Below are positions 1-64,000 of a DNA stretch of 64,000 nt, one piece after another (position 1 is the first letter of the stretch; every line of letters starts with the position of its first letter). The DNA is from Micromonospora sp. Llam0 (GTDB lineage Bacteria > Actinomycetota > Actinomycetes > Mycobacteriales > Micromonosporaceae). A program made the position numbers and the translations under genes. The stretch covers positions 558,001 through 622,000 of the forward strand of contig NZ_RJJY01000002.1 in assembly GCF_003751085.1 (NCBI RefSeq), written 5' to 3'. The notes under the pieces are model-generated. The model was not told the origin of the DNA, made no database searches, and was given only the letters and a program-made list of their open reading frames with translations.

Positions 1-712
1 TGCCGACCGCCAGGGTCTTCGCCTCCGGGTTGGTGAGGAAGACGTTGGCGATCAGGAACTCGTTGATGGTGTTGATGAACGCCAGCAGCCCGGTGACCGC
101 CAGGATCGGCGCCACCAACGGCAGCATGATCCGGAAGAACACCTGGGCGTGCGACGCCCCGTCCATGGTGGCCGACTCGTCCAACTCCCTCGGCAGGGTG
201 TCGAAGAAGCCTTTCATCAGCCACGTGTTCACCCCGAGCGCGCCACCGAGGTAGAGCAGCATCAGCCCCCACGGGGTGTTGAACCCGATCGTCGGCCACA
301 GGTCGGTGATCGTCGAGAAGATCAGGAAGATCGCCACGATCGCCAGGAACTGCGGGAACATCTGGATCAGCAGCAGCGACAGCAGCCCGACCCGCCGGCC
401 CCGGAACCGCATCCGGGAGAAGGCGTACGCCGCCAGCGACGACAGGAACACCGACGCGAACGACGCCAGCCCGGCGATCAGCAGCGAGTTGCCGAACCAG
501 CGGCCGAACGCCGTGTCGGCGAACAGCCGCCGGAAGTTGTTGCCCGACGCCCCGGTCGGGAACAGGTCGGTCGACGACAGGGTGCCCAGCGGGTTCACCG
601 CCGCCGACAGCACGAACACGATCGGGAACAGCGAGAACGCCACGGCCAGCAGCGCCACCAGGTGCCGCCAGCCGACCCGACCCAGCCAACGGGTGAACGT
701 GCGCCGGTTCAC
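1..712 (-). CDS. malG: Maltose/maltodextrin ABC transporter permease MalG, C-terminus cut by window edge
   Basis: This is the second membrane subunit of a maltose-type importer, which pairs with MalF to form the sugar channel. About 237 residues are visible. They comprise an N-terminal membrane segment after a short basic stretch, several further hydrophobic helices, and the cytoplasmic EAA-type loop (ESATMDGASHAQVFFRIMLP) that contacts the ATPase. The start is taken as the GTG at 710-712, which overlaps the malF stop as GTGA and implies translational coupling. The 3' end lies left of base 1. No ATPase gene is visible. In actinomycetes the shared ATPase MsiK is commonly encoded elsewhere, so its absence is not surprising. 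Confidence 0.9.
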   Translation of the reverse strand, partial: MNRRTFTRWLGRVGWRHLVALLAVAFSLFPIVFVLSAAVNPLGTLSSTDLFPTGASGNNFRRLFADTAFGRWFGNSLLIAGLASFASVFLSSLAAYAFSRMRFRGRRVGLLSLLLIQMFPQFLAIVAIFLIFSTITDLWPTIGFNTPWGLMLLYLGGALGVNTWLMKGFFDTLPRELDESATMDGASHAQVFFRIMLPLVAPILAVTGLLAFINTINEFLIANVFLTNPEAKTLAVG

Positions 713-2250
713 GCGTACACCTCTTCCTGTTGCCGGGTGCGCCGGAAGCTGACCGCGGAGATCACCGCGACGAGCGTGAAAATGAAGATCGAGATGGCGG
801 CGGCGAAGCCGTAGTCCGCGCCGGCCGCACCGAACGCCAACCGGTACGTGTAGGTGATCAGCAGGTCCGTCGCGCCGACGCTCGGGTTGTCCGCCGGGAA
901 CGGCCCACCCTCGGTCGTCAGATAGATCGCGTTGAAGTTGTTGAAGTTGAACGCGAACGAGGCGATCAGCAGCGGCGTCAACGCCACCAGCAGCAGCGGC
1001 AGCGTCACCCGGCGGAACGCCTGCCACGGGTTCGCGCCGTCGATCGAGCTGGCCTCGGTCAGCTCCTTCGGGATGGCCTGCAACGCGCCGGTGGCGACCA
1101 GGAACATGTACGGGTACCCGAGCCACAGCTGTACGCCGATCACCGCCAGCCGGGCCGACCAGTCCTGCCCGAACCAGTCCACACTCAACCCGAAGAACTG
1201 GTTGATCAGCCCGAAGTCGGTGTTGAACATGTCCCGCCAGACCAGCAGCATCGCGAACGACGGCATCGCGTACGGCAGGATCAGCAGCACCCGGTAAAGG
1301 TTGCGCCCACGCACCCGGTCGGAGTGCAGGGCGAGGGCGCAGAGCAGCCCGAGGATGAAGGTGCCGCCGGTGGAGCCGATCGCGAAGGCGAAGTTCCAGA
1401 CCAGGGTGCCGAGGAACGGCCCGGAGATGCTGCGGTCGGTCAGCACCCGGGTGAAGTTGTCCAGCCCGACGCCGACCCGCCAGCCCTGCAGCAGCCGGTC
1501 GCCGTCGGCGGCGACGAAGGAGCCGGCGTCGTCGTCGGCCGTCCACACCGTGCCCGTCACGGTGTCGGTGACACAATCACAATCGTCGTCGTACGCCCGG
1601 ACGGCGACCCCTTCGTACGCCCGGGACAGCCCGATAGAGCGGATCGCCCCGTCGTCGGTCGGCACCGCCAGGTCGGTGATCTCCTGGCTGCGGGCGCTGG
1701 CCTGGCCGGCGTTGAGCAACGTGAACCCGTCGGCCGCCGTGACCTTGCCGGCGTCGGTGACGGTGACGTCGCCGGCCGGCAGTTCACGCAGCCCGGAATC
1801 GTCACCGGCGTAGACGACCCCGTCGGCCGGGTCGACGACCAGCAACACCAGGTCACCGGTGGCGGCGTCGCCGACCGTGGCGACAGTCATCGCGTACTCG
1901 ATAGATCCTGGCACCTGGACCACCGACGAGGCCTGGATGGCCGCGACCGCCTCGGTTTTGCTGCCCCGGTGTCCGTCGCCGAAGTTGGTGAACGCGGTGG
2001 AGGCGGTGTAGAGCACCGGGAAGATCTGGAAGGCGATCAGGAACAGGGTGCCGGGGATCAGGTACTTCGCCGGCACGTGTCGCCGACCCAGGTAGAGGTA
2101 GCCGAGGCCGGCGGTCGTGGCGACCAGGATGCCGAGCCCGACCCACGCCTCGGCGGCGATCAGCGGGAACGCCGCCCAGATCGCGATCGCCGCGACCAGG
2201 CCGAGCAGCAGCGCCTTGGCCAGCAGACCGCCGGCTCCGGTGTCGCGCAT
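709..2250 (-). CDS. malF: Maltose/maltodextrin ABC transporter permease MalF
   Basis: The 513-residue protein is the MalF-type partner of MalG. Two N-terminal membrane segments are followed by a further membrane helix starting near the PGTLFLIAFQIFPVLY motif. A large extracytoplasmic insertion of about 170 residues follows, as in MalF of enteric bacteria, and then the transport core. The EAA loop (EASSIDGANPWQAFRRVTLP) sits near residue 410. The ATG at 2248-2250 shares one base with the malE stop (TAATG), so the genes are coupled. The same frame stays open upstream into malE, but that extension is not coding. The MalF assignment over UgpA-like permeases rests on the large insertion and the context. 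Confidence 0.92.
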   Translation of the reverse strand: MRDTGAGGLLAKALLLGLVAAIAIWAAFPLIAAEAWVGLGILVATTAGLGYLYLGRRHVPAKYLIPGTLFLIAFQIFPVLYTASTAFTNFGDGHRGSKTEAVAAIQASSVVQVPGSIEYAMTVATVGDAATGDLVLLVVDPADGVVYAGDDSGLRELPAGDVTVTDAGKVTAADGFTLLNAGQASARSQEITDLAVPTDDGAIRSIGLSRAYEGVAVRAYDDDCDCVTDTVTGTVWTADDDAGSFVAADGDRLLQGWRVGVGLDNFTRVLTDRSISGPFLGTLVWNFAFAIGSTGGTFILGLLCALALHSDRVRGRNLYRVLLILPYAMPSFAMLLVWRDMFNTDFGLINQFFGLSVDWFGQDWSARLAVIGVQLWLGYPYMFLVATGALQAIPKELTEASSIDGANPWQAFRRVTLPLLLVALTPLLIASFAFNFNNFNAIYLTTEGGPFPADNPSVGATDLLITYTYRLAFGAAGADYGFAAAISIFIFTLVAVISAVSFRRTRQQEEVYA

Positions 2251-3506
2251 TACTTGATCTGCTCGGCGATCGTCTGACCGGCGGCGGTCATCGTCGTCGC
2301 CACGTCGGCACCGCCGACGATCGCGGCTTCCGCCTTGCCGAACGGGTCCCAGATGGCGGCCATCTCGGGGATAGCCGGCAGCACGGCACCGCCCTGCCCG
2401 GCCTGCTGAAACTTGGCCAGATCCGGGTCGGCGCCGGAGACCTGCGCCAGGGCGGCGGTCAGCGCCGGTGGGCGCGGCTCGGCCTCGTAGAGGGCGACGG
2501 CCAGCTCGGTGCCGGTGGTGTAGTTGGCGACGAACTCCTGCGCCAGGGCCTTGTTCTTGCCCTTGGCGGCGACGTAGAAGGTCTGCACCCCGACGAACGG
2601 CTGCGCGTCGGCACCACCGGCGAAGCCGGGGACCGGGCTGATGTCGTACGCGATGTTCGCGCCCTTGGCGTCGGTGATCGCCCACGGCCCGGAGACCAGG
2701 AAGGCGCACTTGCCGCTGGTGAAGGTGGCGATGGAGTTCTCCGGGGTGATGGAGCGCTTCAACGCCCCGGCGCCCTTCTCGCCCAGGGTGGCGATCTTCT
2801 CGAACGCGGCGATCGACTCGGGGGTGCCGACGCCGAGCTGGGTCGGGTCGTAGTCGCCTTCGGCGGTGGTGCCGAACAGGCTGCCGCCGGCCGAGGTGTA
2901 GAGCGGGTACAGGTGGTAGGCGTCGCCGTTCTGCCCGACCTGCAGGCAGAGGATCTCCGACACCTTGCCGTCGGCCTTGAGCTGCTGGCCGGTGGCGACG
3001 AGCTCTTCGATGGTGGCCGGGGCGTCGGGAGCCAGCGCGGTGTTGCGGATCAGGGCAACGTTTTCCATCGCGTACGGGACGCCGTAGAGCTGGCCGTTGA
3101 AGGTGACGGCTTGGATGGCGACCTCGGCGAAGCCGGCGGTCTGCTCGGCGGTGAGCTGGACCGGCTCGATGGCGCCGTTCTGCACCAGGTTGCCGATCCA
3201 GTCGTGCGCGCCGACCATCACGTCCGGGCCGCTGCCCTGCTGGGATGCGGTGACGAAGGTGGTCTGCTGGTCCTTCGAGATGGCCTGGACTTCGACGGTG
3301 ACGCCGTTGTCTTCGCCGAACTTCTCGGCGAACGGGGCGAGGGCGGCGCTGCGCTTGTCGTCGGCCCAGATGACCAGGGTGCCGCCGGCGGCGGCGTCGG
3401 GGCTGTCGGTGGTGGCGGGTTCGCCGTCGCTGCTGCCGCAGCCGGCGGCGGCCAGTGCGAGCACGGCGGCCAGCCCGGCGGCCACCGACGTTCTACGGAC
3501 GCGCAT
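2250..3506 (-). CDS. malE: Maltose/maltodextrin-binding lipoprotein MalE
   Basis: This is the extracellular solute-binding protein of the MalEFG importer. It is 418 residues long, a normal length for the family. The N-terminus has two arginines, a hydrophobic core and a lipobox with the acceptor cysteine at residue 23 (AAGC), so the protein is predicted to be a lipoprotein anchored to the outer face of the membrane. The mature part reads as a cluster-B sugar-binding fold, beginning GTLVIWADDKRSAALAPFAE and containing the SGPWAITD segment. It is the first gene of the malEFG unit and faces the regulator gene across a 154-bp gap holding repeated TTGCAAG-like elements. Confidence 0.93.
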   Translation of the reverse strand: MRVRRTSVAAGLAAVLALAAAGCGSSDGEPATTDSPDAAAGGTLVIWADDKRSAALAPFAEKFGEDNGVTVEVQAISKDQQTTFVTASQQGSGPDVMVGAHDWIGNLVQNGAIEPVQLTAEQTAGFAEVAIQAVTFNGQLYGVPYAMENVALIRNTALAPDAPATIEELVATGQQLKADGKVSEILCLQVGQNGDAYHLYPLYTSAGGSLFGTTAEGDYDPTQLGVGTPESIAAFEKIATLGEKGAGALKRSITPENSIATFTSGKCAFLVSGPWAITDAKGANIAYDISPVPGFAGGADAQPFVGVQTFYVAAKGKNKALAQEFVANYTTGTELAVALYEAEPRPPALTAALAQVSGADPDLAKFQQAGQGGAVLPAIPEMAAIWDPFGKAEAAIVGGADVATTMTAAGQTIAEQIK

Positions 3507-3582
3507 CGGGACTCCTGTCGTGGAAGCTATTGCAGTACGGTGCCGTGTTCACGGCACGTCCTTCGGCTTGTGTTGCCGGGAC

Positions 3583-3640
3583 GTTAGCAAGGTGTTGCAA
3601 GGAATGGAAGACCTTGCAGGAGTCGTCGCAAGAACTTGCC
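3583..3640. promoter_or_regulatory. Cluster of TTGCAAG/CTTGCAG operator-like elements between malE and the LacI gene
   Basis: Within 60 bases there are five near-copies of a TTGCAAG core or its complement: TAGCAAG near 3585, TTGCAAG at 3595-3601, CTTGCAG at 3613-3619, CGCAAG at 3627-3632 and CTTGCC at 3635-3640. CTTGCAG-type repeats are known in front of streptomycete malE and amylase genes as targets of the LacI-family regulator MalR. Their position between malE and the divergent regulator suggests control of both promoters. Binding by the neighbouring regulator is inferred. Confidence 0.65.
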
Positions 3641-3660
3641 GGTGCGCTACCGTGAACGCC

Positions 3661-4728
3661 ATGCGCGCACGACTCTCCGACATCGCTCGCCAGGCCGAAG
3701 TGAGCGAAGCCACCGTCTCCCGGGTGCTCAACGACCGCCCCGGCGTGGCCACGGAGACCCGCCAGGCGGTGCTGACCGCCCTCGACGTCCTCGGCTACGA
3801 ACGCCCGGCCCGGCTGCGCAAACGCAGCGCCGGCCTAGTCGGCCTGGTCGTGCCGGAGCTGGACAACCCGATCTTTCCGGCGTTCGCGCAGACCATCGAG
3901 TCCGCGCTCGCCCAGTCCGGCTACACGCCGGTGCTCTGCACCCAGACCCCCGGCGGGGTCACCGAGGACGAGTACGTGGAGATGCTGCTGGACCGCCAGG
4001 TCGCCGGCATCGTCTTCGTCTCCGGCCTGCACGCCGACACCGCCGCCGACCACGAGCGTTACCGCAAGCTGATCGCCCGGCCGCTGCCGATCGTGCTGAT
4101 CAACGGGTACGCCGACGGCATCGAGGCGCCGTTTGTCTCCTGCGACGACCGGGAAGCCGGTGAGCTGGCCGTGGAGCATCTGGTCTCCCTCGGCCACCGG
4201 CGGATCGGGCTGATCACCGGGCCGGACCGGTTCCTGCCGGTGCAGCGCAAGCTGGCCGGGTTCCGGGCGGCGATGCACCGGCTGGTCGGTGCCACCGACG
4301 CCGAGATCGACGAGCTGATCGCATTGTCACTGTTCGGTGTGGAGGGTGGGAAGGCGGCGGCGAACCGGCTGCTGGACAAGGGTGTCACCGGCATCACCTG
4401 CGGTTCCGACCTGATGGCGCTCGGCGCGATCCGGGCCGCCCGCCAGCGTGGCCTGTCGGTGCCGGGTGACGTGTCGGTGGTCGGCTACGACGACTCGCCG
4501 CTGATGGCGTTCACCGATCCGCCGCTGACCACGCTGCGCCAGCCGGTGATCGCGATGGGAGTGGCGGCGGTCCGCGCCCTGGTCGACGAGATCAACGGGC
4601 ACGCTGCCCCCAACTCCGAGTACGTGTTCCGCCCCGAGCTGGTCTCCCGTGGCTCCACCGGCATCGCCCCACAGGTCACCCACCTCGCCGCCGCCGCCGC
4701 TGCCCCTGCAGCCGCGCCCGCCAGCTGA
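3661..4728 (+). CDS. malR: LacI-family regulator of maltose utilisation (MalR-like)
   Basis: The 355-residue protein has an N-terminal LacI helix-turn-helix at residues 4-30 (LSDIARQAEVSEATVSRVLN), a hinge (residues 30-60), and a periplasmic-binding-protein-like sensor domain. The sensor domain includes the typical segments GLVVPELDNPIFPAF, GHRRIGLITGP and VVGYDDSP. The ATG at 3661 is used because the helix-turn-helix begins within a few residues; the open frame upstream is not coding. The C-terminus is an alanine-rich tail. It sits between malEFG and an alpha-glucosidase gene, both preceded by TTGCAAG-type elements, so it most likely represses both and is released by a maltodextrin-derived inducer. 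Confidence 0.9.
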   Translation: MRARLSDIARQAEVSEATVSRVLNDRPGVATETRQAVLTALDVLGYERPARLRKRSAGLVGLVVPELDNPIFPAFAQTIESALAQSGYTPVLCTQTPGGVTEDEYVEMLLDRQVAGIVFVSGLHADTAADHERYRKLIARPLPIVLINGYADGIEAPFVSCDDREAGELAVEHLVSLGHRRIGLITGPDRFLPVQRKLAGFRAAMHRLVGATDAEIDELIALSLFGVEGGKAAANRLLDKGVTGITCGSDLMALGAIRAARQRGLSVPGDVSVVGYDDSPLMAFTDPPLTTLRQPVIAMGVAAVRALVDEINGHAAPNSEYVFRPELVSRGSTGIAPQVTHLAAAAAAPAAAPAS

Positions 4729-4731
4729 GAG

Positions 4732-4760
4732 CTTGCGCAAGGATTGCTTGACTCTTGCAG
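4732..4760. promoter_or_regulatory. Second MalR-type operator region upstream of the alpha-glucosidase gene
   Basis: A perfect 10-base palindrome CTTGCGCAAG lies at 4732-4741. It is followed by ATTGCTTG and a CTTGCAG at 4754-4760. These match the elements in front of malE and lie about 95 bases before the GH13 start. This supports co-regulation of uptake and intracellular hydrolysis by the LacI-family protein encoded just upstream. Confidence 0.6.
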
Positions 4761-4852
4761 GAGCGGGCAGGCATCCTCGATAGCGAGCCCAGCACCCGCA
4801 GCACGCTGACTCAACGGCGAGGCCAGCATCGCACCGACAGGACGGGGACCCC

Positions 4853-6529
4853 GTGACGATCGATCCTGCCCAGGCCAACCCCCGCACCGCCCGGGACGAC
4901 TGGTGGCGCACCGCCGCCGTCTACCAGGTGTACGTGCGCAGCTTCGCCGACTCCGACGGCGACGGCATCGGTGACCTGCAGGGCATCCGCAGCCGCCTGC
5001 CGTACCTGCGCGACCTCGGCGTCGACGCGCTCTGGCTCACCCCGTTCTACCGCTCCCCGATGGTCGACGGCGGCTACGACGTCGCCGACTACCGCGAGGT
5101 CGACCCGATGTTCGGCGACCTCACCGACTTCGACGAGATGATCACCGACGCGCACGCGCTCGGCCTGCGGATCATCGTCGACATCGTGCCCAACCACACG
5201 TCCGACGTACACCCGTGGTTTGTCGCCGCCCTCGCGGCCGCGCCCGGATCCCCGGAGCGCGACCGGTACATGTTCCGCGACGGCCGGGGCGACGACGGCG
5301 AGGAGCCGCCGAACGACTGGGAGTCGATCTTCGGCGGGCCGGCCTGGACCCGGCTGCCCGACGGCCAGTGGTACCTGCACCTGTTCGACCCGGCGCAGCC
5401 GGACCTGAACTGGCGGCACCCCGAGGTGCGCGCCGAGTTCGAGCAGGTGCTGCGCTTCTGGCTGGACCGCGGCGTCGACGGGTTCCGCATCGACGTCGCC
5501 CACGGGATGATCAAGGCCGATGGGCTGCCGGACATCGGCTGGACCTCGGCCAGCGGCCGCCGCCAGATCGAGCTGCTCGGCAAGGGCCGGCTGCCGTACT
5601 TCGACCAGGACGAGGTGCACGACATCTACCGCGCCTGGCGGCCGATCCTGGACAGCTACCCGGGCGGGCGGATGGCGGTCGCCGAAGCGTGGGCGGAGAC
5701 CCCGCAGCGGCTGGCCCGCTACATCGGCCCCGACGAGCTGCACCAGGCGTTCAACTTCGACTTCCTCGACGCCACCTGGTCGGCCGACTCGTTCCACAAG
5801 GTGATCGACACCGCGCTCGCCGAAGCGGCGATCGTCGGCGCGCCGACCACCTGGGTGCTGTCCAACCACGACAAACAACGCCACGTCACCCGGTACGGCG
5901 ACGGCGAGATCGGGCTGCGCCGGGCCCGCGCCGCCGCGCTGCTGATGTTCGCCCTGCCCGGCAGCACCTACCTCTACCAGGGTGAGGAGCTGGGCCTGCC
6001 GGAGGTCCTCGACCTGCCCGACCACCTGCGCCAGGACCCGGCGTTCGGCCGGACCGGGCGCAGCCGCGACGGCTGCCGGGTGCCGCTGCCGTGGAGCGGC
6101 GACAATCCGCCGTACGGCTTCGGGCCGGCCGGGTCGGTCGAATCCTGGCTGCCGGCCCCGGCCGGCTGGGCGCCGCTGACCGCGCAGGCCCAGGCCGGTG
6201 ACCCCGCCTCGACGCTGGAGCTGTACCGGCGGGCCCTCGCGATCCGGGCCGAGCATCCGGCACTGCGCGACGCCCCGGCCGGCGACGGCACCGGGCTGGC
6301 CTGGCTGGAGACCGAACCGGGCGTGCTGGCGTTCCGCCGTACGGCCGACGGCGGGGCCGGTGCGGGCGACGCGGGCGACGACGCGCTGGTCTGCGTGGTC
6401 AACCTCAGCGGTGCGCCGGTGGCGGTCGACGGGTACGGCGTACCGCTGATCACCAGCGCGCCGTTGGACGGACCGCCCGGTCGCCAACTGCTGCCGGTCG
6501 ACGCCGCCGCCTGGCTCCAGCCGGCCTGA
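4853..6529 (+). CDS. GH13 alpha-glucosidase (oligo-1,6-glucosidase type)
   Basis: This cytoplasmic glycoside hydrolase family 13 enzyme (558 residues, no signal peptide) is predicted to release glucose from imported maltodextrins or isomalto-oligosaccharides. All four GH13 signature regions are readable: [17 protein letters not shown] with the nucleophile Asp214; AVAEAW with the acid/base Glu278; and SNHD with Asp340. The N-terminal [20 protein letters not shown] is typical of the alpha-glucosidase/oligo-1,6-glucosidase branch. The GTG at 4853 follows a purine-rich GACGGGG. It follows the LacI gene by 124 bases and completes a maltose regulon with malEFG. Substrate linkage preference cannot be read from the sequence. 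Confidence 0.92.
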
Positions 6530-6555
6530 CGCCAGTTCCAGCCGGCCTGACCGAA

Positions 6556-6587
6556 GGCGGCGGGCAGGTTTACCACCGCCCGCCGCC
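6556..6587 (+). terminator. Hairpin terminator after the alpha-glucosidase gene
   Basis: GGCGGCGGGC at 6556-6565 pairs perfectly with GCCCGCCGCC at 6578-6587 across a 12-base loop, 27 bases after the GH13 stop codon. There is no U-tract, which is common for actinobacterial hairpin terminators. Confidence 0.6.
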
Positions 6588-6688
6588 GGGTATGGCTCGA
6601 AGCAGGAAACACCGGTCGTTCGTCGAGCCGGAAGCGCCGCCGGGCGGCTGGGCAAGGACCCCTTGTGGTGGGGGGCGAAGGTGGTGAC

Positions 6689-6722
6689 GGTGCCCCGGGA
6701 CCAGCGATGGTCCCGGGGCACC
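6689..6722. other. 14-bp perfect hairpin upstream of the protease gene
   Basis: A 14-base arm from 6689 (GGTGCCCCGGGACC) is complementary to 6709-6722 with a six-base loop. It lies about 150 bases before the protease start and 100 bases after the first terminator-like hairpin. It could be a second terminator, a leader structure of the protease mRNA, or a binding site. Confidence 0.45.
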
Positions 6723-6874
6723 ACCACGTCTGGACGAGATTTCCGGATGTCCATCGGCCAGCGGTGCTAATAGGCCAGGCAACACCCTCAAGTCCGTCAC
6801 CGGGAGGTTTCCAACCCGATTCATCGATGATCCCCTATTGAGGAGATGTCCGGTGAGCCGGGAAGGAACAACCG

Positions 6875-9148
6875 ATGATATCGAAACGTACAGGTGTGTT
6901 GGTGGCGACGGCGCTGCTGGCACTGGTCCCGGCCGCCCCGGCGGTGGCCGCCGTTCCCGAGGCGACGGTGCACGCCGTCGGCGGCCCGACCGCCGTCGAC
7001 GACTCATACATCGTCGTGCTGGCCGACTCGGCGGCCGCCACCGACGCCGTCCACGCCACCGATGCCGGCACCGCCACCGACGCAGCCACCGTCAGCGCGG
7101 TCGACCGCACCGCGCGCTCCCTGGCCGACCGGTACCGCGGCGACGTCGCCCGGGTCTACCGGCACGCGCTGCGCGGCTTCGAGGTCCACCTGTCGCCGCG
7201 CCAGGCCCGCCGGCTCGCCGCCGATCCGCGCGTCGCCTCGGTCACCCAGAACCACACCATCACCGCGGCCGACATCCAGACCCCGGTGCCGTCCTGGGGC
7301 CTGGACCGGGTCGACCAACGCAGCCAACCACTCGACGACACCTACGCCTACCCGGACGTCGCACCGATCGTGCAGGCGTACATCATCGACACCGGGATCA
7401 TGATGTCGCACGACGAGTTCGCCGGACGGGTGCGCCCCGGACCCGACACCGTCGACAACGACGACGACCCGGCCGACTGTCGCGGGCACGGCACCCACGT
7501 CGCCGGTACGGCCGGCGGCACCACGTACGGCGTCGCCAAGAACGTGGAGCTGGTCGCCGTACGGGTGCTCGACTGCAACGGCGCGGGCAACGCCTCGACC
7601 GTGATCGCCGGCATCGACTGGGTCACCGCCGACCATGCCCCCGGCGCGCCGGCGGTGGCCAACATGAGCCTGAACACCCGCGGCTACGCCCCGGTCGACC
7701 AGGCGGTGGCGCAATCCATCGCCGACGGCATCACCTATGTCGTCTCGGCCGGCAACGACAGCACCGACGCCTGCACCAACTCGCCGGCCCGGGTCACAGA
7801 GGTGATCACCGTCGCCGCCACCGGCGCTGACGACGCCCGCGCCCCCTACTCCAACGTCGGCGGCTGCGTCGACATCTTCGCCCCCGGCACCGACATCGTC
7901 TCGGCCGGCACCGACAGCGACTCCGCCGCCCGGCCGGCCAGCGGCACCTCGATGGCCGCCCCGCACGTCACCGGCGCGGCCGCGCTGATCCTCGCCGAAC
8001 ACCCCGACTACACCCCGGCCCAGGTCACCGCCGCGCTGCTGGCCGACGCCACCCCCGGCGTCGTGACCGACCCGGGTGGCTCCCCGAACCGGCTGCTGCA
8101 CGTCGACGACACGACACCCGCCCACGATTTCACCCTGTCCGCCGGCCCGGCCGGTGCCACCGTCGCGCCCGGCGGCACCGTCACCACCACCGTCTCCGCG
8201 TCCGTCACCGCCGGCGCGGCGCAGTCGGTCGACCTGAGCGTCGTCGGTCTGCCGCGTGGCGCGACCGCCACGTTCGCCCCGGCCGGCATCGACTCGGCCG
8301 GCAGCACCACCCTGACCATCACCACCGCGGCGGTCACCGGCGCCGGCAGCTACCCGGTGCTGATCCTCGGCACCGGCGAGCACGCCACCCGGACCGCGAG
8401 CTTCACCCTCACCGTCTCGGCGCTGTCCGGCTGTGTCGGCATCGACGACATCGACCGGCCGCTGCCGCTCGGCACCGCAGTCGACGTGCTCATCGAGATC
8501 ACCGGCTGCGCCGGCAACGCCGCCGCCAACAGCACCATCGAGCTGCGCATTCCGCACAGCGCCATCGTCGACCTGCAGGTGGAGTTGTTCGCCCCCGACG
8601 GCACCCGGTACTTCCTGCTCGTGCGCACCGGTCACCTGGCCTCCCCGGACGTCGATCACACGTTCACCTACGACCTGTCCGACAAGGTGGCCAACGGGAC
8701 CTGGCGCCTGCACCTGCGCGACGCCGGCCCGGTCGGCGCCGGGTCCTTCGACTCCTGGACATTGAACCTCGCCGGCGCTGACCTGCCGGTGCCGGTCTGT
8801 GGCGGCGAGGCGACCACCGACGTGCCGATCGGCAGGCGGGCGATCGTCGAGAGTCCGATCACGGTGGCCGGGTGCGACCTCGCCTCGGGGAACAGCGCCT
8901 GGGTCGACGTCCGGGTGGTCCACCCGTGGTCGCGCGATCTCAGCTTCGACCTCGTCGCCTCGGACGGTCAGGTGTTCCCCTTGCAGGGCGTCAACGGCAT
9001 GGGCCTGCCCGACATGTTCCGGACCTTCGTCGTCAGCTGGTCCGGCAAACCCGCCAACGGCACCTGGAAGCTCCGGGTCCAGGACCACGACTCGAGTGTC
9101 CCAGGCCCGGCGTACATCGACGGCTGGCGGCTGACGCTGCGCCCGTAA
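6875..9148 (+). CDS. Secreted subtilisin-like serine protease (S8) with two C-terminal P domains
   Basis: This 757-residue exported protease has a signal peptide (about residues 1-25, cleavage near AVAAVPE), an I9-type inhibitory propeptide (about 45-125) and an S8 catalytic domain (about 130-410). Catalytic residues are visible: Asp172 (IIDTG), His205 (GHGTHVAG), Ser359 (SGTSMAAPH) and oxyanion Asn294 (SAGND). A beta-sandwich linker of about 100 residues follows. Then come two tandem proprotein-convertase P-domain-like modules (about 520-640 and 643-757), each with an L.L..PDGT or LVASDGQ strand and an NGTW.L motif. The ATG is preceded by GGAAGG. It belongs to the proteinase K/aqualysin branch and is likely self-processing. 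Confidence 0.9.
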   Translation: MISKRTGVLVATALLALVPAAPAVAAVPEATVHAVGGPTAVDDSYIVVLADSAAATDAVHATDAGTATDAATVSAVDRTARSLADRYRGDVARVYRHALRGFEVHLSPRQARRLAADPRVASVTQNHTITAADIQTPVPSWGLDRVDQRSQPLDDTYAYPDVAPIVQAYIIDTGIMMSHDEFAGRVRPGPDTVDNDDDPADCRGHGTHVAGTAGGTTYGVAKNVELVAVRVLDCNGAGNASTVIAGIDWVTADHAPGAPAVANMSLNTRGYAPVDQAVAQSIADGITYVVSAGNDSTDACTNSPARVTEVITVAATGADDARAPYSNVGGCVDIFAPGTDIVSAGTDSDSAARPASGTSMAAPHVTGAAALILAEHPDYTPAQVTAALLADATPGVVTDPGGSPNRLLHVDDTTPAHDFTLSAGPAGATVAPGGTVTTTVSASVTAGAAQSVDLSVVGLPRGATATFAPAGIDSAGSTTLTITTAAVTGAGSYPVLILGTGEHATRTASFTLTVSALSGCVGIDDIDRPLPLGTAVDVLIEITGCAGNAAANSTIELRIPHSAIVDLQVELFAPDGTRYFLLVRTGHLASPDVDHTFTYDLSDKVANGTWRLHLRDAGPVGAGSFDSWTLNLAGADLPVPVCGGEATTDVPIGRRAIVESPITVAGCDLASGNSAWVDVRVVHPWSRDLSFDLVASDGQVFPLQGVNGMGLPDMFRTFVVSWSGKPANGTWKLRVQDHDSSVPGPAYIDGWRLTLRP

Positions 9149-9177
9149 AGTCAGCACGGGCGCACCGGCCGTAACGG

Positions 9178-10560
9178 TCAGGCCCGGGTCGTCAGGATGC
9201 TGGCGATCCGGGCCATGCCGGCGCGTACCTCGTCCGGTGACGGCGGCGGCGACGGTTCGACGTGCCGCTCCTGCGGTTCGACGTCGTTGCCGCCGACCAG
9301 GTCCTCGAAGTCGTCGTACTCGGCGACGTCCTCGTCGGCGGAGGCCTGGGCGGCGGCCAGTTCGGCGCGGATCTCCTCGACGGTCACCAGGGTCAGCAGC
9401 GGCTCGACCACCGCCATCAGCTCCTCGTCGGCGACCACCGTCTCGGCCAGGGCCAGCGCGTGCGCCCGTTCGTACGGCCCGCACACCACCGGTTCCCACT
9501 CGCCGTCCTGGTCGCCGAGCGGCCCGAAGGTGATGATCCACGGCATCGTGTGCGCCGGCGAGTCGTCCGGCAGCTCAAGCGTGACTAGTGCCCCCACCTG
9601 ACCGATCATCGTCGTACGACGCTGACCGCCGACGGCTTTTGCCGCTTTTACTGCTTTCGGCGGTGCCGTTCCGGCCGCCCGCCGGGCTGTCAGATCGACC
9701 ACCCGGCCGTGCCGGCTGGTGGCGGCCAGCGCCGCGCCGAACAGCAGCAACTGGTTGAGCAGATAGAGGTAGATCAGCAGACCAACCGCGCCGGCCACCA
9801 CGGTGTACGCCGGATTGCGCTCGAACCGGCCGACGTAGAACCGCCCCACGGTGTTCAACAGGGTGATGCCCACCGCCACCACGAGGATCGGCGCGACCAG
9901 CCGCCGGGCCGACATCCGCAGCCGGGGCACCGCGATCAGCAGCGCCGAGGCGAGCACCATGTTGATCACGAAGGCGAGCAGCACGCTGGCGACGGTCGCG
10001 GCCACCGATTCCTCGCCGAGCAGCCAGCCGAGCAGCGACCGCAGCGCGTCGACCGCGCCGACCGAAACGCCGATCAGCAGGAACACCCCGACGAGTACGG
10101 CGAGGTCGACGACCTGCCGTACGCCGAAGTAGCCGGGCTGCTGGTCGAGCCGGTAGACGAACCGTTGCGACGAGCGGATCGCCTCCACCCAGCCGATGCC
10201 GGTCAACGCGAGCAGCACCAGGCCGACGACACCGACCTGGCCGCTGTTGCGCTGGATCTGGGCCAGGTCCAGAAACGGCAGGTTCTGCAGCAGAAAGTCG
10301 GCGACCGCCGCGCTGACCTCGGCGTTGGCCTCCACCAGGGCGCCGAACACCCAGTACGCGACCAGGCCGAGAGCGAAGACGGCGAAGAACCCGTAGTAGG
10401 CGATCGCAGCGGCCAGCCGCCCGCCCAGCACCTGGTTGTAGCGTTCCACCGCCCGCCAGAGGTGGTCCAGGCGCGGGTACCGCCGCCGGGACCGATCCAG
10501 CGCCCGCTGGGTGCCGGACCAGGCCCGGCCGAAAACGTTCACCCCGTCATCCTGGTGCAC
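9178..10560 (-). CDS. YihY/BrkB-family inner-membrane protein
   Basis: The 460-residue protein has a short basic N-terminus followed by the family signature around residues 35-70 (LGGRLAAAIAYYGFFAVFAL). Six hydrophobic helices extend to about residue 280. A long C-terminal cytoplasmic tail, rich in acidic residues and proline, is present from about residue 300. The family was once misnamed ribonuclease BN and its function is unsettled. The GTG at 10560 is used. A second GTG at 10542 has a better AGGA element and may be the true start. It is the last gene of a minus-strand run after trpS and the RNA-ligase-like gene. Confidence 0.85.
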   Translation of the reverse strand: MHQDDGVNVFGRAWSGTQRALDRSRRRYPRLDHLWRAVERYNQVLGGRLAAAIAYYGFFAVFALGLVAYWVFGALVEANAEVSAAVADFLLQNLPFLDLAQIQRNSGQVGVVGLVLLALTGIGWVEAIRSSQRFVYRLDQQPGYFGVRQVVDLAVLVGVFLLIGVSVGAVDALRSLLGWLLGEESVAATVASVLLAFVINMVLASALLIAVPRLRMSARRLVAPILVVAVGITLLNTVGRFYVGRFERNPAYTVVAGAVGLLIYLYLLNQLLLFGAALAATSRHGRVVDLTARRAAGTAPPKAVKAAKAVGGQRRTTMIGQVGALVTLELPDDSPAHTMPWIITFGPLGDQDGEWEPVVCGPYERAHALALAETVVADEELMAVVEPLLTLVTVEEIRAELAAAQASADEDVAEYDDFEDLVGGNDVEPQERHVEPSPPPSPDEVRAGMARIASILTTRA

Positions 10561-10595
10561 CGGTCATCCCGGTGCACTGGCACGCCGCCGGGTGG

Positions 10596-11144
10596 TCAGC
10601 CGCCGAGCGGAAAATCCCGGTGCGGACGCCATCGCCCTTCACCGCTGTGTGAGAAGAGCGTGAACGAGTCGACCTCGAACTGCGCCTCGAAGCCGGCGAG
10701 GTCGTCGTACACCTTGTCCATCGCGTCGGTCGGCACGTCCTGGGCGACGGTCACGTGCGGGTGGTACGCGAACCGGCTTTCCCGGACGAGCTGGTCGGCG
10801 GTGCCGATCGCCGAGGCGAGCAGCTCGCACTCGCTGATCCCGGCCGCCACCGCGACGAAGACCACCTCGGTGATCGGCCGGAACGTCCCCGTCCCGCGCA
10901 GGTGCAGCGGGTACGGCGGGTGCGCGGCGGCCACCGCCGCCAGGTGCGCCTCCACCTCGGCCAGCTGGCCTTCGACGATGTCGGTGGGGCCGAGCAGGGT
11001 GATGTGCGCGGGCACGTACTCGGCGGCCGGGTCACCGGCCTCGGCCCGGCGGCGGGTCAGCTCCTCGCCCCAGGGCTGCGGGATGTCGATGGCGACGCCG
11101 ATCCGCACCTGACCGGGAGCTGGTCGCGCGCCGATGACGGACAC
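10596..11144 (-). CDS. 2'-5' RNA ligase-family (2H phosphoesterase) protein
   Basis: The 182-residue protein carries the two HxT motifs of the 2H phosphoesterase superfamily, HITLL near residue 47 and HPHVTVAQD near residue 127. This matches the LigT/ThpR fold, which acts on 2'-5' or cyclic phosphodiester RNA ends. The GTG at 11142-11144 lies two bases after the trpS stop codon, so the gene is almost certainly co-translated with trpS. The physiological substrate is unknown. A role in RNA end processing is inferred from the family. Confidence 0.87.
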   Translation of the reverse strand: MSVIGARPAPGQVRIGVAIDIPQPWGEELTRRRAEAGDPAAEYVPAHITLLGPTDIVEGQLAEVEAHLAAVAAAHPPYPLHLRGTGTFRPITEVVFVAVAAGISECELLASAIGTADQLVRESRFAYHPHVTVAQDVPTDAMDKVYDDLAGFEAQFEVDSFTLFSHSGEGRWRPHRDFPLGG

Positions 11145-11146
11145 TG

Positions 11147-12259
<1,113 letters not shown>

Positions 12260-12341
12260 TTAACCTGTCGCCACTGTTGATTCCTGGCCGGATGTGATGG
12301 AATCTTCCCCGGACGACCGGCGGCGTGAAGGGACACCGATC

Positions 12342-13601
12342 GTGACACTCCCGCTAGCCGACGGCGGCGCACACGACAGCGCCGCAGGGCCGGTCACCCG
12401 CCGCGCCCACGACGGCTTCCGGCAGCGGTACGGCGTACCGCCGGCCGGTGTGTGGGCGGCACCCGGGCGGGTCAACCTGATCGGCGAGCACACCGACTAC
12501 AACGACGGCTTCGTACTGCCGTTCGCCCTGCCGCACCGCACCGTCGTCGCGGCCGGCCCGACAGAGCTGGCCGGCCCGACAGAGCTGGCCGGCCCGACAG
12601 AGCTGGCCGGCCCGGCGGAGCCCGGCTGGACCGTCTGGTCGGAGCAGTCCGGCGAGGAGATCGCGTTCAGCGCCGCCGACGCGGACCGGCCCGGCGCGGT
12701 CGACGGCTGGGGCGGCTACGTCGCCGGGGTGGTGTGGGCGCTACGCGAGGCCGGGTACGCCGTACCGGCCGCCCGGTTGGCCATCGCGTCCGACGTACCG
12801 CTCGGCGCCGGCCTGTCGTCGTCGGCGGCGCTGGAGTCCGCGGTGCTGACCGCCCTGACCGACCTCGGCGGCATCGGCCCCGACCGGCTGCCGGTGGACC
12901 GGCGGCCGGCGCTGGCCCAGCGGGCGGAGAACGGCTACGCCGGGGTGCCCTGCGGGATCATGGACCAGTCGGCGTCGATCCGTTGCCGGGCCGGGCACGC
13001 GCTGTTCCTGGACTGCCGGTCGCTCGACGTCGAACACGTCCCGTTCGACCTGGCCGCCGCCGGGCTGGCCGTCCTGGTGATCGACACCCGGGCGCCGCAC
13101 CGGCACGTCTCCGGGGAGTACGCCGCCCGCCGGGCCGCCTGCGAACGGGCGGCCGGGCTGCTCGGCGTGCCAGCGCTTCGCGACGTGCCGGTCGACGGTC
13201 TGCCGGCCGCGCTGGACCGGCTGCCGGACGACCCGACGCGACGCCGGGTCCGGCACGTGGTCACCGAGAACCACCGGGTCGGCGAGACGGTGACGCTGCT
13301 GCGGGCCGGCCGGATCCGCGAGATCGGCCCGCTGCTGACCGCCTCGCACGCGTCTATGCGCGACGACTTCGAGATCACCGTGCCGGAGGTGGACGTCGCG
13401 GTGACCGCGGCGCTGGCCGGCGGCGCGTACGGGGCCCGGATGACCGGCGGCGGCTTCGGCGGTTGCGTGTTGGCGCTGGTCGATGCGGATGCCGCCGACC
13501 GGGTGGCGGCCACAGTGGGCGCGGCGTACGCCGACCACGGCTTCCCGCCGCCGACGTTGTTCACCGCCCTGCCCTGCGCGGGAGCCGAACGGATCCACTA
13601 A
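12342..13601 (+). CDS. galK: Galactokinase
   Basis: This GHMP-family kinase phosphorylates galactose at C1 as the first step of the Leloir pathway. Signature segments are present: the galactokinase motif GRVNLIGEHTDYNDGFVLP, the ATP-binding loop PLGAGLSSSAALE, and the C-terminal GARMTGGGFGGC. The GTG at 12342 is chosen because GAAGGGA lies 8 bases before it; ATGs at 12294 and 12297 would add 16 residues. The protein (419 residues) is somewhat longer than usual, partly because of an AGPTEL repeat at residues 71-93. No galT or galE is adjacent. Confidence 0.93.
   Translation: MTLPLADGGAHDSAAGPVTRRAHDGFRQRYGVPPAGVWAAPGRVNLIGEHTDYNDGFVLPFALPHRTVVAAGPTELAGPTELAGPTELAGPAEPGWTVWSEQSGEEIAFSAADADRPGAVDGWGGYVAGVVWALREAGYAVPAARLAIASDVPLGAGLSSSAALESAVLTALTDLGGIGPDRLPVDRRPALAQRAENGYAGVPCGIMDQSASIRCRAGHALFLDCRSLDVEHVPFDLAAAGLAVLVIDTRAPHRHVSGEYAARRAACERAAGLLGVPALRDVPVDGLPAALDRLPDDPTRRRVRHVVTENHRVGETVTLLRAGRIREIGPLLTASHASMRDDFEITVPEVDVAVTAALAGGAYGARMTGGGFGGCVLALVDADAADRVAATVGAAYADHGFPPPTLFTALPCAGAERIH
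12552..12620 (+). repeat. Three tandem 18-bp repeats inside galK
   Basis: Three identical copies of an 18-base unit (GCCGGCCCGACAGAGCTG) occupy 12552-12569, 12570-12587 and 12588-12605, followed by a degenerate partial copy to about 12620. Each unit encodes AGPTEL, so copy-number change would keep the frame. Confidence 0.9.
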
Positions 13602-13642
13602 CCTCGCCGCGACACATTAGACCAGTGGCGGCGGAGGTGCCC

Positions 13643-14194
13643 GTGGTGCAGGAGATGACCGACCGGCCGGCGGAGGACACCCCGTTCCTGGTCCGGATCG
13701 ACGGACGCCGGTTCCTGATCTGGGCCGGCGGGCTGGCCGCCGTCTGCTGGTTGCTGGCCGGTGGGCTGCTCGGCGGGGTGGCGTACCTGGTCGCGAGGGA
13801 GGCGGCGGTCGGCCGCTCGGCGACGATGGCGCTGGCCGGCCTGCCGGTGCTGCTGCTCGGCGGGTTGCTGGCCGCGACGGTTGTCATGTGGCACGGCCGG
13901 TTCACCGGCCGTGGCCCGGTGCTGGCCGCCGACCGGACCGGGGTCTGGGTGGCGAACGGCAGTTTCCGCGCCAACCCGGTCTGGCTGCCGTGGGACGCGG
14001 TGTCGGCGGTGCAGGTCCGCCGTACCGGGATCGAGGATCTGATCTTCATCGACGCGCAGACGCCGCACCCGGCGGTGCCGCCGGGTGCCCGGCTGATGGT
14101 GCCGACCATGCTGCTGGACTGCGGCAGCACCCAGATCGTGGCGGCGCTCGGCGCACTCGCCGCCGGCCGGGCCCCGGTCTACGGACGCTGGTGA
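13643..14194 (+). CDS. Two-helix membrane protein with bacterial PH-like domain
   Basis: The 183-residue protein has two membrane helices, near residues 30-55 and 65-85. They are followed by a bacterial PH-like beta domain with the typical GVWVANGSF and VWLPWDAVSAVQV strands. Its function is unknown. The GTG at 13643 lies 5 bases after GGAGG. GTG 13646 and ATG 13655 are in frame and also possible. It follows galK by 41 bases on the same strand and may be co-transcribed, with no obvious functional link. Confidence 0.7.
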   Translation: MVQEMTDRPAEDTPFLVRIDGRRFLIWAGGLAAVCWLLAGGLLGGVAYLVAREAAVGRSATMALAGLPVLLLGGLLAATVVMWHGRFTGRGPVLAADRTGVWVANGSFRANPVWLPWDAVSAVQVRRTGIEDLIFIDAQTPHPAVPPGARLMVPTMLLDCGSTQIVAALGALAAGRAPVYGRW

Positions 14195-14206
14195 GCTCAG
14201 CCGGAA

Positions 14207-14238
14207 GGTCGGGCCCGCCGGTGACAGCGGACCCGACC
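14207..14238. terminator. Bidirectional terminator between the PH-like gene and cysN
   Basis: GGTCGGG at 14207-14213 pairs with CCCGACC at 14232-14238, and the inner CCGC at 14215-14218 pairs with GCGG at 14227-14230 across one mismatch. The hairpin sits between two converging genes, so it can serve both. Confidence 0.55.
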
Positions 14239-14251
14239 CGTCGACCCTGGG

Positions 14252-15541
14252 TCAGCCGGCTTCGATGATCATGCCGGCGGCGGCGGTCCGGTTCGTCGAC
14301 TCGTCGATCAGGATGAAACCGCCGGTGGTCCGGTTCCGCCGGTACTCGTCGGTGAGCAGCGGGACCGTGGTCCGGAAGGTGACCCGGCCGATGTCGTTGA
14401 GGCCGAGCTGGCTGGCGGACTCGTCGCGGTGCAACGTGTTGACGTCCAGCCGGTACTGCACGCCACGGACCACGGCGCGGGCGCTGCGGGTGGTGTGCTT
14501 GATGGCGTACTTGCCGCCCACCTGCAGTGGCCGTGTCTCGTCCATCCAGCAGATCATCGCCTCGACGTCCTGGGCCGGGGTCGGCGCGTTGTGCGGCCGG
14601 CAGATCAGGTCGCCCCGGGAGATGTCCAGCTCGTCGGTGAGCCGGACGGTCACCGACATCGGCGGGAACGCCTCGTCGACCGGGCCGTCGGCGGTCTCGA
14701 TGCTGGCGATCGTGCTGGTCAGCCCGGACGGCAGCACCATCACCTCGTCGCCGGGCTTGAGCACCCCGGAGGCGACCTGGCCGGCGTAGCCGCGGTAGTC
14801 GGTGACGGTGGTCGACTGCGGCCGGATCACGCACTGCACCGGGAACCGCACGTCGACCAGGTTGCGGTCGGAGGCGATGTGCACGTGCTCCAGGTGGTGC
14901 AGCAGCGACGGGCCTTCGTACCACGGGCTGCGCTCGGAGCGGGTGGCGATGTTGTCGCCGTTCAACGCCGAGATCGGGATGACCGACAGGTCGGGCACCT
15001 CGAGCTTGGCGGCGAAGGTGGTGAACTCGTCGGCGATCGTCTCGTAGACCGACTGGTCCCAGTCGACCAGGTCCATCTTGTTGACGCAGAGCACCAGGTG
15101 CGGCACCCGCAGCAGCGAGCAGAGGAACGCGTGCCGGCGGGACTGCTCGACCAGGCCCTTGCGGGCGTCGACCAGGATCAGCGCCAGGTCGGCGGTGGAG
15201 GCACCGGTGACCATGTTGCGGGTGTACTGGGTGTGCCCGGGGGTGTCGGCGATGATGAACTTCCGCCGGGGGGTGGCGAAGTAGCGGTACGCCACGTCGA
15301 TGGTGATGCCCTGCTCCCGCTCGGCGCGCAGTCCGTCGGTGAGCAGCGCCAGGTTGGTGTACTCGTCGCCCCGGGCCGCGCTGACCGCCTCGACCGCTTC
15401 CAGCTGGTCGGTGAAGAGCGACTTGGTGTCGTAGAGCAGCCGACCGATCAGGGTCGACTTGCCGTCGTCGACGCTGCCGGCGGTGGCGAACCGCAGCAGG
15501 TCCATGGCCCGGGTGGTGGGGGCGTCAGCCGTCACCGTCAT
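14252..15541 (-). CDS. cysN: Sulfate adenylyltransferase, GTPase subunit
   Basis: This is the GTP-hydrolysing large subunit of ATP sulfurylase, which with CysD makes adenosine 5'-phosphosulfate (APS). It is 429 residues long with EF-Tu-like motifs: GSVDDGKST (P-loop, residues 22-30), DTPGHTQY and NKMD. The usual beta-barrel domains follow. There is no C-terminal APS kinase domain, so APS kinase, if present, must be encoded elsewhere. The start codon shares one base with the cysD stop (TGATG). Confidence 0.95.
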   Translation of the reverse strand: MTVTADAPTTRAMDLLRFATAGSVDDGKSTLIGRLLYDTKSLFTDQLEAVEAVSAARGDEYTNLALLTDGLRAEREQGITIDVAYRYFATPRRKFIIADTPGHTQYTRNMVTGASTADLALILVDARKGLVEQSRRHAFLCSLLRVPHLVLCVNKMDLVDWDQSVYETIADEFTTFAAKLEVPDLSVIPISALNGDNIATRSERSPWYEGPSLLHHLEHVHIASDRNLVDVRFPVQCVIRPQSTTVTDYRGYAGQVASGVLKPGDEVMVLPSGLTSTIASIETADGPVDEAFPPMSVTVRLTDELDISRGDLICRPHNAPTPAQDVEAMICWMDETRPLQVGGKYAIKHTTRSARAVVRGVQYRLDVNTLHRDESASQLGLNDIGRVTFRTTVPLLTDEYRRNRTTGGFILIDESTNRTAAAGMIIEAG

Positions 15542-16452
15542 CAGAAGTAGCCCTCCCGCTTGCGGTCCTCCATGGCGGCCTCACTGACCCGGTCGTCGCC
15601 CCGGGTGGCGCCACGCTCGGTGATCCGGGTCGCGGCGACCTCGTCGATCACCTTCTCGACGGTGTCCGCCGGGGAGCGGACCGCCGCCGTGCAGGAGGCG
15701 TCGCCGACGGTACGGTAACGAACCTGCTCGATGAACGACGTCTCGCCGGAGCGGGGCTGGATGAACTCGTTGACGGCGTACAGCATGCCGTCGCGCTCGA
15801 TCACCTCGCGCTCGTGGGCGAAGTAGATCGGCGGCAGCTCGATCCGCTCCCGGGCGATGTAGTGCCAGACGTCCAGCTCGGTCCAGTTGGACAGCGGGAA
15901 GACCCGGATCGACTCGCCGGGATGGTGCCGGCCGTTGTACAGCGACCACAGCTCGGGGCGCTGGTTCTTCGGGTCCCACTGGCCGAACTCGTCACGGAAC
16001 GAGAAGACCCGCTCCTTGGCCCGGGCCTTCTCCTCGTCCCGGCGGGCCCCGCCGAACAGGGCGTCGAACCGGTACTTCTCGACCGCGGCCAGCAGCACCG
16101 GGGTCTGAATCCGGTTGCGCATCCCGTCCGGCGACTCGTGGACCAGCCCCGACTCGATGGCTTCCGGCACGCTGGCGACGACCAACTGCAGGCCGAGCTC
16201 GTCGACCCGGCGGTCCCGGTAGTCGAGCACCTCGGCGAAGTTGTGCCCGGTGTCGACGTGCATCACCGGGAACGGGATCCGGGCCGGGGCGAACGCCTTC
16301 TGCGCCAGCCGCAGCATGACGATCGAGTCCTTGCCGCCGGAGAAGAGCAGCACCGGCCGCTCCAGCTCGGCGACGACCTCGCGCATGACGAAGATGCTCT
16401 CCGCCTCCAGCGCGTCGAGGTGGGAGACGCGGTACGCGGTCGCGTTGGTCAT
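15541..16452 (-). CDS. cysD: Sulfate adenylyltransferase, small catalytic subunit
   Basis: This 303-residue PP-loop enzyme forms APS from ATP and sulfate with CysN. The PP-loop SGGKDSIVML is near residue 38 and the C-terminal RKREGYF end is typical of the family. The ATG at 16452 is used because AGGGG lies 8 bases upstream and the length fits; the frame runs open to 16521 without a better start. The gene leads cysDN. CysQ follows upstream on the same strand. Two direct repeats precede the gene. Confidence 0.95.
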   Translation of the reverse strand: MTNATAYRVSHLDALEAESIFVMREVVAELERPVLLFSGGKDSIVMLRLAQKAFAPARIPFPVMHVDTGHNFAEVLDYRDRRVDELGLQLVVASVPEAIESGLVHESPDGMRNRIQTPVLLAAVEKYRFDALFGGARRDEEKARAKERVFSFRDEFGQWDPKNQRPELWSLYNGRHHPGESIRVFPLSNWTELDVWHYIARERIELPPIYFAHEREVIERDGMLYAVNEFIQPRSGETSFIEQVRYRTVGDASCTAAVRSPADTVEKVIDEVAATRITERGATRGDDRVSEAAMEDRKREGYF

Positions 16453-16472
16453 CACACCCACCCCTGGTTGTG

Positions 16473-16498
16473 GGTCATCCGAAGCTTGGTCATCCGAA
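16473..16498. promoter_or_regulatory. Direct repeats upstream of cysD
   Basis: The 11-base sequence GGTCATCCGAA occurs twice, at 16473-16483 and 16488-16498, with a 15-base period, 21-46 bases upstream of the cysD start. Tandem spacing of this kind suits a regulator-binding site. No regulator can be assigned. Confidence 0.4.
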
Positions 16499-16536
16499 TA
16501 CCAGACCTTTCCGGTTGGCAAGCTGGAGATAGGGGG

Positions 16537-17382
16537 TCAGGATACCTGCAGATGCTGTCGCAACGCTGCGAGCAGTTTGCTGGCAAGATCTCGTCGGCAG
16601 ACCACCAAATCTGGCAGCCGCGGGTTGGCCTCGTTGTATTGCAGCGCGGATCCGTCGATCCGGGAAGCGTGCAGACCGGTGGCGGTCGCCACGGCGACCG
16701 GCGCGGCCGAGTCCCACTCGTACTGGCCGCCGGCGTGCACGTAGGCGTCGGCGTCGCCGGCGATCACCGCGGCGATCTTGGCACCGGCCGAACCCATCGG
16801 CACCAGCTCGGCGCCGAGCTGCTCGGCGAGCGCGGTGACGAAGGCGGGTGGCCGGCTGCGGCTGGCGGCCAGCCGGATCGCCCCCGAGCCGGGCATGCCG
16901 GGCGCCGGCATCGGCGGGTACGGCGGCGGGTGCTCGGTGCTGATCGTGCGGTGCTGGGCGGGCAGGCCCACCGCGCCGGCGACCAGCCGGTGCGGCGTGG
17001 AGCCGCTGCGGGACCAGAGCGCCACGTGCACCGCCCAGTCGGCGCGGCCCTCCTCGGAGAACTCCCGGGTGCCGTCGAGCGGGTCGATGATCCACACCCG
17101 GTCGGCGGTGAGCCGGGAAGGCCCGGCCCCGGTCGAGGTCTCGGCGTCCGGGTCGGGCAGCGCCTGGCGGGCGCCGTCGTCCTCCTCCGACAGCACCGCG
17201 TCCGCCGGCCGCCAACGGGCCAGTTCGGTACGGAGCAGGTCGTGGGAGACCTTGTCACCGGCCGCCTTGAGCGCGGTCGGGTCGGCGTACCCCAGCTCCT
17301 CACGGACCTGGAGCAGCGACTCGCCGGCGCGCCCGGCGAGCCATCGGGCGAATGCGGCGTCGGTTACCGGCGGCGTGCTCAT
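16537..17382 (-). CDS. cysQ: 3'(2'),5'-bisphosphate nucleotidase CysQ
   Basis: This inositol-monophosphatase-fold phosphatase of 281 residues is predicted to hydrolyse PAP (and PAPS). It would keep sulfate activation moving and relieve PAP inhibition of sulfotransferases. Metal-binding motifs are in order: SEEDD, WIIDPLDGTREF and EWDSAAPVAVA. The gene lies 84 bases upstream of cysD on the same strand, consistent with a sulfur-activation cluster. It may also serve the sulfotransferase encoded near 56.3 kb. An inositol phosphatase is the alternative, but the context favours CysQ. Confidence 0.9.
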   Translation of the reverse strand: MSTPPVTDAAFARWLAGRAGESLLQVREELGYADPTALKAAGDKVSHDLLRTELARWRPADAVLSEEDDGARQALPDPDAETSTGAGPSRLTADRVWIIDPLDGTREFSEEGRADWAVHVALWSRSGSTPHRLVAGAVGLPAQHRTISTEHPPPYPPMPAPGMPGSGAIRLAASRSRPPAFVTALAEQLGAELVPMGSAGAKIAAVIAGDADAYVHAGGQYEWDSAAPVAVATATGLHASRIDGSALQYNEANPRLPDLVVCRRDLASKLLAALRQHLQVS

Positions 17383-17496
17383 CTGGCTCCTCTCCTACCT
17401 GCCCGGCGGGCACCGGGCCGTCCACCCGGAATCCACGGGCGGTGTTCTGCCCGGTTCACGATCCAGCTGTCCCAGATGTAACGCCACAGCCGCCTC

Positions 17497-18084
17497 TCAG
17501 GTGCTGTGGTACGTGTTCTGGGCCCACTCGAGCCCTCGGACGACCACCGCTTCCACCAGGTCAGCGGCCCGATCGACGAGAAAGTCGAGCTCCTTGCGTT
17601 CAGTTGTCGAGAAATCTGACAAAACATAATCTGCTGGATCCTGGCGACCGGGCGGACGCCCGACCCCGAACCTGACCCGCAGGTACTCCTTGCTGCCGAG
17701 CGACCGGGACATGGAGCGCAGCCCGTTGTGGCCGCCCTCTCCACCACCCTGCTTCACCCGCAGTCGACCGTAGTCGATGTCCAGCTCGTCGTGCACCGTG
17801 ACGATCTGCTCGACCGGCACCTTGTAGAACTTCGCCAACGCCGCCACCGGGCCGCCGGAGAGGTTCATGAACGTCATCGGCTTCGCCAGCACCAGCTTCG
17901 GGCCGCCCAGGCCGAGCCGACCCTCGCCGGACTCGGCCGCCGCCCGACGGTGCCGGCTCAACCGCACACCCAGCCGACCGGCGAGCAGGTCCGCGACCAT
18001 GAACCCGACATTGTGTCGGTTACGGGCGTACTCCCGGCCCGGGTTGCCCAGCCCGACGACCAGCCACGGCGCCGTCTCCACCAC
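17497..18084 (-). CDS. pth: Peptidyl-tRNA hydrolase
   Basis: This esterase recycles peptidyl-tRNA released from stalled ribosomes. It is 195 residues, the normal size. The motif GLGNPG (Asn14), catalytic His24 in RHNVG, and the HDELD segment with its catalytic aspartate are all present. It follows rplY on the same strand in the actinobacterial order glmU-prs-rplY-pth. Confidence 0.96.
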
Positions 18085-18159
18085 ACCTCCTGAAACGGAT
18101 CAAGGCGTCACCGCCGCGGCAAGGCCGGCAGCGGGACGCCCGGATCGTCGAACGGCAGG

Positions 18160-18786
18160 TCAGACCGGCTGCTCGGCGGCGCCCTCGGGAACGGCCCCCT
18201 CGGCCGTCTCCTCGCCCGCCTCCGTGTCGAGCTGGGCGGCGCTCGGCGCGGCGGAGACCACCACGAGCACGGTCGCCGGGTCGCCGGTCAACTCGACCCC
18301 GCCCGGCAGCTGAACGTCGCCGGCGGTGACGTGCGAGCCAGGCTCCAGACCCTCGATCGACACCTCCAGCGACTCCGGCACCCGGGTCGCCTCGGCGCTG
18401 ACCGACAGCGTGTCGTGCTCGTGCATCACCAGGGTGCCCTTGGCCGGCTCGCCGACCAGCTGCACCGAGATGTCCACGGTGACCTTCTCGCCCCGACGGA
18501 CCAGCAGCAGGTCGACGTGCTCGAAGGTGTCCTTGACCGGGTCACGCTGGATCGCCTTGGTCAACGCCAGCGCCTGGGTGCCGTCGGTGATCTCGATGGC
18601 GAACAGCTGATTGGCGCCGCCGTGCCGGATCGCGGCGGCGAACTCACGGGCGGGCAACGCGATGTGCTTGGGCTTCTCGCCGTGGCCGTACAGCACGGCG
18701 GGCACCTTGCCGGCCCGGCGGGTACGGCGGGCACCACCCTTACCGAACTCGGTGCGGGGCTCGGCGCTGATCTTTACCTCGGACAC
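18160..18786 (-). CDS. rplY: 50S ribosomal protein L25/general stress protein Ctc
   Basis: The 208-residue protein binds 5S rRNA in the large subunit. It has the L25 N-terminal domain (EFGKGGARRTRRAGKVPAVL) and the longer TL5/CTC C-terminal beta domain. An acidic, alanine-rich tail is typical of actinobacterial forms. The GTG at 18786 lies 9 bases after a GGAG element. The open frame upstream is not coding. The gene sits between prs and pth. Confidence 0.93.
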   Translation of the reverse strand: MSEVKISAEPRTEFGKGGARRTRRAGKVPAVLYGHGEKPKHIALPAREFAAAIRHGGANQLFAIEITDGTQALALTKAIQRDPVKDTFEHVDLLLVRRGEKVTVDISVQLVGEPAKGTLVMHEHDTLSVSAEATRVPESLEVSIEGLEPGSHVTAGDVQLPGGVELTGDPATVLVVVSAAPSAAQLDTEAGEETAEGAVPEGAAEQPV

Positions 18787-18909
18787 GGGAGTACTCCTGG
18801 AGTTTCGGCAGTGCGTGCGGGGGAACCTGATCCGGCTCCGGAGAGACGGACGCGATGTCGGCGGTGCCGGGCGAAGGGGCACGCTGGGCGCTCGTCCAAC
18901 TGGGCAGTG

Positions 18910-18943
18910 CCCGGAGCACCGCGTCGATCACGGTGCTTCCGGG
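18910..18943 (-). other. Bulged hairpin in the rplY leader region
   Basis: CCCGGAGCACCG at 18910-18921 pairs with CGGTGCTTCCGGG at 18931-18943, with one bulged base and a nine-base loop. It lies about 125 bases before the rplY start, where it could be a terminator for read-through from prs or a structured leader of the L25 mRNA. Confidence 0.4.
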
Positions 18944-19084
18944 CGGCAGCGCTTCGTCAGCAGCGGCCCGCAGGGCACCCTCGCCGTGGCAACCGCACCA
19001 GTCTACCCGAGGCTGGTGAACTGGTTCAGGCAGTACCCCTGTGCGGTCAGCTCAGCCCGCGCGAGCGGGGCCGAATGCCGGCTC

Positions 19085-19104
19085 AGCCCGCGCGGGCGCG
19101 GGCT
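19085..19104 (-). terminator. Hairpin directly after prs
   Basis: AGCCCGCG at 19085-19092 pairs perfectly with CGCGGGCT at 19097-19104 around a four-base loop, five bases after the prs stop codon on the minus strand. It lacks a U-tract. Confidence 0.5.
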
Positions 19105-19108
19105 GAAA

Positions 19109-20089
19109 TCAGCTCAGCCCGCCGAACAGCGTCGTCACCGAGCCGTCGTCGAAGACTTCGCGGATCGCCCGGGCCAGCAGCGGCGCGATGGACAGCACGG
19201 TGAGCTTGTCCAACTGCTTCTCCGCCGGCAACGGCAGGGTGTTGGTCACCACCACCTCGCTGATCCGGCTGTTCTTCAACCGCTCGGTGGCCGGGTCGGA
19301 CAGTAGCGCGTGGGTGGCCGCGACCGCGATGTCCGACGCGCCGGCCTCGTAGAGGATCTCCGCCGCCTTGGTGATCGTCCCGCCGGTGTCGATCATGTCG
19401 TCGACGATCAGGCAGACCCGGCCCTCGACGTCGCCGACCACCCGGTTCGCCACCACCTGGTTCGGCTTGAGCGGGTCCCGGGTCTTGTGGATGAAGGCCA
19501 GCGGGCAGCCGCCGAGCCGGTCGGTCCAGCGCTCGGCCACCCGTACCCGGCCGGAGTCCGGGGCGACCACGGTCATCGGCCGTCCGGCGAAGCGCTCCTC
19601 GACGTAGCCGGCCAGGATGCCCATCGCGAAGAGGTGGTCGACCGGGCCGTCGAAGAAGCCCTGGATCTGCGCGGTGTGCAGATCGACGGTGAGGATCCGG
19701 TTCGCCCCGGCGGTGCGCAGCAGGTCGGCGATCAGCCGGGCGGAGATCGGCTCCCGGCCGCGGTGCTTCTTGTCCTGACGCGAGTACGGGTAGAACGGCA
19801 GCACCACGGTGATCCGCTTGGCCGAGCCACGCTTCAGCGCGTCGATCATGATCAGGGTCTCCATCACCCAGCGGTTGACGCCGTGGGTGACCGACTGGAC
19901 GACGAACGCGTCCGAGCCGCGGACCGACTCCTTGAACCGGACGAAGATCTCACCGTTGGAGAACTCGTACGAGTCGGACGGGGTGGGTGCGATGCCGAGC
20001 ACCTCACCGATCTCCTCGGCGAGCTCGGGGAAACCCCGGCCGGTGAAAAGCATCAGGCTCTTGCGGTTCTCGGCGACGATGCTGCCCAT
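19109..20089 (-). CDS. prs: Ribose-phosphate pyrophosphokinase (PRPP synthetase)
   Basis: This enzyme makes PRPP from ribose 5-phosphate and ATP for nucleotide, histidine and tryptophan synthesis. It is 326 residues from the ATG at 20089, the usual bacterial length. The N-terminal LMLFTGRGFPELAEEI, the FYPYSRQDKKHRGREPIS loop and the PRPP-binding stretch CLIVDDMIDTGGTI are all readable. The frame is open upstream to 20278, but that part is low-complexity and not coding. It lies 64 bases after glmU. Confidence 0.96.
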   Translation of the reverse strand: MGSIVAENRKSLMLFTGRGFPELAEEIGEVLGIAPTPSDSYEFSNGEIFVRFKESVRGSDAFVVQSVTHGVNRWVMETLIMIDALKRGSAKRITVVLPFYPYSRQDKKHRGREPISARLIADLLRTAGANRILTVDLHTAQIQGFFDGPVDHLFAMGILAGYVEERFAGRPMTVVAPDSGRVRVAERWTDRLGGCPLAFIHKTRDPLKPNQVVANRVVGDVEGRVCLIVDDMIDTGGTITKAAEILYEAGASDIAVAATHALLSDPATERLKNSRISEVVVTNTLPLPAEKQLDKLTVLSIAPLLARAIREVFDDGSVTTLFGGLS

Positions 20090-20153
20090 CGAGACGTCTG
20101 CTCCCGTCAGGGTGGTTGCGGACGCCGACCTGGCTGGGCCGTACGCCGCTGGA

Positions 20154-21701
20154 CTAGTCAGTCGCAGTATCTCCCGGAACCGGGTCGCCGGCACCGTGAT
20201 GGTGGGCCGCTTCACCGTTACCGGCCCCGACCTGCCCGTTACCGACCCCGACCTGCCCGTTTTCGGCACCGGCCGCACCGGCCCCGGCGCGCTCGGCCGC
20301 CGCCGCGGCGGCGGTGCCCGGCCGGCGGGACTGCACCCAGCCGTCGACCGTGCGCTGCTGGGCCCGGGTGACGGCGAGCGCGCCGGGCGGCACGTCCCGG
20401 TTCACCACGCTGCCTGCGCCGACGTACGCGCCGGCGCCGATCTCGACCGGGGCGATCAGGCTGCTGTCGCAGCCGACGAAGGCGGACTCCCCGACCGTGG
20501 TGTGACTCTTGTGCACCCCGTCGTAGTTGACGAAGATCGTCGCCGCGCCGATGTTGGCCCGGGCGCCGATCGTGGCGTCCCCGACGTAGCTCAGATGCGG
20601 CACCTTGGCGCCCGCGCCGATCTGCGACTTCTTCACCTCGACGAAGGTGCCGACCTTGGCCCGCTCGTCGAGCTGGGCGTCCGGGCGCAGATAGGCGTAC
20701 GGGCCGACGCTGGCGCCGGCGCCGATCCGGGCCTGCACGGCGTGCGAGCGCAGCACGGTCGCGCCCGGGCCGACAGTGGTGTCGATCAGCGTGACGTCCG
20801 GCCCGACGGTGGCCTCGGCACCGACCGTGCTGGTGCCGTACAGCTGGGTGTTCTGCTCGACGACGGCGTCGCGTTCCAGGTGCACGGTCACGTCGATCCA
20901 GGTGGTGGCCGGGTCGAGGATGCTCACCCCGGCGCGCATCCAGCCCTCGTTGACCCGGTCGGCGAGCAGCCGGCGCAGCCGGGCCAGCTCCACCCGGTCG
21001 TTGCAGCCCAGGGTCTCGGTCACGTCGGCGGCGACGTGCACGCCGACCGGCGCTCCGGCGGCGGCGAGCAGGCCGACGGCGTCGGTCAGGTACTCCTCGC
21101 CCTGATCGTTGTCGGTGGTGAGCTTGCCGAGCGCGTCGCGCAGCCCGGCCGCGTCAAAGGCGTAGATCCCGGCGTTGATCTCGCGGATCCGGCGCTGCTC
21201 CGGGCTGGCGTCGCGCTCCTCGACGATGCGTTCCAGGCCGCCGGCCGGGTCGCGGACGATCCGGCCCAGACCGGTCGGGTCGGCGACCTCGGCGGTCAGC
21301 ACGGTAGCGGCCGCGCCGGCCGACTCGTGTGCCTCGATCAGCTCGGTCACCGTCTCCGGGCGCAGCAGCGGTACGTCGCCGTTGAGCACCACGACGGTGC
21401 CGGTGGCGTCGGGGGCGGCCGCCATCGCCAGCCGGACCGCGTGCCCGGTGCCGTGCTGCACGGCCTGCAGCACCGGCACGGCCGCCGGGGCGATCTCCGA
21501 CAGGTGGGCGGTGACCTGCTCGGCGCGGTGTCCGACGACGACCAGGGTGCGCTCGGCGGCGGCGGCCGCAGCGGCGGCGAGGACGTGCCCGACCAGGGTC
21601 CGGCCGAGCAGCGGGTGCAGCACTTTGGGTAGCGCCGATTTCATCCGCTTGCCTTCGCCGGCAGCGAGGACGACCACGGTACGGGACCGGGGCTGGATCA
21701 C
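20154..21701 (-). CDS. glmU: Bifunctional UDP-GlcNAc pyrophosphorylase/glucosamine-1-P acetyltransferase
   Basis: This enzyme makes UDP-GlcNAc for peptidoglycan. The uridylyltransferase domain begins with VVVLAAGEGKRMKS (from about residue 8). The left-handed beta-helix acetyltransferase domain starts near residue 250, with hexapeptide repeats and an ending typical of GlmU (VGAGSVVNRDVPPG). From about residue 460 a tail follows that is rich in Ala and Gly and contains three similar NG(Q/E) units. The GTG at 21701 has GGGAG 8 bases upstream. Total length is 515, longer than the E. coli enzyme because of the tail. Confidence 0.95.
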   Translation of the reverse strand: MIQPRSRTVVVLAAGEGKRMKSALPKVLHPLLGRTLVGHVLAAAAAAAAERTLVVVGHRAEQVTAHLSEIAPAAVPVLQAVQHGTGHAVRLAMAAAPDATGTVVVLNGDVPLLRPETVTELIEAHESAGAAATVLTAEVADPTGLGRIVRDPAGGLERIVEERDASPEQRRIREINAGIYAFDAAGLRDALGKLTTDNDQGEEYLTDAVGLLAAAGAPVGVHVAADVTETLGCNDRVELARLRRLLADRVNEGWMRAGVSILDPATTWIDVTVHLERDAVVEQNTQLYGTSTVGAEATVGPDVTLIDTTVGPGATVLRSHAVQARIGAGASVGPYAYLRPDAQLDERAKVGTFVEVKKSQIGAGAKVPHLSYVGDATIGARANIGAATIFVNYDGVHKSHTTVGESAFVGCDSSLIAPVEIGAGAYVGAGSVVNRDVPPGALAVTRAQQRTVDGWVQSRRPGTAAAAAAERAGAGAAGAENGQVGVGNGQVGAGNGEAAHHHGAGDPVPGDTATD

Positions 21702-21790
21702 GAGAAATGCTCCCGTCAGGGCGGCGGCACACCTGCTTGACCTGGCACGACACCCAGCGTCACCGCCGGCGGTCTGAGTGTCGCGGGAAG

Positions 21791-21862
21791 CTCGGCCGCT
21801 AGGACTCGAACCTAGAATATCGGGACCAAAACCCGAGGTGTTGCCAATTACACCACGGCCGA
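21791..21862 (-). tRNA. tRNA-Gln (anticodon UUG)
   Basis: Read on the minus strand, the 72-base gene has a perfect seven-pair acceptor stem (TCGGCCG with CGGCCGA), a D-loop with AATTGGCA, and an anticodon stem TCGGG/CCCGA. The anticodon loop is TTTTGGT, giving anticodon TTG. The T-arm contains GGTTCGAGTCC and the discriminator base is G, as expected for tRNA-Gln. CCA is not encoded. It lies just upstream of glmU. Confidence 0.95.
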
Positions 21863-21948
21863 TCGTGCTACGGACACAGCCTAGCGTGCCGGGCGGATCC
21901 CGGCGTACTCCCGTTCGCCCGACCGTGCGATCCGACTCGGGAACTCGA

Positions 21949-21993
21949 CCGTAGAAAACTACGGCTCCGTAGGTTACGGTGACGTAGGCGTAA
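21949..21993. promoter_or_regulatory. Array of inverted half-sites upstream of the desaturase gene
   Basis: Three six-base half-sites alternate in orientation: CCGTAG at 21949-21954, CTACGG at 21959-21964 and CCGTAG at 21967-21972. They form two overlapping palindromes with spacers of four and two bases. A further inverted pair, TTACG at 21974-21978 and CGTAA at 21989-21993, follows. The array ends 85 bases before the desaturase ATG. TetR-type regulators of fatty-acid desaturation bind such sites, and a TetR gene lies just downstream of the desaturase gene. Confidence 0.6.
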
Positions 21994-22078
21994 GTTCCCG
22001 TTGTTTCACCGCTGGCCGCCGCACCGGCTGGAACGCCCCCGGCGCACCGCGGTCGAACCGTCACCGCTGCGAGGTGCC

Positions 22079-23044
22079 ATGTCAACCGCCCTACTCGAAC
22101 CACCACAGACCAACCCCGGCCCCGCCCCCAAGCCGCTGACCGTCGGCAAACAGTCGCTCGGTGTGCTGATCGCCCTCGGCGCCTTCGTGACCGTCCCGTT
22201 CCTGGCGCTGCTCGCCGCCGTACCGGTCGCCTGGGGCGGCTGGCTGGGCTGGACCGACGTCGTCATCGGGCTGGTCTTCTACGTGGTCGCCGGGCTGGGC
22301 ATCACCGTCGGGTTCCACCGGTACTTCACCCACGGCTCGTTCAAGGCGAAGCGGTGGCTGCGGATCACCCTGGCGCTCGCCGGCTCGCTGGCGATCGAGG
22401 GCAACGTGATCCAGTGGGTCGCCGACCACCGCCGCCACCACGCCTTCAGCGACATCGAAGGTGACCCGCACTCCCCGTGGCGGTTCGGCACCAGCGTCTG
22501 GGGACTGACCAAGGGCCTGCTCTACGCCCACGTCGGCTGGCTGTTCCACCGGGACCTGACCAACCAGGAGCGGTTCACCCCGGACCTGCTCGCCGACAAG
22601 GACGTCCGCCGCATCGACCGGCTCTTCCCGCTGCTCGTGGTGGTCACCATGGTCTCCCCCGCGCTGATCGGCGGCCTGGCCACCTGGTCCTGGCAGGGCG
22701 CGCTGACCGCGTTCTTCTGGGCCGGCCTGGTCCGGGTGGCGCTGCTGCACCACATCACCTGGTCGATCAACTCGGTCTGCCACGTCTACGGGGAACGCCC
22801 GTTCGAGGTGCGGCAGGGCGACAAGGCGTCGAACTTCTGGCCGCTGGCCATCCTGTCCTTCGGCGAGAGCTGGCACAACCTGCACCACGCCGACCCGACC
22901 TGTGCCCGGCACGGCGTACTGCGCGGGCAGATCGACATCTCCGCACGGGTGATCTGGCTGCTGGAGAAGACCGGCGCGGTCTCCAACGTCCGCTGGCCGA
23001 AGCCCGATCGGATCGCGGCCAAGCTGGTCAAGCCGGCTGGCTGA
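22079..23044 (+). CDS. Acyl-CoA/acyl-lipid delta-9-type desaturase
   Basis: This membrane di-iron desaturase of 321 residues introduces a cis double bond into saturated acyl chains. The three histidine boxes are visible: HRYFTH near residue 80, HRRHH near 118 and HNLHH near 265. Four hydrophobic segments lie in the usual places. The ATG at 22079 is used. Upstream lies an array of inverted half-sites, and a TetR-family gene follows by about 80 bases on the same strand, which suggests local control of membrane fluidity. Substrate (acyl-CoA or lipid-bound) and regiospecificity are inferred from the family. Confidence 0.9.
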   Translation: MSTALLEPPQTNPGPAPKPLTVGKQSLGVLIALGAFVTVPFLALLAAVPVAWGGWLGWTDVVIGLVFYVVAGLGITVGFHRYFTHGSFKAKRWLRITLALAGSLAIEGNVIQWVADHRRHHAFSDIEGDPHSPWRFGTSVWGLTKGLLYAHVGWLFHRDLTNQERFTPDLLADKDVRRIDRLFPLLVVVTMVSPALIGGLATWSWQGALTAFFWAGLVRVALLHHITWSINSVCHVYGERPFEVRQGDKASNFWPLAILSFGESWHNLHHADPTCARHGVLRGQIDISARVIWLLEKTGAVSNVRWPKPDRIAAKLVKPAG

Positions 23045-23125
23045 GCCGGACCGCGGCCGGTACGGCTACCCACCGGGTCGGTGCGGGCACCGACCCGGTG
23101 GCCCGGCACTGGCAGGATGAGCCAA

Positions 23126-23833
23126 GTGACGGACAACCCAACCACCAACGGTGACGCTTCACCGGGCGGCACACCGGCACCGCCACCACCACCGGCGGCA
23201 CCGGCCAAACCGAACTCCCGGGTCCGTATGTCGGCCGCGCAACGGCGGGAGCAGCTGATCGTCATCGGGCGGCAGCTCTTCGCCGAACGGGGGTTCGACG
23301 CCACCTCCATCGAGGAGGTCGCCTCCCGGGCGAAGGTCTCCAAGCCGGTGGTGTACGAGCACTTCGGCGGCAAGGAAGGGCTGTACGCGGTCGTGGTGGA
23401 CCGGGAGGTCCGCGCCCTGCTCGACCGGATCACCACCGCGCTGACCGCCGGGCATCCGCGTGAGCTGCTGGAGCAGGCCGCGCTGGCACTGCTGGACTAC
23501 ATCGAGGCGGAGACGAACGGCTTCCGGGTGCTGGTCCGCGAGTCGCCGCTGCTGTCGGCCGCCGGCAACTTCTCCAGCGTGATGAACGACGTGGCGCACC
23601 AGGTGGAACACATCCTCGGTGCCGAGTTCAAGAGCCGGGGGTACGACCCGAAGCTCGCCGAGCTGTACTCCCAGGCGCTGGTCGGGATGGTCGCGCTGAC
23701 CGGGCGCTGGTGGCTGGAGGTACGCAAACCGCGCAAGGAGACGGTCGCCGCGCACCTGGTCAACCTGGCCTGGAACGGCCTGTCCCACCTGGAAGCAAAA
23801 CCCACCCTGCTGACCCGGCGCCGCAAGCACTGA
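23126..23833 (+). CDS. TetR-family transcriptional regulator
   Basis: The 235-residue protein has a disordered proline- and alanine-rich N-terminus (about 35 residues), then a TetR helix-turn-helix at about 38-85 (SIEEVASRAKVSKPVVYEHF), then an all-helical ligand-binding domain. The GTG at 23126 has AGGA 8 bases upstream; an ATG at 23117 would add three residues. Its position after the desaturase gene suggests control by acyl-CoA or fatty acid, but such regulators are also found in unrelated settings. Confidence 0.85.
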   Translation: MTDNPTTNGDASPGGTPAPPPPPAAPAKPNSRVRMSAAQRREQLIVIGRQLFAERGFDATSIEEVASRAKVSKPVVYEHFGGKEGLYAVVVDREVRALLDRITTALTAGHPRELLEQAALALLDYIEAETNGFRVLVRESPLLSAAGNFSSVMNDVAHQVEHILGAEFKSRGYDPKLAELYSQALVGMVALTGRWWLEVRKPRKETVAAHLVNLAWNGLSHLEAKPTLLTRRRKH

Positions 23834-23866
23834 CCGCCGGGCCGGGCGGGTCGGTCCGGCGTACGC

Positions 23867-24349
23867 TCACCGCCGGGCCTGCTCGGCCGGTCGGTGCGCG
23901 CCGCGCCGGTAGCGTTCCTCGTCGCCGGCTGCCTCGGCCGGCCCCACCTTGTCGTACAGGCCGGTGGCCAGGAAGATCAGGCCGAAGATCAGCGACACGA
24001 TCACGGTCGACATCGAGAAGTTCAGGAAGTTGGCATCGGTCTGCAGCAGGGCCATCATCAGCAGGCCGGTGACCATGAAGACCACCGCGATGGTGAGGTT
24101 GGCCAGGTGCCCGGCCCGGCCGCCGATGACCGCCCCGATCAGGATCAGCCCGCCGTAGACGATCGAAGACATCGAGAACGCGAGGTTGGTGCGCAGCCCG
24201 AGCACCCAGACGTCGTCCCGGGCGAACAGCGGATCACCCCAGGTCGCGACCGTTCCGGCGACGCCGAAGATCAGCACGTACAGGCCGGTCAGCCCGGCGA
24301 TCGTCCGGTAGACCGGCCGCAGCGGGTGGTTGACCGGGATGTGCGCCAT
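23867..24349 (-). CDS. DUF4383 four-helix membrane protein (copy 2)
   Basis: The 160-residue protein has four membrane helices and starts with the DUF4383 signature HIPVNHPLRPVYRTIAGLTGLY. The motif DANFLNFSMSTVIVSLIFGL lies in the last helix, and the tail is basic. The start has AGGAG 8 bases upstream. The function is unknown. It is a paralogue of the next gene, in tandem on the same strand. Confidence 0.85.
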   Translation of the reverse strand: MAHIPVNHPLRPVYRTIAGLTGLYVLIFGVAGTVATWGDPLFARDDVWVLGLRTNLAFSMSSIVYGGLILIGAVIGGRAGHLANLTIAVVFMVTGLLMMALLQTDANFLNFSMSTVIVSLIFGLIFLATGLYDKVGPAEAAGDEERYRRGAHRPAEQARR

Positions 24350-24474
24350 GGCTGCCGCTCCTGTCGCCGATCCAGGACCCGCGTCGCGGCGACGCGGGCG
24401 TCTCTCCCCGGATTCTCCCGCCGTGAGCGGGTGGCGCGCAGCCGAACCGGCCGGTAGGCAGCCGCTGGACCAGG

Positions 24475-24927
24475 TCAGAGCACCAGCCGGCCGTCCCGCC
24501 ACGCCTGGGCCTCCTGCTCGCTGCCGGTCCGGCCGTACATGGCGGCCATCAGCAGCACCAAGCCGATGATCATCACGACCAGGCAGGTGCTGACCGTGAA
24601 GTTGAGGAAGTTGGCGTCGGTGCGCAGCACCGCCAGCTCGGCCAGGCTCAACGCCATCAGACCGTACGCCAGCACCTTGTTGATCGCCGTGTCGATGTTG
24701 CGGCCGAGCCCTACGCCGGCCAGCACGGCCACGCCCAACACCAGGCACAGCCCGGAGAAGCCGAGGTTGGCGCCCTGACCGAGCACCCGGCTGTCGTTCT
24801 GCGCGAAGAGGGCATCGCCGCTGGTGACGATGATCCCGGCGACACCGAAGATCACCAGGTAGAGGCCGGTCAGCGCGGCGACCGCCCGGTAGATCGGCCG
24901 GGCGGGGTGGTTGACGGGGGTGTGCAT
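24475..24927 (-). CDS. DUF4383 four-helix membrane protein (copy 1)
   Basis: This 150-residue protein has four membrane helices and the same landmarks as its neighbour: HTPVNHPARPIYRAVAALTG at the start and RTDANFLNFTVST before the last helix. The ATG at 24927 follows a GGAG element by about 8 bases. The two genes are probably a tandem duplication. The function is unknown. Confidence 0.85.
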   Translation of the reverse strand: MHTPVNHPARPIYRAVAALTGLYLVIFGVAGIIVTSGDALFAQNDSRVLGQGANLGFSGLCLVLGVAVLAGVGLGRNIDTAINKVLAYGLMALSLAELAVLRTDANFLNFTVSTCLVVMIIGLVLLMAAMYGRTGSEQEAQAWRDGRLVL

Positions 24928-25049
24928 GGGGTCTGCTCCAACGCCGACGGGGGTGGTCGCCGACGATTGTCGCTCATCGCCCGCGACCAGCGGGGGGTGG
25001 CCCCGGCCGGCGCGGCCCGGCTCACCAACCGGCCGGCTCACCTGACCCC

Positions 25050-26912
<1,863 letters not shown>

Positions 26913-27020
26913 GCTCCGAGCTTCGTTGCGGTGGACGCTTCGTTGCGGTGGACGGCGGTGGACGGCGGCCGCCCTCGGTCGGCGCGGCCGGCCCGGTCCC
27001 GGGCGGCGGGGCCGACCCGG

Positions 27021-27977
27021 TCAGACTAGCCGGGCACCGGGTACCGCACCGTGCGCGAGGTGCACGTCACGGCAGACCCCGGCGTCGTCCAGCGCGGCCG
27101 CGACGGTGGCCGCACCGGCCGCGGCCGCGGCCAGGAAGACACAGGTCGGGCCGGACCCGGAGACCATACCGGCCAGCGCCCCGGCGGCCACCCCGGTGTC
27201 CAGCACCTGCTTGATCGCCGGACGCATGGACAACGCGGCCGGTTCGAGGTCGTTGCCGAGCGCGCCGGCCAGTACCTGCGGATCCCGTTGGCGCAGCGCG
27301 GCCAGCAACTCGTCGGCGGCGCCGACCGGCGGCGGCGCCGCACCGGCGGCGCGCAACCGGTCCAGCTCGGCGTAGACCTGAGGGGTGGACAGGCCGCCGT
27401 CGGCCACCGCGACGACCCAGTGCCAGGTGGTGGGTCGGGCCAGCACCGGGCTGATCGCCTCGCCCCGGCCGGTGCCCAGCGCGGTGCCACCGTGCAGCAG
27501 GAACGGCACGTCCGAACCGAGGCCGGCGGCCAGCCCGGCCAGATCGTCCCGGGACAGCCCGGTCCCCCACAGTTCGTCGCAGGCGACCAGCGCGGCGGCG
27601 GCGTCCGCGCTGCCGCCGGCCAGGCCGGCGGCGAGCGGGATCTGCTTGCGCAGGTGCAGTCGGGCGTGCGCGGGGACCCGGGCGTGCGCGGCCAGCGCCC
27701 GGGCGGCACGCAGCACCAGGTTGGAGTCGTCCAGCGCCAGCTCGCCGGTGCCCTCACCGTCCATGGTCAGGATCAGGGTGTCGGCCCGTCGGGCGGTCAG
27801 CTCGTCGTAGAGCGCGATCGCGTGGTAGACGGTGCTCACCTCGTGGTAGCCGTCGGACCGGAGCGGGCCGACGGCCAACCGCAGGTTGATCTTGGCTGGC
27901 ACCCGTACCTTGACCGAGCTGCGCGCGCCGCGACGGAACCCTTCGTCCTCGTCGCCCGGCCGCCACGCCTCGGTCAC
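27021..27977 (-). CDS. ispE: 4-diphosphocytidyl-2-C-methyl-D-erythritol kinase
   Basis: This GHMP kinase of the non-mevalonate isoprenoid pathway has 318 residues. Motifs are VRVPAKINLRL near the N-terminus, the ATP loop PLAAGLAGGSADAAAA and GSDVPFLL. The C-terminal MVSGSGPTCVFL loop is also present. The start is a GTG at 27977. It lies between rsmA and the ABC-F gene on the same strand, its usual setting in actinobacteria. Confidence 0.94.
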   Translation of the reverse strand: MTEAWRPGDEDEGFRRGARSSVKVRVPAKINLRLAVGPLRSDGYHEVSTVYHAIALYDELTARRADTLILTMDGEGTGELALDDSNLVLRAARALAAHARVPAHARLHLRKQIPLAAGLAGGSADAAAALVACDELWGTGLSRDDLAGLAAGLGSDVPFLLHGGTALGTGRGEAISPVLARPTTWHWVVAVADGGLSTPQVYAELDRLRAAGAAPPPVGAADELLAALRQRDPQVLAGALGNDLEPAALSMRPAIKQVLDTGVAAGALAGMVSGSGPTCVFLAAAAAGAATVAAALDDAGVCRDVHLAHGAVPGARLV

Positions 27978-28040
27978 CGGGAAATACCCCGGCTGAGATG
28001 GGCCGCGCGGGTACCTCTCGTCACGATCACGGCCGCCAGC

Positions 28041-28925
28041 CTACTCGGCCACCGTTTCGGCCAGCGGCGCCGCCGCAGCGATCGCCGCGAACTGCGTCAC
28101 GGTCAATGCCTCGCCTCGCGCGCCCGGGTCGACCCCGGCCGTGGCCAGCACCGCCGCCGCCCGGTCCGCCCCGCCGGCCCAGCCGGCCAGCGCCGCCCGC
28201 AGCGTCTTGCGGCGCTGCGCGAACGCGGCGTCCACCACGGCGAAGACCCGCCGGCGGAACCCGTCCACCGGCTGGCCCGGCGGGATCGTCGGCGGCTCCC
28301 GCCGGGTGAACGCGACCAGCCCGGAGTCGACGTTGGGCGCCGGCCAGAACACGCTCGGCGGCACCCGACCGGCGGTGCGGGCGGCGGCGTACCAGGCCAG
28401 CTTCACCGACGGTACGCCGTAGGTGCGTGAACCCGGGCCGGCGACCAGCCGGTCGGCCACCTCTTTCTGCACCATCACCAGCCCTTGCCGCAGGCCGGGC
28501 AGCTCGGCGAGCAGGTGCAGCACCACCGGCACCGCCACGTTGTACGGCAGGTTGGCCACCAGCGCCGTCGGCTCCGGCCCGCCGAGACCGGCGGCGGTGA
28601 TCCGCAGCGCGTCGGCGGTGTGCGCGGTCAGACGGGCGAGGTCACCGCCGCAGCCGGCGACGGTCGGCGGCAGCGCGCCGGCCAGTACCGGATCGATCTC
28701 CACCGCGTGCAGGTGGCGTACCTGGTCGAGCAGGCCCAGGGTCAGCGAGCCGAGCCCGGGGCCGATCTCCAGCACCACCGCGTCCGGCGGCAGGTCGGCG
28801 GCGGACACGATCCGCCGGACCGTGTTCGGGTCGTGCACGAAGTTCTGCCCGAGCCGTTTGGTGGGCGCCACCGCCAGCCGGCCGGCCAGTTCCCGGAGCT
28901 GCGCCGGGCCGAGCAGCTCGGTCAC
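28041..28925 (-). CDS. rsmA: 16S rRNA dimethyladenosine transferase RsmA (KsgA)
   Basis: This SAM-dependent enzyme dimethylates two adjacent adenosines in helix 45 of 16S rRNA. It is 294 residues. The RLGQNFVHD start, the SAM motif [11 protein letters not shown] and the catalytic NLPYN motif are present. The GTG at 28925 lies four bases after the tatD stop codon, so the two are coupled. Confidence 0.95.
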
Positions 28926-28929
28926 CGGC

Positions 28930-29817
28930 TCACCACGGCCCGAAGACCCGGTCGCCGGTGGCCGAGATCGCGGCGCACAGCTCGGTCAGGTCGGTGCCGG
29001 TGACCTCGGCCAGCAGCCGGACGGTGTGCGGGATCAGATAGGAAGCGTTCGGCCGGCCCCGGTGCGGCGCCGGCGTCAGATACGGCGCGTCGGTCTCCAC
29101 CAGCAGCTGCTCGACCGGCGTCACGGCGGCCGCGGCGCGCAGCCCGGCGGCGTTGCCGAAGGTCACCGTACCGGCGAAGCTGAGTACGAAGCCGCGCCGC
29201 ACGCAGTCGGCGGCGAAATCCGCGTCGCCGGAGAAGCAGTGCATCACCACGGTCTGCGGGGCGCCTTCGGAGTCGAGCACCCGCAGCACGTCGGCGTGCG
29301 CGTCCCGGTCGTGAATCACCAGCGGCTTACCGTACCGCTTGGCGATCGCGATGTGCGCCCGGAAGCTGGCCTGCTGCGCGGCGAGGCCGTCCGGCCCGGT
29401 CCGGAAGTGGTCCAGCCCGGTCTCGCCGACGCCGCGCACCCGGTCGGCGGCGGCCAGCGCCTCGATCTCGCGCAGCGCCTCGTCCAGGTCGGCCAGTCGG
29501 GGTGCCTCGTTGGGGTGCAGGGCGACCGTGGCGACCACCGCCGGGGTGCCGCCCGCCAGCTCGGTGCCCCAGCGCGACGACTCCAGGTCGACACCGACCT
29601 GGACCAGCCGGTCTACGCCGACCGACGCGGCCTGGGCGATCAGGGTGGCCACCGGGTCGCCGCTGTCCCGGCCGGGCACCGCCGGTTCGGCGACGGTCAG
29701 GTCCAGGTGGGTGTGGCTGTCGATCACCGGTACGGGCAGTGGGTCGGGTGGCGGTGGGAACTCCCCGGCCCGGCGGGCGGCCCGTTGCCGGCGGGTCTCG
29801 GCTGGCTGCGTCATCAT
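28930..29817 (-). CDS. tatD: TatD-family metal-dependent hydrolase
   Basis: This TIM-barrel hydrolase of 295 residues has the TatD metal ligands in order: DSHTHLD, GETGLD, MHCFSGD and ETDAPYLTP. Family members are 3'-5' DNases or related deoxyribonucleases. The N-terminus carries about 25 basic and proline-rich extra residues. It starts the tatD-rsmA-ispE unit. In many actinobacteria metG is directly upstream; here an unknown gene and a LysE gene lie between. Confidence 0.92.
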
Positions 29818-29941
29818 CGGACAGCATCACACGTCCCGGTCCGGCCGGTTCACCGGCCCACCCGGGCGACACCGTCAATGGACATTCGCCGGCAACCGCG
29901 CGTTCACCCGAAGCGGTGACCCGGCAACTACCGTCGGCGAC

Positions 29942-31228
29942 GTGACTCTGAGCTCTGCGCGTGGCGGCGTCGCCGATGCCCCGGCCGGCCTGCACGTCCG
30001 CTTCGAGGGTGCGGTCTACCCGGCTGAGGAGATCGCCCGGGGTGCCGCGTACCGGCTGGTCAGCCCGGACCCGGCAGCCGGCTTCCAGCGCGATGGCCGA
30101 GGCCGCTGGTTCCGCCACGTACACGCCAGCGAGGTCGGCCCGATCTCCGGCGCGGGTGCCTTCGGTGCCGGCGCGGGTGCCTTCGGTGCCGGCGCGGCGG
30201 CGGACGACCGCGCCGACGATCCGGGCGACAGTCCGCTGATGGCCCCGTTGACCCGGGCCGCCAGCTGGGCGGACGTGCATCAGCTGAGTCAGACGCCGAC
30301 GGCCGCCGACCATCCGGCGATCACCGTGGTCCGGCGCACCGCGACGGTCCGGCGCGGCACCCGGATGATGAAGGTCCTCTCCGGCCGGCAGGTGGCCGGC
30401 TTCCTGCGCGGCTGGTCACCGGCTGGTTTCTGCTACCGGGAGTACGACATCGCGCACCTGCGTACCCCGGCCGACCTGGCCCTGCTGCGCACCGACGACG
30501 AGGGCGGGCGGGACAGCCTGGAGGTGGCGTACGCGCTGCGCTGGCGGGCCATCGGCGCCGACGACTACGAGATTCCGGCCGGCCCGGCGTACCAGGGGCT
30601 GGCCACCATGCCGCCGCGGGACCGGATCGGCCCACCGGTGCTCGGCACCGGGTTCACCCCGAGCGAACGCCACCTGATCCCCGAGTTCGTCACCGCCGGC
30701 TGCACCGACCTGCCGATGCCGGCCAACGCCGCCCTGCTGGCATACACCCCGGACGGTGCGGAGGTGGTGCTGTACACGTACCAGCCGGAGCAGCGCGGCT
30801 GGATCCGGATGGCCGGACCGCAGCGACGGGCCCTGCTCGACGGCATCCCCGACGTCCCGTCCGACCAGGAGTACCTGCGCACCGGCGACCTGCCGCAGTC
30901 GACCCAACTGGTCGGCACCCACGCCGGCCAGACCTACGAGGCGGTCGCCGACCCGCCGCACGAGTTCCGGGTGCTGGCGATGACCCGGGCCGCCCGCTAC
31001 CCGGTCGACTCGCTGGCCCGCCGGGTGCGGCTCGCCACCTGGCGCGACACCCGCTGCCAGGTGCTGCGGCAGGACTCCGGGTGGAGCCGGCTGCGGCTGT
31101 GCCGGCCCACCCCGGAGGCGGTCGCGTCGCTCGGCGCGCAGTGCTACGAACGCGGGGTGTACGAGGTGTGGGCACCGAGTGTGGAGATCTCCGACGAAGG
31201 CCCGACCGACCTGCCGTACCAGCTGTGA
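29942..31228 (+). CDS. Unrecognised 428-residue protein
   Basis: I do not recognise this protein. It has no signal peptide or membrane helix. The residues before about 85 include two GAGAFGA units, encoded by a 21-base tandem repeat at 30149-30190. The rest is a globular, tryptophan- and arginine-containing sequence with several conserved-looking stretches (RRGTRMMKVLSGRQVAGFL, FCYREYDIAHL). Base composition and codon use match the neighbours, so it is likely a real gene. The GTG at 29942 starts it, divergent from tatD. It sits with a LysE gene between metG and tatD. Confidence 0.75.
   Translation: MTLSSARGGVADAPAGLHVRFEGAVYPAEEIARGAAYRLVSPDPAAGFQRDGRGRWFRHVHASEVGPISGAGAFGAGAGAFGAGAAADDRADDPGDSPLMAPLTRAASWADVHQLSQTPTAADHPAITVVRRTATVRRGTRMMKVLSGRQVAGFLRGWSPAGFCYREYDIAHLRTPADLALLRTDDEGGRDSLEVAYALRWRAIGADDYEIPAGPAYQGLATMPPRDRIGPPVLGTGFTPSERHLIPEFVTAGCTDLPMPANAALLAYTPDGAEVVLYTYQPEQRGWIRMAGPQRRALLDGIPDVPSDQEYLRTGDLPQSTQLVGTHAGQTYEAVADPPHEFRVLAMTRAARYPVDSLARRVRLATWRDTRCQVLRQDSGWSRLRLCRPTPEAVASLGAQCYERGVYEVWAPSVEISDEGPTDLPYQL
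30149..30190 (+). repeat. Tandem 21-bp repeat in the unknown gene
   Basis: Two identical 21-base units lie at 30149-30169 and 30170-30190, followed by the first seven bases of a third. They encode GAGAFGA twice, a flexible linker. Confidence 0.85.
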
Positions 31229-31267
31229 ACCGGCCGGACCAGCCGTGAACCAGCGGAAGCGCCGCGC

Positions 31268-31906
31268 TCATCCTGAGCCCAGGTGGGTCAGCTCGACGAG
31301 AAAGTAGCCGGCGAAGACCAGCATGATCACGCCGGACAGCCGGTCGAACCAGGCGATCGCCCGCGGCGTCAGGTAGCGACGCGCCTGGGCGGCACCGACC
31401 GCCAGGATCAGAAACCAGGTCCAGGACGCGGAGAGCGTGCCGGCGGCGAACGTCATGCGCGAGTCCGCCGGCTGGGCGATCACCGCTGCGCCGATCACCC
31501 CGACCATGTCGAGGATGGCGTGCGGGTTGAGCAACGACACGCTGACCGTACGCCCGACGACCTGGCGCACCGACCCGGCCGCCGCCCCCGGCCCCGGCCC
31601 GCCCGGCGGGCCGACGGTGAGGTGCCCGCCAGCGGTACGGATGGAGCGCACGCCCAGGTAGGTAAGGAAGACCGTGCCGAAGACGAGCAGCGCCGGCCGC
31701 ACGCCCGGCACGGTGGCGATCAGGCCGGACACGCCGGCGACCCCGGCGACGATCAGCAGCGTGTCGCAGCAGCCGGCGGCCAGCACCGCCCACAGCGCAC
31801 GCGGCAGGCCGACCGCCAGCCCGTGGTTGACCACGAAGACGTTCTGCGGCCCGATCGGCATGATCAGGCCGAGGCCGAGCAGCAGTCCGGCCAGGTAGTC
31901 GGTCAC
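31268..31906 (-). CDS. LysE/RhtB-family amino-acid exporter
   Basis: This 212-residue membrane protein has six predicted helices and the LysE signature at residues 8-25 (LLLGLGLIMPIGPQNVFVV). A central helix carries the SLLNPHAILD motif typical of LysE/ArgO exporters of lysine or arginine. The GTG at 31906 lies four bases after the metG stop codon, which implies co-translation with methionyl-tRNA synthetase. The substrate is inferred from the family only. Confidence 0.88.
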   Translation of the reverse strand: MTDYLAGLLLGLGLIMPIGPQNVFVVNHGLAVGLPRALWAVLAAGCCDTLLIVAGVAGVSGLIATVPGVRPALLVFGTVFLTYLGVRSIRTAGGHLTVGPPGGPGPGAAAGSVRQVVGRTVSVSLLNPHAILDMVGVIGAAVIAQPADSRMTFAAGTLSASWTWFLILAVGAAQARRYLTPRAIAWFDRLSGVIMLVFAGYFLVELTHLGSG

Positions 31907-31910
31907 CCGG

Positions 31911-33713
31911 TCAGCCGGTGAGCCGGGCCAGCTCCTCGTCGACGATCGACTCGTCGAGCTTGCGGAACACCGGCTTCGGCGCGGCCAGCGGCCGGCCGGC
32001 CTCCACCGGGGTGGACTCCCACCGGGCACCGTCGCGGTAGTCGCCGGTGAGGATCGGGTACGCCGGCCCGGCGTCGAGGTCGTCGACCTCCACGATCCGG
32101 GGCATCGGCGCGTGTACGCCGGTGCCGCCGAGCAGCTCGTGGATCTTCTGCGCCGAATGCGGCAGGAACGGGGTGAGCAGGGTGTTCGCGTCCGCGACGA
32201 CCTGCAGGGCGACGTGCAGGACGGTGCCCATCCGGGGTTTGTCCGCCTCGCCCTTGAGCTTCCACGGGGCCTGGTCGGACAGGTAGCGGTTGGCCTCGGC
32301 GACCACCCGCATCGCCTCCCCGATCGCCTGCTTCTGCCGGTGCCGTTCGATCAGCGCGCCGACCGTACCGAACGCGGCCCGGCTGGTCGCCAGCAGCGCC
32401 TCGTCGGCGGCGGTCAGCCCGGCCGGGTCGACCGGCGGGATGGCGCCGAAGTTCTTCGCGGCCATCGAGATCGACCGGTTGACCAGGTTGCCCCAGTCGT
32501 TGACCAGCTCGTCGTTGTTGCGGCGCCGGAACTCGGCCCAGGTGAAGTCGGTGTCCTGGCTCTCCGGGCCGGCCACGGCGATGAAGTAGCGCAGCGCGTC
32601 GGCGTCGTAGCGGGCCAGGAAGTCCCGCACGTAGATGACCACCTGGCGGGAGGAGGAGAACTTACGCCCCTCCATGGTCAGGAACTCGCTGGAGACCACC
32701 TCGGTGGGCAGGTTGAGCCGGCCGAGCTGACCGGGCTCACCACCGTGGTCGCCGTCGCCGGAGTAGCCGAGCAGCAGCGACGGCCAGATCACCGAGTGGA
32801 AGACGATGTTGTCCTTGCCCATGAAGTAGTAGGCGCGAGCCTCCTTGCCCTGGGCGTCCGCTGTCCACCAGCGGCGCCAGGCGTCCGGGTCGCCGGACCG
32901 CCGGGCCCACTCGATCGAGGCCGACAGGTAGCCGATCACCGCGTCGAACCAGACGTAGATCCGCTTGTCGCCGCGCTCGCGCCAGCCGTCCAGCGGGATC
33001 GGCACGCCCCACTCCAGGTCCCGGGTGATCGCCCGGGGCTGCAGGTCGTCGAGCAGGTTGCGGGAGAACCGCAGCACGTTGGGCCGCCAGCCGTCGCGGG
33101 TGTCCAACCACGTGCCGAGCGCCTGGGCGAACGCCGGCAGGTCCAGGAAGAAGTGCTCGGTCTCGACGAAGTTCGGCGTCTCCCCGTTGATCTTGGAACG
33201 CGGGTCGATCAGCTGGACCGGGTCGAGCTGGTTGCCGCAGTTGTCACACTGGTCGCCCCGGGCGGCGTCGTAGCCGCAGATCGGGCAGGTGCCCTCGATG
33301 TAGCGGTCCGGCAGGGTGCGACCGGTGGACGGGGAGATCGCACCGAGGGTGGTCTTCGCAACGATGTAGCCGTTGCGGTGCAGCGTCTCGAACAGCTCCT
33401 GGACCACCTGATAGTGGTTGCCGGTGGTGGTCCGGGTGAACAGGTCGTAGGACAGGCCGAGCCCGTGCAGGTCCTCGACGATCACCCGGTTGTACCGGTC
33501 AGCCAGCTCGCGCGGCTTGAGTCCTTCGCTGTCGGCCTGCACCTGGATCGGCGTGCCGTGCTCGTCGGTGCCGGAGATCATGAGCACGTCGTGGCCGGCC
33601 ATCCGCATGTACCGGCTGAACACGTCGGAGGGCACCCCGAAACCGGAGACGTGGCCGATGTGGCGGGGCCCGTTGGCGTAGGGCCAGGCGACCGCCGCGA
33701 GAACGTGACTCAT
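31911..33713 (-). CDS. metG: Methionyl-tRNA synthetase
   Basis: This class I synthetase charges tRNA-Met. It is 600 residues. The HIGH motif HIGH is at residues 18-21, a zinc knuckle of two CxxC pairs (CPIC, CDNC) is near residue 145, and the KMSKS loop reads KFSSS. The C-terminal anticodon-binding helical domain is complete, without a tRNA-binding EMAP-type extension. The ATG at 33713 is used. It is coupled to the LysE gene. Confidence 0.95.
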
Positions 33714-33850
33714 GCGACCAGCCTAGTTAGTGTCACCGGGCGTACGCGAACGGGTTGCCGAGCCGCCCGACGGGGCGCGACACGCCTGGGGGGTTCGCCC
33801 CCGCTCCGCGTACCGGGGTGTCAAATGGCGGGGTGACCGGGGAACCCAGC

Positions 33851-34684
33851 ATGCCGGAGTCCGACGGGCCGCCGACCGCCCGACCCACCCGGGAGCCGGC
33901 GAGCGCTCCCGGGCAGCGTCGGCGGCGGCCGAGCCCCTGGGCGACGGCCGGGCCGGAGGGCACCTGGTGGCACGGTGGCGAATCAACTGCCGGCGAACCG
34001 GCCACGCCCGTGACCCCGGATGCCGGCGAGCCGGCCGACAGCGCCGCACCAGCCGACAGCGCCGACCCGGATGACGGCGGACCGGCCGGCAACGGCAGAC
34101 GGGTGGCAGTGCCGGTGGCGGAGCGGCCGCCGAGCCGCCCGGTCCGCCGCCCGGTCGCCCGTCGGCGGCGGACGAGGGTCCGGCGTACCCGCCGGCCGGC
34201 GACCGGCATCGCCTGGATCGTGGTCGTCGCGGCGGCGGCGGCGTTCCTCGGCTGGGTCAGCGCCGAACCGCTGTGGCTGGCCGTCGGCCGGGGCGTCACC
34301 GGCACCGCGACGGTCACCGACTGCACCGGCGACGGGTACGGCCGACGGTGCCTCGGCGAGTTCGTAGCGCAGACCGGCTTCACCGTCGACCGGGTACGGC
34401 TGTTCGGCGTACCGCCGGTTGACCAGGCCGCCGGCGCCGAGCTGACCGCCCGGATGCTGCACCGCGAGCGGGACACCGCGTACGTCGTGGCCGACCTGGT
34501 CGTGCTGCACCTGCGATGGTCGGTCGGCTGGGGGCTGACCGTGCTGCTCGGCGTACTGCTGATCTGGGGCAGCGGTGCCCGCCGGCTGGCCACCGCGGCC
34601 GCCCGTCGGGCTGCCACGGTCGCCGCGTTGCTGGCACCGGTCCTGCTGGCCGCCGGGTTCCTGGCCGCCACCTGGACCGGCTGA
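33851..34684 (+). CDS. Membrane protein with long disordered N-terminus, function unknown
   Basis: The 277-residue protein begins with about 115 residues rich in Pro, Ala, Asp and Arg. A membrane helix follows (about 117-135), then an extracytoplasmic segment with two cysteines (TDCTGDGYGRRCLG), then two further helices near the C-terminus. No family is recognised. The ATG at 33851 follows GGGGA by about 8 bases; an in-frame GTG at 33833 is an alternative. It lies 71 bases before the mannosyltransferase gene on the same strand. Confidence 0.65.
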   Translation: MPESDGPPTARPTREPASAPGQRRRRPSPWATAGPEGTWWHGGESTAGEPATPVTPDAGEPADSAAPADSADPDDGGPAGNGRRVAVPVAERPPSRPVRRPVARRRRTRVRRTRRPATGIAWIVVVAAAAAFLGWVSAEPLWLAVGRGVTGTATVTDCTGDGYGRRCLGEFVAQTGFTVDRVRLFGVPPVDQAAGAELTARMLHRERDTAYVVADLVVLHLRWSVGWGLTVLLGVLLIWGSGARRLATAAARRAATVAALLAPVLLAAGFLAATWTG

Positions 34685-34755
34685 CATCGACGACCCGAGA
34701 TATATTCTTCGGCGGGGAGGTCCCGCCACGTCGGGCGGCGGCCTACGATCACGGG

Positions 34756-36420
34756 GTGATCTCGGCGGCAGCTTCGGACGCGGCAAGCGGTGAACCAGCG
34801 GTGACGGCGACAGCGGACCGGCCGGTCCGTCCACCGGACGCCGGCCCGGCGGGGACCCACCCGGCCGGCACCGGCCCGACCGGGCCGTCGGGACCGACCG
34901 GCGTGGGCGGGCTGCCGTCCGTGGTCCGTCGCCGGCTGGCGCCGCTGGACAACTGGCTGGAGCCGTGGTCCTGGCTGGCCACCGCCGTGGTGGTGACGAT
35001 CGCCGGCGTACTGCGGCTGGTCAACCTGAGTCACCCGCCGGGCCTGATCTTCGACGAGCTCTACTACGCCAACGAGGCCAACGAACTGCGCCAGTACGGC
35101 TTCGAGTGGGACGAGACCAACAACACCCCGGCGTACGTGGTGCATCCGCCGCTCGGCAAGTGGATCATCTCGCTGGGCGTCCGCCTGTTCGACTTCACCG
35201 AGTTCGGCTGGCGGATCTCGGCGGCGGTCGCCGGCATCCTGATGGTGCTGATCATCACCCGGACGGCCCGGCGGTTGTTCCGCTCCACCGCCCTCGGCTG
35301 CGCGGCCGGACTGCTGCTCGCCCTGGACGGCTTCCACCTGGTGCTGTCCCGGACCGCCCTGCTCGACATCTTCCTCGCGTTCTTCGTGCTCGCCGCCTTC
35401 GCCGCGCTGGTCGTCGACCGGGACTGGAGTAGGCGACGATGGCTGCGGGCGGTCGACGACGGGCTCGATCCGACTCTTCCGGGCCGCGCCGGCCGACCGC
35501 CGTTCGCCGTACCGTGGTGGCGGCTGATCGCGGCACTGCTGCTCGGCTGCGGTCTCGCCGTCAAGTGGAGCGCGCTGTGGTTCATCCCGGTGTTCGGCCT
35601 GCTGGTGATCTGGTGGGAGGCCGGTGCCCGTCGGTCCGCCGGGGTCCGCCGGCCGTGGCTGGACGCGGTGCTCGGCGAGATCGGCTGGCTGGTCCTCGGC
35701 GGGGTGCTGATCCTCGGCACCTACCTCGCCAGCTGGTCGGGCTGGCTACTGACCGACGGCGGCTACCTGCGGCACTACCGGGCGGACAACGGCATGTCCG
35801 AGGCACCGGTCATCGGTGCCCTGCAGAACCTCTGGCACTACCACACCCAGGCGTACGGCTTCCACAGCACGTTGGAGACGGAGCACCGCTACCAGTCGTG
35901 GCCGTGGCAGTGGCTGCTGCTGGGCCGCCCGGTCGCCTTCCACTGGACCGACCAGACCGCCTGCGGAGCACCCAGCTGCGCCGAGGAGGTGCTGCTGCTG
36001 GGCACTCCGCTGCTGTGGTGGTCGTTCCTGCCGGCCCTGGCGGCGCTGGTCTGGCTCGGTATCGCCCGGCGGGACTGGCGGGCCGGGGCGATCCTCGCCG
36101 GGGTGGCCGCCGGGCTGCTGCCGTGGTTCTACTACGCCACCGAGGGCCGGACGATGTTCTCCTTCTACACCGCGCCGGCGCTGCCGTTCCTGGTCCTCGC
36201 GGTGACCTATGTGCTGGGTGCGATCGTCACACCGTCCGGCGCGACGGCGGTCGCCGATCCGGCCGGCAACGACCGGCGGTTGGTCGGCGCGGTGGTCGCC
36301 GGTACCTACGTCCTGCTGGTCGCCGTCTGCTTCGCGTACTTCTACCCGATCTTCGTCGGTGAGCCGCTGCCGTACGAGGACTGGTCGGCGCGGATGTGGC
36401 TCGGCGGACGCTGGATCTGA
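34756..36420 (+). CDS. Dolichyl-phosphate-mannose--protein mannosyltransferase (PMT family)
   Basis: This GT39 membrane enzyme transfers mannose from polyprenyl-phosphate-mannose to Ser/Thr of exported proteins. After about 60 disordered residues it shows many membrane helices. The first extracytoplasmic loop carries the acidic pair in FDELYYANEA near residue 98, followed by HPPLGKW. Length 554 fits actinobacterial PMTs. The start is the GTG at 34756. O-mannosylation of secreted glycoproteins is known in Streptomyces and Mycobacterium, and the Thr/Pro-rich secreted proteins in this window are possible targets. Confidence 0.92.
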   Translation: MISAAASDAASGEPAVTATADRPVRPPDAGPAGTHPAGTGPTGPSGPTGVGGLPSVVRRRLAPLDNWLEPWSWLATAVVVTIAGVLRLVNLSHPPGLIFDELYYANEANELRQYGFEWDETNNTPAYVVHPPLGKWIISLGVRLFDFTEFGWRISAAVAGILMVLIITRTARRLFRSTALGCAAGLLLALDGFHLVLSRTALLDIFLAFFVLAAFAALVVDRDWSRRRWLRAVDDGLDPTLPGRAGRPPFAVPWWRLIAALLLGCGLAVKWSALWFIPVFGLLVIWWEAGARRSAGVRRPWLDAVLGEIGWLVLGGVLILGTYLASWSGWLLTDGGYLRHYRADNGMSEAPVIGALQNLWHYHTQAYGFHSTLETEHRYQSWPWQWLLLGRPVAFHWTDQTACGAPSCAEEVLLLGTPLLWWSFLPALAALVWLGIARRDWRAGAILAGVAAGLLPWFYYATEGRTMFSFYTAPALPFLVLAVTYVLGAIVTPSGATAVADPAGNDRRLVGAVVAGTYVLLVAVCFAYFYPIFVGEPLPYEDWSARMWLGGRWI

Positions 36421-36452
36421 CCATCACGGCCGGCCCGCTCCCGGCCCGCTGC

Positions 36453-36481
36453 CCGTCCGGTGGTCGACGGCCGCCGGACGG
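36453..36481 (+). terminator. Hairpin after the mannosyltransferase gene
   Basis: CCGTCCGG at 36453-36460 pairs perfectly with CCGGACGG at 36474-36481 around a 13-base loop, 33 bases after the stop codon. Confidence 0.5.
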
Positions 36482-36593
36482 CTGCCGTCAGCCGATCGTG
36501 GACTCACCTGACCCATATCTCCACTGTGATCAGCAGCGTCGGCTGAGACAGCAGGTGGGCGAGGGTGCCGGAGAGCGTTGGAAGACAAAAGAA

Positions 36594-36641
36594 GCGCGCC
36601 CCGATCGCCTGCCACGGGGGAAGCGGGCGATAGGGGCGCGC
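36594..36641 (-). terminator. Strong intrinsic terminator for the sensor transcript
   Basis: An arm of 19 bases from 36594 pairs with 36623-36641 with two mismatches. On the minus strand the stem is followed by a T-rich run (TTCTTTTGTCTT), so this is a classical rho-independent terminator for the sensor, kinase and regulator genes to its right. Confidence 0.8.
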
Positions 36642-36750
36642 ATGAAAAGCTTAACCAGGTCGACCCCTGCCGCACAACGGGCCAGGCAAGGCTAGTTTGC
36701 GGTTCAGCACGGAACGGAACAACCACCAAAAGCGACATCCGCTGTCATAG

Positions 36751-38658
36751 TCAGCGAAAGCGGCGGCGGAGGCTGCGCCGGTTCTGCCCCGGCGCGCTGC
36801 GGTCGATCCGGCGAAGCGCCAGCTCCGAGTCACGGCGACGCTGATCGGCCAGATCGCTGAAGGTCAGCACCAGGCCGCGTACCCCCGGCACCCGCCGCAG
36901 GTCCCGGCACCGCACCTCGAGCAGCACATGGCTGCCGTCCGGCCGGCGCAGCACCCACTGGTCACCCACCGCCGAACCGTCGTCGCGGTCGCCGGCCGCG
37001 CCGAGGGTCCGGGACACCTGCGCCTGATCGGCGGGGTGCACCAGGTCCCGCCAGTCGGCGAGGACCGCCGGCTCGACCCCGAACAACCGGCTGCACGGCG
37101 GACTCGCGTACCGGATCCGGTCGTCCGCTCCGACGATCACCACCGCGTCGCCGGCGGTGCCCGCGACCAGGTTGAGGTACCGGTCCCGGTCCCGCCGGGC
37201 GGCGTCCTCGGTCGCGGCGATCCGGTGCAGGGCCAGCGCCGACTGAGCGACGACCACCTCGATCGCGTCCCGGCTGGCGGCCAGCGCCCCGTCCGCCGCC
37301 CCGACCAGCAGCGCGGTGCCGGTCCCGGCGGACGGGGCCGGCGCGGCCCGGCCGCCCTGGTGGCCGTCCGGGCCGGCCAGGGCGGCCACCAGGGCGGCCG
37401 GTGCCGGGGCGAGCCGGTCGGCCAGGTCGGGATGCAGCAGCCGGGTCGGCATGATCCGGGTACGCCGCCGCGCCGCGTCCACCGGCAACGGATCGTCGAC
37501 GACGACCTGCGGCTGCCAGTCGGCCACCGAATCGGGGTCGGGCGGCTCGCCGTCGGCCCCCGCCACCGGGCGGCGCACGGCGAACAGGATCTGGTGACCG
37601 GTCCCAGCCGGCAGCAGTTCGCCGACCGACCGGCGGACCGTCTCGGCCACCTGCGCGGTCGTGGTGGCCGACAGCAGCCGCATCCCGGCCCTGCGCAGCG
37701 ACCGTTCCCGGTGCACGGCGGCCCGGTGCCCGGTCACCGAATCGACCACCCGGGTCACCGCGAGCAACGTGGTGAGACCGGCCGCCGCGGCGGTGACCAG
37801 CCCGTCGGGCAGCTCGGCCGGCTCTCCGGCGAACGCCTGGATCACCAGCAGGAACGGCACGGTCAGGCAGGTGATCGTCAACAGACCGACCCGCATCGCG
37901 GCGATGTCGTCCGGGCCCGGGGCGGACGGCGTGGCCAGCCGGGCCATGTTCGGATGCAGGGCGGCGACCCCCCAGCTGACGTAGAAGACATACCAGCCGA
38001 GCTCGGCCGGGTGCCCCGGCTGCCAGCCGGCGTTGAGTTCGGCCGCCGCGTACCAGATGTCGGCGGCCAGCATGCCGGCCGCGCCGACGGCCAGCCCGAT
38101 CACCGTCGGATCCCGCCAGGCGGCGGCCGCCAGGCGCAGCATCACCACGACGACCAGCACCCCACCGAGGCCGTGCACGGCCAGCAACGCCTTCTCCACC
38201 GCCGGCAGATCCACATCGGTCACCGCCGGGCCGACCACCAGGGTCCAGGTGACCAGGCCGGTCACCACGACCAGCACCAGGGTGTCCAGCAGAGCGGACC
38301 GGTCCCGCAACGCCACCGTGGTCCGGGTCAGGCCGAGCACCCCGGCCGCGAGCAGGCCGAAGGTCGCCAGGTAGGCGACGTCGGCGATCAGTGACAGGAC
38401 GTCGCCGGCGGCACCCGCCGTACGCCGCGACAGCTCGTAGTGAACGTCGCCGACCGCCAACGCCCCGGCGCCGCCGGCCAGCAGCAGCCAGGGAAGGCGG
38501 CGGGGCGGCCGGTGCCGGTGAATCCCCCAACCGACCGCGGCCACGCTGACCACGCCGATCGCCCCCCACCAGACGGCGGCGGCTGCCGGGGCCCCGAAGA
38601 CCGCCGCGCCGAGGACAGCCTGCACCGCGAGGTAACCGGTCAGGACGCGCCGTGGCAC
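36751..38658 (-). CDS. Multi-pass membrane sensor with GAF-like and PAS domains, no output domain
   Basis: The 635-residue protein has about ten membrane helices (residues 1-315), a GAF-like region (about 330-490) and one PAS domain (about 500-600; VVIVGADDRIRYASPPCSRLFG). It ends soon after the PAS C-cap in a basic stretch. Related actinobacterial proteins usually continue with GGDEF and EAL domains at this point; here the reading frame stops and a terminator follows. The GTG at 38658 follows AAGGAG by 5 bases. It lies 57 bases after the kinase gene on the same strand, so it may feed signals to that kinase. Confidence 0.8.
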   Translation of the reverse strand: MPRRVLTGYLAVQAVLGAAVFGAPAAAAVWWGAIGVVSVAAVGWGIHRHRPPRRLPWLLLAGGAGALAVGDVHYELSRRTAGAAGDVLSLIADVAYLATFGLLAAGVLGLTRTTVALRDRSALLDTLVLVVVTGLVTWTLVVGPAVTDVDLPAVEKALLAVHGLGGVLVVVVMLRLAAAAWRDPTVIGLAVGAAGMLAADIWYAAAELNAGWQPGHPAELGWYVFYVSWGVAALHPNMARLATPSAPGPDDIAAMRVGLLTITCLTVPFLLVIQAFAGEPAELPDGLVTAAAAGLTTLLAVTRVVDSVTGHRAAVHRERSLRRAGMRLLSATTTAQVAETVRRSVGELLPAGTGHQILFAVRRPVAGADGEPPDPDSVADWQPQVVVDDPLPVDAARRRTRIMPTRLLHPDLADRLAPAPAALVAALAGPDGHQGGRAAPAPSAGTGTALLVGAADGALAASRDAIEVVVAQSALALHRIAATEDAARRDRDRYLNLVAGTAGDAVVIVGADDRIRYASPPCSRLFGVEPAVLADWRDLVHPADQAQVSRTLGAAGDRDDGSAVGDQWVLRRPDGSHVLLEVRCRDLRRVPGVRGLVLTFSDLADQRRRDSELALRRIDRSAPGQNRRSLRRRFR

Positions 38659-38715
38659 CGGGACTCCTTCAACCATTGGCCGGCCGCCCGGACCGTGGAC
38701 CGCGCCGACCCCCGG

Positions 38716-40296
38716 CTAAAGCATGAGGGCTGGTGCGGGCCGGCACAACATCGGCCCGGGCAGCAGTACGCGGAACACGGCACCACCGCCCGGCCGGTCG
38801 GACAGCTCGATCCGGCCGGCGTGACCGTCGACGATCGCCGCGACGATCGCCAGGCCGAGCCCGGAGCCGCCGCCCCGCGCCCGGGTACGGCTGGGATCCA
38901 CCCGGTACAGCCGCTCGAAGATTCGCCCGGCGTGTGCCGCCGGCACGCCGGGACCGGTGTCGGCCACCTCGATCACCGCCAGCGGCGCGTCCGCCGGCAG
39001 GTCCCGCCCGACCGCGGCGAGCGGCCGGTCCGACAGGGCACCGCCAGCGCCGGCCGGCAGGTACCCCACCCGTACGGTGATCTCGGCCGTCGGCGGGGTG
39101 TGCTGCAGCGCGTTCGCCACCAGGTTCGCGGCCACCTGGCGCAGCGCCGACTCGTCCCCGGGCACCGAGACCGGCTGCAGATCGGGTACGGCGGAGCCGA
39201 CCGGGCCGGCCGGTGCCATCCGGACCCGGCGGTCGGGGGCCCGCGCGGACGCGTCACGGATCGTGTCGGCGGCGACCGCGAGCAGATCCACCGGTCGGCG
39301 TACCGGCTGCCGACGCTGATCGAGCCGGGCCAGCAGCAGCAGGTCCTCCACCAGCAGCCCCATCCGGGCCGCCTCCGCCTCGATCCGGCGCATCGCCTCG
39401 TCGAGTTCCGGGCCGGGCGTCGCCCCGCCCCGTCGGTACAGTTCGGCGAATCCCCGGATCGAGGTGAGCGGGGTGCGCAGTTCATGCGACGCGTCCGCGA
39501 CGAACTGCCGGAGTCGCTGCTCCGAGGCGGTCCGGGCGGCGACCTCGGCCCCGATCCGGTCCAGCATCGAGTTCAGCGCCCCGCCGAGCCGGCCGACCTC
39601 GGTGTGCGGGTCGGCGTCGAGGACCCGCCGGGACAGGTTGCCGCCGGTGATCTCGGCGGCGATGCGTTCCATCCGGGTCAGCGGTCGCAGCCCGAGCCGG
39701 ACCGTCGCGGCGGCGACCAGACCGAGCAGGACCAGGATCAGCAGCACCACCGCGACGTCGATCATGAGCAGCGTGTCGGCGGTCGCGTCGACCTGGCGCA
39801 GCGAGACGCCGACCACCGCCAGCCCGCCGTCGGCGCGGGTCACCGCGAGCACCCGCCAGGATCCGTCACCGTCGGCGGCGGGCACCGTGTAGGGACGCTG
39901 GACGCCGGCCCGCTCGACCAGCGCCGGATAGTCGTCCAACTCCGGCAGGGCGGCATCCGGGTCGGAGGAGAACTGCTCGGTGAGGGTCCCGTCGGCGTCG
40001 TACAGCAGGACCGACTGGGCCGGTTGCAGGGAGGCACCGGGGAACAGCCGGGGTCGGGGACCGTCCGGGTCGAGGGTGGGCGGCGCGGATCCGGCGTACG
40101 GTCGGCTCATCAGCCGCAACTGCTCGTCGAGCCGGTCGGTCAGGCTCTGCCGCAGCAGGACCAGACCGGCCGTGTTGGCCAGCAGCAGGGCGACGGCGGT
40201 GAGGACGGCGGTGGCCAGCACCAGCCGGGACCGCAGCGTCCAGTGCGACCACCGCCGTACGGTGATCCGGGAGCGGAACCGTTTCGGGAGCCGCAT
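38716..40296 (-). CDS. Sensor histidine kinase of a two-component system
   Basis: The 526-residue kinase has two membrane helices (about 25-50 and 180-205) that flank an extracytoplasmic sensor of about 130 residues. A HAMP linker (about 205-255) follows, then a HisKA domain with the phosphorylated His271 in ASHELRTPL, then an ATPase domain with NALQHT, DTGPGVP and GSGLGLAIV. It overlaps the response-regulator stop by one base (TGATG). The signal it senses is unknown. The system is divergent from a polyphosphate-polymerase/CotH operon. Confidence 0.92.
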   Translation of the reverse strand: MRLPKRFRSRITVRRWSHWTLRSRLVLATAVLTAVALLLANTAGLVLLRQSLTDRLDEQLRLMSRPYAGSAPPTLDPDGPRPRLFPGASLQPAQSVLLYDADGTLTEQFSSDPDAALPELDDYPALVERAGVQRPYTVPAADGDGSWRVLAVTRADGGLAVVGVSLRQVDATADTLLMIDVAVVLLILVLLGLVAAATVRLGLRPLTRMERIAAEITGGNLSRRVLDADPHTEVGRLGGALNSMLDRIGAEVAARTASEQRLRQFVADASHELRTPLTSIRGFAELYRRGGATPGPELDEAMRRIEAEAARMGLLVEDLLLLARLDQRRQPVRRPVDLLAVAADTIRDASARAPDRRVRMAPAGPVGSAVPDLQPVSVPGDESALRQVAANLVANALQHTPPTAEITVRVGYLPAGAGGALSDRPLAAVGRDLPADAPLAVIEVADTGPGVPAAHAGRIFERLYRVDPSRTRARGGGSGLGLAIVAAIVDGHAGRIELSDRPGGGAVFRVLLPGPMLCRPAPALML

Positions 40297-41051
40297 CAGA
40301 CACCGCCCGATCGGGGCAGTCGCAGCGTGTAGCCGACCCCCCGGACGGTGTGGATCAGAGCCGGCTCATGCTGGTCGACCTTCTTGCGCAGGTAGTAGAC
40401 GTACGACTCGACGATCCGGCCGTCGCCGTCGAAGTCGTAGCTCCACACCCGGTCCAGGATCTGGCTCTTGCTGACCACCCGGCCGGCGTTGACCAGCAGA
40501 TACCGCAGCAGGTTGAACTCGGTCGGCGACAGGTCGACGCGCTGGCCGGCCCGGCGTACCTCGTGGGCGTCCTCGTCGAGCTCCAGGTCGGCGTAGCGCA
40601 GCACCCGGTCGGTCGGCTCGGGCTCGTCGACGACGCCGCTGCGCCGCAGGATCGCCCGGATCCGCAGCACCACCTCCTCCAGGCTGAACGGCTTGGCGAC
40701 GTAGTCGTCGGCTCCGACGGTCAGCCCGGCGATCCGGTCCTGCACCGCGTCCCGCGCGGTCAGGAACAGCACGGGTACGTGCCGGCGGCCGCCCCGGCGC
40801 ATCGTCCGGGCCACTTCGAAGCCGTCCAGATCCGGCATCATCACGTCGAGGACCACCAGATCCGGCTCGAACTCCTCGATCGCCACCAGGGCGGCCCGGC
40901 CGCCGTCGACCGCCCGGACGTCGAACCGGATCAGCCGCAACGTGGCGGCGAGCAGGGCGCAGATGTTCGGCTCGTCGTCGACGACCAGGATCCGGGGAGC
41001 CCGGTCCGGTCCGGCGTCGGCTGCCTGGCCGATCTCGGCGGATGAGGTCAT
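40296..41051 (-). CDS. OmpR-family response regulator
   Basis: The 251-residue regulator has a receiver domain with the acidic pair Asp25-Asp26, phospho-acceptor Asp69 in VLDVMMPD, and the conserved lysine in AKPFSLEE. It is followed by a winged-helix DNA-binding domain ending HTVRGVGYTLR. The ATG at 41051 gives the standard length, although no clear ribosome-binding site precedes it. It is the first gene of the regulator-kinase-sensor unit and faces the VTC gene across a 201-bp gap, so control of that operon is plausible. Confidence 0.92.
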   Translation of the reverse strand: MTSSAEIGQAADAGPDRAPRILVVDDEPNICALLAATLRLIRFDVRAVDGGRAALVAIEEFEPDLVVLDVMMPDLDGFEVARTMRRGGRRHVPVLFLTARDAVQDRIAGLTVGADDYVAKPFSLEEVVLRIRAILRRSGVVDEPEPTDRVLRYADLELDEDAHEVRRAGQRVDLSPTEFNLLRYLLVNAGRVVSKSQILDRVWSYDFDGDGRIVESYVYYLRKKVDQHEPALIHTVRGVGYTLRLPRSGGV

Positions 41052-41204
41052 CAGCCATGCATACCGGCGCAGTCTCGGAGCCGGCTGGGAGCCAGCTGTG
41101 GGGTGACCGGGCGACCGCAGACACCCCCGGCCACCCGTCGGCCATCTGCCGTTTACCTGAACATCGCAGCCCGTTCCGAGGTTGTTTTGATCTGCGCGGT
41201 GTTT

Positions 41205-41244
41205 CCTCACCTTCACACCGAATCCGCCCTACCTGAAGGTGAGG
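41205..41244 (+). promoter_or_regulatory. Inverted repeat enclosing the ribosome-binding site of the VTC gene
   Basis: CCTCACCTTCA at 41205-41215 is perfectly complementary to TGAAGGTGAGG at 41234-41244. The right arm contains the purine-rich ribosome-binding site (GAAGGTGAGG), which ends 8 bases before the ATG at 41253. If transcribed, the two arms would form an 11-pair stem with an 18-base loop that hides this site. As DNA the same repeat could instead be an operator. Confidence 0.65.
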
Positions 41245-41252
41245 ACCTGCCC

Positions 41253-42170
41253 ATGCGACCCCAATCGGCACCGCCGACGGCGACCGGCCCAGGACCGGAC
41301 GACCGGGCCGGTCACGGCGCGGACGACCGGGCCGGTCACGCGCTGCGGGGCGTCACCCGGCTGCACGCGTTCAACCGGTACGAGATCAAGTACCTGGTCG
41401 ACAACGCGGCGGTGCCGGCGCTGCGTGACCGGCTCGCCCGCCGACTCGACCGGGACAGCCATGCCGGGACCACCGGGTACGGGGTGTGGAGCCTCTACTA
41501 CGACACCGACGACCTGCGGTTCTACTGGGAGAAGATCGAAGGGCTGCGGTTCCGCCGCAAACTGCGGATCCGGCACTACGGTGACCGGACCGGCATCGAC
41601 GACGACACCACCGTGCACGTCGAGATCAAGCAGCGGGTCAACCGGGTCACCCAGAAACGGCGGATCGCGCTGCCGTACCGACTGGCCCGTCAACTCTGCG
41701 ACGGCCGCACCATGATCGACCACGCCGAGCCGCAGCGGGGCTTCGTGCAGGAGGTCCTCAGCCTGGTCAACGGCCTGGACCTACGCCCGGTGGCGATCAC
41801 CGGCTACCACCGGCAGGCGTTCGTCGGCACCGGCACCGATCTCGGCCTGCGGGTAACCCTGGACACCCGGGTCCGGGGTCGAGACCGTGACCTGCGCCTG
41901 GGCGTCGACGCCGAGAACCGGTTCATCGTCCCGCCGTGGCGTTCGATCATGGAGGTGAAGGCGAACGAACGGGTTCCGTACTGGCTGACCGACCTCGCCG
42001 CGAAGGCCGACCTGTCGGTCGTGCGGGTCAGCAAGTACTGCCAGTGCGTCGAGGCGTTCGGGCGGGCCCCGCGGTCGGTGTTCCACCTGCCGGCCGACGC
42101 GCCACCACCGGAGCCGGACCGGCCGGTCGGCGAACTGCTGGCCGTCGGCGCGAGCGGCGGGCGGGCCTGA
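41253..42170 (+). CDS. VTC-domain polyphosphate polymerase-like protein
   Basis: The 305-residue protein has a short charged N-terminus followed by a VTC domain: FNRYEIKYLVD at the start, the YYDTDDLRFYWEKIEGLRFRRK.RIR stretch with nucleotide- and phosphate-binding basic residues, VHVEIKQR, and IMEVKANERVPYWL near the end. In yeast Vtc4 this tunnel-like domain makes polyphosphate from ATP. No membrane helix is present, but the next gene encodes a membrane protein, and the three-gene order VTC-DUF4956-CotH is compact. Activity of the bacterial protein is inferred. Confidence 0.85.
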   Translation: MRPQSAPPTATGPGPDDRAGHGADDRAGHALRGVTRLHAFNRYEIKYLVDNAAVPALRDRLARRLDRDSHAGTTGYGVWSLYYDTDDLRFYWEKIEGLRFRRKLRIRHYGDRTGIDDDTTVHVEIKQRVNRVTQKRRIALPYRLARQLCDGRTMIDHAEPQRGFVQEVLSLVNGLDLRPVAITGYHRQAFVGTGTDLGLRVTLDTRVRGRDRDLRLGVDAENRFIVPPWRSIMEVKANERVPYWLTDLAAKADLSVVRVSKYCQCVEAFGRAPRSVFHLPADAPPPEPDRPVGELLAVGASGGRA

Positions 42171-42171
42171 C

Positions 42172-42849
42172 ATGGACATCACCTTCCAGGACCTGTCCAG
42201 CACGTTCAGCCTCGGCGACATCGCCGCGTCGCTGGCGCTGTCCTTCGTGCTCAGCGCGATCATCGGCTGGGTCTACCGGGCCACCCACCGCAACGTGTCC
42301 TACAGCCAGTCGTACGTCCAGACACTGATCATCCTCGGCATGCTGATCTCGTTGATCATGCTGGTCGTCGGCTCCAACATCGCCCGCGCCTTCGCCCTGG
42401 TCGGCGCGCTGTCCGTGGTCCGGTTCCGCAACGCGATCAAGGAGACCCGCGACGTCGGCTTCATCTTCCTGGTGATGGGCGTCGGCATGGCCTGCGGCAC
42501 CCGGTTCTACCTGCTCGCGGTGATCGCCACGGTCGCGATCTGCCTGATCATCGGGGTGATGTACCGCTTCAACTGGTTCGCACTCAACGTGCAACGCCAG
42601 GTGGTGAAGGTGCAGGTGCCACCGGACCGCGACCACACGCACGCCGTGCAGGACGTGCTGCTGCGGCTGACCACCGAGTTCGAGCTGGTCAGCATCGAGT
42701 CGATCCGGGGCGGCGCGCTGACCGAGCTGATGTACACGGTCAGGTTGAAGAAGGGATCCGAGCCGGGTGAGCTGATCGCGGCGTTGAGCCAACTGACCGG
42801 CGGTCAACGGGTCACGGTGCTCACCGGATACGACCAGACGGATCTGTGA
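42172..42849 (+). CDS. DUF4956 membrane protein
   Basis: The 225-residue protein has four membrane helices (about residues 18-125). The conserved loop GALSVVRFRNAIKETRDVGF lies between helices 2 and 3, and a soluble domain of about 95 residues at the C-terminus looks ACT-like. It starts one base after the VTC stop codon and its stop overlaps the CotH start (TGATG). Function is unknown. Its position suggests a membrane partner of the VTC domain, as a channel or anchor. Confidence 0.85.
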   Translation: MDITFQDLSSTFSLGDIAASLALSFVLSAIIGWVYRATHRNVSYSQSYVQTLIILGMLISLIMLVVGSNIARAFALVGALSVVRFRNAIKETRDVGFIFLVMGVGMACGTRFYLLAVIATVAICLIIGVMYRFNWFALNVQRQVVKVQVPPDRDHTHAVQDVLLRLTTEFELVSIESIRGGALTELMYTVRLKKGSEPGELIAALSQLTGGQRVTVLTGYDQTDL

Positions 42850-44447
42850 TGAGCGGTACAGCGTCCGCCCCGAACCCGCCGGCCGCGCCGTCGGTCGCCC
42901 CGCCGAAGCGCCGGTGGCGGCACCGGATCCCGCTGCGGGTCCGGCACAACTACCGGCTGCTCGCCAGCTGCACCGCCTTCCTGCTGGTGGTGACGGTCGT
43001 GCTGGGCAGCACCCGGATCCAGCCGTACGTCACCAGCGCGGCCGACGCCGCGACCGATCTGGTGACGGTCGACATCGCCGGCACCGTCGACCTGTTCGAT
43101 TCGACGGTGGCTCACGAGATCTCGCTGGTCTTCGCCGACGCCGACTACCAGCGGATGCTCGACGCCTACTTCACTGACGGCGAGAAGGAGTACGTCGAGG
43201 CCGACCTGGTGGTCGACTCGACCACGATCCCGAGCGTGGGCATCCGGCTCAAAGGCAACTCCACCCTGTCCGGTCTGACCCGCGACGGTGAGACCGCCCA
43301 ACGTGGCGGGGCCGCACCCGGCGGCGGCCAGTTCGGCGGTGGGCAGCGACCCGACGGCGGCCAGTTCGGTGGAGGGCAGCGACCCGACGGCGGACAGGGC
43401 CAGCAGCAGGGCGCCGGCGGGCCGGGCGGCGGTATGGGCCGGGCCGGGCTGGCCGCCGAGGAGCCGGAAACCCTGCCCTGGCTGATCAGCTTCGACACGT
43501 TCGTCGAGGGGCGGCGCTACCAGGGACTGCAGGAGATCGCGGTGCGGGTCGGCGGAATGGGCGGCGGCACCGCCGTGGCCAACGAGGCCCTCGCCCTGTC
43601 GCTGCTCGGCACCGCCGGGATGACCACCCAGCGGTACGCGTACAGCGCGTTCACGGTCAACGACCGGCCGACCACCGGCCGCCTCGTGGTGGAACACCCC
43701 GACGAGCACTACGCCGCCGGGCTGGGTGACAGTGGCGTGCTCTACAAGTCGTTGGCCGGCGGTTCGTTCACCTACCAGGGCGAGGATCCGGTCGAGTACC
43801 AGGACGACTTCAAGCAGATCAACCTCACCGGAAGCCAGGACCTGCAGCCGGCGATCAACCTGATCCGCTGGATGTCCGAGGCGTCCGACGACGAGTTCGA
43901 CGACGAGCTGGCCGATTACGTCGACGTCGAGTCGTTCGCCCGCTACGTCGCCGCCCAGAACCTGCTGCTCAACTTCGACGACATGGCCGGTCCCGGCCGC
44001 AACTACTACCTCTGGTACGACCTGGCCACCCGGAAGTTCACGGTGGTCAGCTGGGACCACAACCTGACGTTCAGTGGCGACGCCACCCTCGGGCCGCAGG
44101 ACGCGGTGACCATGGGCGGTGGCCGGTTCGGTGGCGGTCCCGGCGCTGCCCAGCAGGGCGGCGGTCCCGGCGCCGCACAACAGGACGGCGGTCCCGGCCG
44201 GTCGACGGGCCACCCGCTCAAGGAGCGGTTCCTGGCCAGCCAGGCGTTCGCCGAGGTGTACGCCACCGCGTACCGCGATCTCTACCAGCGGATGTTCGCC
44301 AGCGGCGCGGCGACGGCCGCGTTGGACGGCCTGACCGCCGTCCTGACGACCGTCGACGGCCGGGACGACGCGGCGGTCACGACCGAGCTGGAACAGCTGC
44401 GGGCCACGGTCGAGCAGCGGACAGAAAGCCTGCGCGATCAGGTGTGA
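42849..44447 (+). CDS. CotH-family secreted/membrane-anchored protein kinase-like protein
   Basis: The protein has 532 residues. A basic N-terminus and one membrane helix (about residues 35-55) are followed by an extracytoplasmic CotH domain. Landmarks are LVFADADYQRML, GIRLKGNSTL, WLISFDTFVEGRRYQGLQE, YVAAQNLLLNFDD and VVSWDHNLTF. CotH of Bacillus is an atypical kinase that phosphorylates spore-coat proteins. Two Gly/Gln-rich insertions are present: GGQFGGGQRPD repeats at residues 159-180 and GGGPGAAQQ repeats near 430-450. The ATG at 42849 overlaps the DUF4956 stop; a GTG three bases earlier is possible. Confidence 0.85.
   Translation: MSGTASAPNPPAAPSVAPPKRRWRHRIPLRVRHNYRLLASCTAFLLVVTVVLGSTRIQPYVTSAADAATDLVTVDIAGTVDLFDSTVAHEISLVFADADYQRMLDAYFTDGEKEYVEADLVVDSTTIPSVGIRLKGNSTLSGLTRDGETAQRGGAAPGGGQFGGGQRPDGGQFGGGQRPDGGQGQQQGAGGPGGGMGRAGLAAEEPETLPWLISFDTFVEGRRYQGLQEIAVRVGGMGGGTAVANEALALSLLGTAGMTTQRYAYSAFTVNDRPTTGRLVVEHPDEHYAAGLGDSGVLYKSLAGGSFTYQGEDPVEYQDDFKQINLTGSQDLQPAINLIRWMSEASDDEFDDELADYVDVESFARYVAAQNLLLNFDDMAGPGRNYYLWYDLATRKFTVVSWDHNLTFSGDATLGPQDAVTMGGGRFGGGPGAAQQGGGPGAAQQDGGPGRSTGHPLKERFLASQAFAEVYATAYRDLYQRMFASGAATAALDGLTAVLTTVDGRDDAAVTTELEQLRATVEQRTESLRDQV
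43323..43388 (+). repeat. Tandem 33-bp repeats inside the CotH-family gene
   Basis: Two 33-base units at 43323-43355 and 43356-43388 differ at only two positions and encode GGQFGGGQRPD twice; a partial third copy follows. Copy-number changes would keep the frame. Confidence 0.85.
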
Positions 44448-44523
44448 GCGACCTCCGGCGGCCGTAGAGTCGGTGACCGTACGCTACCGATCGACCCGTC
44501 GCCAGCCGGAAGGAGCTTCGTCG

Positions 44524-44922
44524 ATGGCCAAGCCACCGTTGCCGCAACACCTGGTCGAGATGCTGGGGCGACCGAACCTGTCGGTGATGGGCACGGTGAA
44601 CCCGAGCGGCGCGCCGGTCACCGTCGCCACCTGGTACCTGTGGGACGACGGCCGGGTGCTGCTCAACCTGGATGCCGGGCGCAAGCGGTTGGAGCATCTG
44701 CGGGCCGACCCAAGGGTGTCACTGACCGTGCTGGACGGCGACTCCTGGTACCGGCACGTCAGCCTGCACGGCAGGGTGACCATCGAGCCGGACCCCGAGC
44801 TGACCGGGATCGACCGGCTCGCCCGGCATTACACCGGTGACCGCTACGCGGACCGGGAGCGCCCCCGGGTGTCCGCCTGGCTGACCGTGGAGTCCTACCA
44901 CGCCTGGGGCTTCGACCGCTGA
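44524..44922 (+). CDS. PPOX-class F420- or FMN-dependent split-barrel enzyme
   Basis: The 132-residue protein belongs to the pyridoxamine-phosphate-oxidase-like split-barrel family: the strand order NLSVMGTVNPSGAPVTVATWY, GRVLLNLDAGRKRLEHLRADPRVSLTVLD and HVSLHGRVTI is typical of TIGR03618-type F420-binding proteins. A clear AAGGAG precedes the ATG at 44524. Substrate is unknown. Confidence 0.85.
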   Translation: MAKPPLPQHLVEMLGRPNLSVMGTVNPSGAPVTVATWYLWDDGRVLLNLDAGRKRLEHLRADPRVSLTVLDGDSWYRHVSLHGRVTIEPDPELTGIDRLARHYTGDRYADRERPRVSAWLTVESYHAWGFDR

Positions 44923-44993
44923 CCTCCGCTCCCAGCGAACCACCCACCGTCGCGCGGGTCACGGCCCGTTCAGGTCGGTCGCGGCCGGGCAAA

Positions 44994-45044
44994 TAGAATG
45001 GCCCGGAATCAACCGCCGCCGGCCGGTACCCGACGTACCGGCCG
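44994..45044 (+). promoter_or_regulatory. Putative promoter and leader hairpin of the glycyl-tRNA synthetase gene
   Basis: A -10-like TAGAAT lies at 44994-44999. A perfect 10-pair hairpin follows at 45020-45044 (CGGCCGGTAC with GTACCGGCCG, five-base loop), 22 bases before the GTG at 45067. It may be a structured leader. I could not find the conserved T-box element or specifier loop, so a glycine T-box is not claimed. Confidence 0.35.
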
Positions 45045-45066
45045 TCACCGACCTTGGGAGCAATTC

Positions 45067-48054
<2,988 letters not shown>

Positions 48055-48063
48055 CCCGGCGGC

Positions 48064-48798
48064 GTGGTCCGCCGGCCGTGCTACCGTCTGTCAGTCCACA
48101 CTCGGTGTCGACGAGGAAGGCGGGGGCCGGCCATCACGTCTCCGGGAGCCTGCGACACGCACCCGTCCGCCGGTGCCGCCACGGCCGCGCCGCACGGTTG
48201 GGTGAACGGGCCTGCCGGGCCGGTCCGTAACGTACCGAATCTGATCACCACGGTCCGGACCGTGGTCGCCGTCGGCCTGGCCGTGCTGGCCGTCGTCGGC
48301 GACAGCGCGCTGCTCACCGGCGTCGCGATCACGTGTTACTGGGTCGGTGACATGGCGGACGGTCTGGCCGCCCGGCTGCTGCGGCAGGAGACCCGGTTCG
48401 GTGCCGTCTACGACATCGTCTGCGACCGGGTCTGTTGCCTGGCGGTCGCCGCCGCGTTGATTCCGCTGCTGCCGTCGATGGCCGTGCCGCTGGTCATCTT
48501 CGTCGTGCAGTTCGTCGTGGTGGATCTGGTGCTGAGCCTGAGTTTCCTGCGGTGGCCGCTGCTGAGCCCGAACTACTTCCATCTTGTGCACACCCAGGTG
48601 TACCGGTTCAACTGGTCGCCGGTGGCGAAGGCGTTGAACACCGGTGGCCTGGTGCTGCTGGTGGTGCTGGCACCGTCGCCGGTGCTCCCGGTGGCGTTCA
48701 CCTTGGCCATCGCCGTGGTGAAGCTCGCTTCGCTCGTCGTGGTGGCCCGGATCCCGCTCGCTGTCGACCTTCCGGGTCTGCGCGCCGCCTCCTCGTGA
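48064..48798 (+). CDS. CDP-alcohol phosphatidyltransferase-family membrane enzyme
   Basis: The protein carries the complete CDP-alcohol phosphotransferase motif D..DG..AR........G...D...D within MADGLAARLLRQETRFGAVYDIVCD, and several membrane helices. Such enzymes swap CMP for an alcohol (for example inositol phosphate, glycerol phosphate or serine) on CDP-diacylglycerol. The start is uncertain. The domain begins at NVPNLITTVRT, just after an in-frame GTG at 48202; the GTG at 48064 is the longest option and has no clear ribosome-binding site. The next gene overlaps by four bases. Confidence 0.8.
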   Translation: MVRRPCYRLSVHTRCRRGRRGPAITSPGACDTHPSAGAATAAPHGWVNGPAGPVRNVPNLITTVRTVVAVGLAVLAVVGDSALLTGVAITCYWVGDMADGLAARLLRQETRFGAVYDIVCDRVCCLAVAAALIPLLPSMAVPLVIFVVQFVVVDLVLSLSFLRWPLLSPNYFHLVHTQVYRFNWSPVAKALNTGGLVLLVVLAPSPVLPVAFTLAIAVVKLASLVVVARIPLAVDLPGLRAASS

Positions 48799-49457
48799 TC
48801 GCGGTTCTGCTGGCCACCGTCGCGGTGGGTGCGTTGTCGGCGGTGTCGCCGGTGACTCCGATCGAGCCGTACCTGATCGCGTTGACCGCCACCACGTCCT
48901 ATCAACCGGTCGCGTTGGGTGTCGCTGCGGCGCTCGGTCAGACCGCCGCCAAGCTCGCCATGTTCCTGGCGTCGCGGGGGGTGATCCGGTCGCCGTGGCT
49001 GCGCCGGTGGCTGGACAAGCGGACCGCTCCGAAGGCGGCGGCCACGACCAGCGTGGCGGCGGCCGACGGCACGACGGCGGCGGATACGACACCGGCCGAC
49101 GGCATGACGACGGACCCGACGGCGGACGGCACGACGGCGGCGGACGGCAGGTCGCGGGCCGGATGGTTCCGCCGGATCGGTCCGGCGATCGGCGACCGGC
49201 TGCCGCCGGGGCTGCGCAGCAGGTTGTCCGGCTGGGCGGGCTGGGTGGCCAGGGAGCACCGCCGGCTGTACGAGCCGGCGTTCGTCGTCCCCACTCTGTT
49301 CGCCAGCAGCGTGATCGGGGTGCCTCCGCTGCTGGTCACGACGGTGGTGGCCGGTGGCACCCGGATGCCGGCCAGCGTGTTCACAGTGGTCTGCTTCGTC
49401 GGCAGATCGATCCGGTTCGTCACCCTTGCGATGGTTCCGAGCTGGTTCACCGGCTGA
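48795..49457 (+). CDS. DedA/YqaA-like (VTT-type) membrane protein with repeat insertion
   Basis: The 220-residue protein has two N-terminal helices with ALGQTAAKLAMFLASRG, resembling the G..xG..xxY..G region of VTT/DedA-like proteins, and two helices near the C-terminus. Between them lies a Thr/Ala/Asp-rich stretch of about 45 residues encoded by near-repeats. The GTG at 48795 overlaps the previous stop as GTGA, so it is coupled to the phosphatidyltransferase. A role in lipid handling is inferred from that link and the family. Confidence 0.7.
   Translation: MIAVLLATVAVGALSAVSPVTPIEPYLIALTATTSYQPVALGVAAALGQTAAKLAMFLASRGVIRSPWLRRWLDKRTAPKAAATTSVAAADGTTAADTTPADGMTTDPTADGTTAADGRSRAGWFRRIGPAIGDRLPPGLRSRLSGWAGWVAREHRRLYEPAFVVPTLFASSVIGVPPLLVTTVVAGGTRMPASVFTVVCFVGRSIRFVTLAMVPSWFTG
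49065..49144 (+). repeat. Two identical 20-bp repeats 60 bp apart in the VTT-type gene
   Basis: The same 20-base sequence starts at 49065 and 49125, encoding DGTTAAD in both places. The bases between are degenerate copies. The spacing is a multiple of three. Confidence 0.8.
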
Positions 49458-49638
49458 GCGTTTATCAAACCGTTACACGCCTAGCCCTTGCCGGAAACAG
49501 AGCCGACAGTCCCTAATTTGTCCAACGGCTTAACAAAACCTCGGTGATCGCGTCGTGGCAGCGCGTTTACCGGGCCAGACGGGACGGCCATCGGCGGGTC
49601 GGCCCACCAGACAGTGTTCACCAGGACTAGGAGACCAC

Positions 49639-52600
49639 GTGTCCCGAACCCGCCGACGCCACGTTCAACGTGGCCCGCTAACCGCTGCGATACTTTCGCT
49701 CTCCATGTTGTCTACTGCCCTGCTCGGCGCCCCCGCCGCGCAGGCCGCCCCGGGCACTCCGGGCAACCCGGGCAGCCCGGTCGATCCGGCCCCCGCCGTG
49801 CAGCCTGGCCCAGGCGATTTCGAGGCGGCCGCCGACGAGCCGTACTCGGTGCTGGTCTTCTCCAAGACCGCCGGTTTCCGGCACGGCTCCATCCCGGCGG
49901 GCATCGCCGCGATCGAGCAGCTCGGCGCCGACAACGGCTTCACCGTCGACGCCACCGAGGACGGAGCCGACTTCACCGACGCCAACCTGGCCAACTACCG
50001 GGCCGTCATCTGGCTGTCCACCACCGGCGACGTCCTCGACGCCGACCAGCAGGCCGCCTTCGAACGCTACGTCCAGGCCGGTGGCGGGTACGTCGGCATC
50101 CACGCCGCCTCCGACACCGAGTACAGCTGGCCCTGGTACGGCGAACTGGTCGGCGCCTACTTCTCCGGCCACCCGGCGAACCAGAACGCCACGATCAAGG
50201 TCGAGGACCCCGCCCACCCGTCCACCGACGGCCTGCCCGCCGAGTGGACCCGCTACGACGAGTGGTACAACTTCCAGACCAACCCGCGCGGCGACGTGCA
50301 CGTGCTGGCCAGCCTGGACGAGACCACCTACACCGCCGGTGCCGGCGCGATGGGTGCCGACCACCCGATCGCCTGGTGCAGCGACTACGACGGCGGCCGG
50401 GCCTGGTACACCGGCGGCGGCCACACCGACGAGTCGTTCGCTGAGCCGGAGTTCCTCGACCACCTGCTCGGCGGCATCCAGTCCACCGCCGGGGTCGTCG
50501 ACTCCGACTGCGGCGCCTCGCTGACCGAGAGCTTCGAGAAGATCACGCTGGACAGCAACACCAGCAACCCGATGGAGCTCGACGTCGCCCCCGACGGCCG
50601 GGTCTTCTACATCGAACGCGACGGCCGGGTGCAGATCATCAAGCCGGACACCGGCAACACGGTCACCGCTATCGACCTCGACGTGTTCACCGGCAACGAG
50701 GACGGCCTGATCGGGATCCGGCTCGACCCGGACTTCGCCGACAACGGCTGGGTGTACCTGTACTACGCCCCCAACGACGGCGTGGCCCGCAACCTGCTGT
50801 CCCGGTTCACTGTCGTCGGCGACAGCATCGACCCCGCCACCGAGCAGGCCGTGCTGCAGGTCGACACCCAGCGCAACACCTGCTGCCACGCCGGCGGCAC
50901 CATGACCTTCGACAGCCAGGGCAACCTCTACCTGGCCACCGGGGACAACACCAACCCGTTCGAGTCCAGCGCCTACAGCCCGCTCGACGAGCGGCCCGGG
51001 CGCCAGGACTACGACGCGCAGCGTACCTCCGGCAACACCAACGACCTGCGCGGCAAGGTGATCCGGATCCACCCGGAGGACGACGGGACGTACACCATCC
51101 CGGACGGCAACCTGTTCGCGCCGGGCACCGCGCAGACCCGCCCGGAGATCTACGCGATGGGCTTCCGCAACCCGTTCCGGATCGGCATGGACCTGGCCAC
51201 CGACACGCTCTACGTGGCGGACTACGGCCCGGACGCCAACTCGGACAACCCCGACCGGGGTCCCCGCGGCCTGGTCGAGTGGAACATCGTCGACACCCCC
51301 GGCAACTACGGCTGGCCGTACTGCACCGGGACGAACGAGGCGTACAACGACTACCAGTTCCCGTCCGGCCCCAGCGGCGCGAAGTTCGACTGCTCGGCGC
51401 CGGTGAACGACTCCCCCAACAACACCGGCCTGACCGAGTTGCCGCCGGCGATCGCCGCCACCGTCGACTACGGCTACAGCGGTGACCCGCGCTACCCCGA
51501 AATCGGTGGCGGTGGCGCGCCGATGGGCGGGCCGGTCTACCGCTACGACGCCGAGTTGGCCTCCGACCGCAAGTGGCCGGCGTACTACGACGGCAAGGCG
51601 CTGCTGGGCGAGTGGAACCAGTCGAAGATGTACACCATGCAGGTGTCCGCCGACGGCACCGAACTGGTGGACATCAACCAGCTGCTGACCGGGATGAGCT
51701 TCATCCGGCCGATGGACTTCGAGTTCGGCCCGGACGGCGCCATGTACCTGATCGAGTGGGGCAGCGGCTTCGGCGGCAACAACGACGACTCGGGGATCTA
51801 CCGGGTCGACTACATCGCCGGTAGCCGGGCACCGATCGCGCAGGCCAGCGCCACCCCGACCTCCGGGCAGGCACCGCTGACCGTGCAGTTCTCCAGCGCG
51901 GGCTCGCGCGACCCGGACGGCGGCACGCTGACCTACGCCTGGGCGTTCGGCGACGGCGGGACCTCCACCGAGGCCAACCCGACCCACACCTACGCCGAGG
52001 CCGGCAACTACACCGCGCAGCTGACGGTGACCAACCCCAACGAGCGTACGGCGGTGGCCAACGTACCGGTGACGGTCGGTAACACCGCACCGACGGTGAC
52101 CATCGACTTCCCGCCGGCCGGTGGCTTCTTCGACTGGGGCGACCAGGTCGAGTACACGATCACCGTGACCGACCCGGAGGACGGCGAGATCGACTGTGAC
52201 CGGGTGGAGCTGCAGGTGCTGCTCGGCCACGACGAGCACGCCCACCCGTTGGAGCAGCACACCGGCTGCTCCGGCACGGTGCAGACCCAGCTCGCCGCCG
52301 GCCACGGCGCCGAGGCGAACGTCTTCGGCGTGTTCGAGGCCACCTACACCGACGACGGCGGGGTCGGCGGTGCCGCGCCGCTGACCGGCCGGGCGATCGA
52401 ACTGCTGCAGCCCAAGCGCAAGCAGGCCGAGTACTTCAGCTCGACCGGACGGGTGGACGGCGCCACCGGCGGCGGCGACCCGGGCGTACAGATTGAGACC
52501 ACCAACGACCCGGCCGGTGGCGGCGAGAACATCGGCTTCATCGAGGACGGCGACTGGTGGTCGGTCGACCCGGCCAACCTGACCAACGTCGACTCGATCC

Positions 52601-55515
52601 GGTTCCGGGTCGCGTCGGCGACGGCCGGCGGCCGCATCGAGGTCCGCGCCGACGCCGTCGACGGTCCGGTGGTCGCCTCCGCTGACATCGCGGGTACCGG
52701 CGACTGGCAGACCTGGACCGACGTGACCGCGCCGGTCACCGGCGGTGCCGACGCGGCGATGCTGTACTTCGTCGCCCGGGATCCGGCTGGCGGCGCCGAT
52801 TCGCTGTTCAACGTCAACTGGATGGACTTCCTCGGCCGAGGCGTCACCGAGAACGCGCCGCCGCAGGTCAGCGTCACCGCGACGCCGACGTCCGGCACCG
52901 CGCCGCTCACCGTGGCGTTCGACGGCACGGCCACCGACGCCGAGGACGACACCCCGTTGACGTACGCCTGGGACTTCGGTGACGGCGGTACCGCCGACAC
53001 CCTGGACGCCAGCCACACGTACACCGCACCGGGCACCTTCGTCGCCACCCTGGTGGTGACCGACGCCCGGGGCGCGACGGCATCGGCGTACGTGTCGGTG
53101 CGGGTCGAGGCGCCGAACACGTCCTGCTTCGGGGCGCGGTCGGACGACTTCCTCGGCAACGAACTGGACCGCGACCGGTGGACGGTGGTCCGGGAGAGCC
53201 AGGTGTACTCGGTGGCCGACGGCACGCTGCTGCTGCCGACCGGCGTCGGTGACCTGTACGGCGACCGCAACGACGCCACCAACCTGGTCCTGCAGCCCGC
53301 GCCGGACGGCGCCTGGCAGGCCACCACCAAGGTCACGTTGCCGGTGACCGCCAACTACCAGCAGGCTGGTCTGCTGGTCTACGGCGACGACGACAACTAC
53401 GCCAAGTTGGATCTGCTGTACAACGGCAGTCGCCGGGTGGAGTTCATCCGGGAGACCGCCGGCACCCCGCGCAACGAGGGTGCCGACGCCACCGACGCAC
53501 CCACAGGTGACACCATCTACCTGCGGGTGACCAGCGACGGGACGAACCTGACCGCGGCCATGTCGGCCGACGGGCAGACCTTCACCCCGGTCGGCCGCGA
53601 GGCCGCGCTGGACGGCATCGAGAACCCGCAGTTCGGCGTGTTCGCGCTCAACGGTGGGACCGAGGCTCCGGTGGTGGACGCGGCCTTCGACTGGTTCCAG
53701 GTGACGCCGGATGAGCCGGCCGGGCCGGTCGAGCCGTCCGACGAGTTCGACGGCGACGCGCTGGACAAGTGCCGGTGGGACGCCATCGTGCGGGAGGACT
53801 CGGCCGCCTACCGGGTCGTCGACGGGTCGTTGTTCATCGACGTGCCCAACGGCGACATCTACACCGGTGACAACACCGGGCCGACGAACTTCATCCTGCA
53901 GACCGCGCCCGAGGGCGACTGGACGATCGAGACGAAGATCGACGGCAGCCTGCTGAACGAGCAGTACCAGCAGGCCGGTCTGCTCGTCTACGCCGACGAC
54001 GACAACTACCTCAAGTTGGACTTCGTCACCGACAACTCGCCCGGTTCGGCGGTCAGTCGGCGGATCGAGTTCCGTAGCGAGATCGACGCGGTGATCCAGG
54101 ACCCGCAGCCGGGGGCCACCGGTTTGACCTCGAGCGTGTGGTACCTGCGGGTGTCCCGTGCCGGTGACGTCTTCACCGCCGCGTACTCGGCGGACGGCAC
54201 CGACTGGACGACGTTCGACTCGCTGACCAGCGCGGTCGTCGGAGCCACCCCGAAGATCGGCGTGTTCACCCTCAGCGGCAACCAGACGGAGTCGAAGACC
54301 GCGTCGTTCGACTACTTCCGGTTGACCACCGAGGTAGTCGAGGAGGACACCACGGCGCCGGTGACCGAGGCCGAGGTCGTCGGGACCGGCGAGCCGGCTG
54401 GTCCGGTCGAGGGCTGGTACCCCGGGCCGGTCGCGGTCACCCTGACCGCCACCGACGAAGACGGTGGCAGCGGGGTGGCGGGTACCGAGTACTCGCTCGA
54501 CGACGAGACCGGGTGGACGGCGTACACCGAACCGGTGGCGGTGAGCGGGGACGGCGGCCACGAGCTGCGGTTCCGGTCCACCGACGCGGCCGGCAACGTG
54601 GAGCAGACCCAGTCGGTCACCTTCCAGATCGACGCCACTGCACCGGTCAGCTCGGCGGAGTTCGCCCCGGCGAACGACAACGGCTGGCACGACGGCACCA
54701 TCCCGGTGGTGCTCTCGTCGGCCGACGACGGTTCCGGGGTCGAGCTGCTGGAATGGTCGCTCGACGGCGGTGACTGGACGCCGTACGACGAGCCGGTCGA
54801 GGTGACCGGCGACGGTGACCACGAGCTGCTCTACCGGGCCACCGACCTCGCCGGCAACGTCGAGGCGCTCAAGTCGGCGGTGGTGAAGATCGACGGCAGC
54901 AAGCCGACCCTGCTGATCTCCGGGCTGGCCGACGGCCAGTTGTACGGCGACAGCCAGGACGTACGGGTGTCGTGGCAGGCGGTCGACCCGACCTCCGGCA
55001 TCGACACCGTCGTCGGCACGCTGGACGGGCAGCCGTACGCCAACAACACCCTGCAGGTGATGTACGACCTGCCGCTCGGCCTGCACGAGCTGACCGTGAC
55101 CGCGACCGACAAGGCGGGTAACGACACCACCTCGACGGTCCGGTTCTTCGTCACCACGTCGTTCCGGGACATGCAGAGCCTGATCGACCGGTTCAAGGCG
55201 ACCGGGCAGCTGTCCAACAAGGCGCACCGCAAGCTGTCCAACAAGCTGGACGCGGCGCGGCTGTCGGAGGCGCAGGGCAAGGACAAGCGGGCGACGCAGC
55301 AGTTGACCGCTTTCAAGGCGCTCGCCGCTGACCCCGAGTTGGTGACCGACACCGACGTACGGGACGTCCTGATCCGGGACGCCGACGCCATGATCGAACG
55401 GCTCGGTGGCACGGCCAGCGCGGCCGGGGTGCAGGCGAACGGCGGCAAGCCGGTCACCGGCGCCGGTCGGCTGGCGGAGGACCCCACCCGGATCGACCCC
55501 GACCAGCAACTCTGA
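49639..55515 (+). CDS. Secreted multidomain ThuA - PQQ-type sugar dehydrogenase - PKD/CBM6/concanavalin-like protein
   Basis: This exported protein has 1958 residues with a signal peptide (about 1-37, AQA|AP). The domains in order are: a ThuA-like glutamine-amidotransferase fold (69-285); a beta-propeller of the PQQ-dependent sugar-dehydrogenase type (297-728; ending with FIRPMDFEFGPDGAMYLIEW); PKD (730-815); a CBM6-like domain (923-1070; GFIEDGDWWSV); PKD (1073-1159); two concanavalin-like domains (1161-1358, 1363-1564); two Y-type Ig/OmpL47-like repeats and an Ig-like module (1571-1841); and a FIVAR-like helical end. The GTG at 49639 follows GGAG by 5 bases. ThuA and such propellers often occur together in carbohydrate-degrading bacteria. 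The substrate is unknown. Confidence 0.88.
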   Translation: MSRTRRRHVQRGPLTAAILSLSMLSTALLGAPAAQAAPGTPGNPGSPVDPAPAVQPGPGDFEAAADEPYSVLVFSKTAGFRHGSIPAGIAAIEQLGADNGFTVDATEDGADFTDANLANYRAVIWLSTTGDVLDADQQAAFERYVQAGGGYVGIHAASDTEYSWPWYGELVGAYFSGHPANQNATIKVEDPAHPSTDGLPAEWTRYDEWYNFQTNPRGDVHVLASLDETTYTAGAGAMGADHPIAWCSDYDGGRAWYTGGGHTDESFAEPEFLDHLLGGIQSTAGVVDSDCGASLTESFEKITLDSNTSNPMELDVAPDGRVFYIERDGRVQIIKPDTGNTVTAIDLDVFTGNEDGLIGIRLDPDFADNGWVYLYYAPNDGVARNLLSRFTVVGDSIDPATEQAVLQVDTQRNTCCHAGGTMTFDSQGNLYLATGDNTNPFESSAYSPLDERPGRQDYDAQRTSGNTNDLRGKVIRIHPEDDGTYTIPDGNLFAPGTAQTRPEIYAMGFRNPFRIGMDLATDTLYVADYGPDANSDNPDRGPRGLVEWNIVDTPGNYGWPYCTGTNEAYNDYQFPSGPSGAKFDCSAPVNDSPNNTGLTELPPAIAATVDYGYSGDPRYPEIGGGGAPMGGPVYRYDAELASDRKWPAYYDGKALLGEWNQSKMYTMQVSADGTELVDINQLLTGMSFIRPMDFEFGPDGAMYLIEWGSGFGGNNDDSGIYRVDYIAGSRAPIAQASATPTSGQAPLTVQFSSAGSRDPDGGTLTYAWAFGDGGTSTEANPTHTYAEAGNYTAQLTVTNPNERTAVANVPVTVGNTAPTVTIDFPPAGGFFDWGDQVEYTITVTDPEDGEIDCDRVELQVLLGHDEHAHPLEQHTGCSGTVQTQLAAGHGAEANVFGVFEATYTDDGGVGGAAPLTGRAIELLQPKRKQAEYFSSTGRVDGATGGGDPGVQIETTNDPAGGGENIGFIEDGDWWSVDPANLTNVDSIRFRVASATAGGRIEVRADAVDGPVVASADIAGTGDWQTWTDVTAPVTGGADAAMLYFVARDPAGGADSLFNVNWMDFLGRGVTENAPPQVSVTATPTSGTAPLTVAFDGTATDAEDDTPLTYAWDFGDGGTADTLDASHTYTAPGTFVATLVVTDARGATASAYVSVRVEAPNTSCFGARSDDFLGNELDRDRWTVVRESQVYSVADGTLLLPTGVGDLYGDRNDATNLVLQPAPDGAWQATTKVTLPVTANYQQAGLLVYGDDDNYAKLDLLYNGSRRVEFIRETAGTPRNEGADATDAPTGDTIYLRVTSDGTNLTAAMSADGQTFTPVGREAALDGIENPQFGVFALNGGTEAPVVDAAFDWFQVTPDEPAGPVEPSDEFDGDALDKCRWDAIVREDSAAYRVVDGSLFIDVPNGDIYTGDNTGPTNFILQTAPEGDWTIETKIDGSLLNEQYQQAGLLVYADDDNYLKLDFVTDNSPGSAVSRRIEFRSEIDAVIQDPQPGATGLTSSVWYLRVSRAGDVFTAAYSADGTDWTTFDSLTSAVVGATPKIGVFTLSGNQTESKTASFDYFRLTTEVVEEDTTAPVTEAEVVGTGEPAGPVEGWYPGPVAVTLTATDEDGGSGVAGTEYSLDDETGWTAYTEPVAVSGDGGHELRFRSTDAAGNVEQTQSVTFQIDATAPVSSAEFAPANDNGWHDGTIPVVLSSADDGSGVELLEWSLDGGDWTPYDEPVEVTGDGDHELLYRATDLAGNVEALKSAVVKIDGSKPTLLISGLADGQLYGDSQDVRVSWQAVDPTSGIDTVVGTLDGQPYANNTLQVMYDLPLGLHELTVTATDKAGNDTTSTVRFFVTTSFRDMQSLIDRFKATGQLSNKAHRKLSNKLDAARLSEAQGKDKRATQQLTAFKALAADPELVTDTDVRDVLIRDADAMIERLGGTASAAGVQANGGKPVTGAGRLAEDPTRIDPDQQL

Positions 55516-55519
55516 TCCG

Positions 55520-55560
55520 CGGTGGCCTCGCCCGGTCCTCGGTGCCGGGCGGGGCCACCG
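55520..55560 (+). terminator. Long hairpin after the ThuA/PQQ gene
   Basis: CGGTGGCC from 55520 and the following CGCCCGG pair with CCGGGCG and GGCCACCG up to 55560, giving 16 pairs with one G-T around a nine-base loop, a few bases after the stop codon. Confidence 0.65.
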
Positions 55561-55611
55561 TCCTAGCGGCAGGTCACCGACCCGTCGACGAGACAGGAAA
55601 GGGAAGACACC

Positions 55612-56145
55612 ATGCGTCGTACGCGTGGAGCGGCCGCCGTTCTGTTCGGCCTGTTGCTGGCGGTGCTGCCGGCGGCCGGTCCCGCGCAGGCGCACAACGG
55701 CAAACTCGACCTGGAGGTGGCCGGCGACGGCGCCACCGGGGTGACCGTGCAGGCCTTCCATGAGGATGGCCACCGGTTGGACCTGCCGGTCCGGCTGGTG
55801 CTGACCGCCACCGCCGACGGTGGGCGGTCGGTCGGCCCGCTGCAGCTCGAACCGGCCGGTGAAGGTCAGGGTTTCTACGCCAGCGGGCCGGTGCTCAGCC
55901 CGGGTGACTGGCAGGTGACGGTGAGCGCTCCGGCTCCGTACGACAGTACGGCGACGGTCGAGGTACAGGCGGTGGAGGGCCAGGCGCCGCCGGTCGCCGA
56001 TCTGGCCGCCGCGGCGGCCGAGGACGAGTCCGGCGGTACGGCCGGCGCCGGTTGGTGGCGTTGGACATGGCCGATCGGTCTCGCCGTACTGGCGTTGGCC
56101 GCCCTGGCGGTGGCCGTACGCCGGCCACGATCCAGACAGCCCTGA
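55612..56145 (+). CDS. Secreted single-helix-anchored Ig-like protein (CopC/YtkA-like), mature N-terminal His
   Basis: The 177-residue protein has a signal peptide (1-27, cleavage after AQA) that would leave a histidine as the first mature residue (HNGKLDLEV). A beta-sandwich domain of about 95 residues follows, containing FHEDGHRL, then an Ala/Glu linker and a C-terminal membrane helix (about 145-165) with a basic end. The layout resembles actinobacterial CopC-like and YtkA-like proteins. Copper binding is a guess from the exposed histidine. The gene follows the ThuA/PQQ gene by 96 bases with a hairpin between. Confidence 0.75.
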   Translation: MRRTRGAAAVLFGLLLAVLPAAGPAQAHNGKLDLEVAGDGATGVTVQAFHEDGHRLDLPVRLVLTATADGGRSVGPLQLEPAGEGQGFYASGPVLSPGDWQVTVSAPAPYDSTATVEVQAVEGQAPPVADLAAAAAEDESGGTAGAGWWRWTWPIGLAVLALAALAVAVRRPRSRQP

Positions 56146-56171
56146 CAGCGACGGGGCAGAGCACTGACAGC

Positions 56172-56202
56172 GACGGGGTCAGCCGGATCGGCTGGCCCCG
56201 TC
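56172..56202 (+). terminator. Hairpin after the CopC/YtkA-like gene
   Basis: GACGGGGTCAGCC at 56172-56184 pairs with GGCTGGCCCCGTC at 56190-56202 with a single G-T pair and a five-base loop, 27 bases after the stop. A 15-base direct repeat (CTGACAGCGACGGGG) occurs at 56142 and 56164 and overlaps the left arm. Confidence 0.55.
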
Positions 56203-56307
56203 ACTGTCTGGTCAGGTGCCGGGTTCTCTGCTCGACCCTGGACATTGCTACACTGTGGAGATTACGGTCTTGATTGGACGACTTGACCAATTCAGGCTGG
56301 AGGGCCG

Positions 56308-57243
56308 GTGCGCCAACCCACGGTTCGGTACCACAATGCGATCATGGACAGCGCCCGATGGGAGGGGTTCCCCTTCCGCGACGGCGACATCGTGATCTCG
56401 ACACCCGCCAAGTGCGGCACGACGTGGACCCAGACGATCTGCGCTCTGTTGATCTTTCAGACGCCGGAGCTGCCCCGCCCGCTGGACGACATCACCGTCT
56501 GGCCCGATATGAAGACGCGCAGCCAGGCCGACGTGTTCGCGTTCTACGAGGCGCAGCAGCACCGGCGCATCATCAAGACCCACACCCCGTTCGACGGTCT
56601 GCCGATCCACGACGGGGTCACCTACCTCGCGGTCGGCCGGGACCCGCGTGACGTCGCCCTGTCCTGGGACGCACACTTCCAGAACACCGACTACGACGTG
56701 GTGCTGAAGTTGCGCGACGAGGCGGTCGGCAACGACGACCTGACCGGCGAGCTCACCGACGACGCGCCACCGCAGCTGGACTCCGAGTACGACCGGTTCT
56801 GGGCCTGGATGGAACACCCCGACGTACAGATCGGCCTGCCGTCGATGCTGCACCACATGTCGGGGTTCTGGGCGGAGCGCGAGCGATCCAACGTCCTGCT
56901 GCTGCACTACGACGAGTTGAAGGCCGACCTGGCGGGCCAGATGCGGGCGATCGCCAAGCAGCTCGGCATCGAGGTGCCCGAACAGCGGTGGCCGGAGCTG
57001 GTAGAGGCGGCCACCTTCGATTCCATGCGTGACCGCGCCAAGGAGTTCGCCCCCGTCCTGGCGATGTGGCGCGACCCGAAGCAGTTCTTCAACCGGGGTG
57101 TCACCGGCCAGTGGCGTGACCTGCTCGACGACGACGACCTGCAGCGGTACGAGGAGCAGGTCGCCAAGCTCGCCGTACCGGAGCTGGTCGATTGGCTGCA
57201 CCGCGGCCCGATCACCGCCACCGCGACGACGGCTGGTCACTGA
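56308..57243 (+). CDS. PAPS-dependent sulfotransferase
   Basis: The 311-residue enzyme belongs to the cytosolic sulfotransferase family, which moves sulfate from PAPS to a hydroxyl or amine. The 5'-phosphosulfate loop TPAKCGTTW is at residues 32-40. The 3'-phosphate motif GRDPRDVALSWDAH follows, and RGVTGQWRD near the end corresponds to the family GxxGxxK region, with Arg in the last basic position. The GTG at 56308 follows GGAGGG closely; the ATG at 56344 is possible. The acceptor is unknown. The cofactor would come from the sulfate-activation genes near 15 kb. Confidence 0.87.
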   Translation: MRQPTVRYHNAIMDSARWEGFPFRDGDIVISTPAKCGTTWTQTICALLIFQTPELPRPLDDITVWPDMKTRSQADVFAFYEAQQHRRIIKTHTPFDGLPIHDGVTYLAVGRDPRDVALSWDAHFQNTDYDVVLKLRDEAVGNDDLTGELTDDAPPQLDSEYDRFWAWMEHPDVQIGLPSMLHHMSGFWAERERSNVLLLHYDELKADLAGQMRAIAKQLGIEVPEQRWPELVEAATFDSMRDRAKEFAPVLAMWRDPKQFFNRGVTGQWRDLLDDDDLQRYEEQVAKLAVPELVDWLHRGPITATATTAGH

Positions 57244-57260
57244 GCGATCCGCCGTTGACC

Positions 57261-57288
57261 CGAGGCCGCCGAACCGACGGCGGCCTCG
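57261..57288 (+). terminator. Hairpin after the sulfotransferase gene
   Basis: CGAGGCCGCC at 57261-57270 pairs perfectly with GGCGGCCTCG at 57279-57288 around an eight-base loop, 18 bases after the stop codon. Confidence 0.65.
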
Positions 57289-57289
57289 T

Positions 57290-57356
57290 CAAGATCATGT
57301 GAGCGCCATGGACCTCAAGACCGCGAGGTGACGTCCATGGCGCTCACATGATCTTG
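57290..57356. repeat. 24-bp perfect inverted repeat (palindromic element)
   Basis: The 24 bases at 57290-57313 are exactly complementary to 57333-57356, with a 19-base spacer in which CTC and GAG can pair further. The arms contain GATCATGTGAGCGCCATGG. It lies in an intergenic region right after a terminator hairpin. Its length and perfection exceed what a terminator needs, so it looks like a dispersed intergenic palindromic element. Confidence 0.8.
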
Positions 57357-57622
57357 GTGGACCCGACCCGGCGCTGCCGGTGGCTCGATCGCGGCATGTT
57401 ACGGCTTGACGAACGGCATGTTATCGCTCACAGTCTATATCCAAGGACGACGACGCCTGCGGCTCACCGGGCAAGCCCGCCTCGTCGGACCTTGAACCAG
57501 GCGTACCGCCAGGGCAAGCGGTAGCTCTGTTAACGCTGACATCCTCCGGCAGCGGCCGGTGGATGCGGTTCGGTGCGCCCGCTTCCAGCTGACCAGTCAG
57601 CTTCGGCCCCTGAAGGAGGATC

Positions 57623-59158
57623 ATGTTTGCCTTTGGCAGATCAGCATCGACCGCGTCGCCGGCCCGGCGGCGCGGTTGGCTGCCGCGCGTCGCCATGGCC
57701 AGCGCGACCGCGCTGGTGGTCGGCGGCGCCGCCGTCGCGGTGGCGCAGCCACCCGCCGCCGCCGCGACGGTCGACACCAGCGCCTGGTACGTGCTGCTCA
57801 ACCGCAACAGCGGCAAAGCCCTCGACGTGTACAACCTCGCCACCAACGACGGCGCCCGGATCACCCAGTGGTCCCGCAACGACGGCAACCAGCAGCAGTG
57901 GCAGTTCGTCGACTCCGGCGGCGGCTACTACCGGCTCAAGTCCCGCCTGTCCGGCAAGGTCCTCGACGTCTACGAGTGGTCCACCGCCAACGGCGCGGCC
58001 ATCGTCCAGTGGACCGACCACAACGGCACCAACCAGCAGTGGCGCCTCGCCGACTCCGACGGCGGTCACGTCCGACTGATCAGCCGACACAGCAACAAGG
58101 CCCTCGAAGTCCAGGGCGCGTCGACCGCCGACGGCGGCAACATCGTCCAGTACGACGACTGGGGCGGCGCCAACCAGCAGTGGCAGCTCGTCCGGGTCGA
58201 CGGCGGCGGCAACCCCGACCCCGACCCGACGACACCACCGCCGGGCGGCACCTGCAATCTGCCGTCGACGTACCGCTGGACCTCCACCGGCGCACTCGCC
58301 CAACCCCGCTCCGGCTGGGTGTCGTTGAAGGACTTCACCCACGCCCCCTACAACGGCCAACACCTCGTCTACGCCACCAACCACGACTACGGCACCAGCT
58401 GGGGCTCCATGAACTTCGGCCTCTTCTCCAACTGGAACCAGATGGGCTCCGCCAGCCAGAACGCCATGCCCTTCTCCGCCGTCGCACCGTCGCTGTTCTA
58501 CTTCGCCCCCCGCAACATCTGGATCCTCGCCTACCAATGGGGCGGCCCCGCCTTCTCCTACCGCACCTCCACCAACCCGGCCGACGTCAACAGCTGGTCC
58601 GCCCACCAGACCCTCTTCACCGGCAGCATCAGCAACTCCGGCACCGGACCCATCGACCAGGCACTCATCGGCGACGACCAGAACATGTACCTCTTCTTCG
58701 CCGGCGACAACGGCCGCATCTACCGCGCCAGCATGCCCATCGGCAACTTCCCCGCCAGCTTCGGCTCCAACTACACCACCATCATGACCGACACCACCAA
58801 CAACCTCTTCGAAGGCGTCCAGGTCTACAAACTCCAAGGCCAACAGCGCTACCTCATGATCGTCGAAGCCATCGGCTCCCAGGGCCGCTACTTCCGCTCC
58901 TTCACCGCCACCAACCTCGGCGGCACCTGGACACCCCAAGCCACCAGCGAAAACAACCCCTTCGCCGGCCGCGCCAACAGCGGCGCCACCTGGACCAACG
59001 ACATCAGCCACGGCGAACTCATCCGCACCAACGCCGACCAGACCATGACCATCGACCCCTGCAACCTCCAACTCCTCTACCAAGGACGCTCCCCCAACTC
59101 CGGCGGCGACTACGGCCTCCTGCCCTACCGCCCCGGCGTCCTCACCCTGCAACGCTGA
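57623..59158 (+). CDS. Secreted GH62 alpha-L-arabinofuranosidase with ricin-type (CBM13) domain
   Basis: The 511-residue exported enzyme has a signal peptide (1-48) and a ricin-B/CBM13 domain with three QxW repeats (about 50-192; each repeat ends in QQWQ or QQWR). A Pro/Thr linker follows, then a GH62 catalytic domain (about 212-511). GH62 landmarks are [51 protein letters not shown] and [13 protein letters not shown]62 enzymes release arabinose from arabinoxylan. The ATG at 57623 is close to AAGGAGG. Codon use changes in the catalytic half (CTC, CAA and GAA preferred). Confidence 0.92.
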
Positions 59159-59196
59159 CCCACCACACCACAGCACCACAGCACCACAGCATGACG

Positions 59197-59226
59197 GGCG
59201 GGCCCGGCATCCACGCCGGGCCCGCC
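59197..59226 (+). terminator. Hairpin after the GH62 gene
   Basis: GGCGGGCCCGGC at 59197-59208 pairs perfectly with GCCGGGCCCGCC at 59215-59226 around a six-base loop, 38 bases after the stop codon. Just before it, the nine-base unit CAGCACCAC is repeated. Confidence 0.7.
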
Positions 59227-59395
59227 ACGGGCGGTGTTCCTCTCCGGTGCGGCGTGATCGGATACGGCCCAGCTGACTCGGTGTCGGGGTGTCGAGTCGA
59301 TGAGGCGAAGTGGATCAACCCCAGCCACAGCCGTACCCAGTCGGCGAGTAGGTAACAGCCATCGATCATGTTCGGCGTCCATCTTCACCCGGATA

Positions 59396-60274
59396 ATGGG
59401 CACCGTGGGCCTCGACGTACGCAGCGACGACGGCTGCCGACTGTGGGGTGAGCGGTCCGGTACCGGATCGCCACTGGTCCTCTGTCACGGCGGTCCGGGT
59501 CTGTGGGACTACTTCGACCCGCTCGCCCGGCTCCTCGAAGATCAGGTCCGCGTCGTCCGGTGGGACCAGCGCGGCTGCGGCCGATCGGAGCGGCGTGGGC
59601 CGTACACGGTCACCCGCTTCGTCGCCGACCTCGACGCGGTCCGTGACCAACTGGCCGGGCCGCGAATGGCCCTGCTCGGCCACTCGTGGGGTGCCCACCT
59701 GGCATTGCGGTACGCCGTCGAACACCCCGATCGGGTCAGCCAGCTGGTCTACGTCTCCGGGACCGGCATCGACTCCGGGCGCGGCTGGCATCCGCACTAC
59801 GAGCGGAATCTGCGGCTGCGACTCGGGCGTCACCTGGACCGGTGGGAGGCTCTGGGCGCCCGCTCCCGTACCCCCGCCGAGGAACGTGAGTGGGCGATCC
59901 TGCAGTGGTCGGCCGACTTCGCCGATCAGGACACCGCGCTCAGTCACGCCGAACACATGGCCACCCCGTGGCTGGGCATCAGCTACGACTGCAGCCGAGC
60001 CATCAACGCCGAGGTCAAGCGGGAACTCACCGACACCGACCTGGCGGTATGCTGCCGAGCGCTCGACCTGCCGGTGCTGATCATCGACGGCGCTGAAGAC
60101 ATCCGCCCCCGCTGGGCCGTCGACTCACTGCACCGGGCGCTGACCGACAGCAGCCGCGTGAGCCTCGCCGGGGCCGGTCACCTGCCGTGGGTCGAGAAGC
60201 CTGCCGACTTCCGTCGAGCGGTGACGACCTTCCTGACCCAGCATGCCGATCCGGATCACCGTCGCGACCGGTAG
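59396..60274 (+). CDS. Alpha/beta hydrolase, proline iminopeptidase-like
   Basis: The 292-residue cytoplasmic hydrolase shows the oxyanion motif HGGPG near residue 29, the nucleophile in GHSWGA, the acid in DGAEDIRP and the catalytic histidine in GAGHLPW. This matches the prolyl aminopeptidase-like branch of the fold (peptidase S33). The ATG at 59396 is chosen because the domain starts soon after it; the frame is open to 59300. It converges on the amidohydrolase gene, with stops two bases apart. Confidence 0.82.
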   Translation: MGTVGLDVRSDDGCRLWGERSGTGSPLVLCHGGPGLWDYFDPLARLLEDQVRVVRWDQRGCGRSERRGPYTVTRFVADLDAVRDQLAGPRMALLGHSWGAHLALRYAVEHPDRVSQLVYVSGTGIDSGRGWHPHYERNLRLRLGRHLDRWEALGARSRTPAEEREWAILQWSADFADQDTALSHAEHMATPWLGISYDCSRAINAEVKRELTDTDLAVCCRALDLPVLIIDGAEDIRPRWAVDSLHRALTDSSRVSLAGAGHLPWVEKPADFRRAVTTFLTQHADPDHRRDR

Positions 60275-60276
60275 CG

Positions 60277-61812
60277 TCACGGCCCGTTGCCGGCAGACTC
60301 GGCGTTGACGCGGGTGGTTATCTGCTCCCGGGTGAGGTGGTGGCCGGCGCGGACCACGGCCGTCACGTCCGACAGGTTGGCGACGTCCTGCAGCGGGTCC
60401 GCGCCCAGGAGCAGGAAGTCGGCGTCCATACCGACCGCCACCCGGCCGGCCCGGGATGTCCGGCCGAGGAATTCGGCGGGTGCCGTGGTCGCCGCCCGGA
60501 GGATGTCCAGGGGGGACAGGCCAGCGGCGGCCATCTCCTGGAACTCCTGACGCATGGACTGCCCCGGGGTGGCGCCGGACGAGTCGGTACCGGTCATCAT
60601 CCGTACGCCCGCGTCGTGGCAGATCTTCGTGAGTCGCAGGGTCGTCTGGTAGGCGAGGCGGTAGGTCTCCTTCATTTCGGTCGGCAGCGACGTGAACGTG
60701 CCGAGCACCTCATGCCAGTCCTCGGACTCCTGCGGGGTCATCAGCCGGTGCGCGGGATCCTGCCGGTACTGCGGGTCGTCGGCCAGAAACTGGGTACGCA
60801 GGCGCACCAACGTGGGCACCTGCCAGGTGCCACTGTCGGCCCACGTGCCGGCGAGCTCGGCGGCTCGGGCCTCATTGAAAGTGTCGAGGGCTCGGCGCAG
60901 CAACGCGACCGTTGCGGGGTCGTCGAACGCCGCCGGGTTGACGAGACGTTTACGCATCTGGCCCATGACGATCTTCTCGACGAACGGCAGGCCGAGGACC
61001 CAGTCCGGGACCGGCAGGCGGGTGTCGTCCCGGCCCAGCAGGGCGTCGCGTTCGGTGGAGCAGGAGATCCAGACCGGCGTACCCGTACCGAAATGTTCCA
61101 GGCAGCCGAAGCCGGCGGCGGCAGCTTCCTCCGGGGTGACCTGCGCCGGAAGGTGCCCGGCGGTGGGAATCCCGACCATGCGGGCCTCGTCCACGGCGGC
61201 CAGGAACACCTCCCGGTCGAACAGCACGGTCTTGATGAAGTCGGCGCCCTGGTCGCGCTGCCGACGTACCTCTTCGCGGGCCTGCTCGGCGGACCCGGCC
61301 CGGAACGGCAGGAGCAGTTCGCCCGGCATGGCGAGCAGCGCGGGGGCGTACTCGGTGAGTGGCAGCCTGCCCCGCGCGCGGTAGCGCAGGAGCTGTTCGC
61401 TGCCCGCCATCTGCCGCATCCCGGTCACTCCCTCGGCGAGCAGTGCGGCGAGGTGTGCCTCGGGTCGGTCGACCTGCAGCACATGCGTGTGCGTGTCGAC
61501 GTAGCCGGGGACGACGAAGCGGTCGGCACCGTCCACGGCGGATGCTGTCGGGGACGCCGGGACATCGCGTCCCACGGCGGCGACGCGCCCGCCGTTCACG
61601 ACGACGGAGACGTCCTCCTGCCGGGAGCCGTCCAGCGGGTCGATCACCGTCACGTGGTCGATCCGCAGCGGTTCGGCATCGGGGAGCGTGGCCTTCGCCG
61701 GGTCATCCTCGCCCCGCAGGAGCGGGATCCCCACGGCTGCGGCGACGGATCCCACGCCGACGGCCGCGCCGGCCGCCAAGACCCGGCGCCGGGGGATCTT
61801 GGGCTCACACAT
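60277..61812 (-). CDS. Exported amidohydrolase (Tat-type signal)
   Basis: The 511-residue protein belongs to the metal-dependent amidohydrolase family: the DTHTHV metal motif near residue 105, an FIKTVLFD segment supplying a likely carboxylated lysine, GHLPAQ and EHFG histidines, and TGTDSSG with the catalytic aspartate. The N-terminus (RRRVLAAGAAVGVGSVAAAV) resembles a Tat signal with two or three arginines. The ATG at 61812 follows GGAGG; a GTG at 61824 is possible. It is divergent from a TetR gene that probably controls it. The substrate is unknown. Confidence 0.85.
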   Translation of the reverse strand: MCEPKIPRRRVLAAGAAVGVGSVAAAVGIPLLRGEDDPAKATLPDAEPLRIDHVTVIDPLDGSRQEDVSVVVNGGRVAAVGRDVPASPTASAVDGADRFVVPGYVDTHTHVLQVDRPEAHLAALLAEGVTGMRQMAGSEQLLRYRARGRLPLTEYAPALLAMPGELLLPFRAGSAEQAREEVRRQRDQGADFIKTVLFDREVFLAAVDEARMVGIPTAGHLPAQVTPEEAAAAGFGCLEHFGTGTPVWISCSTERDALLGRDDTRLPVPDWVLGLPFVEKIVMGQMRKRLVNPAAFDDPATVALLRRALDTFNEARAAELAGTWADSGTWQVPTLVRLRTQFLADDPQYRQDPAHRLMTPQESEDWHEVLGTFTSLPTEMKETYRLAYQTTLRLTKICHDAGVRMMTGTDSSGATPGQSMRQEFQEMAAAGLSPLDILRAATTAPAEFLGRTSRAGRVAVGMDADFLLLGADPLQDVANLSDVTAVVRAGHHLTREQITTRVNAESAGNGP

Positions 61813-61827
61813 CTCGCCTCCCACTAA

Positions 61828-61866
61828 CTGATCGTGCCATCAGATTTGATGAAGCTATCAGATAAG
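61828..61866. promoter_or_regulatory. TetR-type operator candidates between the amidohydrolase and TetR genes
   Basis: CTGAT at 61828-61832 and ATCAG at 61839-61843 form an inverted repeat with a six-base spacer. Another ATCAG and ATCAGAT-like copies follow up to 61866. The 74-bp gap is the only space between the two divergent starts, so the regulator probably binds here to control both. Confidence 0.5.
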
Positions 61867-61886
61867 GGTCCCGGTAGCATCAGGGC

Positions 61887-62555
61887 GTGGTGGAGGTCGC
61901 TGACGAACCGACGGGTCGGAACACGCGGCGCAAGACCAGGACCCGCGCGGCCCTCGTCCGCGCGGCGCAGCAGATCCTGGCCGAGGGGGGCGCCGACAGC
62001 GCCAGCATCCAGGCCATCGCGGAGCGCGCCGACGTCGGCTTCGGCTCCTTCTACAACCACTTCCAGAGCAAGACGGAGCTCTTCGCGACGGCGTACGCCG
62101 AGGCCTTCCAGGCGTACGTGGCGTGGCGCGACGCCCAGATCCCGGCCGGTACGGATCCGGTCGCCCGGTTCGTGATGAGCGTGCGACTCACCGGTCGGCT
62201 CGGGCTGCTGCGCCCGGAGATCGCCAGGGTCCTCACCAGCCGGCTCGCGGAGGCGGCCCCCGGCGAGCACGGCCCGGCCGGCCCCGGCCTACGCGTGGCC
62301 ATCCTCGACGCCCTCGCCGCGCTGAACCCGGGTCGCGTCGAACCGACCGACACCGAGGTCACGGTCATCGCCGCCGCCGGTGCCATCGACGCGATCCTGC
62401 GGGCGACAGCGCACAGACCAGCCCGGGAGCATGCCCGCCTGGCCGACAGCCTGGCCCGCGACCTGTTACGCATGCTCGGCGCGGACGACGACCGCAGCGC
62501 CGCGCTGCTCGCCGAGCCGTGCCCACCAGCCACAGCACCCGGCGAGGATCACTGA
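61887..62555 (+). CDS. TetR-family transcriptional regulator
   Basis: The 222-residue protein has the TetR helix-turn-helix at about residues 20-65 (SIQAIAERADVGFGSFYNHF) and a helical ligand-binding domain. The GTG at 61887 is used. It is divergent from the amidohydrolase gene across a short gap with ATCAG repeats, the usual arrangement for a local repressor. Confidence 0.87.
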   Translation: MVEVADEPTGRNTRRKTRTRAALVRAAQQILAEGGADSASIQAIAERADVGFGSFYNHFQSKTELFATAYAEAFQAYVAWRDAQIPAGTDPVARFVMSVRLTGRLGLLRPEIARVLTSRLAEAAPGEHGPAGPGLRVAILDALAALNPGRVEPTDTEVTVIAAAGAIDAILRATAHRPAREHARLADSLARDLLRMLGADDDRSAALLAEPCPPATAPGEDH

Positions 62556-62591
62556 CCTGCGGCCGAGGACCCGGGACGACTCCGGCGGCCG

Positions 62592-63032
62592 TCAGGTGAG
62601 TTGCTCGGCCAGGCCGACGATAATGCCTTCGGGACCGCAGACGTAGCAGAGTTTGTAGAGCTCCTCGTACTGCGCGAGTTCGCCGACGAGTTCGGCACCG
62701 TGGGTGCGCAGCCGGGCGACGACGGACTCGATGTCGTCGACGGCGAACATGACGCGACGGATCCCCAGCGTGTTGGCTGGTGCGTCCGTCGGCTCGGGCC
62801 TGATCGCCTTCGGGGTGTGGAACATCGCCAGCTCGATCTTGCTGTGGCCGTCCGGGGTACGCAGCATCGCGATTTCCTGTCGGACGTCGTCGACCCCGAT
62901 GACCCGCTCCACCCAACGCCCTTCGACCGGTCCCCTGCCTTCCAGCTCCATACCGAGTTCGACGAAGAACGAGATGACGGCGTCAAGGTCCTCGACAACG
63001 ATGAGGACGTTGTCCATCCGCTGGAGCGCCAT
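62592..63032 (-). CDS. VOC-family (glyoxalase/dioxygenase fold) protein
   Basis: The 146-residue protein has the two beta-alpha-beta-beta-beta modules of the vicinal-oxygen-chelate fold: DNVLIVVEDLDAVISFFVELG at the start and RRVMFAVDDIESVVARLRTHG in the second half, ending CGPEGIIVGLAEQ. Enzymatic role and metal are unknown. Confidence 0.85.
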   Translation of the reverse strand: MALQRMDNVLIVVEDLDAVISFFVELGMELEGRGPVEGRWVERVIGVDDVRQEIAMLRTPDGHSKIELAMFHTPKAIRPEPTDAPANTLGIRRVMFAVDDIESVVARLRTHGAELVGELAQYEELYKLCYVCGPEGIIVGLAEQLT

Positions 63033-63127
63033 GCTCGCTCTCCTTGACGTGTCGATGTGAAGCCGGGGTTGGACTCGGCGATCGCAAAGGATAACTCACA
63101 GTCACCCGCGTACAGCCGGGACACCGG

Positions 63128-64000
63128 TTAAGCCGTGGTGGAGATGATCTCGTCGGCGACCCAGTGGGCGACGTCCGGCGGGTAGGGCGTCGACAGCCCG
63201 AGGACGACATGCCGGAAGCCGGCATCCGTGGCTTCGCTGATCGCGGCCCGGGTGGCGCCCGGCTGGTCGTAGGAGACCGGCAGGTGGATGGAGCGGGTGA
63301 TGGTCGCCGGGTCGCGGCCGATCTCGGCGCAGTAGCGGTCCAGCAACGCGCTGCGGCTGACCGCGTCGGCGATGTCGCCGCCGGGGATGTTCCACAGGTC
63401 GGCGTGTTCGGCGACCACCCGCAGCAGGGCCGCCGACCGCCCGCCGATCAGGATCGGCGGGTACGGCTTCTGCACCGGCTTCGGGTTGCCGAACGCTCCG
63501 GTGAGCCGGTGGTGGGTGCCGTGGAAGTCGAACGGTTCGGCCTCAGTCCACAATCGACTGATGATGGTGCACGCCTCGGCGAGGCTGCCCACCGAGTGGG
63601 TGAAGTCGTGATACGGCAGGCCGTGGGCGTCATACTCGCGTCGGGCCAGCGGGTGGCTGGGCCGCGAGCCGGCGCCGATGCCGAAGTCGAGCCGGCCGCC
63701 GGAGACGACGTCGACGGTCGCGGCCATCTTCGCCAGCATCGCCGGTGGCCGGAAACGGTTGCTGGTCACCAACAGGCCCAGGCGCAGCCGCCGGGTCTGC
63801 GCGGCGAGCGCGGCGAGCAGGGTCCAGCCTTCGTACGTCGGCCCGCTCGGGTCGCCGAAGATCGGCATCAGGTGGTCGTAGAGCCAGGCGTGTTCGATTG
63901 CCGGGATCGTGTCCGCGTCGCGCCAGACGCGCAGCACGTCGTGGTAGTCGACCTGGGACGGGGCGGTCATGAGCCCGAAGCTGGGCCGAGCCGTCGGTGA
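63128..64000 (-). CDS. LLM-class (F420-dependent type) oxidoreductase, N-terminus beyond the window
   Basis: This is a luciferase-like TIM-barrel flavin or F420 oxidoreductase. Visible landmarks are HAWLYDHLMP, the LRLGLLVTSNRFRPPAMLAKMAATVDVVSGGR stretch typical of the family, FGIGAGSR and PYPPILIGG. An ATG exists at 63970, but the frame stays open to the edge. The ten codons before that ATG end in PSFGLM, which is the expected first beta strand of the barrel. The true start therefore lies to the right of base 64000 and the gene is partial. Confidence 0.85.
   Translation of the reverse strand, partial: SPTARPSFGLMTAPSQVDYHDVLRVWRDADTIPAIEHAWLYDHLMPIFGDPSGPTYEGWTLLAALAAQTRRLRLGLLVTSNRFRPPAMLAKMAATVDVVSGGRLDFGIGAGSRPSHPLARREYDAHGLPYHDFTHSVGSLAEACTIISRLWTEAEPFDFHGTHHRLTGAFGNPKPVQKPYPPILIGGRSAALLRVVAEHADLWNIPGGDIADAVSRSALLDRYCAEIGRDPATITRSIHLPVSYDQPGATRAAISEATDAGFRHVVLGLSTPYPPDVAHWVADEIISTTA

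Follow-up and report, generated by a model that had tools for sequence, protein, structure and literature searches.

A recurrent, Pel-independent VTC-DUF4956-CotH gene module in Micromonospora and its possible role in polyphosphate export

Gene organisation of the locus

Within the window (the whole 64,000-nucleotide stretch of the Micromonospora sp. Llam0 genome that was analysed) we encountered three tightly spaced genes, encoding a VTC-domain protein, a DUF4956 membrane protein and a CotH-family atypical kinase, that form a recurrent unit beyond chance, in which VTC and DUF4956 are a near-inseparable pair. We tentatively favour, with a little less than even confidence, a function in which cytosolic polyphosphate synthesis, controlled by phosphate- or envelope-type signals, is coupled to export and serves a surface protein. 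If true, the module would be a bacterial equivalent of the VTC polyphosphate translocator known from eukaryotes, providing a defined polyphosphate route to the cell surface, and its three genes behind one promoter would offer a simple setting for studying polyphosphate export and extracytoplasmic phosphorylation.

The VTC gene (41253-42170, forward strand; PF09359, E 1.4e-46) is followed after 1 base by the DUF4956 gene (42172-42849, forward strand; PF16316, E 2.2e-21), which overlaps the CotH gene (42849-44447, forward strand; PF08757, E 8.1e-31) by 1 base, or by 4 if an upstream GTG start is used. Across a 201-bp divergent intergenic region (41052-41252) the reverse strand carries genes for an OmpR/PhoB-class response regulator (40296-41051, from its open reading frame and domain search), a HAMP-HisKA-HATPase sensor histidine kinase (38716-40296) and a membrane PAS protein (36751-38676), the last an open reading frame with a PAS domain at residues 523-591 and about eight hydrophobic segments. 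This six-gene layout, with its +1/-1 spacing and 201-bp divergent region, had been given in the preliminary description and was reproduced throughout from open reading frames and domain searches. A second set, ordered DUF4956-VTC-CotH, is present in the same genome (approximately C1:203070-206655), and beyond these two sets no VTC, DUF4956 or CotH family match was found in the genome at E <= 0.001.

Conservation of the module

Among 121 related genomes, 39 encode both VTC and DUF4956 and 81 neither; VTC occurs without DUF4956 once (fragmented) and DUF4956 never without VTC (p 5e-31 for co-occurrence). The arrangement VTC-DUF4956-CotH is contiguous in 24/24 other genomes with a window-type (type A) DUF4956, VTC lies near DUF4956 in all 16 loci of a phylum-wide set, and in a set drawn mostly from Bacillota the two genes adjoin in 74 of 78 loci, the 78 being what remained of 80 collected after 2 without a called DUF4956 open reading frame were dropped. 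The recurrence of this neighbourhood in actinobacteria, proposed earlier, holds and reaches well beyond that group. Since open reading frames were called heuristically (from GC content by codon position, or from length), gene-level counts are approximate. The third gene mostly encodes CotH and sometimes a Cthe_2159 protein, which Pfam describes as carbohydrate-binding; 8 of the 78 loci have neither. CotH, Cthe_2159 and two-component labels in the 80 loci derive from our own profiles, the two-component labels from profiles alone. Of the three proteins, DUF4956 shows the strongest conservation outside the genus (median identity 82%, compared with 70% for VTC and 56% for CotH).

Predicted properties of the proteins

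The VTC protein, a triphosphate tunnel protein of the polyphosphate-polymerase type, scores 159 bits against a curated cut-off of 23, contains no hydrophobic segment, and has the VTC domain as the sole domain found. Thirteen residues are identical in 122/122 aligned rows (the window being counted twice), including R42, K46, R105, R107, E124, K126, K135, R187, R200 and D204. The VTC profile also matches yeast Vtc4 (E 5e-24), placing R105/R107 opposite the Vtc4 RLR motif, with window residues equivalent to the positions that we take to be E426 and K458. Judged from this alignment, the VTC active site is intact, retaining its catalytic basic residues and metal glutamate. Its product is predicted to be polyphosphate.

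The DUF4956 protein has four to five membrane helices and a C-terminal alpha/beta domain; nothing in the PDB set matches its sequence. Residues R84 and R86, invariant in 44 DUF4956 sequences, would face the cytosol in an N-out/C-in orientation; the channel of the yeast VTC complex is described as lined by basic residues (PMC9911596).

An N-terminal hydrophobic anchor at residues 37-55 predicts that CotH is extracytoplasmic, so that hydropathy supports the outside-facing orientation proposed initially. The CotH profile matches the Bacillus spore-coat kinase structure 5jd9 (E 9e-44), and D377 and D403, presumably the catalytic aspartates, are kept in 98% of 94 CotH rows. On this comparison CotH keeps its catalytic residues, and kinase activity is predicted. 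The two proteins thus share an atypical kinase family and both aligned aspartates, but the window CotH differs in its hydrophobic N-terminal anchor and in being operonic with VTC and DUF4956.

Two-component neighbours and promoter repeats

The nearest solved structure to the response regulator is PhoP of M. tuberculosis (275 bits), far ahead of PrrA (175), RegX3 (169) and MtrA (168 bits); the regulator misses the NCBIfam PhoB cut-off (213 versus 296). Hydrophobic segments at residues 30-48 and 176-194 of the histidine kinase probably bound an extracytoplasmic stretch. A domain search showed no output domain in the PAS membrane protein, whose gene neighbours the module only within the genus and is absent in one of five same-genus relatives (L046).

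Two-component genes lie beside the module in 11 of 25 loci of the window type, the pairs being diverse, and such a gene is immediately upstream in 20 of 73 other loci, compared with 12 of 482 background genes (2.5%; p 1e-11). The window kinase itself was sought at E <= 1e-100, with no more than 24 candidates per genome being scored. Matches were found in 6/6 same-genus genomes with a window-type module, and the one same-genus genome without such a module was unmatched. Among the candidates scored, 17 further matches occur in 15 genomes of the family, with and without the module, giving 21 matched genomes of 61 in all; at 10 of those 17 matches that were inspected, no module gene lies within about 5 kb. 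We therefore rejected the window pair as the dedicated regulator of the module in general, its linkage being confined to the genus and the inspected relatives of its kinase elsewhere in the family being unlinked. The initial proposal that the adjacent pair switches on the module survives in part: two-component control looks general, given the recurrence of diverse neighbouring pairs and the operator-like 11-bp repeats described below, but this particular pair is linked only within the genus.

In the divergent region as many as six degenerate units of 11 bp form an array (41129-41194, forward strand: GGCCACCCGTC GGCCATCTGCC GTTTACCTGAA CATCGCAGCCC GTTCCGAGGTT GTTTTGATCTG), a predicted response-regulator operator with an own-shuffle p of 0.015; its final three or four units are common to same-genus relatives. 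In the window's order and relatives the unit resembles GTTCACC, the PHO box that Streptomyces-type PhoP targets carry as direct repeats of the kind GTTCACC-N4-GTTCACC, and a three-unit GTTCACC score at spacing 11 is 15.2 in 25 promoters versus 11.55 in 69 controls (p 6e-14); the M. tuberculosis-type operator TCACAGC scores more weakly (p 7e-6). The unrelated template TTCTTAG also scores higher than in controls whichever spacing is used, and base composition therefore contributes to the motif scores. Seven of 17 type B loci had usable promoters, in which GTTCACC gives p 0.008 and GTTCACAG, the best of four units tried, p 5e-6. An unbiased scan of 5-mer recurrence has its maximum at a spacing of 11 bp in both sets, with z 15.6 for the window's relatives (controls -0.1) and z 19.6 for Bacillota-type loci (controls -1.6); control sets show peaks of their own at spacings 12, 21, 24 and 9 in the former scan and 21 in the latter. 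The repeats are mainly a pooled signal: taken singly, only 7 of 33 Bacillota-type loci exceed the 95th percentile of controls. For units of length 11 an EM motif search yielded 469 bits versus a null of 213 (nulls were run for lengths 10-12); totals are also high at 9, 13 and 14, which we attribute to coding sequence included at the 3' end of the input, and later spacing scans of the window's relatives were limited to the upstream 320-340 bases. We predict that these tandem repeats, which the two groups share and controls lack, constitute an OmpR/PhoB-type operator. Their assignment to the PHO regulon is weakened by the PHO boxes at PhoU loci of relatives, most of which are spaced by 22 and 10 and do not follow the tandem 11 pattern.

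Closer to the VTC gene, a 12-bp perfect inverted repeat (41204-41215 and 41234-41245, forward strand) encloses an 18-base loop. An Rfam scan gave two sub-threshold matches and none above threshold. The inverted repeat was found only in the genus, and its 3' arm holds the likely VTC ribosome-binding site.

A possible polyphosphate export pathway

In the reading that we favour, the VTC protein would polymerise phosphate from ATP into polyphosphate in the cytosol, DUF4956 would carry the chain across the membrane, as the membrane-spanning portion of the VTC complex does in yeast, and an outside-facing third protein (CotH, or Cthe_2159) would act on the exported product or on a surface polymer joined to it. 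An OmpR/PhoB-class regulator would switch the set by binding the 11-bp repeats that lie in tandem upstream of the operon, and neighbouring two-component pairs may have been recruited repeatedly, adding other envelope signals. The PHO-box-like repeats of the window's relatives make phosphate limitation the likeliest signal. Export by DUF4956, the action of CotH and the identity of the binding regulator are what we infer here. As in the yeast VTC complex (PMC9911596), a VTC catalytic domain accompanies a membrane part and both have conserved basic residues, but here two separate proteins provide the catalytic part and the membrane part. A more far-reaching and unlikely extension is that exported polyphosphate is the phosphate donor of CotH, or is attached by it, on the outer side of the membrane, where there is little ATP; this would amount to polyphosphate-powered phosphorylation of surface proteins or glycans under a phosphate-type two-component switch, across Bacteria and with relatives in Archaea.

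Relationship to Pel loci and alternative functions

The preliminary description regarded the module as a candidate undescribed system, and this does not stand. Whitfield 2020 (PMC7112168) describes a cotH-PPP-DUF4956 triad as Pel accessory genes, as does a 2025 study of S. intermedius SIR_1592-1594 with deletion phenotypes (PMC12345266). SIR_1592, termed an MgtC/ACT protein in the latter, is probably DUF4956. A literature search under 'bacterial VTC' wordings found no paper, and one 2025 paper did not find the triad outside Pel loci. The window module shares with the Pel accessory set the same three adjacent families and a secreted CotH, but its order is VTC-DUF4956-CotH rather than CotH-VTC-DUF4956, and further differences are two-component neighbours, 11-bp repeats, the alternative third gene of other loci and the lack of a PelG match. 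The window module is independent of Pel and is not contiguous with pel genes. This Pel-free, signal-linked form shows the triad to be a portable module and not only a Pel accessory. Another known set, NELoc-2 of C. perfringens, has a chitin-synthase-type glycosyltransferase together with genes for VTC-domain and CotH proteins, and its membrane gene, named tubulin/FtsZ in PMC2879425, may be a DUF4956.

A somewhat unlikely alternative is that the module modifies or regulates a surface polysaccharide, with VTC and DUF4956 tuning synthesis or phosphorylating the glycan, CotH or Cthe_2159 binding or phosphorylating the glycan or proteins of the matrix, and an end product other than free polyphosphate. 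PelF/PelG-like genes do occur in 12 of the 78 loci, all 12 ordered CotH-VTC-DUF4956, and some other loci contain chitin-synthase-like GT2, phosphodiester glycosidase (NAGPA) or GT2-GtrA genes (one representative of each Pfam-checked). The replacement of CotH by carbohydrate-binding Cthe_2159 in some loci points the same way, as does the second CotH of the Llam0 genome, which carries a CBM2 cellulose-binding domain and has GH10, GH16 and polysaccharide deacetylase genes close by. In S. intermedius, mutants of the presumed DUF4956 and CotH genes were altered in aggregation and Pel amount, and the portion of that report dealing with the VTC-gene mutant records no change, which fits poorly with polyphosphate as the key product there (PMC12345266). 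Against this, PelG was unmatched in the Llam0 genome and 120 relatives (121 genomes), although the control Thermotoga maritima does match; outside the genus no glycan cluster recurs at the window-type module, the gene clusters being mostly unannotated; and the VTC active site is fully kept.

It is unlikely that VTC polyphosphate stays in the cytosol, with DUF4956 an MgtC-like regulator of the enzyme or of phosphate balance and CotH merely co-regulated. The C-terminal alpha/beta domain of DUF4956, the PHO-box-like repeats and the control genome of Bacteroides ihuae, with VTC and DUF4956 matches and none to CotH, are in keeping with such an arrangement. So is a weak similarity to MgtC (PF02308), which 15 of 44 DUF4956 homologues match at E <= 0.01, the window protein scoring 22.8 bits, below the curated cut-off of 31.4; to our knowledge MgtC is not a family known as a polymer channel. 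However, an outside-facing third gene is tightly coupled to the pair in both groups, and PPK1 is already encoded in the Llam0 genome, which suggests that polyphosphate from a second enzyme would be destined for elsewhere.

Finally, a spore-coat phosphorylation system like Bacillus CotH-CotB/CotG is highly improbable: Micromonosporaceae sporulate and CotH has the requisite homology and catalytic residues, but the B. subtilis control genome has a CotH match only, VTC and DUF4956 being unmatched. Moreover, the triad is carried by non-sporulating streptococci (PMC12345266).

Gene content and distribution of the module

The VTC, DUF4956 and CotH genes of the window represent a real and widespread form of the module that is independent of the Pel sugar-polymer cluster and linked to signalling genes; the published accounts that we found place the module solely beside Pel genes, as an accessory, or at one C. 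perfringens locus. The closest named homologues come from Solwaraspora and Micromonospora, placing the window in the Micromonosporaceae. ORF and domain analysis recovered all six genes of the preliminary description as they had been described. The response regulator (RR) and histidine kinase (HK) genes overlap by 1 base, and the PAS gene starts 39 bases after the latter. Spacing is +1 between VTC and DUF4956 and -1 between DUF4956 and CotH, or -4, the most frequent value among relatives, if an upstream GTG is used. The membrane PAS protein (36751-38676) has about eight hydrophobic segments and no output domain that we could recognise, and was absent from one same-genus relative in our search.

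The genome contains two matches each to VTC, DUF4956 and CotH, all within two modules, and we refer to the window form as type A and to the second form, ordered DUF4956-VTC-CotH, as type B. This second module lies at about C1:203070-206655 (2884-6655 of the fetched locus L009); its CotH bears cellulose-binding CBM2 and chitobiase-like domains, and genes for GH10, GH16 and a polysaccharide deacetylase are close by.

Among 121 related genomes, DUF4956 is found in 39 and VTC in 40, with both present in 39 (p 5e-31); the one genome with VTC alone is fragmented, at 82% completeness in about 790 contigs. By score, type A occurs in 25 genomes, 24 from the window's family (window included) plus L048, from another family of the same order. 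Recurrence of the neighbourhood, as previously proposed, is borne out by the comparison of loci: the three genes are adjacent in all 24 other type A genomes (all loci fetched), an arrangement that extends beyond the genus, where the flanking genes are almost wholly different (24 relatives compared). In a phylum sample DUF4956 is present in 16 of 149 genomes, our own included, and a VTC ORF adjoins it in 16/16 loci from the 15 others. We also scanned named genomes with the type A alignment (first sequence L021) and retained the best 80 of at least 582 matches, mostly Bacillota (hereafter the best-80 set). Here VTC adjoins DUF4956 in 74 of the 78 loci with a called DUF4956, and CotH serves as the third gene in 53 and Cthe_2159 (PF14262) in 13, with either one nearby in 4 and neither in 8. 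Cthe_2159 likewise stands in for CotH at 13 loci from the phylum of the window, of which three were Pfam-checked, and one such protein matches PDB 4peu/4phb, both titled uncharacterized. VTC and DUF4956 both match in only three of 14 control genomes (Bacteroides ihuae, Corynebacterium glutamicum and Methanosarcina acetivorans), and CotH matches in the latter two and B. subtilis. A NAGPA (phosphodiester-glycosidase-like) gene is located near the type B loci L052, L054, L057 and L058, each with a Cthe_2159 gene, and a GT2-GtrA gene is also near the last three (one representative of each Pfam-checked), which hints at phosphodiester-linked surface glycans.

Relationship to the Pel locus

In streptococci and clostridia, as well as in bifidobacteria, genes for CotH, a poly-phosphate polymerase and DUF4956 are described as contiguous with the pel genes (Whitfield 2020, PMC7112168). 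The earlier statement that no experimental description was known is superseded by published gene deletions in S. intermedius (2025, PMC12345266): the SIR_1592 mutant aggregates less with more Pel, the SIR_1594 (CotH) mutant aggregates less with less Pel, and for the SIR_1593 (VTC) mutant we found no reported change. We infer that SIR_1592 is DUF4956. The same authors state that the synteny was not found outside the Pel locus (PMC12345266). It does exist there, since PelG had no match in any of the 121 relatives and PelF/PelG-like genes occur in 12 of 78 loci of the best-80 set (two with a weak PelF match alone), a lower bound given flanks of at most 10 kb and some short contigs. Within this set the Pel-linked loci have the order CotH-VTC-DUF4956 in 12/12 cases (two with an extra CotH), loci with two-component (TCS) genes within two genes have VTC-DUF4956-CotH or -Cthe_2159 in 21/27, and L081 alone combines both contexts. 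In contrast to the Pel accessory genes, the window has the order VTC-DUF4956-CotH, and its genome contains no PelG match.

Conserved residues and predicted mechanism

Across the 122 aligned rows of VTC, in which the window counts twice, thirteen residues are invariant, while E234, K236 and K261 are kept in 99%. The VTC profile matches yeast Vtc4 (E 5e-24), with R105/R107 aligned to its RLR motif; R264/R266/E426 were mutated in structural work on yeast VTC (PMC9911596). Hydrophobic segments number none in VTC, four in DUF4956 and one, N-terminal, in CotH. DUF4956 is the most conserved of the three proteins, and in its AlphaFold model (pLDDT 77.5, pTM 0.61) five long helices precede an alpha/beta domain at the C-terminus, with the invariant R84 and R86 at and just past the end of the third helix; this loop would be cytosolic, given a cytosolic C-terminal domain. 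CotH D377 and D403, which line up with the NFD and WDY motifs in 5jd9, are kept in 98% of 94 rows. On the basis of homology and linkage, polyphosphate export serving a surface protein is the best-supported candidate mechanism. The boldest reading, an extracellular kinase fed by polyphosphate, is improbable.

Two-component neighbours

The closest solved structure to the window RR is M. tuberculosis PhoP. The proposed association of this TCS with the module holds within the genus, where it adjoins the module in 5/5 relatives with type A, but not beyond it: the HK has 17 out-of-genus matches (53-67% identity) in 15 genomes, and none of the 10 inspected is near a module. G150, a same-genus genome without type A, has no HK match at E 1e-100. 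A second, different pair is divergent from and adjoins the module in L030, L032, L034 and L037, and lies one gene further in L029; its RRs share 67-90% identity among themselves and 44-47% with the window RR. L048 carries a distant, co-directional relative of the window pair beside its module.

Counting the window, 11 of the 25 type A loci have a TCS gene directly upstream. Among the 73 loci of the best-80 set having an upstream gene this holds for 20, compared with 12 of 482 genes further away (p 1e-11, optimistic as related loci were kept); 12 of the 20 are on the module strand and 8 opposite. As neighbouring regulators in this set are only 36% identical (median), TCS genes were probably recruited repeatedly.

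Upstream repeats

Type A loci carry tandem 11-bp units ahead of VTC, and in the window a degenerate array occupies 41129-41194. Scored with what we take to be the PHO-unit core, the 25 type A promoters reach 13.14 versus 10.19 for 78 controls at spacing 11 (p 4e-14), with nothing at 12 bp and weak signals at 9, 10 and 13; compared with shuffled versions of themselves, 23/25 reach p <= 0.025. The S. coelicolor PhoP motif GTTCACC, as quoted in PMC4832192, likewise separates promoters from controls at spacing 11 (p 6e-14), and less so at 10 (5e-4) and 13 (0.02). GTTCA-type boxes scoring 12 or more occur in 14 of 15 PhoU loci (30 fetched, 15 examined; uncontrolled), mostly at spacings 22 and 10. 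Independently of any motif, TTC pairs peak at 11, 22 and 33 bp in 20 type A promoters (five same-genus loci omitted), and identical 5-mers at 11 bp give z 15.6 versus -0.1 in 61 controls. This z is 15.6 with a TCS near (7 loci) and 6.7 without (13 loci). For 33 promoters of the best-80 set it is 19.6 versus -1.6 in 253 control intergenic regions (TCS near 16.3, n 19; no TCS near 8.2, n 14). In these scans the controls peak at other spacings, and individual loci are often non-significant.

A 12-bp perfect inverted repeat lies at 41204-41245, and its 3' arm includes the likely VTC Shine-Dalgarno, which could be hidden by the hairpin predicted here (z -2.7; 3/200 shuffles equally good). The same arms, as 11-bp sequences, recur in five same-genus relatives; the remaining 19 type A loci gave no match to them.

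TTCTTAG/CTCTTAG repeats, 11 bp apart, are found upstream of VTC in L029, L030, L032, L034 and L037, and more weakly in L045. They accompany the second TCS pair (5 vs 14 loci, p 7e-4) and are a candidate operator of its regulator.
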